From: Bacteroidota bacterium
Lineage (GTDB): Bacteria > Bacteroidota > Bacteroidia > Bacteroidales > UBA10428
Assembly (NCBI GenBank): GCA_003252385.1
Contig: QKEH01000082.1
Location: 1 to 39,799 of the forward strand
Direction of reading: 5' to 3'
DNA: 39,799 nt
Part shown: positions 1-39,799 of the stretch, piece by piece
Layout: each line of letters begins with the position of its first letter
How positions within the stretch are numbered: position 1 is the first letter of the stretch
Notes under the pieces: model-generated
What the model was told of the DNA's origin: nothing
What the model saw: only the letters and a program-made list of their open reading frames with translations
Databases searched by the model: none
Made by a program: the position numbers and the translations under genes

Positions 1-2
1 AT

Positions 3-1580
3 GCTCAAAACGAAGCCACCCTTGAAGATCAGCAGAAGGAACGTACACAGGCGGAGGAAGAAAGAAATCAGGCTGTAGCTGAAACCCGCGATTTCAATGA
101 GCAACTGATAAACCACCAGGAAAAGGAGCGTGAAGCGGCGCACAGAGCCTCGGAACAGGAGTCGGATCAGCTGGCCTTCTACAACGAAATGGAGCAGGAG
201 GAGCGCCGGGCACAGATGGAACAGCTGCGTGAAGCGGATTCGGAGTACAACCGGCGAATAGAAAAAATACACCAACGTGAGGATGCACAGAAAGCCCGGG
301 AACACGAACGCAAGGAGCGTCGTAAAGACCGGGAAAATGACCGGTTGAATGCTCAAAACGAAGCCACCCTTGAAGATCAGCAGAAGGAACGTACCCAGGC
401 GGAGGAAGAAAGAAATCAAGCTGTAGCTGAAACCCGCGATTTCAATGAGCAACTGATAAACCACCAGAAAAAGGAGCGTGAAGCGGCGCACAGAGCCTCG
501 GAACAGGAGTCGGATCAGCTGGCCTTCTACAACGAAATGGAGCGGGAGGAGCGCCGGGCACAGATGGAACAGCTGCGTGAAGCGGATTCGGAATACAACC
601 GGCGGATAGACATAATACACCAGCGTGAGGATGCACAGAAAGCCCGGGAACACGAACGCAAGGAGCATCGTAATGACCGGGAGAATGCCCGGTTGAATGC
701 TCAAAACGAAGCCACCCTTGAAGATCAGCAGAAGGAACGTACCCAGGCGGAGGAAGAAAGAAATCATGCTGTAGCTGAAACCCGCGATTTCAATGAGCAA
801 CTGATAAACCACCAGGAAAAGGAGCGTGAAGCGGCGCACAGAGCCTCGGAACAGGAGTCGGATCAGCTGGCTTCTCATAACCAAATGGTAGTGCAGGAAA
901 GAGCCAGGCTCATTGCACAACTGCGAGAAGCCGATTCGAAATACAACCAACAAATCGACCGATTGAATGCCCGCGAAGCCTCGCGTCAGAAAGATGAAGC
1001 TCTGCGCCGGCAAAAAGACGAAGCACGGGAACAGGCCGAATTGCAGGAGGCCAATGCAGCCACCCTGCGAAAACAGCAGTCCGTACGCAAAGCGGCTCAA
1101 AGCGAACGCCAGGCCGACATTGCCGACACCCGGGTGTATAACGCATCGCTGCGCGAACAACAGCAGAAAGAATTGGCCGATCGGCAGGCAGAAGGCCGGG
1201 CAGAAAGTGAGGCGATAGCCGGGTACAACGTGCATGTACTGGCCGAACAGGAGGCGTACCGGACGGATCTTCGCGAGTCGAATTCGAAGTACAACCAACA
1301 AATCGACCGATTGAATGCCCGCGAAGCCTCGCGTCAGAAAGATGAAGCTCTGCGCCGGCAAAAAGACGAAGCACGGGAACAGGCCGAATTGCAGGAGGCC
1401 AATACCGCCACCCTGCGAAAACAGCAGTCCGTACGCGAAGCTACTCAAAGCGAACGCCAGGCCGGCGTTGCCGATACCCGGGTGTACAATGCCTCGCAGC
1501 GCGAACAACAGCAGAAGGAATTGGCCGATCGGCAGGCAGAAGGCCGGGCAGAAAGCGAGGCTATAGCCGGGTACAACGAG
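3..1580 (+). repeat. Tandem 348-bp in-frame repeats within the coiled-coil gene
   Basis: Using the segment starting GCTCAAAACGAAGCC as a landmark, copies occur at 3, 351 and 699, exactly 348 bp apart. A second subtype with the landmark GATTGAATGCCCGCGAAGCC occurs at 961 and 1309, again 348 bp apart. In unit terms: a partial A copy 3-188, A 189-536, A 537-884, B 885-1232, B 1233-1580. Within each subtype, copies differ by only scattered substitutions over long stretches, which indicates recent duplication or gene conversion. From 1581 onward the periodicity persists only at protein level. Confidence 0.9.
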
Positions 1581-3110
1581 CAGGTGCTTTTAGATCGGCA
1601 GAAATATATCCTTAAGCTGATGGCAGATGATACCAAATATCAAAAGCATCAGGCCGATCTGCAGGAAAAAAAGGAACGACGAATGAACCGCCTGAAGAAC
1701 AAACTGCAAGTGATGGAAGAAACGGAACAGGTTCGCTTGCAAGCCGAGAATGCCAAAATCCGTAAAAAACAGGTTCGTGACCTTCAGGGTCAACAAGACG
1801 AACGGGCTAAGGAATCGGCCCGAATTGAAGAAGCCAACCAGGAAATGCTGGAGGATTACGACAAGCGCGCTTTGGCGCAACAGCAGGAAGAGGCATCGGA
1901 AAGCCTTGCTATTCAGCAGCACAATGCCGATGCACTTCGGGAGCATGGAGTGCGATTGGAAGAACGAAGCAGGCAGCAGGTCCGTATCGGGCAAAAGTTA
2001 GCCCGGGTACAGCAACGTATGATGAAGCATCGCGAAAAAGCCTGGATGAAGCGCATGGCGGCCTGGGAGAAGGAAAGTAAAGCCATTTCAACAGCTAATG
2101 CTGAACAACTGCGTTTACAGACCCGGAAGGAGGAATTGCAGGAAGCCGATCGCCAACGAAGTGTTCAGGAAACAGATCGATACAATACCCGCCAGCTTCA
2201 GGAACAGGAAGAACGTTTGCGCGGGCAGGCGGATACGGAAACCCTTTACCAGAAACGCTTGCAGCGTTTGCAGGATCGGGAGAGGCACCAGCGACACGTA
2301 CTGGCTGAAAAGCAGCAGCAACTGGATGCAAAACAACAGGCTCGTTTGCAGGCTGATAACACCGATATTCTGAAGGAACAGCAAGCAAGCCGGGAGGCAC
2401 AAACCCGAAAACAGCAGGAAGGCATAGCTCAAACCCGGGAATACAACGATCGGATAACACAGGAGCGCAGGAAACAGAATGAGGAAGGTCGTGCTGATTA
2501 TGAGCAGGAGCAAAATATGCTGGAACGGGAAACCGAAAAGGAAATCAAACGCCGGGAACGTGCGTATGCCAAACGCCTGGCAGTTTTGGATAAGCAGAGC
2601 CGTACCATTTCTTCCGATAACGATCGGGAACGCAACCTGGAAGAACAGGCCCGATTGATGCGCGAGCGCGACAACCTGCGTGAGAGTGAAGAAATTGTAC
2701 GCTACAATGAATCGGTGCAGAAAAAAAGGCAGGAGCAACAGCAAAAAGCCACACAGGAGGATGGGCAGGCCATCCGGAACGACAACGAAGCGGTACTGAA
2801 GAAACAGGAGAAAGAGCAGGAGAACCTGCGCCAGGTGGTGGATCAGCAAAGTGAGGCCATTGACCACTACAATCAGCGAATGAAGCGCCTACAGGACCGG
2901 CATACCTATCAAACCCATCAGGCATTTGTTCGTCACAGCCGGAAAATAGCACGTTACAACCAAAAAATGAACGCGTTCTATGAGCGTGCAGCCCGACGCA
3001 CGCTTCGGCAGGATAAAAGTCACGACCGTACCTCGTTCCATTTGACCCAACGGGAAAAGCGGCGAAACAACCGGCTACAGACGCGGCATACCCGAAAGCA
3101 AAATTCATAG
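3..3110 (+). CDS. Giant repetitive coiled-coil protein (5' end outside window)
   Basis: The reading frame is open from base 3 to the TAG at 3108-3110, giving 1035 visible residues; the true start lies upstream, and the ATG at 189 is only an internal Met inside a repeat. Composition is almost entirely Glu, Gln, Arg, Lys and Ala with few hydrophobics and no Cys-rich, transmembrane or signal segment in the visible part, so a long rod-like cytoplasmic or export-independent coiled coil is inferred. The first half consists of near-identical 116-residue units; the rest is a degenerate continuation. Short anchors such as YN, FN, AN or QN recur every 29 residues within a unit. The extreme C-terminus (last about 45 residues) is strongly basic (Arg/Lys/His rich), which could bind nucleic acid or acidic partners. 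I do not recognise a named family. Function unknown; a structural or scaffold role is inference. Confidence 0.85.
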   Translation, partial: AQNEATLEDQQKERTQAEEERNQAVAETRDFNEQLINHQEKEREAAHRASEQESDQLAFYNEMEQEERRAQMEQLREADSEYNRRIEKIHQREDAQKAREHERKERRKDRENDRLNAQNEATLEDQQKERTQAEEERNQAVAETRDFNEQLINHQKKEREAAHRASEQESDQLAFYNEMEREERRAQMEQLREADSEYNRRIDIIHQREDAQKAREHERKEHRNDRENARLNAQNEATLEDQQKERTQAEEERNHAVAETRDFNEQLINHQEKEREAAHRASEQESDQLASHNQMVVQERARLIAQLREADSKYNQQIDRLNAREASRQKDEALRRQKDEAREQAELQEANAATLRKQQSVRKAAQSERQADIADTRVYNASLREQQQKELADRQAEGRAESEAIAGYNVHVLAEQEAYRTDLRESNSKYNQQIDRLNAREASRQKDEALRRQKDEAREQAELQEANTATLRKQQSVREATQSERQAGVADTRVYNASQREQQQKELADRQAEGRAESEAIAGYNEQVLLDRQKYILKLMADDTKYQKHQADLQEKKERRMNRLKNKLQVMEETEQVRLQAENAKIRKKQVRDLQGQQDERAKESARIEEANQEMLEDYDKRALAQQQEEASESLAIQQHNADALREHGVRLEERSRQQVRIGQKLARVQQRMMKHREKAWMKRMAAWEKESKAISTANAEQLRLQTRKEELQEADRQRSVQETDRYNTRQLQEQEERLRGQADTETLYQKRLQRLQDRERHQRHVLAEKQQQLDAKQQARLQADNTDILKEQQASREAQTRKQQEGIAQTREYNDRITQERRKQNEEGRADYEQEQNMLERETEKEIKRRERAYAKRLAVLDKQSRTISSDNDRERNLEEQARLMRERDNLRESEEIVRYNESVQKKRQEQQQKATQEDGQAIRNDNEAVLKKQEKEQENLRQVVDQQSEAIDHYNQRMKRLQDRHTYQTHQAFVRHSRKIARYNQKMNAFYERAARRTLRQDKSHDRTSFHLTQREKRRNNRLQTRHTRKQNS

Positions 3111-3200
3111 CGATCCGTTCGGAACAGCTTTCTCGGATTCCATGGGAAATGGGACTCGACTCCTTTTGGTTCGAGCAGCATTAGGGTTGAACCTAAAAAC

Positions 3201-3953
3201 CTATTCTTTTCGTTTAACCAGGGTTGCGCCAGCCTGATCAAGGGGCAGTACCAGCAAGTCGGCAAGATTAACATGCCGCGGCCGGCTGATGGCAAAGGCA
3301 ATGATTTCAGCAATATCGTCGGCAACCAGTGGGGTCATACCCTGGTAGACTGCATCGGCTCTATCGGTGTCGCCTTTAAAACGTACCGTAGAAAATTCGG
3401 TATTTACCAGTCCCGGATGGATAGCGCTTACCTTGATGCCGTATTCGAGCAAATCCTGGCGCATAGCGGAGGTAAGGGCATCTACGGCATGCTTGGAGGC
3501 ACAATATACATTTCCCCTGGGGTAAACCTCCTTGGCCGCTATAGAACCAATATTGATAATATGACCCTGCCGGGCGGCAATCATGCCGGGCAATACCGCT
3601 TTAGTCACATACAACAGTCCTTTTACATTGCCATCCATCATGGCATCCCAATCGTCGAGGCTGCCGTCCTGGATAAAATCCAAGCCGTGGGCATTTCCCG
3701 CGTTATTAATTAATACATCGATTTGTTTTAAATCTTCAGGCAGGGAATTTATTTGTTCCAACACCTGGTTGCGGTCCCTTACATCAAAGCACAGGGTGTG
3801 CACCCGGGTCTTTGAACTTAATGCATCGCTGAGTTCCTGTAAACGTTCGGCGCGCCGGCCACAGAGTACCAGGGTGTTTTCCTGGGTAGCCAGCAACCCG
3901 GCAGTGGCTTTGCCAATGCCCGATGTGGCACCTGTAATAAGAATGGTTTTCAT
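3201..3953 (-). CDS. SDR-family NAD(P)-dependent oxidoreductase (YdfG-like)
   Basis: A 250-residue protein with a complete classical short-chain dehydrogenase layout: the dinucleotide-binding TGATSGIG at residues 7-14, CGRR at about 31-34 (a basic residue after strand 2, suggesting NADP preference), the NNAG motif at 83-86, a conserved Asn near 109, catalytic Ser137, and Tyr150/Lys154 in YCASK. Length and motif spacing fit the YdfG/serine 3-dehydrogenase-like branch, which oxidises beta-hydroxy acids, but the substrate cannot be read from sequence. It is cytoplasmic with no signal peptide. It stands alone, converging on the coiled-coil gene and divergent from the histidine kinase. The start at 3953 directly precedes the Rossmann motif and is secure. 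A sequence one mismatch away from a Bacteroidota -7 box lies on the minus strand at 3973-3980. Confidence 0.88.
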   Translation of the reverse strand: MKTILITGATSGIGKATAGLLATQENTLVLCGRRAERLQELSDALSSKTRVHTLCFDVRDRNQVLEQINSLPEDLKQIDVLINNAGNAHGLDFIQDGSLDDWDAMMDGNVKGLLYVTKAVLPGMIAARQGHIINIGSIAAKEVYPRGNVYCASKHAVDALTSAMRQDLLEYGIKVSAIHPGLVNTEFSTVRFKGDTDRADAVYQGMTPLVADDIAEIIAFAISRPRHVNLADLLVLPLDQAGATLVKRKE

Positions 3954-4278
3954 TCGGATTGTTTTTGAGGTGCAAATTTCGGACTTTGTGTGGAATAATC
4001 CACGGATGCGGCGTTGGCGTTATGGTTTTTAGCAGCTGACTACTTGTTAACAACCTAATTATGAATTCACTTCAATCGTAATACAAATTCCCTATATTTA
4101 ATGCAGCAAGAAAACGTTCCAATCTGATACGATATCCTCCAAATCCCCACCAGTAAAGAGGTTTTAAGATTTTCGGGGAAGCGGATAACTTCATGTTAAA
4201 GTAGTGGAGGGGTAGCGTGGGGAGAAGGGCTGGACGCGTTATCAGGCATGTGTTCAATACGATTAAATCGATTATCTC
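3954..4278. other. Divergent intergenic region, no gene seen
   Basis: These 325 bp separate the SDR gene (leftward) from the histidine kinase gene (rightward) and must hold promoters for both. Apart from the weak -7-like sequence at 3973-3980 (minus strand), I see no clear promoter, hairpin, RNA gene or credible small coding sequence. Confidence 0.5.
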
Positions 4279-5811
4279 ATGGGTATCACCAGCGGCCTCT
4301 GTGCCATTTCAACCGTTTTCCTTTCACTTCATGCATGTAATACATCAATAGAAAGTGCCCTTTCGGCAGTTTTGCCATCTGCCTCGAACGGGTTAATCGA
4401 GTTCTTATCGAAGAACTGGCCGGTGGTGGGCATAACCTCCCTGATATGGGGTGTTGTACTTGGCGTAGTGGTGCGGGCTTGCCATCGTCAAAAACGGTTG
4501 CTGCAGAAAAAAGCCGATGACCGGGCTCATGAAATGTACAGGTTAAATGTAATTCTGGAAGAAAAACAGGAGGAAATCAGTATGCAGAATGAGCAGCTGC
4601 ACCATCATCGGGAAAATCTGGAAAAACTGGTATCGGAGCGTACCGAGCAAATGCAAAGAGCCGTGAAAAAGGCAGAGGATGCAGACCGGTTGAAGTCGGC
4701 CTTTTTGGCCAATATGAGCCATGAAATACGCACTCCCATGAATGCCATAGTAGGCTTCGCCTCGTTATTGAACAGCGAAGATATTGACGAGTTGGAGCGT
4801 AAAGAATTCAATGAGATTATTACCAATAACTGCAATGCCCTCATGGTGCTGATCAACGACATTCTGGAAATCTCGTTAATTGAAGCCAATCAGTTGCATT
4901 TGCAGAAAGAAAAATTTGACATTCACCCCATCCTTTCCGAATTGGAATACTATTTCCGAATGAATAATTCGAAAAATCTGGAGATTGTTTTTGATAACCA
5001 GGGAGAGGGATCGCTGGAAATGGTCAGTGACCCGATTCGTTTTCGCCAGATCTTCACCAACCTGTTGAATAATGCCTACAAATTTACCGAAGCAGGTTCC
5101 ATACACTTTGGGTACGAACCCGGTGAAAAAGGGACGAAATTTTACGTGAAGGATACCGGCATTGGCATTGATGAAACGGAGTACGAAAACATCTTTAACT
5201 ACTTCCATAAACTGGAGAAAAACAACAATCAATATTATCGGGGAGCCGGCATTGGCTTGTCCATCAGCAACAAACTTATTGAGATGATGGGAGGACGTAT
5301 TTGGCTGCATTCCAGGCGGGGTGAAGGTTCCATATTTCAATTCCACATTTCCGGCAGTGAGACCTATACGCCTCCTGTTTCTAAGCTCGCAAATTCCCAA
5401 CTCCAGGGTCGGTCGGCGGCTCTTAAGAACCGAACCGTGTTGGTTGCCGAAGATGACAGTACCAATTTCTTTCTGATTGAAAAGATTCTTACACGTGAGA
5501 AAATGCAGGTAGTTTGGGCAAAGAACGGACACGAAGCTGTGGACTATGTTAAAACCAACCGGCCGGCACCACAAGAGCTGATTGTGCTGATGGATATTAA
5601 AATGCCCCGGATGAATGGCATCAATGCGGCCAAAGAAATAGCCCGTTTATGCCCCGAAATACCCATTATTGCCGTTACGGCTTATGCCCAGCAATCCAAT
5701 AAACGAGATCTGCTGGAAAAAAATTTTTCCGATTATATTGCCAAACCTCTACGTCCAAAGACCCTGATAGATGTCTTGGAAAGGCATGTGCAGGTGTCCT
5801 TGGAAAGTTAA
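4279..5811 (+). CDS. Hybrid sensor histidine kinase / response regulator
   Basis: A 510-residue hybrid kinase. A hydrophobic stretch at about 6-20 and a clear membrane segment at about 49-66 flank a loop of only about 30 residues, so no periplasmic sensor domain is visible. A coiled-coil linker (about 70-135) leads to the HisKA dimerisation domain with phospho-acceptor His148 in NMSHEIRTPMN. The HATPase domain follows, with its N box near 261-265 (NLLNN), DTGIGI at 292-297 and a GAGIGL lid at 322-327. A C-terminal receiver (about 386-506) has the acidic cluster E391/D392/D393, phospho-acceptor Asp439 in LMDIKMP, Thr467 and Lys489. It lacks an output domain, so phosphate is expected to pass to a separate partner. 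No response regulator gene is adjacent. Signal unknown; sensing at the membrane or through the linker is inference. Confidence 0.92.
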   Translation: MGITSGLCAISTVFLSLHACNTSIESALSAVLPSASNGLIEFLSKNWPVVGITSLIWGVVLGVVVRACHRQKRLLQKKADDRAHEMYRLNVILEEKQEEISMQNEQLHHHRENLEKLVSERTEQMQRAVKKAEDADRLKSAFLANMSHEIRTPMNAIVGFASLLNSEDIDELERKEFNEIITNNCNALMVLINDILEISLIEANQLHLQKEKFDIHPILSELEYYFRMNNSKNLEIVFDNQGEGSLEMVSDPIRFRQIFTNLLNNAYKFTEAGSIHFGYEPGEKGTKFYVKDTGIGIDETEYENIFNYFHKLEKNNNQYYRGAGIGLSISNKLIEMMGGRIWLHSRRGEGSIFQFHISGSETYTPPVSKLANSQLQGRSAALKNRTVLVAEDDSTNFFLIEKILTREKMQVVWAKNGHEAVDYVKTNRPAPQELIVLMDIKMPRMNGINAAKEIARLCPEIPIIAVTAYAQQSNKRDLLEKNFSDYIAKPLRPKTLIDVLERHVQVSLES

Positions 5812-5962
5812 TGGTCTTTTCCGGGCCAGGTGCACACCTGTTATCCAAAGGAGTAACTTGAAAAACGGGTGGTGTTTCAGGATAAAGTCCAAACCAGAGA
5901 AGCATCTGGCAGCGCCTGCCCAAGGATGAAAAACGCTTTATAAACATTAATAAATCCAGCAG

Positions 5963-7147
5963 ATGAAAAAAATTTTAGGTATTCTCTTTTGCCTTTTTGG
6001 GGTAGGCAGCGTTTCGGGACAGTTTTTGGGCGATTCTATTGAGGTGGAAATCATTGGTTCCGGTTCGGGTTTCTTTGAAGGGCCGGTCTGGCGTGGCGAC
6101 AGCTTGGTTTTCAGTGCCATATCCAGCAGTATTATTTATGAATGGAAGGAAGGCGGAAGCCTTACGCCCCTCATTCAGCCCTCGGGGAATGCCAATGGAT
6201 TGCTTTACGATCAGCAGGGACGTTTGCTTATGGCCCGGCATGGCCAAAGAGATGTTGCCCGACGAAGTGCCGATGGCAGCGTGGAAGCGCTGGCCTCCAC
6301 CTATCAGGGACATCGGTTGAACAGTCCCAACGATTTGGCACTGTATTCCGATGGCAGCGTATTTTTTACCGATCCTACGCATGGATTAACCAATATCCTG
6401 GATGCCGAACTGGACTTCACCGGAGTATATAGCATTACCCCCGACGGTGAGCTGGTGCTCTTGGATGGAAGTTTGGAGAACCCAAACGGCATTGCCTTTT
6501 CGCCCGATTATAGTAAATTGTATGTGGATATTACCGGAGGTGAAGTGTATTGCTTTGATGTGGAACGAAACAACCACATCACCAATAAGCGCCTGCTACT
6601 GTCCGATCCGGATTTTGAATACTGCGATGGCATGAGCGTGGACTCGCTCGGTTTTCTTTATGTAGCCAATGCCATGGGTATTAGTGTTATTGATCCGGGA
6701 ACCGGAACGGTGGTGCGCAGCATCCCCATAAAAAACGCAGCAAATGAATCTATTCATCCTACCAACTGCTGTTTCGGAGGGCCCGATGGGAGAACCTTAT
6801 ATGTTACTTCCAACCATCCAACCACTTATCACGGTACAGTAAGCCGGGTTACCGGAAAACAGGTAACAATTCACACTATTGTTGCTGAACTGTCACAACT
6901 GGATCCTTCTTTGTTGGCCTTTCCGAATCCTTTTTACGAGACGCTGAATATCCCTTTAAGTCCGACTTCCGGATCGGAAGTAACTTGTACCGTATACCGA
7001 ATGGATGGAACCGAGGTAGCTCAATTACAAGCCCAGTCATCGGGATGGCTGAACTGGGACACTACCGGATTACCGGAGGGTAATTATTTAGTAGTTACTC
7101 ATACCCCGGAGGGCAACCGGTGGGTACAGCAGGTTTCTAAGCTGTAG
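5963..7147 (+). CDS. Secreted SMP-30/gluconolactonase-like protein with T9SS sorting domain
   Basis: A 394-residue exported protein. Residues 1-19 form a signal peptide (MKKILGILFCLFGVGSVSGQ, cleavage before or after Gln). The main body (about 25-310) resembles the SMP-30/gluconolactonase/LRE six-bladed propeller: FEGPVW near the N-terminus, NSPNDLA with a following FFTDPTHG motif, and NGIAFSPD, which carry the usual metal-binding Glu/Asn/Asp positions. This family hydrolyses lactones or related esters; the substrate here is unknown. The last about 75 residues (from FPNPF near 319) form a type A T9SS C-terminal sorting domain, predicting outer-membrane passage and surface attachment or release. 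It lies 151 bp after the kinase gene on the same strand and converges with the TPM operon. No terminator was seen in the 55-bp gap to that operon. Confidence 0.87.
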   Translation: MKKILGILFCLFGVGSVSGQFLGDSIEVEIIGSGSGFFEGPVWRGDSLVFSAISSSIIYEWKEGGSLTPLIQPSGNANGLLYDQQGRLLMARHGQRDVARRSADGSVEALASTYQGHRLNSPNDLALYSDGSVFFTDPTHGLTNILDAELDFTGVYSITPDGELVLLDGSLENPNGIAFSPDYSKLYVDITGGEVYCFDVERNNHITNKRLLLSDPDFEYCDGMSVDSLGFLYVANAMGISVIDPGTGTVVRSIPIKNAANESIHPTNCCFGGPDGRTLYVTSNHPTTYHGTVSRVTGKQVTIHTIVAELSQLDPSLLAFPNPFYETLNIPLSPTSGSEVTCTVYRMDGTEVAQLQAQSSGWLNWDTTGLPEGNYLVVTHTPEGNRWVQQVSKL

Positions 7148-7202
7148 GCCTTCTGTGTCTCAGTAAAATCAGGCGACCATGATGGGTCGGGGAAGCATGG
7201 GC

Positions 7203-8021
7203 TTACCAGCTTCCTCCGGCGCCACCGCCGCCAAAACCGCCACCTCCGAAACCACCAAAGCTACCGCCACCGGATGAGAAGTTTCCAAAGCCACTGCCTC
7301 CCGAACCCCGTGATCCGGACGAAAGTAGCGAAAGCAGCACCCAGAAGGATAGTCCGCGGCCCAGCGAGTTGCGTCGCACCCGGTTGGCCCGGCTAAAAAT
7401 ATTCCCAAACAGAACTATAAATAACAAAATGGGCACCAGTATACCTGCGGGAGGTGTTTTTTTAGGTTGAGATCGTTCCTGGTATTCCTGAGCCGAAAAT
7501 TCGCCCAGCGACAGTTGTTCCAAAGTGTTAACAGCCTTTACGATACCACCGAAATAGTCGTTTTGTTTGAAGTGCGGGATCATTTCCTGATCCACAATCC
7601 GTTTCGAAATAGCATCAGGTATAACCCCTTCCAGTCCATAGCCAACTGCTATAAATACTTCTCCTCGTTCCGAAGCACTCTTCTCCTTAACCAGAATTAC
7701 GATTCCATTGTCCTTATCCTTTTGCCCAACGCCCCATTTATGACCCAGTTCGGTGGCGAACATGGCCTTATCCATCCCCTCCAGAGTGGGTACGGTAACC
7801 ACTACAATTTGGGTGGAGGTACTTCGGCTGAATTCAACCAGATTTTGCTCCAATGCCCGGGTTTCGTCGGGGCTGAGCATCTGGGCCATATCGTTAACCA
7901 GTCGTTCCGGACGGGGACGGTCGGGCACTTGTATGCCCCAGCTGGAAAGGGTGCACAACAGCCCGGCTACCAAGGCCAGGTTGCGGGTTGGCTTTCTAAT
8001 GGGTTCCAAAAGATATTTCAT
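7203..8021 (-). CDS. TPM-domain membrane protein (YgcG-like)
   Basis: A 272-residue protein of the TPM_phosphatase/YgcG family. An N-terminal signal/anchor (about 12-30) precedes the TPM domain (about 40-170), recognisable from VNDMAQMLSPDE, the TQIVVVTVPTLEG strand and DNGIVILV. A transmembrane helix near 192-210 follows, a second hydrophobic stretch lies at about 225-236, and the tail from about residue 238 is a low-complexity Gly/Ser/Phe run ending GGGGAGGSW, typical of these proteins. TPM domains are periplasmic or extracytoplasmic in family members, with suggested roles in membrane-protein turnover or phosphatase activity; the biochemical role here is not established. Its start overlaps the end of the upstream TPM gene by 26 bp, so the two are translationally coupled and belong to one LemA-TPM-TPM operon. 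Confidence 0.88.
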   Translation of the reverse strand: MKYLLEPIRKPTRNLALVAGLLCTLSSWGIQVPDRPRPERLVNDMAQMLSPDETRALEQNLVEFSRSTSTQIVVVTVPTLEGMDKAMFATELGHKWGVGQKDKDNGIVILVKEKSASERGEVFIAVGYGLEGVIPDAISKRIVDQEMIPHFKQNDYFGGIVKAVNTLEQLSLGEFSAQEYQERSQPKKTPPAGILVPILLFIVLFGNIFSRANRVRRNSLGRGLSFWVLLSLLSSGSRGSGGSGFGNFSSGGGSFGGFGGGGFGGGGAGGSW

Positions 8022-8439
8022 CGGGAAGTTCGTTAACGTCGTCTAATTGATAGGGGAAATGTTGTTTGAGTGCCTGGCCGGCCATTTGAATGCCCTGTAC
8101 CAGACCCTGGGTATACTCTTGCCGATGAAAGTAGCTCAGCATGGTTTCCTTTATAGAATCCCAAAAATTTTCGGGTGTTTTTTGGTTGATACCTGCATCG
8201 CCCAGTATCGCAAATTTACGATCGGCAATGGCTACGTAGAACAGTACCCCATTGCGCAATTGTGTTTTATGCAGCTGCAGTTTCTCGAATACCACGGTGG
8301 CACGTTCCAGAACGTCTCCTTTGCAGTAGTTCTCCAAGTGTACCCGTATTTCGCCCGAAGTATTGTGCTCAGCTTCCTGAATGGCAGCCACTATGGCATC
8401 CTTTTCCGGCTGGGTGAACAGGTTTTCCGCTTTGTCCAT
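7996..8439 (-). CDS. TPM-domain protein, small
   Basis: A 147-residue TPM-domain protein without a signal peptide. The domain fills most of the chain: TQPEKDAIVAAIQEAEHNTS at the start, SGEIRVHLE, then NGVLFYVAIADRKFAILGD and a C-terminal helical part. It is the second gene of a leftward operon: 12 bp after the lemA-like gene and overlapping the following TPM gene by 26 bp. In Bacteroidota these three genes are commonly adjacent, which supports a shared envelope function that is still undefined. No membrane segment is visible, so it presumably acts in the cytoplasm or is held by a partner. The start at 8439 leaves no room for an upstream extension into the LemA gene. Confidence 0.87.
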   Translation of the reverse strand: MDKAENLFTQPEKDAIVAAIQEAEHNTSGEIRVHLENYCKGDVLERATVVFEKLQLHKTQLRNGVLFYVAIADRKFAILGDAGINQKTPENFWDSIKETMLSYFHRQEYTQGLVQGIQMAGQALKQHFPYQLDDVNELPDEISFGTH

Positions 8440-8451
8440 AATTTCAAAACC

Positions 8452-9054
8452 TTAAAATTCAACTTTGGGTGCTACTTCGGCACCTTCCTGGGCTTCGAAA
8501 TAGGGTTTTTCAGACTTACGCAGAATCAATTGTGCCATGAACTTTTGGGTGAATGCATTGTAGGCTTGTACCGCTTCGTTAAATCGGGTGCGTTCTACGT
8601 TGATCCGGTTTTCAGTTCCTTCCAGTTGAGCCTGCAGTTCCAGGAAGTTCTGATTGGCTTTCAGCTCGGGGTAACGTTCCACTACCACCATCAGTTTGGA
8701 AAGGGCAGAACTTAATCCGGATTGCGCCTTCTGGAACTGTTCAAAATTGTCGGCATTCAAGTTACCGGCATCAATGTTTACCGCCGTGGCTTTCGAGCGG
8801 GCTTCAATCACCCCGGTAAGGGTTTCCTTTTCAAAGTCGGCATAGCCCTTTACGGTATTCACCAGGTTTGGGATCAGATCGGAACGGCGCTGGTAGCTGC
8901 TTTCTACATTGGCCCATTGACTTTTTACACTTTGATTGAGGGTTACCTCGTTGTTGTACAGGTTTTTATAATAGGTAAATCCGATAATGGCCAGTAGGAG
9001 GAAAAAGCCAAAAATACTTCCGATGACGATTAAAACGATACTCGATTTTTTCAT
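8452..9054 (-). CDS. LemA family protein
   Basis: A 200-residue LemA-family protein. One N-terminal transmembrane helix (about 5-27) is followed by the conserved helical domain, with landmarks VKSQWANVESSYQRRSDLIP, NLVNTVKGYADFE, and YPELKANQNFLELQAQLEGT followed by ENRI. Length and motifs are normal for the family. LemA proteins are anchored in the inner membrane with a four-helix-type domain outside or inside the membrane; their biochemical role is unsettled. It is the first gene of the operon with two TPM genes. The ATG at 9054 gives the expected short N-terminal cytoplasmic segment before the membrane helix. A -7-like sequence one mismatch from consensus (TACATTCG, minus strand) lies about 20 bp upstream. 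Confidence 0.93.
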   Translation of the reverse strand: MKKSSIVLIVIGSIFGFFLLLAIIGFTYYKNLYNNEVTLNQSVKSQWANVESSYQRRSDLIPNLVNTVKGYADFEKETLTGVIEARSKATAVNIDAGNLNADNFEQFQKAQSGLSSALSKLMVVVERYPELKANQNFLELQAQLEGTENRINVERTRFNEAVQAYNAFTQKFMAQLILRKSEKPYFEAQEGAEVAPKVEF

Positions 9055-9179
9055 AGTGTATTATTTTTTTAGTACTGCGAATGTATGAAGGATTGCTGGT
9101 ATAGAAAAGGGAATATTCGGCCGATGTCCCAAATAATTCGGTAAACAGGGATTGAAGAAGGAAATGCGGCACCCGATAG

Positions 9180-9214
9180 AAAAAAACAGGCTTCCGGTAT
9201 TTGCCGAAAGCCTG
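9180..9214 (-). terminator. Rho-independent terminator of the five-gene exported-protein operon
   Basis: On the minus strand an interrupted stem (CAGGCTT/AAGCCTG, arms 9187-9193 and 9208-9214, with an inner CGG/CCG pairing) is followed directly by seven T residues (A run at 9180-9186 on the plus strand). It begins 26 bp after the stop codon at 9240-9242 and separates this operon from the LemA operon downstream. Confidence 0.8.
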
Positions 9215-9239
9215 CGTGATAGGATAGAGGGGGGGCGGT

Positions 9240-10214
9240 CTACCACCAGCCTCTTACATTATAGGTAACCGTTTCGGGTTGGTTATTGCCATAGGCAACA
9301 CCCACATCACGATAAGCTTGAATGCGTTCGCTTTCCTGCTCCTGATTGCGCAGCACATACTTCCATTCACGGTCATCAATCTCGTTCACCTTTTTGGCAA
9401 TGGCATTACTCAATTTCTGTACATCGCCAAAGCAGGAAGCTTCCGGATCGATAGTAGCCAGGATCTGGGCAGCTTTCTCGGCCGAAGCAATGTCCTGACC
9501 GGCATTCCAGATTCCCTGAGCCTCGTTCAGTTTGATCTGACAGTCGTGATTAATGTACTGGGTGTACATGTCGGGAACCTTGTTCATACACTGGTCGTAG
9601 CAGGTTTTGCATACCTCAGGTACCGAGGTGAGTCGCAGAATGGCGCCACCAAAGTTGTTCATTCCGGCCAGGGTTTCAGCCTCTTTCAGTATAAAGTCGC
9701 AACGGGTGTTGTAGTACTCCATAATTTTGGTTTTACCCTTATCCAGGAAACTTTGCAGCTGAGGATCGGACGGATTAATCCGTTTCAATGCCTCCATATA
9801 GGCTTTGGTTTCGTTGGTCCCAACGCCTTTGAGCTGTAAGGAAGTTGAAGTAAACAGCACGCCGTCGATCCCGTCGCCAATGTAGAGGGTTACCTCCAGG
9901 TTCATAGCGGTCATGGGAGGGGCAGTAGCAGTTAGTTCCTTATCGAGCACAACAATGTTGGGTGTAATTATAAAACGGGGCGATAGCGAACTGCCGGCCA
10001 TGCCGTTTTTGCTAACTACCTGTCCCAGTTTGTTGGAGAGCATGTTCTTAGCCGATTCCGGTAAACCTTCTACCTGATCGGACACATAGGGATTGATTAC
10101 AATGCGGCCTAAATCCTCGTATTTTCCTTTATCGTTTTGAGCCGAAAGGCCAAGGAATCCCATTGAAAGGATTCCGGCCAGAGTCAGATGTATCCATCTT
10201 TTTTTCATCTGCAT
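9240..10214 (-). CDS. Exported protein of unknown function, possible TolB/CsgG-like N-terminal domain
   Basis: A 324-residue protein with a signal peptide (MKKRWIHLTLAGILSMGFLG region, cleavage near LSAQ at about 26). The first mature segment (about 32-130) contains LGRIVINPYVSDQ, then LSNKLGQVV and FIITPNIVVLDKELT, an alternating strand/helix pattern like the nucleotide-free Rossmann-type folds of CsgG/TolB-N/FlgT proteins; this is a pattern-level suggestion, not a firm match. The second half has a CxxC pair (CKTCYDQC, about residues 197-202), a further Cys near 216 and 251, and is helical, ending NVRGWW. It is the last gene of the five-gene leftward operon, 6 bp after the DUF6175-like gene. 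Either Met1 or Met3 (10208) could start; Met3 gives the more usual MKKR signal start. Function unknown. Confidence 0.72.
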   Translation of the reverse strand: MQMKKRWIHLTLAGILSMGFLGLSAQNDKGKYEDLGRIVINPYVSDQVEGLPESAKNMLSNKLGQVVSKNGMAGSSLSPRFIITPNIVVLDKELTATAPPMTAMNLEVTLYIGDGIDGVLFTSTSLQLKGVGTNETKAYMEALKRINPSDPQLQSFLDKGKTKIMEYYNTRCDFILKEAETLAGMNNFGGAILRLTSVPEVCKTCYDQCMNKVPDMYTQYINHDCQIKLNEAQGIWNAGQDIASAEKAAQILATIDPEASCFGDVQKLSNAIAKKVNEIDDREWKYVLRNQEQESERIQAYRDVGVAYGNNQPETVTYNVRGWW

Positions 10215-10220
10215 CGGGTA

Positions 10221-11183
10221 TTATTTACCGCCCAGGTAAATGGTTGCACGTCCTAAGCCCTGGGTGGTTAGTTTGTTGGGAATGCTTAGCTGATTGGCCA
10301 GGTAGTCGCTCAGATCTTTAACATAGCGACGGGTGTCCATAGCACGCTGGCTACCATTGCGCTCGTAATACAAAGGTATGCGTACCTGTTCGAACAGCAT
10401 CATGGTGGCGGTGGCATCGGTGGTACTGAAACGTCCGTTTACGGTGTTGTCAGCCAGCCAGTCTTCAATCAGAACGCCCAATTCTTCGTCATCGGGTCCA
10501 AAAGTCGACTCCAGGTCTTCGCCCCAGTCATCCCATACTTTAATGCGAATAATTACTTCGCGGCCATTGGCGAACATATCGTCGAAATGGTTTTGCAGGC
10601 TGTTGCTGAAGTTGTCCATGTGCGACAGAACGGCTTCTTCGAGCAGTACGGGCAACTCCGAAGAGAAGGAGGGAGCTCCGGTTCCGGAGGCAGAAGCAAT
10701 TTGCTTATCGGTGTAAGCATCAAGTCCCTGCAGGTTGAAGGTGACCGATTTTTTGGGGCCGGTAACATTAACTGTCCAGGTGAGCTGCATAATGATGTCG
10801 GCTTTGGCAATGGCTTTGAGTTTATCCACGGGGCTCTCGGCAGCTTCGGCACCGGTTTCCTTGGAGGTCATCATAGCATCTTCGGCGGCAGTTTGTTCGA
10901 GAGATTTAATGGCCGATTCCATGTTTTTAAGGGGGAAGCCCCGTTCGGCCATTATACCGTTGATTTTACTGATTACCAGGAGTAGATCCGGATTTTCCTG
11001 GAACGCTTTTTTGTAATTGGGAATTTTAACCGTGGTTCCCTGGTTGTCGAATTCCATCATGTATCCGTTGGTATTGCACCAGGCATCGCTGGGCACCACC
11101 ATAAGGGTTGGTTTTTTGGCTTGCGAAAAGGCTATTCCGGTACCCAGAGCCAGGAGGAACAGCGCAGAAAGTATTTTCTTCAT
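10221..11183 (-). CDS. DUF6175-like exported protein
   Basis: A 320-residue exported protein with a signal peptide (about 1-20, cleavage after SQA). The mature N-terminus KPTLMVVPSDAWCNTNGYM, then FDNQGTTVKIPNYKKAFQEN, LLLVISKINGIMAERGFPLK and ESAIKSLE are features I associate with DUF6175 proteins of Bacteroidota, recalled from memory rather than searched. The body has alternating strands and helices up to residue 180 (IIMQLTWTV, GLDAYTDKQIASASG), followed by a helical region and an Asp/Glu-rich loop (DDWGEDLESTFGPDDEELG), then a second strand-rich part. The pattern resembles lipoprotein or ring-forming periplasmic components with repeated small domains. It lies between the 164-residue LPP20-like gene (24 bp gap) and the CsgG-like candidate (6 bp gap). 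Molecular function is not established. Confidence 0.7.
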   Translation of the reverse strand: MKKILSALFLLALGTGIAFSQAKKPTLMVVPSDAWCNTNGYMMEFDNQGTTVKIPNYKKAFQENPDLLLVISKINGIMAERGFPLKNMESAIKSLEQTAAEDAMMTSKETGAEAAESPVDKLKAIAKADIIMQLTWTVNVTGPKKSVTFNLQGLDAYTDKQIASASGTGAPSFSSELPVLLEEAVLSHMDNFSNSLQNHFDDMFANGREVIIRIKVWDDWGEDLESTFGPDDEELGVLIEDWLADNTVNGRFSTTDATATMMLFEQVRIPLYYERNGSQRAMDTRRYVKDLSDYLANQLSIPNKLTTQGLGRATIYLGGK

Positions 11184-11207
11184 TAGTTTATTGATTTTAG
11201 TTGGTTA

Positions 11208-11702
11208 CTAATTGGTTTTAATAATGCCATCGGCAATCAGTTGCTGACGCAATTCCTGACGTTTCACCCGTACAATAACTCCATAGGTTACTTCGGAGCC
11301 GGCAAATTTGTAGTCTTTGGCAATTTTCGGAATCAGCGATTCGTCCTTCATCGAAACAAAATCGGCATATTTTCCGCCATCGGCAAAGAAGGTGAAGAAG
11401 TAGTCCTGGTATTTGTCCTGAGCATTGGCTTCTACCAGTACGGGTTTGGTATTGCATTCGTTTTTTCCGTTACGGATACCTTTAAAGATGACATCGCGCA
11501 CGGCATTCTTTTTTGCCTGTTCCACCGCATCCTTGCGGTCTTTTCCATAGCCATAGGCTTTTAAGGTTTGCGAGCCGTCGAGTTCTACGCCCATGCATTC
11601 GGTTTCGTAGGTGTAATTACCAGCGATACGTTTTTGCGGGGTACATGCTGCCAGCATCGCAAGGAGTATGGCGGCAATGGAAAGAATGTGTATTCTTTTC
11701 AT
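11208..11702 (-). CDS. LPP20-like lipoprotein
   Basis: A 164-residue predicted lipoprotein: the signal MKRIHILSIAAILLAMLAAC ends in a lipobox LAAC with Cys20. The mature part contains an LPP20/FlgO-FlgP-like pattern: strand YETECMGVELDGSQTLKAYG, helix RKDAVEQAKKNAVRDVIFKG (the AKKNAV helix is typical of this fold), then YQDYFFTFFADGGKYADFVS and a last strand VTYGVIVRVKRQELRQQL. It is a clear paralogue of the next upstream gene (11723-12238): both share AKKNAV/CKKNAV, VIFKG/VVFKG, FADGGxYxxxVS and a closing strand-helix. LPP20-type lipoproteins sit in the outer membrane in other phyla; that location is inferred here. It lies 20 bp after its paralogue, in the middle of the operon. Confidence 0.75.
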   Translation of the reverse strand: MKRIHILSIAAILLAMLAACTPQKRIAGNYTYETECMGVELDGSQTLKAYGYGKDRKDAVEQAKKNAVRDVIFKGIRNGKNECNTKPVLVEANAQDKYQDYFFTFFADGGKYADFVSMKDESLIPKIAKDYKFAGSEVTYGVIVRVKRQELRQQLIADGIIKTN

Positions 11703-11722
11703 GATGGTTATTTTTTTTTGAA

Positions 11723-12238
11723 TTAGAATCCGCTGGACAATCCTTTAATGATCCCGGCATTTTCGAGGTCTCTGCGTAACAGGTCTTTCTGAACAGTTAC
11801 CACAACACCTACTTTGTACTCTTTTTTGCTCACTTTCACTTTTTCGGTACCGGTACCCTGACTGGTAAGGGATACGTACTTCATGTAGCTGCCGCCGTCG
11901 GCAAAGAAATTTTCAAAGTAACGTTCGAACTGCTCATCAGCGTTGGTGGAGCGAGCCAAGGGCTTCTGCGAGGTGCAGCCCTGACCACCGCCAAAGCCTT
12001 TGAAAACAACTCCGTGCACAGCATTTTTCTTACATTGTTCCATAGCCACCTGGGGTTTTTTAGAGAACGACCATACTTTAATCAGATAGGTTCCTTCGGC
12101 ACCGGTTCCGGCACATTCAATTTCGTAGCGCCATTCTTCGGTATCCTTATCGGCTTTACGGCCGGCCTGGGCATTTAGCATAGTACTCATCATCATAAGC
12201 AAACCTGCTGCAAATGCAAATTTTACGGTTTTAGTCAT
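11723..12238 (-). CDS. LPP20-like exported protein, paralogue of the adjacent lipoprotein
   Basis: A 171-residue exported protein with a conventional signal peptide (about 1-23, ending MLNAQA) instead of a lipobox, so unlike its neighbour it is probably soluble in the periplasm. The mature sequence repeats the same plan as the 164-residue paralogue: EWRYEIECAGTGAEGTYLIK, a helix with EQCKKNAVHGVVFKG, a short Gly-rich loop with one Cys, then FERYFENFFADGGSYMKYVS, and a strand YKVGVVVTVQKDLLRRDLEN. The pairing of a lipidated and a non-lipidated copy side by side suggests subunits of one complex. It is the second gene of the operon, 33 bp after the 428-residue exported protein. Confidence 0.75.
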   Translation of the reverse strand: MTKTVKFAFAAGLLMMMSTMLNAQAGRKADKDTEEWRYEIECAGTGAEGTYLIKVWSFSKKPQVAMEQCKKNAVHGVVFKGFGGGQGCTSQKPLARSTNADEQFERYFENFFADGGSYMKYVSLTSQGTGTEKVKVSKKEYKVGVVVTVQKDLLRRDLENAGIIKGLSSGF

Positions 12239-12271
12239 CGATTTTAGTGTTTAAAAGATTGAATGGTAAAT

Positions 12272-13558
12272 TTATTTGATTTGTCGAATTAGCATGCCTT
12301 CGTAAAAGAGTTTTTTGGGTCCTTTAAAATAGGTGGCATCAATGTTCTGGGGCTTTTCATCTTCGCCCTGTCCGGCATTGTAGCGGTTATCCCATATTTT
12401 GCTCTGGTCTACAAAAATAATACCTTTCCGGGCGTAAGAGGTACGGCCTGTTTCGGGGTCGAGTTGTTTTTCAAGCACCTCAAACCGGTCGCCCTTTTCA
12501 ATACCTTCCTTCATTCCCACTTTTGCCATGAGCGGATCCACAGAAATCAGGGGCGATTTGGTTTTAAACACATCGTACTCGCGTTGCAGGTTGGCATATA
12601 CCTTGTCGATGTTTCGAATGGTAACAATGGTAAGCATATCGGCATCGGAACGTTGTTCGGTAAGCGAACCCATGACCAGGCTTTTTGACTTCTGGCTGCC
12701 AATGTATTTAAAACGGAACAAGTTGCTGGTATCAAATGCAGCTGCTTTCGAAGCATCGTAATAGGTGCTGTCCACCCAGTAGTCGTTGTAAAATACTGCA
12801 GCTACCGAATCGGTCCATTCCAGCTGATAGAGGAAGGAAACCGTCCAGAGGGAGTAGCCCTGGCGTGCTTTTTCGTAAGCCACTTTGGCGGCAGCCAGTG
12901 CGGCTTGCTGGGCAATGGGTTGTTGAATTTTGTAGGCCAGTGCCTTGGCTATTTCGTAGGCAGCCAGTGCTGGAAGTTCGTTATCCACAAAACTCATCTT
13001 ATTCATCACCACAAAGGTATTGCCCAGTAGTTCTTCACCGGCATCGCCCAGCGAGGCTACTCCGCGAACTGTACTTTTAGCCAGGTTGGCAGCAGCTTCG
13101 GTGGCATCGTAAAAGCCACGATCCATAATCAGCGACATGTCGAAACTGCCGTTGGCGGAGCGATTGAACCATTTGGCCACCATTTTATTGCCCAGCTTCG
13201 ACTCGTTCATAAACTTCTCGATGATGTAGGGCAATTCTTTTTGCAAATTGTCGATGTTGCCGGAATCTTTGGCATCAAAGGACAGGCCATACATTTCTTT
13301 TTCGGCATTGGTCAACGCATAGTTCTTCGGATTCATCGTTTTGACATCCACCGTGTGGTTGTTGTACTTTTCCGGAAAAGGAGCCGAATCGTAAGCAGCC
13401 ATAATGATGTCCTTTTGCGGAAAAGCATCGGATTCAATCAGAATAGTGTGGAGCGAGCTGCGCCGGTACTTATCGGTTTCCAGATTCAGTTCGGCATAGC
13501 ACAGATGAGAGAAAAATAAGGCACACGTTATGCCTGTAATTTTAAGGGTGAAATTCAT
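12272..13558 (-). CDS. Exported protein, first gene of the LPP20/DUF6175 operon, FlgT-like C-terminal pattern
   Basis: I place the start at 13558 (not at an upstream ATG 45 bp earlier) because it gives a clean signal peptide, MNFTLKITGITCALFFSHLC ending YAE, for a 428-residue precursor. The mature protein is mixed helical and strand; a long Ala-rich helical part (around residues 155-245) is followed by a segment with VTIRNIDKVYANLQREYDVF. Near the C-terminus comes a small-domain pattern: VGMKEGIEKGDRFEVLEKQL, then GRTSYARKGIIFVDQSKIWD with NRYN. The latter (GDxFEVLE ... GxIxVxxxxxxW) resembles FlgT/CsgG-associated C-terminal domains; this is inference from pattern. It heads a leftward operon of five exported proteins. 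I do not recognise a characterised family for the full length. Confidence 0.72.
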   Translation of the reverse strand: MNFTLKITGITCALFFSHLCYAELNLETDKYRRSSLHTILIESDAFPQKDIIMAAYDSAPFPEKYNNHTVDVKTMNPKNYALTNAEKEMYGLSFDAKDSGNIDNLQKELPYIIEKFMNESKLGNKMVAKWFNRSANGSFDMSLIMDRGFYDATEAAANLAKSTVRGVASLGDAGEELLGNTFVVMNKMSFVDNELPALAAYEIAKALAYKIQQPIAQQAALAAAKVAYEKARQGYSLWTVSFLYQLEWTDSVAAVFYNDYWVDSTYYDASKAAAFDTSNLFRFKYIGSQKSKSLVMGSLTEQRSDADMLTIVTIRNIDKVYANLQREYDVFKTKSPLISVDPLMAKVGMKEGIEKGDRFEVLEKQLDPETGRTSYARKGIIFVDQSKIWDNRYNAGQGEDEKPQNIDATYFKGPKKLFYEGMLIRQIK

Positions 13559-13630
13559 GAGTCTTGAATTTGTTATTGGGTTAATAGCTACTTTGAAATT
13601 CATGGAAATTCATTTGTGAAGATATGTTCA

Positions 13631-13659
13631 TTTTACGGGTTGTCACCTAACCCGTAAAA
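13631..13659. promoter_or_regulatory. Perfect 11-bp inverted repeat upstream of the exported-protein operon
   Basis: TTTTACGGGTT (13631-13641), a 7-bp spacer and AACCCGTAAAA (13649-13659) form perfect arms. The element lies 73 bp upstream of the operon's first start codon and about 90 bp from the purL terminator. Neither side carries a proper T-run, so it is a better candidate for an operator or leader hairpin than for a terminator. Confidence 0.55.
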
Positions 13660-13747
13660 ATGTTATTCACCAATTGACCAATGGCACTCTTTTAGGGAGG
13701 AATACGATGCAGGCATAGGCTAAAGAATTTGATTTGGGTTAAAATAG

Positions 13748-13778
13748 AAAAAAACCCGGACAATTTCTTATCCGGGTT
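13748..13778 (-). terminator. Rho-independent terminator of purL
   Basis: On the minus strand AACCCGGA/TCCGGGTT pair perfectly (arms 13753-13760 and 13771-13778) around a 10-nt loop and are followed by a T run (A residues 13748-13754 on the plus strand). The hairpin starts 24 bp after the purL stop codon. Confidence 0.88.
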
Positions 13779-13801
13779 CAGTATTCCATCAACAGGTTTT
13801 G

Positions 13802-16800
13802 CTATTTTGACTCGATCCACCTGCGGGCATTCACAAATGCTTCAATCCAGGGGGTTATTTCGTCGTTCTTACGTTCCAATGGATAATTGGCCCAGTTCCA
13901 AGGGTAAATGGCTCTTTCGAGGTGGGGCATCATGGCCAGGTGACGGCCATCGTCGGAACACAAGGCTGCAACCGAATAATCGGAACCATTCGGGTTGCCG
14001 GGGTAGTTTTCCTGGCTGTATTTCATGGCAATATGGTACTGATCCTCGGGCAGCGAAAGGTTGAATTTTCCTTCGCCATGAGCTACCCAAATACCCAGTT
14101 GTGTGCCGGCCAGGCTGCCCAGCATAACCGACCGGTTTTCCGGGATGGATACATTCAGGAAAGCCGATTCGAATTTGTGGGAGAAGTTAAAGCTCATGTA
14201 CGAAGTGTTGTTGGTATTCTTGCGGATCAGCTCCAGTTCCATCATCAGCTGGCAACCGTTACACACTCCTAAGCTGAGGGTATCGGGGCGGGCATAGAAT
14301 TTCTCAAGGGCTTCACGGGCCTTGTCGTTATACAGGAAGGCACCGGCCCAGCCTTTGGCACTGCCCAGTACATCGGAGTTCGAAAATCCGCCCACGAAAA
14401 CAATCAGGTTCACTTCTTCCAGGGTTTCGCGTCCGCTGATCAGGTCGGTCATGTGAACGTCCTTAACATCGAACCCTGCCTGGTACAAGCTGTAGGCCAT
14501 CTCGCGATCGCCGTTGACGCCCTTTTCGCGAATGATGGCTGCCCGAACGCCACTGGTACTGCGCCGTTTCCATTGCAGGCCATAATGTGCCAGACTGCCC
14601 GGATAATTGGCCGGGAAGTTATAGGTTAACTCCTGTTGGTCGAAATTTTCGAAACGCTCATCGGCACAGTTGCCCTGAGTTTGCTGTTTATCGAGCAGGT
14701 AGGAAGTACGGAACCAGGTTTTGCGAAGTGAATCAATATCGAATTTATCCACCTGGTCTTCATTCGCTATGGTTAAAGCTCTGTCCATATTCACTTTACC
14801 GATCTCGTACACCTGAACCCCTTCGGAAAGGAATTGTTCCAGGATATCTTCCACCTGTTGGTCGGCTACCTGAACCAGCACAGCCGGGCGCTCGCTTAAC
14901 AGTTTTCGGGTGGTATCGTCGTCGGAAAGGGCTGAAATATCGGCATCAATGCCAACGTCATTACGTCCAAAACACATTTCGAGCAAGGCGGTAATAAGAC
15001 CTCCGGAAGAGATATCGTGACCGGCCAGCATTTTACCCGATTTAATGAGTTCCTGAAGCAGGTTGAACAGGGTAACGAATTGTTCCGGATGGCTGATGGA
15101 CGGAGTGTCCTGGCCTACCTGGTTGAGGATTTGAGCAAAGCAACTGCCGCCCAGGCTGAAGCCTGAGTCGGTAAGCGGGATATAGAGGATGGTGCTGTCT
15201 TCGTCGGGCTGCAAAACGGGTTCCACCACTTTGCGGAAATCCTCAACTTCGGCAGCTGCCGAAATGATAACTGTTCCCGGGGATAATACGGCTTTGCCAT
15301 CGGGGTATTTCTGGGTCATCGACAGGGAGTCTTTACCAGTAGGGATGTTAACTCCCAGTGCCAAAGCAAAATTACTGGCTGCCTGCACGGCGTCGTACAG
15401 ACGGGCATCTTCGCCGGGGTTTTTACAGGGCCACATCCAGTTGGCGCTCAGCGATACGGATTTCAGTCCGTCTTTCAGGGGAGCCCATACCAAGTTGGCC
15501 AATGCTTCGGCAATGGCTAGTTCGGAGCCTGAAGCGGGGTTAACCATAGCCGGAACCGGTGCATGGCCTATGGCGGTGGCAATGCCATTGAAACTGGTGA
15601 AGTCCAGAGCTGAAACGGCTACATTGTTCAGGGGCAGTTGAACGGTGCCCGCGGTTTGTTGTTTGGCTACCCGTCCGGTTACCGAGCGATCGACCTTATT
15701 GGTAAGCCAGTCCTTACAGGCTACTGCCTCGAGTTGCAGCACGGCAGCAACATACTCTTGCAATTTTTCGGTTTGGTAGCTTACCAGGTTAAACCGGGTG
15801 TTGGAATGGGTATCGTTCATGATGGTTTTTGGCGGATTGCCAAACATATCGGCCAGTTGCAGGTCGAGGGGTTTGTTGCCCCGGGCATCGCGAAAAACAA
15901 ACTGGTGGTCGCCGGTGGCTTCACCAATCACATACATGGGGGCACGTTCACGGGCGGCAATGTGTTTCAGTTGGTCAATGTCTTTTTCCTTCAGCACCAT
16001 ACCCATTCGCTCCTGCGATTCGTTTCCGGCAATTTCTTTAGCGGAAAGGGTAGGGTCGCCAATGGGTAGTTTGTCCATTTCAATTACGCCACCGGTGGCT
16101 TCCACCAGTTCCGAGAGGCAGTTGAGATGGCCTCCGGCGCCATGGTCGTGAATGGAAACTATGGGATTGTGATCCGATTCGGACAGTGCGCGTATGGCAT
16201 TGCATACCCGTTTTTGCATTTCGGGGTTGGAGCGTTGCACGGCGTTCAGCTCAATGGCATTGTTGAATTCGCCGGTGGCCACCGACGAAACGGCGCCGCC
16301 TCCCATACCAATGCGATAGTTGTCGCCGCCCATCAGCACAATCTTGTCTCCGGGTTCGGGGGTGCCTTTATCTACATTTTGTTTTTTCCCATAACCAATA
16401 CCGCCGGCCAGCATAATTACCTTGTCGTAGCCGTAGTGGGTGTTGTTTTCGTTATGTTCGAAGGTGAGGAGGCTTCCACAAATCAGAGGTTGGCCAAATT
16501 TATTACCGAAATCGCTGGCACCATTGGAGGCTTTGATCAGAATCTGCGAAGGTGTCTGGTACAACCATTTGCGTTCGGGCACGGCCGATTCCCAGTTGCG
16601 TCCTTCCTCGAGCCGCGAGTAGGAGGTCATGTATACGGCGGTTCCGGCTAGTGGCACTGCGGCAGTACCGCCGGCAATGCGGTCGCGGATTTCGCCTCCG
16701 GTGCCGGTGGCTGCTCCGTTAAAGGGTTCCACCGTGGTGGGAAAGTTATGGGTTTCGGCTTTGAGCGAAAGTACCGATTCCACTTCTTTAACCTCGAAAT

Positions 16801-17494
16801 AGTCGGGTTTATCCTGAGTTTTGGGGGCAAATTGTTCCATAACCGGACCCTGCGCAAAGGAACAGTTATCCTTATAGGCCGAAACTACGGCATTGCGATT
16901 TTCGCGGGTGGTTTTTTTAATGAGTTGGAAGAGAGTTTCCGGTTGCTCCACACCATCGATGATAAAGGTGCCGTTAAAAATTTTATGACGGCAATGTTCC
17001 GAATTTACCTGCGAGAACCCGAAAATTTCGCTGTCGGTAAGCTTGCGTCCCAGTTTGCGGCTAAGTTGATTCAGGTAGTCCACTTCGTCGGGGCTGAGTG
17101 CCAATCCTTCCTGCTGATTGTAGGCAGCAATATCGTCGATGTGCCGGATTTCTTCGGGCTGTAATTTAATGGTAAAAAGTTCCTGGTCGAGTTGTTTATA
17201 AACCCGCTGTAGCATGGGGTCGTGTGGGGCATCTTCCCGGTCTGCAGGCAGATATTCTTCGATACGCACCAGCCCTTCAATGCCCATGTTCTGGGTTATT
17301 TCCACGGCATTGGTACTCCAGGGGGTAACCATTTCGCGTCGCGGGCCTATAAAAATACCGGCAAGGGTGCTTTCCTCCAGCCAGGTGGCGTTGGAAAACA
17401 GCCAGCATAACTTTTCGATGGTTTTTTGGTCGGGGAGGGCAGGGCTTTGTACGGCAGTGATGGTGTTGGACTTTCCTTTAAAAAAAAGAATCAT
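13802..17494 (-). CDS. purL: Phosphoribosylformylglycinamidine synthase (long-form PurL)
   Basis: A 1230-residue single-chain FGAM synthase, which converts FGAR, ATP and glutamine to FGAM in step four of purine synthesis. The length matches the long proteobacterial/eukaryotic type (about 1290 residues) rather than the three-part PurL/Q/S system. Visible landmarks: an N-terminal PurS-like segment; the linker and first synthetase core with FSQVNSEHCRHKIFNG, LKAETHNFPTTVEPFNGAAT, GTGGEIRD and IRDRIAGGTAAVPLAG; the second core with ALGVNIPTGKDSLSMTQ and AGHDISSGGLITALLEMCFG; and a C-terminal class I glutaminase with the nucleophile in LGVCNGCQLM and a late WVAHGEGKF / PHLERAIYPWNW region carrying His and Glu of the triad. 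Cytoplasmic. Monocistronic: a -7 box lies at 17529-17536 and a terminator at 13748-13778. Confidence 0.97.
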   Translation of the reverse strand: MILFFKGKSNTITAVQSPALPDQKTIEKLCWLFSNATWLEESTLAGIFIGPRREMVTPWSTNAVEITQNMGIEGLVRIEEYLPADREDAPHDPMLQRVYKQLDQELFTIKLQPEEIRHIDDIAAYNQQEGLALSPDEVDYLNQLSRKLGRKLTDSEIFGFSQVNSEHCRHKIFNGTFIIDGVEQPETLFQLIKKTTRENRNAVVSAYKDNCSFAQGPVMEQFAPKTQDKPDYFEVKEVESVLSLKAETHNFPTTVEPFNGAATGTGGEIRDRIAGGTAAVPLAGTAVYMTSYSRLEEGRNWESAVPERKWLYQTPSQILIKASNGASDFGNKFGQPLICGSLLTFEHNENNTHYGYDKVIMLAGGIGYGKKQNVDKGTPEPGDKIVLMGGDNYRIGMGGGAVSSVATGEFNNAIELNAVQRSNPEMQKRVCNAIRALSESDHNPIVSIHDHGAGGHLNCLSELVEATGGVIEMDKLPIGDPTLSAKEIAGNESQERMGMVLKEKDIDQLKHIAARERAPMYVIGEATGDHQFVFRDARGNKPLDLQLADMFGNPPKTIMNDTHSNTRFNLVSYQTEKLQEYVAAVLQLEAVACKDWLTNKVDRSVTGRVAKQQTAGTVQLPLNNVAVSALDFTSFNGIATAIGHAPVPAMVNPASGSELAIAEALANLVWAPLKDGLKSVSLSANWMWPCKNPGEDARLYDAVQAASNFALALGVNIPTGKDSLSMTQKYPDGKAVLSPGTVIISAAAEVEDFRKVVEPVLQPDEDSTILYIPLTDSGFSLGGSCFAQILNQVGQDTPSISHPEQFVTLFNLLQELIKSGKMLAGHDISSGGLITALLEMCFGRNDVGIDADISALSDDDTTRKLLSERPAVLVQVADQQVEDILEQFLSEGVQVYEIGKVNMDRALTIANEDQVDKFDIDSLRKTWFRTSYLLDKQQTQGNCADERFENFDQQELTYNFPANYPGSLAHYGLQWKRRSTSGVRAAIIREKGVNGDREMAYSLYQAGFDVKDVHMTDLISGRETLEEVNLIVFVGGFSNSDVLGSAKGWAGAFLYNDKAREALEKFYARPDTLSLGVCNGCQLMMELELIRKNTNNTSYMSFNFSHKFESAFLNVSIPENRSVMLGSLAGTQLGIWVAHGEGKFNLSLPEDQYHIAMKYSQENYPGNPNGSDYSVAALCSDDGRHLAMMPHLERAIYPWNWANYPLERKNDEITPWIEAFVNARRWIESK

Positions 17495-17528
17495 GGTGCG
17501 TATTTTGGTGCATTAGTATATCTGGCTG

Positions 17529-17536
17529 CAAAAGTA
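17529..17536 (-). promoter_or_regulatory. -7 promoter box for purL
   Basis: The minus strand reads TACTTTTG, an exact match to the Bacteroidota -7 consensus TAnnTTTG, 35 bp upstream of the purL start codon. I could not identify a good -33 TTTG at the usual 19-21 bp spacing, so the call rests on the -7 element. Confidence 0.6.
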
Positions 17537-17665
17537 CAACCGTTCAGCCGATTTTGGTTCATCTGCCGGGCTATTATTTATACACGATGGGTTGTGAATA
17601 AGTAAGGGTTGCGTGTGGGGAAGGAGTGGGAGGCAGCCGCTCTTTTTTAAATGCGAATCCCAAGT

Positions 17666-19045
17666 TTAGCAGGATACCGGAATCAGTCTTATTTCCGGGT
17701 GGTTCCACAGGTAGTTGCGGATTATTTGCTGTACATCGCGGTTATCATCGAAACGCTGGATAACATCGGGCAGGGTATCGGGCGATTCGCGGTAGTAGGG
17801 TTCGTGGATGTACCCGTAGCCCAGGTATTTTCCCCGTTCAATTTGGATTACAGCCAGTTCGTCGGGTTGGCGGCCGGTGTCGAGTATAAAGAAGCTGTCG
17901 TGCCGGTAGCTGTGCAGGTCGATGATTTTCAGGGCGCGCCGGTTGTAACTTTCCGGAGCTTCTTTTCCAATACAAGCGCCTTGACATTTAGCAATTTCGT
18001 AAGCAAAGCAGGCTCCCCCAGAAGGGTAAACGCCACAAAGCTTCTGACACAGTTCGTAATCGTCGACCAATTGGTTCAGAAAACTCTTTCCGGAGCGAAG
18101 GTTGGCAAAGGTGCGCAGGGGAAGTTCGCTGCGTTTGTGGTTTTGGTCGAGGGTAAAGCAGAGGTAGCCGTTGATGTCGGTGTAGTGGTACAGGCCATAC
18201 ATGGAAGCCGTGCGGCGCTGGGCGCGGTTGTGGCGGGGCTTGTGCTGTTTGATTTCGTGCGATTCTTTCAGCAGGGCAATGAGTTCCGATCCGGTGAGTT
18301 CGTAATCAACTTCAGCGGTTTCGTTAATCATTTCAATTGCCTTTCGGGTAGCGTAATTTCGGAAATGGGTATAGATACGGTTGCGGATGTTTTTGCTCTT
18401 TCCGATATAGATCAACTGCTGTTTGTCGTTAAACAGGTAGTAGGTTCCGGTTGCCTCGGGGAGTTTTTTCAGGCTTTCCGGGTCAAAGTTGGGGTGCAGT
18501 GCCTTTTCGTCGATACGTTCCTGCGGCCCAATGGGAAAACTTACGGCTTTACTACGTTGCAGGAGCAGTTCAAACAGTTTAACGGTGGCTAAGGCATCGC
18601 CACCGGCCCGGTGCCGACCTTCGATGGTAATGTGAAGGTTAGAGCACAATTTACCCAGGCTGTAGGAGGCCATGCCCGGAATAAGTTTGCGGCTCAGTTG
18701 CACGGTGCACAACTTGTCGCGTTCATAAGAGTAACCCAGGCGCTTAAACTCATTGCGAACAAACTGGTAGTCGAAATTGACATTGTGCGCCACAAACAGG
18801 CAGTCCTGTGTTAGTTCCACCACCTTTTTTGCCACCTCGAAAAATCGGGGTGCATCGGCTACCATGGCATTGGTAATCCCCGTAAGGTTGCTGATGTGAT
18901 AGGGAATCTTCTTTTCGGGATTGATCAGCGTACAAAATTCATCGGTTATCTGTTGCCCGTCGAAAATGTAAATAGCAATTTCGGTAATTTTTTCGGTAAC
19001 CGGGCTTCCTCCTGTGGTTTCTATATCGACAATGGCATACTTCAT
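17666..19045 (-). CDS. DnaQ-like 3'-5' exonuclease fused to a GIY-YIG (UvrC/Cho-like) nuclease domain
   Basis: A 459-residue two-domain protein. The N-terminal DEDD exonuclease resembles the DNA polymerase III epsilon subunit: DIETTGG at 7-13 (D7, E9), a middle motif AHNVNFDYQFVRNEF at 86-100 with D92, and HRAGGDALAT at 145-154, an ExoIII-type HxAxxD motif with D150. A GIY-YIG domain follows at about 197-280, with TGTYYLF (199-205), LIYIGKSKNIRNRIYTHF (211-228) and a Glu-containing helix near 249-262. The remaining part (about 290-459) contains Cys residues in KLCGVYPSGGACFAYEIAKC and is of uncertain fold. Proteins of this fusion type are widespread in Bacteroidota and usually annotated as exonuclease domain-containing; a repair or nucleotide-excision role is probable, not shown. 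A -7 box lies at 19095-19102, 50 bp before the start. Confidence 0.88.
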   Translation of the reverse strand: MKYAIVDIETTGGSPVTEKITEIAIYIFDGQQITDEFCTLINPEKKIPYHISNLTGITNAMVADAPRFFEVAKKVVELTQDCLFVAHNVNFDYQFVRNEFKRLGYSYERDKLCTVQLSRKLIPGMASYSLGKLCSNLHITIEGRHRAGGDALATVKLFELLLQRSKAVSFPIGPQERIDEKALHPNFDPESLKKLPEATGTYYLFNDKQQLIYIGKSKNIRNRIYTHFRNYATRKAIEMINETAEVDYELTGSELIALLKESHEIKQHKPRHNRAQRRTASMYGLYHYTDINGYLCFTLDQNHKRSELPLRTFANLRSGKSFLNQLVDDYELCQKLCGVYPSGGACFAYEIAKCQGACIGKEAPESYNRRALKIIDLHSYRHDSFFILDTGRQPDELAVIQIERGKYLGYGYIHEPYYRESPDTLPDVIQRFDDNRDVQQIIRNYLWNHPEIRLIPVSC

Positions 19046-19094
19046 TTATGGAACACTTCGGAAAATCAGATTTCAACAGAGCCCTGGTACCGCT

Positions 19095-19102
19095 CAAAAA
19101 TA
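19095..19102 (-). promoter_or_regulatory. -7 promoter box for the exonuclease/GIY-YIG gene
   Basis: The minus strand reads TATTTTTG, matching TAnnTTTG, 50 bp upstream of the start at 19045. A TTTG lies upstream but with only a 12-bp spacer, too short for the usual -33 element, so support is partial. Confidence 0.4.
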
Positions 19103-19183
19103 GAATTATTATTTCAAATTTGTGCCATTCAGGTGGTAGGTTTAGCTTCGGATAAAATAACTAGGCAATGTCACTTTTTTATA

Positions 19184-19191
19184 TATATTTG
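19184..19191 (+). promoter_or_regulatory. -7 promoter box for the unknown gene at 19257
   Basis: TATATTTG matches TAnnTTTG and lies 65 bp upstream of the preferred start codon. No convincing -33 TTTG was found 19-21 bp further upstream. Confidence 0.4.
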
Positions 19192-19256
19192 TCCGATGCT
19201 ATCTAGAACTGTTACCCAAACAGTGTTTTTTTATTTACTACTTGATTAGTTTTATT

Positions 19257-19736
19257 ATGATCCGAAAGAACGAGTCATTAGAGGAAATGGTTACCAGAAG
19301 GAACAAACGTTTGATGAGCCTCTTTTCCAGGCACGGTCTGAATGTTCGCCTGGTAGGCGACGATCAGAAACCGGCGGTTATTATGGATGAGTCGGTGGTG
19401 TTGTCCTGTTATGTAAAAAATTTCGATTTACATTTCACCAAGGAACCGTTTAGCGACGAAATTGTGCGTACCGTGAAGCTGAAACACGATCCTGAAATTA
19501 CCCTGCTGGAAATTCAGGAAGTGATTGAACAATGCAGACACCGTCCGGTGTTTCGAATTCTTTTAAAGGGTACTGACCTGTATCTGGTAGGGTACAACTA
19601 TTTGAATTCCGAGGACTCTGTGGGCCGCTATCCGGTGTTTGCAAAACACAAGCCCAAGGTGTATTTCGATCGGAGCTATGCCGAAAAAGTGGCGGAAAGT
19701 CTTACTCAGGAAGAATACGACATCGAAATTGTTTAA
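19257..19736 (+). CDS. Conserved-looking protein of unknown function
   Basis: I prefer the ATG at 19257 (protein MIRKNESLEEMVTRRNKRLM and onward, 159 residues) over the upstream ATG at 19242, which adds only MISFI. The sequence is charged and has no signal peptide or membrane segment, so it is cytoplasmic. It opens with a basic helix (about 5-25) and has alternating strands and helices: AVIMDESVVLSCYVKNFDLH, a linker TKEPFSDEIVRTVKL, helix TLLEIQEVIEQCRHRPVF and strand RILLKGTDLYLVGYNYLNSE, then FAKHKPKVYFDRSYAEKVAE. I do not recognise the family. It stands alone between divergent and convergent minus-strand genes, with its own -7 box and a terminator at 19779-19808, indicating a single-gene transcript. 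Confidence 0.7.
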   Translation: MIRKNESLEEMVTRRNKRLMSLFSRHGLNVRLVGDDQKPAVIMDESVVLSCYVKNFDLHFTKEPFSDEIVRTVKLKHDPEITLLEIQEVIEQCRHRPVFRILLKGTDLYLVGYNYLNSEDSVGRYPVFAKHKPKVYFDRSYAEKVAESLTQEEYDIEIV

Positions 19737-19778
19737 CAACACGTTAAACATGCTCTACGCTCTGGTTTAAAATTTCAA

Positions 19779-19808
19779 AACGCAGTGCCGCAAGGTGCTG
19801 CGTTTTTT
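19779..19808 (+). terminator. Rho-independent terminator of the unknown gene at 19257
   Basis: AACGCAG (19779-19785) pairs with CTGCGTT (19798-19804) around a loop containing CCGCAAGG, and the stem runs into six T residues (19803-19808). It begins 42 bp after the stop codon. Confidence 0.82.
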
Positions 19809-20047
19809 GCAGAGCAGATTTTGTGTCGGGCATACGCATGCGGTTGGTAGCCGTACCGAAGCCCTAAAGCACTTCCGCGTTCAACTGATTTTGCCGTAGA
19901 TCCCCATGGCTCATTGAACCCCATTCGTAACGTTCAACTCGTTAGTATACAGAGTGGTTATTCCGTCAGCGAGGGCGATTGTAACGCTGGGTAGTTTTCT
20001 TTTCTGGAGGGTTGAACGAAAAATCAAGCGCCGTAACCCAAACGCTT
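19809..20047. other. Gene-free stretch between convergent genes
   Basis: About 240 bp after the terminator (310 bp between the two stop codons) hold no credible coding sequence, RNA gene or repeat that I can see. The minus-strand DUF4268 gene ends at the right edge without an obvious T-run hairpin. Confidence 0.5.
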
Positions 20048-20512
20048 TCACGAGTATTTTAGAATATCGCGGTATTCGGTGAAGAAAGCCTCAAATACGC
20101 TCATGGTATCATAAAGAAACTGTTGCACTTTCTTCCAGTCGTTCTGTTGGTAGATACTCACCCCGGTAAGCTGGGCATAGATGCGCGAGCTGGTTTTATC
20201 ATCGCTTACCGGGTATTCCAAATCCCAGGAAATGGGGAAGCCAGCCATTTCTTCAAGAATTCTCTGTAACGATTCCAGTTTTTCCCACAATGCAATACGT
20301 TTGTCCAGGTTTCGGGTATCAATTTCGATTCCAGCAAGGGCTATGTGTTCATCAAAATGAAATTTTAGCCGCAGTTGCTTAATACCCGTGTCGTTCATGA
20401 TCCAACGGCCCGGAAGTCCGTTTTTAGTGCGTTGGCTTCCCGACCAGGCTTTGAACTGGTTCCAGAAGGTTTCGCGAATGTTTTTTGCTTCTTCTTGGGT
20501 GTACATCTTCAA
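20048..20512 (-). CDS. DUF4268 domain-containing protein
   Basis: A 154-residue cytoplasmic protein that matches the DUF4268 domain along its whole length: an N-terminal helix EAKNIRETFWNQFKAWSG, then KNGLPGRWIMNDTGIKQLRL, the strand LKFHFDEHIALAGIEIDTRN, a helix RIALWEKLESLQRILEEMAG, and the C-terminal KKVQQFLYDTMSVFEAFFTE. DUF4268 is also found at the C-terminus of larger nuclease-like proteins, but here it is free-standing. It follows arfB by 64 bp on the same strand and may share its transcript. Met3 (20506) is an equally possible start. Function unknown. Confidence 0.82.
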   Translation of the reverse strand: MKMYTQEEAKNIRETFWNQFKAWSGSQRTKNGLPGRWIMNDTGIKQLRLKFHFDEHIALAGIEIDTRNLDKRIALWEKLESLQRILEEMAGFPISWDLEYPVSDDKTSSRIYAQLTGVSIYQQNDWKKVQQFLYDTMSVFEAFFTEYRDILKYS

Positions 20513-20576
20513 AAAATAGATGGATTAACGAATTCCGGCGAACCTCAATACCGAGAGCCGGAGCATCCGGACTGGG

Positions 20577-20984
20577 TTAATAGTCCCATCCCCGGCGTTG
20601 TTTTTTTTCGCTGTGAATGCGTTTGGTTTCAAGCCTTTTTAATTTGGACGCCCGTGTGGCTTGCGAACGTATACGGGGTTTTACCGGTTTCAGGGCATTT
20701 TCTATATGTTGCAGGAAGCGCTGCACCACCAGGTTTTTGTTTTGCAGTTGCGAGCGGGTGCTGTCGCATAGCACCCGAAGTATGCCGTTGGCCTGGATCA
20801 GGTTTCTGCAATAGCTGAGTATTCGTTCCTTCTGTTGCGGTGAAAGCGTGGATGAGGAAAGCACATCGAATTGTAGTTCCACCCGGGTATTTACCTTATT
20901 TACATTTTGTCCGCCGGGGCCGCTGCTGCGGCTGAACTGAAAGACTAGTTCTTTGAGGAGTTGTTCGGTAGGAAGTACAGTCAT
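20577..20984 (-). CDS. arfB: Alternative ribosome-rescue factor / peptidyl-tRNA hydrolase ArfB (YaeJ-like)
   Basis: A 135-residue protein with the release-factor catalytic motif GGQ in FSRSSGPGGQNVNKVNTRVE (about residues 18-37), which hydrolyses peptidyl-tRNA on stalled ribosomes. The remainder follows the ArfB/ICT1 plan: QLQNKNLVVQRFLQHIENAL and a strongly basic C-terminal tail (KLKRLETKRIHSEKKQRR) that in family members enters the empty mRNA channel. The short length rules out a full RF1/RF2. I start at the ATG at 20984 (MTVLPTEQLLKEL); the longer frame to 21029 adds 15 unconserved residues that overlap the DMT transporter gene. It begins 10 bp after that gene's stop, so the two are probably co-transcribed. 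Confidence 0.9.
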   Translation of the reverse strand: MTVLPTEQLLKELVFQFSRSSGPGGQNVNKVNTRVELQFDVLSSSTLSPQQKERILSYCRNLIQANGILRVLCDSTRSQLQNKNLVVQRFLQHIENALKPVKPRIRSQATRASKLKRLETKRIHSEKKQRRGWDY

Positions 20985-20994
20985 GGAAACCCTA

Positions 20995-21900
20995 TTAGAA
21001 GATGAAGAACAGCGCCACCCCGCCAACACTAATAATGGCTCCTATCACTTCCGACAAGGAAACCTTGTGTTTGTAAAACAGGATGGCAGGTGGAATAATC
21101 AGTACCGGAATGATGGCCATAATGGTAGACGCAATGCCGGTTTCGGTATGCAGAATGGCCAGAAGTGAGAACGCCACGCCCAGAAACGGCCCAAAGAAAG
21201 ACCCCAGAGCAATGTTTTGCATGGCCTGCCGGTGTACGATTCCTTCGCGGATGCTTTGCCAGCGTTTCATGGCACTGATTAGCACCGCAAAGCCCGCAGT
21301 ACCGGCAACAATCCGTATTTGCGTGGCCGCGAACGCATCATAGGTTCCGGCACCCTTCTTGCCGAGTATAAGACCAATAGCCTGACCCAGTGCCCCTCCA
21401 AAGGCAAACAGCAATCCTTTGGGCGATAGCTTGATAGTAAGCCCTTTTTTATCATCGGGCTTGCTGATAATGGCTATGGCAATACCAATAAGGGTAACGG
21501 CCATGCCCAGGTAGGCCGACAGGCTCATGGACTCATTTAACCACCACCAGCCAAAAAAGGCGGCCATGGGTGGAACCAGTGCCATAACCAGCATGGCAAA
21601 GCGCGACCCGATAATGGTATAGGAACGAAATAAAAACAGATCGCCAAAAACAAAACCTACCAGGCCGGAGAGGGTGAGCCAAAACCAGTTTTGAGCCGAT
21701 GCATCGGTAGGGAGGGGAAGCCCGCGAACCAGCCACCCGTAGAGGCTGAACATGAGTAAGGCCATCACCAGCCGGATGATATTCACCGCCAGTGAACCTA
21801 TCTTAAAACTGGCCGTTTCAAAGGCCAGGGCGGTAACGGTCCAGAAAAGAGCGGTGAGCAGGGCGTAGCATTCACCCAGGTGCGAAGAAAGAAAGGGCAT
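20995..21900 (-). CDS. DMT-superfamily (EamA) transporter
   Basis: A 301-residue integral membrane protein with about ten hydrophobic helices arranged as two EamA repeats (roughly 8-140 and 155-300). Typical features include LVMALVPPMAAFFGWWWLNE near the end of the first repeat and IPVLIIPPAILFYKHKVSLS then EVIGAIISVGGVALF in the second, the usual Pro-rich helix before the last two helices. Such permeases export or import small metabolites; the substrate cannot be predicted. It heads a short leftward cluster with arfB (10-bp gap) and perhaps the DUF4268 gene. A -7 box lies at 21931-21938, 31 bp upstream. Confidence 0.9.
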   Translation of the reverse strand: MPFLSSHLGECYALLTALFWTVTALAFETASFKIGSLAVNIIRLVMALLMFSLYGWLVRGLPLPTDASAQNWFWLTLSGLVGFVFGDLFLFRSYTIIGSRFAMLVMALVPPMAAFFGWWWLNESMSLSAYLGMAVTLIGIAIAIISKPDDKKGLTIKLSPKGLLFAFGGALGQAIGLILGKKGAGTYDAFAATQIRIVAGTAGFAVLISAMKRWQSIREGIVHRQAMQNIALGSFFGPFLGVAFSLLAILHTETGIASTIMAIIPVLIIPPAILFYKHKVSLSEVIGAIISVGGVALFFIF

Positions 21901-21930
21901 CTTTAAACAATAGTTACCAAGTTAGGGTAA

Positions 21931-21938
21931 CAAAGATA
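21931..21938 (-). promoter_or_regulatory. -7 promoter box for the DMT transporter/arfB unit
   Basis: The minus strand reads TATCTTTG, an exact match to TAnnTTTG, 31 bp upstream of the ATG at 21900. A clear TTTG at the -33 position was not found. Confidence 0.5.
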
Positions 21939-22079
21939 CATTAAACGGGAAAAGCAGCGATGGGAAAAGTCCGGAAAGAATACCAATGTTTGGAGGCTCC
22001 AAATTAGTGTGCCAATTGGTTCTGAAGCTATGATCGAACGGGTGATGGCATTCTTTGAGATTCAGAGATGGGATCGCAG

Positions 22080-22211
22080 CTATTCAATCGAAGTATGCTT
22101 CAGCACACTGCGCATGATAAAATCGGCTACCGACTTTTCCTCAATAATTACAGTAGCACGCCCCTGCATGCCTTTACTCACCTTATGCGCCAGGCGGCCC
22201 ATGTCGGTCAT
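22080..22211 (-). pseudogene. Displaced C-terminal piece of the HlyD-type adaptor
   Basis: Directly after the adaptor's stop codon, a different frame encodes 43 residues, MTDMGRLAHKVSKGMQGRAT and onward to the stop at 22080-22082. The KGMQGRATVIIEEKSVADFI section is what normally closes HlyD-type adaptors of exporter operons (GMQGxAxIIxExxxLxxxxx). In related proteins it follows the DGNYxV strand after roughly eight residues. Here those residues are missing and the frame changes, consistent with a deletion of 3n+1 bases (about 22-25 bp) or a local sequence error. Confidence 0.7.
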
Positions 22212-23326
22212 ACGGCATAGTTACCGTCCTCGTTGGCACTTAGACTAATGGCATCGATGCTCGACCTCATTGTTCCGTAGTAGTAATACGGAAAGCTGTG
22301 GTACTTCAATACCACGCGATTGCCTACTTTCATTTGCCCTACCTGCGCGGTACTTGCTTCGGCAAACACGTAATAGGCCTGACGGGCTTTATCAATTTTA
22401 AGCAGTATTTCACGGCTCGGCACTTCCGATTCGTTTCCGCTCAGGTAGCTGATTCGGCCGGTAAAAGGGCTCAACAGGCACAGGCTATTTCCGCACACGG
22501 TATACTTTCCATACACGCTGGCCAGTACGCCCAGAGCCTGTTGGTATTGCTGGTTGAGCTCCACACTGTCGGCCATGCGTTGAATGCGAATGCGCTCCAT
22601 ATCTTTAACAATAAGGGTACTGCGGTTACGGAGGGACTGCAGGCTGCTTTGCAGGCCGGCACCGGTAATATCGTAGGTCGCCATACTCTCCGCCAGGTTC
22701 TTCCGGGACTGGTGGTGTGCATTGGCTGAAAGCTCCAGTTCGCGTTGCGAAACATAACCCGAATCGAACAGGCGCAGGTTGCGTAAATGGTTGGCTTCTT
22801 CTGCGAGAACCATTTCTTCGAGGTAGCGTTTTTCGCTGGAGCGTGCCACCTGATTTACCCGCAGTTCTTCGTCTTTGCTTTTAAGTTCCGCTTCCACGCA
22901 CGCCCGTTCGGTTTGGAGTTGTTCCAAGGCTGCCCGGTAGAGCAAAAGTTGCTCCTTGCCGAAGAATTCCAGTTTCTGGCCAATGGCTTCCAAATGGCTA
23001 ATGCCCTGCGAAATACTCTGCGATCCAATGGCCAGCAGGGTGTCTCCCGTTTGTACAGAATCACCCAACTGCTTGAAACGCTGTTTGATGTATACTACTT
23101 CGGGGTATTGAAATACCGCTTCTTCCTGGCCACCCTTGAGTTCAAAGGGCAGGTTGATTTCCCTGGGCAGCCGTACCAGGAAGCTGGCCAGCACCAAAAA
23201 GGCAAACAAGCCCAGTCCAAAACGGATCAGGCGGGTGACCACCCGTTGCGATCCATCGCGGAAAGGCAGATCGTTCTCGTGGTAAATGTCTTCGTATTGT
23301 ATGGGATCCAGTGTATCGTTATGCAT
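22208..23326 (-). CDS. HlyD-family membrane fusion (adaptor) protein, C-terminally truncated
   Basis: A 372-residue adaptor of a type I-like exporter. A cytoplasmic N-terminus (about 1-33) leads into one transmembrane helix (about 34-52, FGLGLFAFLVLASFLV region). Periplasmic lipoyl/barrel halves flank a long alpha-helical hairpin (about 105-260, highly charged, with LRNLRLFDSGYVSQRELELS as the typical hairpin turn). The second half resumes with LLSPFTGRISYLSG and VGNRVVLKYHSFPYYYYGTM. The frame then stops at SANEDGNYAV, about 50 residues short of family members; the missing end is encoded out of frame at 22080-22211. It is 6 bp downstream of the peptidase-containing ABC exporter, forming a two-gene export operon. 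Whether the protein is functional depends on whether the lesion is real. Confidence 0.87.
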   Translation of the reverse strand: MHNDTLDPIQYEDIYHENDLPFRDGSQRVVTRLIRFGLGLFAFLVLASFLVRLPREINLPFELKGGQEEAVFQYPEVVYIKQRFKQLGDSVQTGDTLLAIGSQSISQGISHLEAIGQKLEFFGKEQLLLYRAALEQLQTERACVEAELKSKDEELRVNQVARSSEKRYLEEMVLAEEANHLRNLRLFDSGYVSQRELELSANAHHQSRKNLAESMATYDITGAGLQSSLQSLRNRSTLIVKDMERIRIQRMADSVELNQQYQQALGVLASVYGKYTVCGNSLCLLSPFTGRISYLSGNESEVPSREILLKIDKARQAYYVFAEASTAQVGQMKVGNRVVLKYHSFPYYYYGTMRSSIDAISLSANEDGNYAV

Positions 23327-23332
23327 AGGGAC

Positions 23333-25528
23333 TTAATTCAGGTAGGTAGTAACAAATTTATGGTATAACGCTTTGTTTTTAAGAAGCTGCTGGTGGGTAC
23401 CCTGCTCGGCCAGCCCTCCTTTTTCGAGAACCAGAATGCTATCGGCCTCTTTGAGGGTGTTAATCCGGTGAGCAATGCTGATGATGATTTTGTTCCTGAA
23501 TTTCTCCCGGATACCCTGCATGATTACCTGCTCGGTTTCCAGGTCGAGGGCACTGCTTGCTTCGTCCAGAATGATGATCTCAGCATCGGTGAGAAATACC
23601 CGGGCCAGGGCAATTTTAAGACGTTCGCCGCCCGAAAGCTTGATTCCGTTTTCGCCAATTTTTACATTGTAACCCAGGTATTGCGAACGGATAAACTCGT
23701 GAATATCGGCCATTTTTGCGGCTTCAAAAATTTCATCATCGCTGGCTCCGGGTTTGGCATAGGCAATATTCTCTTTTATGGTGCCATCGAAAAGGTAAAC
23801 TTCCTGGGGTACCACCGCCACTTTTTTACGGAAATAACCCGCCGGTACGGTATGTAACTCCTGTTGGTTAATGGTAATACTGCCTTCGTAGTGGTCGTAA
23901 ATTTTACTGAGCACTTTAATCAGGGTAGTTTTGCCTGAACCATTTCGCCCAACAATACCCACAAACTGTCCAGATTGAAGGGTAAAGGAAAGCTGATCCA
24001 GAATATTGCGCTCCTGGTTGTTCTGGTATTTGAAATTCACCTTGTTAAATTCAATTTGCCAGGGAGTATTTAACTGCGTTACGGCCGGAAGGTTGTAATC
24101 TATCGGCTCCTGAACCAATACATCGTTCAGGCGTTCGAACGTCACTGAAAGTTCGGTAAAAACAAACCACAAATGCGAAATACGCGAAAGGGCATTGGTA
24201 ATCATGGTGAAAATGGTAATAAAAGCCACGTACTGCCCAATGCTTAACTGATCGCGAAAGGTCAGATAGGCACCGTACCAATATACCACCGCCTGTCCGG
24301 CAAAGAAAATAGATTTAAGTCCGGTGGACAATTGAATGTATTGCTTTTCGGTTTTAAAAACCTTGTTCAGTGCGCGGGTGTACTGGTTTTTCCATTTCCA
24401 GTATTTCAGTTTTTCGATCCCCAGCAGGCGTACCGTTTGAATGCCCAGCAGGGTGTCCAGAAATTCGCCCATCGTCTTCAGGTTCTCTTTAAAAATAATG
24501 TTTTCGAGATTTTTTAAGCGAGGAGTAAAAACCAAGGTAATCAATACATACACTACAATAAAGGACAGGGAAATAAAGCCCAACGTACGGTTGTACACCA
24601 GCAACACCACAATGTACCCCAGAACAAAGAGGAAGTCGATCAAACTTTCCAGAATAGAAGGGTTCAGGGCGTGTCGTATCTTTAGGTTTTCCTGAAAGCG
24701 GTTGATGAAATCCTCGCGTTTGTGGTTATCGAAATACTGTTGCCTAAGACGGATGAAATGGTTGAAAAAATTGCTAAAGAACGAGCGCTCAAAGGCCACG
24801 TTGAACTGAGTGAGCAGCAAATTCCGGCCGAAGCTCAACACCACCTGGCTGGTGAAAATGACTACCATGCCCAGCAAAATGGCATACAGTAACTTGATGT
24901 TTTCGTTAACCAGCACCTGATCGAGTATGGTTTGGGTAAACAAGGGAAGAGCCAGCCCCAACATTTGCAGGCAAAGTGTGGCAACCAGGATTTGTCCCAA
25001 CCGTTTTTTGGATTGCAATATGGGTTCCAGGTAAAACCGATGGAAAATGTTTCGATGCTGCTTTCGGCGGTCGTCAACCAACTCGTTGAGTTCGTCGTTC
25101 TTGAAGATCGAATCGGTAGGGGTCAGATGCAACACCACACCGTTCCATTTCGAAGCAAACTCTTCCCGGGTGAATTCCATCTTTCCCACTGCCGGGTCGG
25201 CAATCCAGATTCTTTGATCCTTCACCTTGTAGATGACTACAAAATGATTGCCTTCGTAATGGGCAATGCACGGAAGGTTGAGTTCGGCGAGGTTTTCGAA
25301 ATCGAGCTGGTAGCCTTCGGTTTCGAAGCCAAAGGATTCGGCCAGCTCGCTGAGGGTGTACAAATCAATGCCTTCGACCGATACCCCGGCTTTTTCGCTT
25401 AGCAGGCTGCGAATATCGTAGTAGCCATAGTATTTGAAAATCATGGCCAGGCAGGTAGTGCCGCATTCCATCATGCCCGGTTGCTGGATAAATGGAAAGG
25501 GTTTAATTTTTCTGGTGAAGGTTCGCAT
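23333..25528 (-). CDS. Peptidase-containing ABC exporter (C39 peptidase-ABC, PCAT)
   Basis: A 731-residue bacteriocin-type exporter. The N-terminal C39 peptidase (about 1-130) has oxyanion Gln16, nucleophile Cys22 in MMECGTTCLAM, His95 in EGNHFVVIYKV and Asp111 in IADPAVG, so a complete catalytic set. It would cleave double-glycine-type leaders from the exported peptide. The transmembrane domain spans about 165-450 with six helices. The nucleotide-binding domain (about 485-731) has Walker A GRNGSGKTTL, signature LSGGE, Walker B IIILDEASSALD and a switch His in ISIAHRIN. It forms a two-gene operon with the HlyD-like adaptor. The promoter is at 25558-25590. No outer-membrane TolC-like channel or precursor peptide gene is seen nearby. 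Confidence 0.95.
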   Translation of the reverse strand: MRTFTRKIKPFPFIQQPGMMECGTTCLAMIFKYYGYYDIRSLLSEKAGVSVEGIDLYTLSELAESFGFETEGYQLDFENLAELNLPCIAHYEGNHFVVIYKVKDQRIWIADPAVGKMEFTREEFASKWNGVVLHLTPTDSIFKNDELNELVDDRRKQHRNIFHRFYLEPILQSKKRLGQILVATLCLQMLGLALPLFTQTILDQVLVNENIKLLYAILLGMVVIFTSQVVLSFGRNLLLTQFNVAFERSFFSNFFNHFIRLRQQYFDNHKREDFINRFQENLKIRHALNPSILESLIDFLFVLGYIVVLLVYNRTLGFISLSFIVVYVLITLVFTPRLKNLENIIFKENLKTMGEFLDTLLGIQTVRLLGIEKLKYWKWKNQYTRALNKVFKTEKQYIQLSTGLKSIFFAGQAVVYWYGAYLTFRDQLSIGQYVAFITIFTMITNALSRISHLWFVFTELSVTFERLNDVLVQEPIDYNLPAVTQLNTPWQIEFNKVNFKYQNNQERNILDQLSFTLQSGQFVGIVGRNGSGKTTLIKVLSKIYDHYEGSITINQQELHTVPAGYFRKKVAVVPQEVYLFDGTIKENIAYAKPGASDDEIFEAAKMADIHEFIRSQYLGYNVKIGENGIKLSGGERLKIALARVFLTDAEIIILDEASSALDLETEQVIMQGIREKFRNKIIISIAHRINTLKEADSILVLEKGGLAEQGTHQQLLKNKALYHKFVTTYLN

Positions 25529-25557
25529 TATTCCATTTCGCTTGAAATTGATAGGAC

Positions 25558-25590
25558 TAAATATAGGATTTTAATACGAAATGAAGCAAA
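25558..25590 (-). promoter_or_regulatory. Promoter of the C39 exporter operon
   Basis: On the minus strand TTTG (25587-25590) is separated by 21 bp from TATATTTA (25558-25565), one mismatch from the Bacteroidota consensus TTTG-N19-21-TAnnTTTG. The start codon at 25528 lies 30 bp downstream, a normal leader length. Confidence 0.65.
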
Positions 25591-25842
25591 GGCAAAAATA
25601 TTCCGAGACAAACAAAAAGGTTGCCATTGCAGGAGAAATACCGTGTTGTTCATTCACCAATATGGTGTCCCGTGCTGCTAAATTTTAAATTCTGAGCAAC
25701 ATGGGCGAATGCGAACGTTGCGATCCATGCAGTTCATGCTATGAATTATCGAACCCGGTGTTGCTTGTAAAACGAAATCAATTTTCTAACTTACCCGCAA
25801 ATACGCAGTCGATTATTGGTCTGCCAAATAGAAATAAGAGCC

Positions 25843-28800
25843 ATGATCACATTTCGGGGAAGGAGACTGGTAATGCTGGTCATATTGTCGGTTTATTCCG
25901 GATTATTGAGAGCCCAGGTGGATACGTTGCATTACTTGCCCCCATTGTACTATACGGGCAACAACAATAGTGACTATGGCGACCAGTATATCATCCTGTC
26001 CACTTTTGAAATCACCCCGTTTATCGTTACTATCCGCAACCGCGATGGTTCCTTCAATCAAAGCGTTTCGATATCGCAAAGCTCTCCGGCGCAAATCCAT
26101 ATGGGCTATCAGTTCAATGCCGTGGGCTTAATTGGACCTACTCAAAAAAACACAGTCCTGAATGATGAAGGGACGCGGTTCAAAACCTTTCTTCGTCAAC
26201 CTGACCCACCGTACCAGTTTGCAGGCAACCATCATTACCTCCAAAGGGACTGTTGGATTGGGCAAGGAATTCTATGCCGGATTTATGGCTTCCGTTCTGG
26301 AAGCCAATAACCATACCAATACCAGTAATCGGAGAAGGAGCCATTTTATTTCGGTTATGGCTTCGGAAAACAACACCTTTATTACCTTTTCCAACTCCAG
26401 GGTGCAATGGGACGGGCACCCGGTCAATACTTTTACCATTGCCCTTCAGGCGGGCCAATCGTACGTGGTTACCAAGGATTTTTACAATTCAGGGTTGAAC
26501 AATACCACGGTCAATCACTTCAATGGCACCAAAGTAACTTCCAATAAGCCGGTATCGGTAACTTCCGGGTCATGGACCTCGGCCATGGACAATGGCTTGC
26601 GGGATATTGGTCTGGACCAGATTGTGCCCGTGGATATTGTGGGCGATGAATACATTGTACTGCGGGGCAATGGCTCCAACCTGGTTGAAACGGTTATTGC
26701 AGTTTCAACCGGAGGGACCAACCGAATCTACCTTAACGGAAGCAGTTCTTCCTATACTACCCTGACTGGAGAAGGTGATTATGTAATTATTCCAGAGAGT
26801 CAGTATTCCGCCAATAACAATATGTACATCCAATCGGATCGACCTATCTACGTATATCAGTCGCTTGCGGGATCAACCAATAATGCGACCACCGGAATGG
26901 TATTTGTGCCAAGGCTTTCCTGCAACGTGGATAAAGAAGTTCAAATATCGTACGCCAATTTTTTGGGTAATCCGGAGGTAAAACTGGTTACTCAGGCAGG
27001 TTCCGGTATCACCATCAATGGAATCGGTGTGGGAGGAGCAAAAACAGTTCCGGGTAATGCATTCTGGGAGTCGTATTCTATAAATAGTACTACACTGGCA
27101 GCCTGTAATCCGGGCCCGGACTGGAATTTTACGATTCGCTCAACCGGGGCGTTAAATGCCGCATTGACCATCGAATCAGGGGCTATAGGAGCTGGGGGCT
27201 ACTATTCCGGTTTTGGCACCGTACCCGAAATCAGTTTTAACCCAATTATTGCACTCAATGGTTTTTGTGCATCCAATGCCCAATTGAATGCCTCGGGCTA
27301 TTCAACCTACAACTGGTATAAGGACGGGGCTGTTATACCCGGCGAAACAGGCCCTGTATATTACCCCAGTACTCCGGGCCGCTACAAAGTAGTGGGTATA
27401 ACCACCTGTGCCGGTCAACCCAGTTATACCTACCCTTCCGGCGAAGTGCTCATACTTCCATGTTTGTCCATTAATCCCGATAGTTTATCCATTCAGGAAG
27501 GGGACCTGGCCAAACCCAATGCATCCTTAACCATTCAACTCTCACATCCCTGGGATGAAGATGATGTAAGCTTCGATTATACAACCAGTCCGCTTACCGC
27601 CACCCAGGGGCTGGATTATCAATCGACCAACGGCACTGGTACCATTGCTTCCGGTACTACCCACTTTACAGTGGATGTGCCCATTTTAAACGACCTGCTG
27701 GCTGAAGACACCGAAATTTTTAATTTGGTGCTATCCAATCCCTCCAACGCCATCATTGAATCGCCTATCGCCAGGGCTTACATTACCGACGATGGCGATC
27801 CAAAACCTCAAATTAATTTGGAGGCCTCAAAAACGGTGAATGAATCCGCAGGTACCGTTACCTATACAGTTACGTTAAACCGGTTGAGCGGGCAAACCAT
27901 TACGGCCGGTTTCGCCATAACGGATGGTACTGCCCAGGCCGGTTTGGATTACAGCCGGTCCAGCTATACCGGTACACTTACATTTTTGCCGGGCGAACTG
28001 AGTAAAAGCATTACCGTTACTATTATCAATGATAATATTCATGAACCGGGAACTAACGAACGGTTTACCATTACCCTGAGTGCTCTTGTGAATGCAACCA
28101 GTGGCAATTTGAGTTCCACCACATCCATTGTCGATAACGAAACCACCCCGGTGATGACCCTTACAGGGGTAAGTGTAGCCGAGGGGGGCATTATCAATAT
28201 CACCGGTACTCTTTCGCATCCCAGTGCGCGAAATGTATTTTTTGCGTACTATACGGCAAATGGCACAGCAGTGGCCCCCGACGACTATACGGCCTTGCCA
28301 CTCATTAACGATACCATTTATGCGGGATCTTTAAGTTTTTCAGTTGGGGTAAATACCATCGATGATGCTACTTTGGAAGGAAGCGAACAGTTCCGGTTTA
28401 TGGTACAAAACCTGCAAAATGCCGTATTTTTAGGTTCTGCAACAAGTTTTACCCTGCTGCCTCAAATTCTGGATAATGAGGGCTTGCCCCAAATTACCAT
28501 TGCCGATGCAACCGGCGAGGAAGGAACATCCATAAAAATACGTGTCACCGTTTCGCATCCAAGTAGCACCCCAATAAGCTTTGAGTACCGCACGCTGGAA
28601 GGTTCGGCTGCCGAAGGGACAGATTATGCAGGGATCAACCCGGCTCAACTTTTCAGCATACCCGCCAATATGCTCCTGGATTCTATCCTGATAGCGAGTG
28701 TTGAAGATACCGATGAAGAAGGCGATGAAAGCTTTGAGGTACATCTGTCCCATGCTTCTTCCAATGCGCTATTTAATGACAGTATAGCCATTGTAACCAT

Positions 28801-30745
28801 TACAGATAATGACGAAACACCCTTGGCCCATAAGGATACCTACAGCACCAACGAAGATACACCGCTTACCGACAACGTGATGAGTAACGACGCCGGCTTG
28901 GGCGACCCACCGGTCGGTATCATTACGTATACTATGCCCCTGCACGGAAGTGTGTCCATAAATACCTCCACGGGTGCGTTTACCTATTCGCCTGCCGCAG
29001 ACTATTTCGGTAGCGACAGCCTACAGTATACCCTTGAGGATGCCGATGGCGACCAGTCCAGTACCTGGCTGGTGATTTCGGTTCTTGCACAAAATGACAT
29101 CCCGGTGGCTGTAAGGGATACCTTTTACATTGCCGAAGAACAACTTTTGGATACGACCATACTTCACAACGATTATGGACTGGGCGATGGTATTGATACC
29201 ATTGTGGTAACCAGCCACCCGGCTTCGGGTACCTTGCTTTTTAACAGCAACGGACATTTTACCTACACTCCGGTGACTGAGTTCTATGGCATTCGGAATT
29301 TTACCTACGAAATTACCGATGGAAACGGTGACCGAACTTCGGCCATTGTCCGCATTGTAGTGGCCTATTCCGACGACTACGACCCGGTGGCGGTAAACGA
29401 CACCCTCTCAACACCGGAAGATGTTCCCGTAGCAATTGCCCTGCTAACCAACGATTACGATACTGATGGTAACAACACCATCGACCTGGGTAGTGTGAAT
29501 GTGGTAACCCCTCCATTGCATGGAACAACTTCGGTGAACTTTATCACTGGAATAGTAACCTACACTCCAGGTACCAATTATCAGGGCAGCGACTTCTTCG
29601 AATATCAGTTTAGCGATGCCGGCTCTCGTACTTCCAATACGGCACGGGTGATCATTGCCGTTACCGCAAACAACGATGTACCAGTGGCCCGATGCCATAA
29701 ATCGGTGAATGCCTACCTAAATAGTACGGGCAGTTATACCCTGACGATGGCCCTAATTGACAGTAGTTCGTACGACCCGGATAGCGATCCGATAAATTTT
29801 ACGCTTAGTAAAACCAGTTTTACCTGCGCCGATATAGGCTACCATACCATTACCCTGACGGTACGCGATCCTTTGTTGGCACAATCGCAATGTACCAGCA
29901 GTTTGCACCTAAGGGATTCTACCTTGCCCTCAGTGATTGTATCGCCCGGAAACCAGGTGCGATACTGCACTGGCAGTTCCTGTGGTCAGAAAGTATTTTA
30001 TACCCGGCCCCAGTTTTTCGACAATTGTGGCGGTACGCAATACGGCACCCTGAAGGCAGGCTATACCAGTGGTTCTGATTTTCCGGTAGGTACAACTAAA
30101 ATTAAGTACAGTTACACCGACCCTTCGGGCAATGGACCGGTAGCAGATAGCTTTAATATTGAACTCCGGGATACCATTCGGCCTGGTATACAGTGTATAT
30201 CGGATACGGTATTTGTCTCCCCCGGATTGAACTTCAATATTAACTCTGCATCGTATGATCCCTTGGTCTCCGAAGTATGTGTTTATTCCTTATCTCAGGA
30301 TTATAACGGAGCGGCCACTTTGAACGGGATTTCCCTGAATAGCGGCATACATGCCATTACCTGGACGGCCACCGATGCCTCGGGCAATACGCGGACTTGC
30401 GTACAAGTACTCCGTGTATACGATTCATTAGTGGTTACCCTTGCTTCAAGTGATGCCAACGATACCATCTGTCAGGGCGAAACCCTGGTTTTAACAGCGA
30501 ATGTAACAGGTGGCATGGGAGTATATTCCTACCAGTTTTATATCGACGGTTCGCCTGTTGCCACTGGGGTAGTTGGTAATACTTTAACTATTTCCAGCCT
30601 TTCCTACACGCAAATGCATACTATTCTGGTGGAGGTAAGCGATGACTACGGCAATGTGGAGCAATCGCCTTCCCGGGTCCTGAAGGTGTGGAAAGAACCT
30701 CAGAACGGTCCGGTACAACATATTCCGAACCGTAAAGGAAACTAA
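25843..30745 (+). CDS. Giant modular surface protein: IgGFc-binding-like head, Calx-beta, cadherin-like and HYR repeats (one frameshift)
   Basis: The protein is read in two frames: 25843 to about 26185, then the frame of 26162-30745; removing one A from the AAAA at 26182-26185 restores NDEGTRFKPFFVNLTHRTS, giving about 1633 residues. The N-terminus (MITFRGRRLVMLVILSVYSG) is a signal peptide. Residues about 35-460 resemble the IgGFc-binding N-terminal domain (GDQYIILSTFEITPF, GDEYIVLRGNG, YVYQSLAGSTNNA). Four Calx-beta domains follow (bases about 27470-28820; marks such as DYTTSPLTATQGLDY, ITDNDET), then three cadherin-like/tandem modules (about 28830-29690, NEDTPL, DGNGDRTS), then HYR-type modules with Cys pairs (about 29930-30420) and a final Ig-like piece. 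It ends NGPVQHIPNRKGN without a recognisable T9SS tail. A cell-surface adhesin is the likely role. The 26162 ATG is an internal Met. Confidence 0.82.
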
Positions 30746-30787
30746 TTTCGCATATCCTGTTATCTTCGCAATGCGAAACGAATACCT

Positions 30788-32215
30788 ATGAAGGCCAACC
30801 GCAACTTCTATTTTTTTTGCCTGGCTCTAGCTGTGTTGTTGTTCGTCCCCAATCTGTTGCAAAAAGGCATGTTTGTGGACGGAGTGTGGTATGCCGCCAT
30901 CTCCAAAAACCTGGCGCACGGCATAGGTACGTTCTGGCAGCCGGTTTTCACCCGAACCATGTTCCCCGGTTTCTACGAACATCCGCCTTTGGTTTTTGGT
31001 TTGCAGTCGTTGTTCTTCTGTGCGCTTGGCGATGGTATTTATGTCGAAAAGCTGTATGCCCTGGTGGTGATTGTCCTGACTCTCTTACTGATCCATGTAC
31101 TGTGGAAGCAGATTTTTCGAGAACAAAAATCGCTTCAGGCTTATAGTTACCTGCCCATGCTGCTGCTTTGGATCGTGCACGATACCACGTATTTGTATTA
31201 TACGAACAATTTATTGGAGTGTACGCAAGGGGTATTTGTCTTACTCTCGGTAATCGCGTTACTTAACGGGGTACAGAGCCCATCCAAGGTGCGCTACCTG
31301 TACCTGGGCAGTGCCGGCATGTTGCTGTTTGCAGCTTTTTTGAGCAAAGGCTTTATTGGCTTGTATCCTCTGATTGCAATCGGGCTGTATGCTATCACCC
31401 ATAAAGAGCTTACTTTCCGAAAAACTTGCTTGTATACTTTGGTAGTGGCAGGAAGCTTCTTCCTGGTCGCTGCCTTGCTGTATGGTTTGAACGAGGCCGC
31501 CCGTTTTCATCTGAAAGAGTATCTCGATTCCCAGGTTTGGGCTGCTCTCCAAGGCAATCGGCAGGAGAATATGCAGTCGCACCGGTACAATATTTTGATA
31601 AAGCTAATGGAATCGAGCCTGTTACCGCTCACGCTAACGCTGGTTGTTTCGCTGATAGGATTTTATAAATACCAGGTTCGTGATTGGTTCCACTACAAAG
31701 CCCATATTTTATTCTTTTTGCTCCTGTTGCTATTCGGAGTGCTGCCAATGATGGTCAGTAAAAAACAAGCGTCCTATTACCTTCTCACGGTTACACCGTA
31801 CCTGTCGGTGATGTTGGCGTTGGTAATTGTCCAAAACAAAAGCGTGCTTGATCGTTTGGAGCAGTCGAAATGGTTCCCGAAGGTTGTGCTTGTTTTAGCG
31901 GTAGGTGCTGTAAGTTACTCTCTGATGAATATTCACGCCTACAACAGGCGCGACCGCACGGTATTGCAAGATATGGAACAGATGGAAGGTCACTTGACCG
32001 AAAACAGTACAATTGGTTGTGTGTCGCATTCGTGGGAAATAGGGATGTACGGGTATTTTATGCGGTACTACGGCGTCAGCCTGGATACTGCTGCACCCTA
32101 TCAGCATGCCTTGTTAGTGCACGATCGCCGTTTACCCTACGATTCGGTACATTTTATTCCTCTGGGACTGGGGTCCCAACAGTACGAGCTCTGCCGGGCC
32201 AGGCAGGGTAGATGA
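30788..32215 (+). CDS. Glycosyltransferase family 39/ArnT-like integral membrane protein
   Basis: A 475-residue polytopic membrane protein with about eleven hydrophobic helices. After the first helix comes MFVDGVWYAAISKNLAHGIG, with the acidic residue in the first external loop that is the catalytic-base position of GT-C/PMT-like enzymes, and then FYEHPPLVFGLQSLFF, the EHPPL motif typical of GT39/ArnT-like proteins. They transfer sugars from polyprenyl-phosphate donors to lipid or protein acceptors on the outer face of the inner membrane; donor and acceptor are unknown here. It begins 42 bp after the surface protein gene on the same strand, with a possible -7-like TATCTTCG just before it. Co-transcription or functional linkage with the adhesin (glycosylation) is only a possibility. 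Confidence 0.85.
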   Translation: MKANRNFYFFCLALAVLLFVPNLLQKGMFVDGVWYAAISKNLAHGIGTFWQPVFTRTMFPGFYEHPPLVFGLQSLFFCALGDGIYVEKLYALVVIVLTLLLIHVLWKQIFREQKSLQAYSYLPMLLLWIVHDTTYLYYTNNLLECTQGVFVLLSVIALLNGVQSPSKVRYLYLGSAGMLLFAAFLSKGFIGLYPLIAIGLYAITHKELTFRKTCLYTLVVAGSFFLVAALLYGLNEAARFHLKEYLDSQVWAALQGNRQENMQSHRYNILIKLMESSLLPLTLTLVVSLIGFYKYQVRDWFHYKAHILFFLLLLLFGVLPMMVSKKQASYYLLTVTPYLSVMLALVIVQNKSVLDRLEQSKWFPKVVLVLAVGAVSYSLMNIHAYNRRDRTVLQDMEQMEGHLTENSTIGCVSHSWEIGMYGYFMRYYGVSLDTAAPYQHALLVHDRRLPYDSVHFIPLGLGSQQYELCRARQGR

Positions 32216-32234
32216 ACGGTTCCGGCCCTATGGT

Positions 32235-33470
32235 TTAATACTCTCGCAAGCCCCTTTCGATATATTCCAATTGCCATACCCGGAAAAGAAATCCATCATC
32301 CGGCGGGCTGGAAGGTTCTGAACCCAGCAGTTGCTCCAGCGCCTTTTGGTGTTCAGGATCTACAGTTTCCTGAAAGATGGTGCGCAGACTGTAGTAGTAA
32401 CTGGTTCCTTGCAGGTCAATGCAGCATTCATCGGACTCCCCGGAGCTTTCCTGGCGCAGCGCTATCGATTTATAGCTGAGAGATTTCCCGAAATACTCCC
32501 TCAGGTAGCCGTTTTCCGTAAGGGTAGCCTCCGGTAGTAGTTGCCGGGCCAGCCGGGTTCGGAAACCAGCCTTCTGAAACCGGTGTTTAAAATGAAACGA
32601 ACAGTAATTGACGCCCAGCGGCAATTGCAATTGTTGCGCTGCTTCGATAATCTCGAGGGCTGCCAGTTCCGATTCGAGCACCAGCGGCCTTTCGGCAGGT
32701 ATCAGGGTGTAATTTCGTTTAAGCAGTTTTGGGGCGTTGTGCGCAGTCATCCGCAACTGGTGCAGGTTCAGGTGGCTTACGCCGGCCTCGGCCATAGCAG
32801 GCAACAGGGCAATAAGCCGGTCTTTTTCTTCCGGCACCGCGGGTATCTCGATGGTCAGCGTAGGAATAATGCCCTGAGCCTGTTTGACCCGTTCCAGATT
32901 GAAACCTGTAGCGCCAATGTCGAAGCGGATTTCGTTGAGTCCCGCATCGGCCAGTTGGTGTAACTTGTCCTTTTCAGCCAGCAGGCCATTGGTATACATC
33001 CAGGTATAGATCTCTGCGGAGGCAGTTTTACGAACCGCTTTCAAGTAAGCCAGCGTACGATCAAAGTACAACAAAGGCTCTCCTCCGCTGAAACTTACCC
33101 CTCGGAAGCCCATGTAGCGAACATACTCGGCATAGGTTTCGGGGTGTTCGAAGTTCAACCCCTGGGTCGAAGGAATTTCGTCGGTGGTTTGCGAGGCAGG
33201 GCAGTAAAAACAGGCTGCATTGCAGCGGTTGGTAATAAACAAACAGCTCCATTGTCCCTCGCCGCAAATGGCACAGCCCGGAGAAAGCTGCCGGTAAAAG
33301 GGTTTGGTAGCTTTAAACCGGGGCGTTGCTTCTAACGATTGCAACAGCCGGTCGCGCTGTTCCTGAAACTCTCCGGCCCGGTAAGGGTTGAGCCAGGGTA
33401 TGGACGGGTCAGAAAAGTCGTTTTTATTTTGGTTGAACAACGAATTCAGATAGGCGTAGTAGGCCTCCAT
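32235..33470 (-). CDS. Radical SAM protein with extra N-terminal cysteines
   Basis: A 411-residue radical SAM enzyme. The [4Fe-4S]-SAM motif is C83xxxC87xxC90 (NRCNAACFYC), followed by VSFSGGEPLLYF (the SAM-binding GGEP) and the TIM-barrel strand pattern EIYTWMYTNGLL, LNEIRFDIGATG, HLNLHQLRMT. Just before the core lies a CxxC and a further Cys (C66, C69, C76 in SPGCAICGEGQWSCLF), and the C-terminal part has a CC pair in ESDECCIDLQG and a Cys in NYCSFHFKHRF. These could bind an auxiliary cluster, as in several SPASM/twitch or activating-enzyme relatives; that is inference. It converges with the glycosyltransferase gene (19-bp gap). No peptide substrate or partner enzyme is visible next to it. 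Reaction unknown. Confidence 0.88.
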   Translation of the reverse strand: MEAYYAYLNSLFNQNKNDFSDPSIPWLNPYRAGEFQEQRDRLLQSLEATPRFKATKPFYRQLSPGCAICGEGQWSCLFITNRCNAACFYCPASQTTDEIPSTQGLNFEHPETYAEYVRYMGFRGVSFSGGEPLLYFDRTLAYLKAVRKTASAEIYTWMYTNGLLAEKDKLHQLADAGLNEIRFDIGATGFNLERVKQAQGIIPTLTIEIPAVPEEKDRLIALLPAMAEAGVSHLNLHQLRMTAHNAPKLLKRNYTLIPAERPLVLESELAALEIIEAAQQLQLPLGVNYCSFHFKHRFQKAGFRTRLARQLLPEATLTENGYLREYFGKSLSYKSIALRQESSGESDECCIDLQGTSYYYSLRTIFQETVDPEHQKALEQLLGSEPSSPPDDGFLFRVWQLEYIERGLREY

Positions 33471-33632
33471 AAGTAGTGGGTGCGTTAAATGAACAAACAG
33501 GTATTGAAGGGGTAAAAGGGGTGCGCGCGCCGAACCGGAAAGCTTATAGCTCGGAGAAAATGTATAGAAACAAAAGGAAAGGTTCCCAATGGAAAGCTAT
33601 CATACGGTATGTTTCGAAGCAGTTCACCGGTG

Positions 33633-33640
33633 CAAATATA
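33633..33640 (-). promoter_or_regulatory. -7 promoter box upstream of the radical SAM gene
   Basis: The minus strand reads TATATTTG, an exact match to TAnnTTTG, 163 bp upstream of the start at 33470, which would give a long (roughly 155-nt) leader. No -33 TTTG is evident at standard spacing. Confidence 0.4.
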
Positions 33641-33695
33641 CTGGTATTGCATTGGATTACAGCGGGGGGTTACACTATTCCGGTTTGCAGCCGAT

Positions 33696-33730
33696 AAAAA
33701 AAAGGGCTGCAGTAGTAAAATCTGCAGCCC
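33696..33730 (-). terminator. Strong rho-independent terminator
   Basis: On the minus strand GGGCTGCAG/CTGCAGCCC form a perfect 9-bp stem (arms 33704-33712 and 33722-33730) with a 9-nt loop, followed by eight T residues (A run 33696-33703 on plus). It lies 22 bp after the stop of the T9SS remnant and probably once ended that gene's transcript. Confidence 0.9.
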
Positions 33731-33751
33731 TGAAAAGATTTTAATCCCGGC

Positions 33752-34010
33752 TTACTCTTTAAGCAGGCGGTAACTAAAGCGCTGCCTCTCTAGAGCAAGG
33801 GTGAGAATGTACACCCCGGAGTTCAGGTCGCTGATGTCGAATTCGTTCTGCCGGGTATCCAGTGAACGCACCCAACGACCATCGGCCGAGTAGAGCGACA
33901 ATGTTCAGCCTGGCGGGTGCTGGTTTTGTTTCGCCTGAAGAGTCCCATAATATTTGAGTTTTTTCGTCGAAACAAAAATATTGGATTCTACAGGCTTTAT
34001 AAAAATTCAA
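33752..34010 (-). pseudogene. Fragment of a T9SS-secreted protein (C-terminal sorting domain, broken)
   Basis: On the minus strand, the frame ending at the TAA at 33752-33754 encodes LSLYSADGRWVRSLDTRQNE and then FDISDLNSGVYILTLALERQ, then RFSYRLLKE, a textbook type A T9SS C-terminal sorting domain end. Going upstream, this frame hits a TGA at about 33904, while the adjacent frame carries SGETKPAPARLNI, resembling the PNPAxxxLNI start of the same domain. A frameshift with loss of intervening strands therefore separates the halves, and no passenger protein remains: upstream is AT-rich sequence and then the SNF2 gene's 3' end. The fragment keeps its terminator. It is a degraded remnant of a secreted protein. 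Confidence 0.72.
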
Positions 34011-34146
34011 CTTTCGGATGAATGTGTTATTTTTAATGAATACGGCTTAAATTCCTATAGAAATACGCCACGGGTAGCTTGTGGTTATATCCTTCTGCAA
34101 TGCAACTTATTGGTTTATGGCACATTATATGAAAATGGAGTACCTG

Positions 34147-36852
34147 CTAAAATCCCGGAAGTTTAAATTTCAGGGTTACTTCCCCGGTTTTCTGGTTCAC
34201 TTCAATCTTCTGGTTTTCCATGCCCATAGATTTACCGGTTGCCATTTGCATTAGACCGGAAAGGAACTGCATACCGTTATTCAATACCTGCTCCATCTGA
34301 AGGACATGAGATGGTTCTGCAACCTGTTGCTCGGTAATCGTTTCGGAGGCGGTTGTTTTCAGCTCAGGTTCTTCGCTGAACGCTTCATCTTCTTCTTCCG
34401 AATCGAAGGGTATTTTGTATTGTCTGTCGGCGGTCGCTACTGGCTTCTCCACATTGAGTTCCTCACGGCTTTCTTTGGTATCGGTTGCTTCGTCCTGCTC
34501 AAGTTCTTCCGGCACCGATTCGAATGTACCAGCTAGTTCCTTCATCTGTTGTAAGAATTGGCCTCGCCCTTTTTCTGTGAAATCCACCCAGTCGCTGGTG
34601 GAGCCTTCGTTCAACACGCTGTCAAAAAGGTTTTGTTTTACCAGCAACCCGGTAGCTATCCGCTCTTCAATAGACTCGGTAGTGATAAAATTGAAGATGG
34701 TAAGTTTCTCGCTTTTTTGCCCCAGCCGGTCTATTCGGCCTATGCGCTGGTTCTTTTTGGCAGGATTCCATGGTAATTCAAAATTAATTAAAATATCAGC
34801 AACCTGAAGGTTCAGCCCGGATCCTCCAGCTTCAGTCGAAAGAAACACCTGGCAGTGGGGATCCTCTTCAAATTGTCGAATCAGCTCGCCTCTCTTTTTT
34901 ACCGGGATGCTTCCGTTCAACTCGCTGAAACCTATATTGTTTTGAAGCAGCAGTTGGCCAATCAGATGGTGCATTTTAACCCATTCCGAAAAAATGATAA
35001 CCTTTCGACCCGAATTCTTCAGATCAAGTTTTTCCAGCAGAATGTATCGAAGCTCCTCGAGCTTGGGCGAGTCGTTGGTTGCCTCGTCAATCAGATAGGT
35101 GGAGTCACACACCATTCGCATGCCCGTTAGCAATTGTTGCAGGCGTTGCAAATCGAAAGTGGTAAGAAATTTTTTATTGATAATTTGCCCAATTCCGCTG
35201 GCATAGGATGCATGATAATAGGCCTGAAGCGGCGTCATACCTACTGGCACATCCTGTTGTTGAACATTGGGCAACTGCTCAATAACCTTTCGTTTTTCGC
35301 GTCGGAGTAATACGGTTTTTAGCTCTTCTTTTAGTTGACTCAGGTTATAATAGGCATTAATCTTATTCGGCTTTTGGTGGTCGAACAGGCAGTGCCTGTA
35401 GGAAAACTCCCAGAGTGGCCCCAATAGATGAGGGTCGAGAATGGACATTAGCGAAAACAGGTCAATGAGCTTATTCTCAATTGGGGTGCCGGTGATAATA
35501 AGCACATGCTTTCGCCCAACATTTTTAATGGCCGATGCCGATTTAGTTGCATAGTTCTTCACCTTCTGGGCTTCGTCCAGGATTAAAAAGTCGAAACGGG
35601 CACGATTTAGTGCTTCCTGGTCGCGCAGCACAGTTTCGTAGTTGATAATAAGGAAAAAAGCATCGCTCTCTCGGTATTGCAGCTCTCTTTCATCAGGCGT
35701 ACCTGAAACCACCTCGGCTCTCTCCGAGGTGAACTTTTCAATTTCTTTTTTCCATTGTTCTTTTAACGATGCCGGACAAACCACCAAGGTTTTGGAAAAA
35801 CCAAACAACTCCTTTTTAATTACGGCCGTTCCAATGGCCTGTATAGTTTTTCCTAAACCCATTTCATCGGCTATTACCGCATGTTTCCGACAAGCAGCAA
35901 ACGTAATTCCTTCCTTCTGGTAGTCGTACAAACTGGCCTTTATTGAACCAAACTCGGGTTGGAAATTTTTTTGGATGGTGAGCAATGCGAGATTTTCGAG
36001 ATAGTCATTCACCTTCTGTACTACCTCAGGACGCACGGTAATGCCGGTATAAAGCGCAGCTTCTTCCAAAAAACCCGGCAATCGGTGCAATTGATCGTCT
36101 GGCACAAAGCGTTCCTGGTTGAAATAGCGATTCAACAAATTCAACAGTCCTTCATCGGGTGAGTTCGGATAAAACCAGCTTACCCGGTATTCATTCAGAG
36201 CATCACAATAGATTTCCACAAAAGGACACTGTTTCTTCAAACGGTTTTGCAGACTGGCAGATTGTTTCAAAGCATGAAATGCGTACATAATATGCTTGGT
36301 GGTACCTAGTTTGTTAACCTCAGAGTCTTTACTGTTGCTGTATCCGGTTTCATTCTTAAAATCACGTAAAAATATTTTGTACTTCACGCCATTCTCATTA
36401 ATCAGAGTATGGTCGCCAAAAATATTATCGGCCCAGTGAATCCGGTAATTGGCATGAAGGGTTTTTTGAAGGCGTTCGTCCAAAACACGATGAATCATAC
36501 CCTCGCGCGTATAGCGTTTGTGCTCAAAGTATTTCGAAGGTTCCATCTGCAATACCAATTGCATGCTTTGTAAACAGGCAAAGGCAGGAGCATCCCATTG
36601 GCCATAACCAGGCGAAATTCCGGCAACTACATCTGCATCCAGGCGTTCATCGTCTTCTAATGCAGAATGAATCAGTATTTCCACCGGACGGTTTTGGCAC
36701 AAAAACGTGAACGCCACAGGCGACTGCGAAAGAACCTGACAACTGTCGCTCTCCAAAAGCTGTTTTGCCTCTGACTGAATATCTGACGGCAACGTGGCTC
36801 GCAATTCTTCTATGACTGCCTCTGTTTTCTGAATTAATTGACTAATATTCAT
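34147..36852 (-). CDS. SNF2-family DEAD/DEAH-type helicase
   Basis: A 901-residue SNF2/RapA-type ATPase. Residues 1-300 form an N-terminal region with no motif I recognise. The first helicase domain begins at about 306 (LYDYQKEGITFA): Walker A DEMGLGKT with Lys335, the TLVVCPASLKEQW motif at 355-367, the Walker B box as DEAQ at 426-429, and ITGTPIEN at 453-460. The second domain contains KVIIFSEWVKMHHLIGQLLL, STEAGGSGLNLQVADILINF, DLPWNP-like ELPWNPAKKNQ and QRIGRIDRLGQ (motif VI). The tail (about 765-901) is Glu/Asp-rich, then ends with a short hydrophobic piece. SNF2 proteins use ATP to translocate on double-stranded DNA and remodel nucleoprotein complexes. No methylase or nuclease gene sits beside it, so a stand-alone role in chromosome or transcription maintenance is more likely than a restriction system. 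Confidence 0.92.
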   Translation of the reverse strand: MNISQLIQKTEAVIEELRATLPSDIQSEAKQLLESDSCQVLSQSPVAFTFLCQNRPVEILIHSALEDDERLDADVVAGISPGYGQWDAPAFACLQSMQLVLQMEPSKYFEHKRYTREGMIHRVLDERLQKTLHANYRIHWADNIFGDHTLINENGVKYKIFLRDFKNETGYSNSKDSEVNKLGTTKHIMYAFHALKQSASLQNRLKKQCPFVEIYCDALNEYRVSWFYPNSPDEGLLNLLNRYFNQERFVPDDQLHRLPGFLEEAALYTGITVRPEVVQKVNDYLENLALLTIQKNFQPEFGSIKASLYDYQKEGITFAACRKHAVIADEMGLGKTIQAIGTAVIKKELFGFSKTLVVCPASLKEQWKKEIEKFTSERAEVVSGTPDERELQYRESDAFFLIINYETVLRDQEALNRARFDFLILDEAQKVKNYATKSASAIKNVGRKHVLIITGTPIENKLIDLFSLMSILDPHLLGPLWEFSYRHCLFDHQKPNKINAYYNLSQLKEELKTVLLRREKRKVIEQLPNVQQQDVPVGMTPLQAYYHASYASGIGQIINKKFLTTFDLQRLQQLLTGMRMVCDSTYLIDEATNDSPKLEELRYILLEKLDLKNSGRKVIIFSEWVKMHHLIGQLLLQNNIGFSELNGSIPVKKRGELIRQFEEDPHCQVFLSTEAGGSGLNLQVADILINFELPWNPAKKNQRIGRIDRLGQKSEKLTIFNFITTESIEERIATGLLVKQNLFDSVLNEGSTSDWVDFTEKGRGQFLQQMKELAGTFESVPEELEQDEATDTKESREELNVEKPVATADRQYKIPFDSEEEDEAFSEEPELKTTASETITEQQVAEPSHVLQMEQVLNNGMQFLSGLMQMATGKSMGMENQKIEVNQKTGEVTLKFKLPGF

Positions 36853-37074
36853 TCGATTATTTTTTTAATTCCTGCTTCACAACAGGCTCATACAATAAGG
36901 TATCGTGCTTTTAAAATAGTAACAGTGTGAAGGTACAATCAATACCACGATTATATTCAATCTGCTAAAAGCTTGTTAATAAAATATCTTGTGAGTTGTA
37001 CGTTCCATTCTCAGGTCTAAAATTGGTTTAAAGGCACCGGAATTTCTTCTCACCCCCACTTTCTTTATAATTTT

Positions 37075-37107
37075 TTTGGCTTGTAAAAGCTGCTTTGGTT
37101 ATTTTTG
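37075..37107 (+). promoter_or_regulatory. Consensus promoter of the SPOR-like gene
   Basis: TTTG (37075-37078), a 21-bp spacer and TATTTTTG (37100-37107) match TTTG-N19-21-TAnnTTTG exactly. The ATG at 37132 is 25 bp downstream. The upstream in-frame ATG at 37105 overlaps the -7 box and would be left out of the transcript, so the promoter also decides the start. Confidence 0.8.
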
Positions 37108-37131
37108 AACCAACGAAACCATCTGTTATCC

Positions 37132-38100
37132 ATGAAAGTTACAAATATCCTGCTTACAGCCCTATTGATTTCTCCGGTCGTTTCAGCGCAATTTTCGGTG
37201 CCGCAGTACCGGGGGGAACTCAACATTAAACTTTCCGTGCTCGATGAAAAACGTATTGAAAAAGGCGTTGAAATACTGAATGGCGCGGTAGTAAGAGACT
37301 ATGAAGCATTGGGAATTCTGCAGACACTTAGCGATACGGTGATTATGGAAGCCGAATCGAAAGACTACCTTAAAATGGTCAAAACCTTCATGGACGCTTC
37401 AGAGCAATATCGCCAAGGCCATCTGCTGATCTACACCGTATTTAACGACAACTGTGCTAATTTTCAGGATCAGATGAAAAAGGTGAACCATTACGCTTCC
37501 GGCATGAACAAGGCGAAGTACTACTACGATCAGGGAGCGCGTACCATGCAACGGGCAACGAATATCCGTAATGCCCTGCCACAAGCCGATAAGCCCGAAT
37601 GGATCCAGTATAAAATGCACGAAGCCCTGGAACTGGAAAAAATTGCAATCCGCGATAAGGGGCGTGCCTTACAAATTATGCAGGACTTCCCGGTTGAATA
37701 CAATTACGGCTGGGATAACGACGTTTCTCCCGAAATATTGGCCGAATACTTCAAGAATCCTTTGGTGAAACTGCCTCCCGAAGAAGTGTTTAGAAAGGTG
37801 CCGCCCGAGGAGAAGAAAGAACCCGAAGGAGGGTATGTGGAATTCCGGATTCAGATTGCCGCCCATACCGTTGCTATGGACAACGACTACATTCGAACCT
37901 TCTATACCGGTGCCGATACCGTAAAACAGGTCCAGGAGGGAGCCTGGTTCAAGTATCAGATTGGTAAATTCGACACCTTTGCCGAGGCCGATAGCGGACG
38001 GGTGGCTTGCAGGGTACCCCGCGCCTTTATCGTAGCCTATCAAGGCGATAAAAAAATCACCATCAAACAGGCGCTGGCTATTTTGCAGGAAAATCAGTAA
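37132..38100 (+). CDS. Exported protein with a C-terminal SPOR-like domain
   Basis: A 322-residue exported protein. I use the ATG at 37132, which gives the signal peptide MKVTNILLTALLISPVVSAQ and fits the promoter at 37075-37107. The middle (about 35-215) is helical and charged with repeated helix-turn patterns like a bundle. A Pro/Glu-rich hinge (KVPPEEKKEPEGG) leads to a C-terminal domain (about 239-322) that runs YVEFRIQIAAHTVA, then GAWFKYQIGKFDTFAEADSG, then PRAFIVAYQGDKKITIKQAL. The strand-helix-strand order, F-x-I-Q-I start and AFIVAY end match SPOR-like domains, which bind denuded septal peptidoglycan in other bacteria. A cell-envelope role is inferred. It converges with and overlaps the next gene by 7 bp at the 3' ends. 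Confidence 0.82.
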   Translation: MKVTNILLTALLISPVVSAQFSVPQYRGELNIKLSVLDEKRIEKGVEILNGAVVRDYEALGILQTLSDTVIMEAESKDYLKMVKTFMDASEQYRQGHLLIYTVFNDNCANFQDQMKKVNHYASGMNKAKYYYDQGARTMQRATNIRNALPQADKPEWIQYKMHEALELEKIAIRDKGRALQIMQDFPVEYNYGWDNDVSPEILAEYFKNPLVKLPPEEVFRKVPPEEKKEPEGGYVEFRIQIAAHTVAMDNDYIRTFYTGADTVKQVQEGAWFKYQIGKFDTFAEADSGRVACRVPRAFIVAYQGDKKITIKQALAILQENQ

Positions 38101-38774
38101 ACCCGTAAGCGGTATATGGGCAGGTGCTTGGTTACTCTTCCATCGGAGGCTACGGTAACCCTCAGGCTGATTTCGTTGTTGGGCCCCAACTTGTTAAATA
38201 TTTCAAAAGTCTCAGTCCCGATTTGATTGCTCTCGTTATGGTGGGAAAAATGAAATCCCCCGTAGTTGTACCCCACTTCAAAGTCCGATATACGCATCCA
38301 GGAAATGGAACCGATCAGATCATCACTGAAGAAAACCCCGAGACTGTCACAATTCAGCAATACAGCCCGGTCAATAACGGCCGGGTTATCAATGGGCCAG
38401 TCGTTCAGGGTCAGCCGGGGCTCCGGCAGGGGAAGAACATTGAAAAACCGGTATCCCAGAGCTACGGTATCGTTTTGGTTCAGGCAATACAGATTAACAC
38501 GAACCTTTCCAACCCGTTGGGGGATCAGCAGGTAGATATTCTGGGTGTCGGGAACAACGAGGGCATTACTGGCTTTCAGTTGCAAGTCGGAACAGTGGCT
38601 GAAAATTGTGGAATCAACTGATATAGGATTGTCGATACCGGCATAAAGCACGCCTTCTTTGGAACTCAGTGTTTCGATACTGTTATGCGACAAGGCATCC
38701 CCGTAACGGCCCTGGCCAAAACAGCCTGCGCCATGGATGAGAAACAACAGACACAGGCTGTACACCAGTTGCAT
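38094..38774 (-). CDS. Exported protein with GldM C-terminal-like domain
   Basis: A 226-residue exported protein with a signal peptide (about 1-20, MQLVYSLCLLFLIHGAGCFG). Residues about 42-118 run EGVLYAGIDNPISVDS, then LLIPQRVGKVRVNLY and FFNVLPLPEPRLTLND. The YxGxDNPI motif followed by a short beta domain and LPxPxxxL resembles the C-terminal beta domains of GldM, the periplasmic core subunit of the T9SS/gliding motor. The N-terminal membrane and helical part of GldM is absent, so this is a free-standing domain protein, not GldM itself. A second strand-rich domain (about 120-226) follows. It may interact with T9SS parts or simply share the fold. Its 3' end overlaps the convergent SPOR-like gene. 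Confidence 0.75.
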   Translation of the reverse strand: MQLVYSLCLLFLIHGAGCFGQGRYGDALSHNSIETLSSKEGVLYAGIDNPISVDSTIFSHCSDLQLKASNALVVPDTQNIYLLIPQRVGKVRVNLYCLNQNDTVALGYRFFNVLPLPEPRLTLNDWPIDNPAVIDRAVLLNCDSLGVFFSDDLIGSISWMRISDFEVGYNYGGFHFSHHNESNQIGTETFEIFNKLGPNNEISLRVTVASDGRVTKHLPIYRLRVY

Positions 38775-38830
38775 AGGCTTTAGGATTTTGAAGTTACCCC
38801 AAAGTAAAAAAAATACGCTATGGATGTACG

Positions 38831-39799
38831 TCAGGGCATCTGTTTTTTATGAAATTCCTGGGTAGAAAGCAATCCGCAGGCGGCAAGAATATCTTCGCCC
38901 CGTGAAGCCCGCACGGTGGTGGTAATTCCTTTCTGTACCAGCAGATCGCGGAACTGGTTCAGTTCCGCATCGGAACAGCCCTGGAGCGGCGAATCCGGAA
39001 TAGTGTGAAAGCGCAGCAAATTAATACGACAGCGCAGGCCATTTAACAACCGAGCCAGTTGATTCACATGTTTGGGCGTATCATTGATACCCCGGAAGAG
39101 AATGTACTCGAATGAAATACGACGTTGCTTATCGAAGGGAAGGCTTTTCAGGGTGGCTACTACCTCGGCTATGGGGTAGGCTTTTTCTATCGGCATGAGT
39201 TGAAGTCGTTCCTCTGCAAACGGCGAATGCAAGCTGATGGCCAGGTTGCAGTTACTTTCCAGTACGAAACGTTTCATTCCGGGAAGCAATCCTACCGTCG
39301 AAACATTGATTTTACGCGGGCTGATTTGCAAACCGTAGTCCGAGGTGATAATTTCCAGTGCTTTAAGCACCTGATCGGTAGTGTCGAAAGGCTCGCCCAT
39401 GCCCATAAATACCAGATTGGTGACTTTTTCCACTTCTTCGATGCTAAGTACCTGGTTTACAATATCCCGGGCTGAAAGATGCGCTTCAAATCCCTGGCGT
39501 GCCGTCATGCAAAAGGCACACCCCAGTTTGCATCCCACCTGCGACGACACACACACCGTATGACGTTTAGCCTCGGGCATGTATACCGTTTCAATGTATC
39601 GCTCCCCTTGTGCCGGAAAAAGGTATTTCCGGGTGCCATCGGCAGAGGTACTCACCTGTACCGGTTCCACGCGGCCCACTTCGAAATGGAGTTGCAGAAA
39701 ATTGCGGTGCTTTTTGGAGAGGGTGGTAAACTCTTCAATGGTACGCACTTGCTTTTGATAAACCCAACGGGCAATTTCGCCAGCCAGATACCCGGGCCA
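38831..39799 (-). CDS. rlmN: 23S rRNA (adenine-2503-C2) methyltransferase RlmN (5' end outside window)
   Basis: This radical SAM enzyme methylates C2 of A2503 in 23S rRNA and A37 in some tRNAs. The frame stays open to the window edge, and sequence upstream of the internal GTG at 39748 (GYLAGEIARWVYQKQ) matches the RlmN N-terminal helical domain, so about 20-40 residues are missing. Visible landmarks: QVGCKLGCAFCMTARQGF with the CxxxCxxC cluster ligands; VFMGMGEPFDT; the INVSTVGLLPGMKRFV strand; LAISLHSPFAEERLQLMPIE; EYILFRGINDTPKHVNQLAR; and near the end the conserved second catalytic Cys in EDILAACGLL. The stop lies at 38831-38833. It is probably expressed from a promoter outside the window. 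No unusual residue was noticed. Confidence 0.95.
   Translation of the reverse strand, partial: WPGYLAGEIARWVYQKQVRTIEEFTTLSKKHRNFLQLHFEVGRVEPVQVSTSADGTRKYLFPAQGERYIETVYMPEAKRHTVCVSSQVGCKLGCAFCMTARQGFEAHLSARDIVNQVLSIEEVEKVTNLVFMGMGEPFDTTDQVLKALEIITSDYGLQISPRKINVSTVGLLPGMKRFVLESNCNLAISLHSPFAEERLQLMPIEKAYPIAEVVATLKSLPFDKQRRISFEYILFRGINDTPKHVNQLARLLNGLRCRINLLRFHTIPDSPLQGCSDAELNQFRDLLVQKGITTTVRASRGEDILAACGLLSTQEFHKKQMP

Follow-up and report, generated by a model that had tools for sequence, protein, structure and literature searches.

A conserved five-gene operon of exported proteins in Bacteroidota, candidate for a still unnamed outer-membrane structure

Layout and boundaries of the operon

Within the window, by which we mean the whole analysed stretch of 39,799 nucleotides, five genes lie head to tail on the minus strand and are named here A to E in the direction of transcription. 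An initial annotation had described them as a co-directional operon with gaps of 6-33 bp, each gene bearing an export signal, closed by a terminator downstream and an inverted repeat upstream, and all of this stands: the open reading frames agree in position and strand, the signals are visible by inspection, and both boundary elements are present. The features are as follows.

9186-9215, minus strand: intrinsic terminator at the operon end, a 12-pair stem (9215-9186) with a T run
9240-10214, minus strand: gene E, 324 amino acids, signal peptide by inspection, no family
10221-11183, minus strand: gene D, 320 amino acids, signal peptide by inspection, DUF6175 (PF19672)
11208-11702, minus strand: gene C, 164 amino acids, lipobox LAAC by inspection
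11723-12238, minus strand: gene B, 171 amino acids, signal peptide by inspection
12272-13558, minus strand: gene A, 428 amino acids by ORF check, signal peptide by inspection
13631-13659, no strand: inverted repeat between purL and A, with perfect 11-nt arms (13631-13641 and 13649-13659)
13752-13779, minus strand: terminator-like stem (13779-13752) behind the upstream gene purL

The intergenic gaps are 33 bp (A-B), 20 bp (B-C), 24 bp (C-D) and 6 bp (D-E), and an alternative ATG further upstream would lengthen A to 443 amino acids. Because a stem follows purL, the operon is probably a transcription unit of its own; terminator-like sites in the region number 14, against 6.0 expected from shuffled sequence. 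A motif search of the 242 bp upstream of A found no copy of the Bacteroidetes -7 motif, TANNTTTG. The GC content of the operon is 47.3%, compared with 48.3% for the window.

Conservation of the gene set

The five genes are a conserved unit whose togetherness goes far beyond chance. Among 247 genomes of the window's order, relatives of A were found in 41, of B or C in 47, of D in 57 and of E in 52, and D is also present in 40 of the 41 genomes with A, 46 of the 47 with B or C and 51 of the 52 with E. These companions adjoin D on the same strand almost without exception (A in 38 of 40 genomes, B or C in 46 of 46, E in 51 of 51). Rare co-occurrence had been named at the outset as the observation that would count against a joint assembly; the synteny survey found the opposite, with the order ABDE kept in 77 of 79 counted loci of named genomes. 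The arrangements were ABDE (39 loci), ABCDE (33), AABCDE (3), ABDEABC (2), BDE (1) and ABD (1), the last two lying at contig ends; C is missing from 39 of the 79 and is an optional member among relatives. At 80 named loci the operon genes detected share one strand, and B and D are fused in a single frame in seven genomes of the order and at four loci of other classes.

Departures from the full set are few. Four of the 57 D-bearing genomes of the order have no other operon gene, one of them (G197) falling below the DUF6175 cut-off, and seven carry D and E but neither A nor B; in a single genome (G169), A, B and E are present and D is absent. Presence of the operon is patchy and its layout self-contained: the most widespread cluster of neighbouring genes (open reading frames of at least 100 amino acids) occurs at no more than 11 of the 80 loci. 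Relatives of D were found at no fewer than 557 genome loci. Marine flavobacteria are among the carriers of the operon, such as Leeuwenhoekiella blandensis MED217 (L056), which has C, and Cellulophaga fucicola DSM 24786 (L063), which lacks it. Carriage of D by viruses was considered and rejected, as none of 36 pattern matches in viral contigs was confirmed as D.

Proteins and their relatives

FlgT is a ring protein of the flagella of some bacteria. The initial annotation had seen a FlgT-like pattern in A, a likeness that holds for the predicted structure but not for the sequence. When the AlphaFold2 model of A (pLDDT 86.9) was compared with the PDB by Foldseek, FlgT (3w1e) and a chain of the LPHT ring (8z5n_0) were both returned at E 1.3e-6 with probability 1.00, and no further entry reached E 0.001, the third-best standing at 0.16. 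We infer that 8z5n_0 is the FlgT chain of a structure that is itself labelled only as an LPHT ring, a term for which the literature search gave no match; FlgT and Bacteroidetes were found together in one paper. VIA Z scores for A on the two chains were 7.9 and 8.4, where 7 to 8 is the typical best value without a clear match. Model residues 31-428 and 29-428 align with FlgT chain residues 96-354 and 117-377, respectively, leaving FlgT residues 1 to 95-116 unmatched; the TM-scores are low (0.20-0.24) and the whole-chain rmsd is 11.6-11.7 Å. The last part of A, residues 331-428, also aligns with the barrels of F1 and FliI (1.6-4.0 Å over 61-75 residues). By profile scan, the window's A has no match to FlgT_C (PF16538) over the curated cut-off, and the best value among A members is E 0.093, in only 1 of 41. 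The evidence that A has a predicted FlgT-like fold, comprising middle and C-terminal domains, is therefore moderate, because the TM-score is low and a sequence match is lacking. An A-like gene in one genome (G507) has a weak barrel match (20.6 bits against a cut-off of 27). Weak Pfam matches to PL48 in 5 of 41 A proteins (best E 0.0047) were not believed.

B and C are paralogues, members of a small exported protein family without a name, and a strict lipobox pattern matched 16 of 41 C proteins. Their proposed likeness to LPP20 gained no significant support: neither matched LPP20 (PF02169) at E <= 1 in the profile scan, and when 42 B/C relatives were scanned at E <= 0.1, LPP20 was not one of the 11 families with a match. 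Aligned by HHalign with 25 LPP20 domains, B, C or both together scored 15.7-19.5 against shuffle maxima of 12.2-15.0, above all shuffles and on the expected helix-and-strand motif, though not significantly, and a fold search with the model of B gave no significant match. Homology of B and C to LPP20 is thus unproven, though not refuted. Helicobacter HP1454, at rank 40 for B (Z 3.8, rmsd 3.8 Å, 72 residues), was not used because it sits among ribosomal and archease entries at Z 3.6-4.8, and weak Pfam matches to HTH_CodY in 10 of 42 B/C proteins (best E 0.0012) were likewise discounted.

D is a full-length member of DUF6175, as had been suggested (E 1e-126; 422.4 bits against a cut-off of 23), a family without a described function and without a mention in our literature search. 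None of the window's A, B, C and E matches a curated family over its cut-off, and the TolB/CsgG-like opening earlier attributed to E finds no support in profile scans or HHalign. In E, cysteines 172, 205 and 225 are invariant across 42 sequences, and the second half of the protein is probably helical; weak ARM_TT21 matches, seen for 17 of the 42 E proteins and at best E 1.6e-5, were not believed. Directly behind E, 7 of 80 loci carry a barrel-like gene, one of which, when scanned, matched DUF3575 at E 4.8e-7. Searching PDB sequences with profiles of A, B/C, D and E returned nothing credible and, for B/C, nothing at all; the best matches were eL14 (E 0.0028), a ROS kinase (0.017) and a tRNA ligase (0.097).

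Candidate assembly and comparison with known systems

We propose, as a reading whose chances we judge to be evenly balanced, that the products of the five genes form a single periplasmic assembly, attached to the outer membrane on its inner side and independent of the flagellum. The lipid anchor of C, joined in some lineages by barrel partners, would tie the complex to the outer membrane. A link to that membrane is favoured by the lipobox of C, the barrel-like genes behind E and the weak barrel match in G507. The middle and barrel domains of A may allow it to dock, or to self-assemble as a platform, in the manner of FlgT in the H ring of Vibrio; B and D would form a tight pair upon this platform, and E, with its conserved cysteines and probably helical second half, would close or bridge the complex. 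In L161, a relative from another order of the same class, the protein in the A position offers a bridge to A, as it combines a CsgG match with a GLKEGDKF tail resembling the A barrel, weakly by score. The most likely job would be to support or guide something in or crossing the outer membrane, by analogy with the H ring, which helps the flagellum through that membrane. Such an assembly may be ring-shaped and may serve a cargo.

An unlikely alternative is that A to E form a periplasmic signalling complex, a sensor of outer-membrane stress or damage, which in some lineages would act through a caspase-type protease joined to C. At two loci (L118 and L010), C carries a fused Peptidase_C14 domain (E 1.8e-20 and 4.1e-22), each time between B and D; the patchy presence and self-contained layout would fit such a role, as would the response-regulator and sensor-like genes that make up some of the more frequent neighbour clusters (at 5 to 7 of 80 loci). 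These fusions are just two, however, with none in the window, and the two-component genes nearby vary in distance and occur on either strand. A literature search combining LPP20, caspase and Bacteroidetes found nothing relevant.

It is quite improbable that A or D forms the channel of a CsgG-like pore through which a surface polymer or protein is secreted or exported. This reading draws on the L161 protein in the A position, which matches CsgG at 21.0 bits (cut-off 20.8) and falls just below the LpoB cut-off (21.8 against 22.3 bits). It draws also on an HHalign comparison of D with CsgG that scored 26.6 over 89 columns, where the highest of 15 shuffles reached 16.6, but the E-value of 0.0055 holds for that single comparison only. 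Whereas the L161 protein resembles the CsgG/LpoB superfamily, none of the window's A to E matches CsgG (PF03783) or LpoB at E <= 1, A and E score under the best shuffle against CsgG, and no membrane-crossing hairpin was identified in the A model. An accessory role in the type IX secretion system or Bacteroidota gliding machinery, which shares phylum and compartment with the operon and whose GldN occurs in 53 of 57 D-bearing genomes, is very improbable and was rejected for showing no association, since GldN is near-universal in the order, being present in 227 of 247 genomes, and is as frequent without D (174 of 190) as with it, four D-bearing genomes lack it, and no gene of the system was recognised by eye among the 16 commonest neighbour clusters.

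It is possible that the operon builds a structure of the outer membrane that has yet to be named. No curated family covers four of its proteins in the window, and the remaining one belongs to a domain of unknown function, and yet at the loci examined the set is strictly held together; as a defined gene set, it offers a deletion target that could expose an unnamed envelope structure of Bacteroidota. A FlgT-like protein in an operon of flagellum-free bacteria would also open the question of how flagellar outer-membrane rings arose to testing.

For the proposed periplasmic assembly, the closest known system is the Vibrio H ring of FlgO, FlgP and FlgT. One report places the locus tags of flgO, flgP and flgT next to each other in gammaproteobacteria and treats FlgT as a component of sodium-type flagellar motors (PMC6375700); others group the three genes in Aeromonas (PMC4960245) and describe FlgO and FlgP as lipoproteins of the outer membrane (PMC7990780). 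The predicted fold of A resembles FlgT, and A likewise shares its cluster with a lipoprotein gene. In contrast to the H ring, flagellar genes are absent from nearly all operon-bearing genomes, and the early remark that nothing points to a flagellum is borne out well beyond the window: its own genome (97.55% complete) has no match to Flg_bb_rod or Flagellin_N, the profile search found the rod protein in 2 of 66 D-bearing genomes (absent in 64), and flagellin occurs in 2 of 39. The start of FlgT is unmatched by A, the likeness of B and C to FlgP is unproven, and no counterpart of D or E is known from the H ring. It is conceivable, if rather doubtful, that the operon encodes a flagellum-free relative of the H ring, an outer-membrane collar of Bacteroidota built on a FlgT-like platform around a non-flagellar machine, and perhaps representing the stock that gave rise to the flagellar outer rings.

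Operon layout, family assignments and neighbouring genes

The five genes of the operon, here called A to E, were confirmed on the minus strand with intergenic gaps of 33, 20, 24 and 6 bp, and both the downstream terminator and the upstream inverted repeat of the initial annotation were recovered.

Features of the operon and its boundaries
12272-13558, minus strand: A, predicted FlgT-like protein
11723-12238, minus strand: B, small exported protein
11208-11702, minus strand: C, small exported lipoprotein
10221-11183, minus strand: D, DUF6175 protein (PF19672)
9240-10214, minus strand: E, exported protein
9215-9186: 12-pair terminator closing the operon
13631-13659: perfect inverted repeat between the operon and purL
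13779-13752: terminator-like stem separating the operon from purL

By inspection, each protein begins with an export signal and C carries a lipobox. The base composition of the operon is not unusual, and beyond it, after a gap, lie LemA and two TPM-domain genes. DUF6175 in D (E 1e-126) was the sole Pfam match over cut-off among the five proteins, and an NCBIfam scan of them returned nothing over any cut-off. B and C are paralogous (phmmer E about 1e-26; 33% identity; HHalign probability 99.9). Member-wise Pfam scans of the alignments for A (41 sequences), B/C (42) and E (42) gave scattered weak rows (E < 0.1) from single members, the commonest being PL48 for A (5/41), HTH_CodY for B/C (10/42) and the repeat family ARM_TT21 for E (17/42, best 1.6e-5), which fits a second half of E that is probably helical.

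Elsewhere in the window, a 1527-residue protein (26162-30745) with Calx-beta, Big_9, cadherin-like, IgGFc-binding and HYR domains reads as a large surface adhesin-like protein, and a bacteriocin-type exporter (Peptidase C39 - ABC transporter, 23333-25528) adjoins a 372-residue gene that has no Pfam match at E <= 1e-5.

Conservation and distribution of the gene set

With the window's own genome counted in both samples, 57 of the 247 genomes from the order carry DUF6175 (56 over cut-off), as do 13 of 296 from the phylum. Among the same 247, 41 have A, 47 have B/C and 52 have E; one (G169) has A, B and E with D absent. When a genome has both partners, these lie side by side on one strand in 38 of 40 cases for A-D, 46 of 46 for B-D and 51 of 51 for E-D. 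Because the genomes are related to one another, this adjacency weighs more than the Fisher values for co-occurrence (< 1e-30). A lies on the opposite side of D in four order genomes, and B and D form a single open frame in seven (G032, G073, G083, G122, G149, G187, G246) and at four loci of other classes (L156, L157, L158, L160).

Among named genomes, a scan for D relatives recovered at least 557 loci. The 80 best were retained; judged by record title, most are from Flavobacteriia or uncultured Bacteroidetes, and since D was the bait, they are uninformative on loci lacking D. All genes found share one strand at 80/80. Gene order, counted at 79, was ABDE at 39, ABCDE at 33, AABCDE at three, ABDEABC at two, and BDE and ABD at one each, these last two at contig ends; C is thus optional. 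The excluded locus (L072) has its A and B/C regions split into several frames, probably through assembly error or decay. The synteny survey that the initial annotation had set as a check therefore shows the genes staying together. No flanking cluster (ORFs of at least 100 residues) recurred in more than 11 of the best 80 loci.

Closer to the window, D was found in 0 of 8 congeners and 0 of 14 other family genomes, several of these being incomplete. In the congener G006, purL and the LemA-TPM-TPM genes (57, 67 and 46% identity) enclose, in place of the operon, a gene that resembles glycoside hydrolases and has a T9SS sorting tail, so the site is variable. Neither LemA nor TPM lies beside purL in the four other congeners with a readable stretch; the contig of a fifth (L202) ended.

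The window's genome lacks Flg_bb_rod and flagellin matches, in keeping with the initial remark that nothing in the window points to a flagellum. Of 66 D-bearing genomes searched for Flg_bb_rod, 2 had a match, as had 2 of 39 searched for flagellin; they are the same two (G375 and G507), and each search was positive in 4 of 14 control genomes. These two, the only flagellated genomes among those tested, both carry B-D-type genes (L159, L160); the gene at the A position is diverged in G507, with a weak barrel match, and G375 has no A match.

Predicted structures and variant loci

The AlphaFold2 model of A (41 sequences) reached a mean pLDDT of 86.9 and a pTM of 0.83. In a Foldseek search against the PDB, only two rows fell below 0.001, both at E 1.3e-6 and probability 1.00: one is 8z5n chain 0, from the LPHT ring, which we infer to be FlgT, the other 3w1e, a crystal structure of FlgT. 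The next rows were TraT (0.16) and CsgG (0.38). VIA-align placed residues 29-428 of the model on these two chains from residue 96 or 117 onward (Z 8.4 and 7.9). Low TM-scores accompany these alignments, and both Z values lie close to the tool's stated background. Residues 331-428 superpose on the N-terminal barrels of F1 ATPase and FliI at 1.6-4.0 A, and Chlamydia CT253 spans residues 32-333 (Z 6.8, 149 residues). Sequence methods found no FlgT link for A; the predicted fold supports the FlgT-like label, and with moderate confidence A is read as FlgT-like in its middle and C-terminal domains. B was modelled (pLDDT 85.6) in the order strand-strand-helix-strand-strand; in fold searches it drew neither a Foldseek row at E <= 0.001 nor a VIA row at Z >= 5, and its LPP20-like label is tentative.

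CsgG and LPP20 matches are absent from B, C and E of the window; proteins of both types do occur in the wider cluster. At L161 (genome G420, of the same class but another order), B-D-E is preceded by a gene that matches CsgG at 21.0 bits against a cut-off of 20.8 and LpoB slightly below cut-off; its tail, GLKEGDKF, resembles the barrel of the A family at a weak profile score (3.0 bits). At the four loci of other classes with a B-D fusion, the gene behind the fusion has an LPP20 domain over cut-off (E-values: L156 6.7e-6, L157 1.0e-8, L158 1.3e-7, L160 5.9e-10), ending in an E-like stretch at L156 and L158, weakly so at L157 and not at L160. A relationship of D to CsgG is suggestive only.

Some Flavobacteriia A proteins (L087:5139-7961, L056:5250-7949, L116:5689-8451 and others) carry N-terminal extensions of about 150 to 540 residues, with no clear family in common among three scanned; that of L107 contains UVR motifs (E 2e-11). 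Directly behind E, L053:7814-9589 and L057:10980-12749 encode an additional A that has diverged, with B and C after it; its last third is barrel-like by eye and has no Pfam match.

A candidate periplasmic assembly

K-(D/E)2 or Q-A-(D/E)2 is described as a lipoprotein surface-export motif (PMC5080379). The residues after the Cys of C are TPQKR, and because both forms of the motif are missing there, C probably faces the periplasm. A barrel-like gene stands directly behind E at 7 of the best 80 loci, 26-119 bp away for six positions; the one scanned, at L069, matches DUF3575 (E 4.8e-7). At L118:2324-3694 and L010:40-1431, the gene that lies between B and D encodes C joined to a caspase (Peptidase_C14) domain; the L010 genome has A in two frames.

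The best reading of A to E is an outer-membrane-linked periplasmic assembly, whose shape and cargo are inferred. Rival readings would make the five proteins a sensor, a pore or a part of the type IX system; GldN of that system is near universal in the genomes and has no association with D. The Vibrio H ring consists of FlgT and the lipoproteins FlgO and FlgP, and aids the passage of the flagellum through the outer membrane (PMC7693769, PMC7990780, PMC6424402, PMC6375700). In the present operon, a lipoprotein and three further exported proteins are encoded beside a predicted FlgT-like protein, in bacteria that lack flagella.
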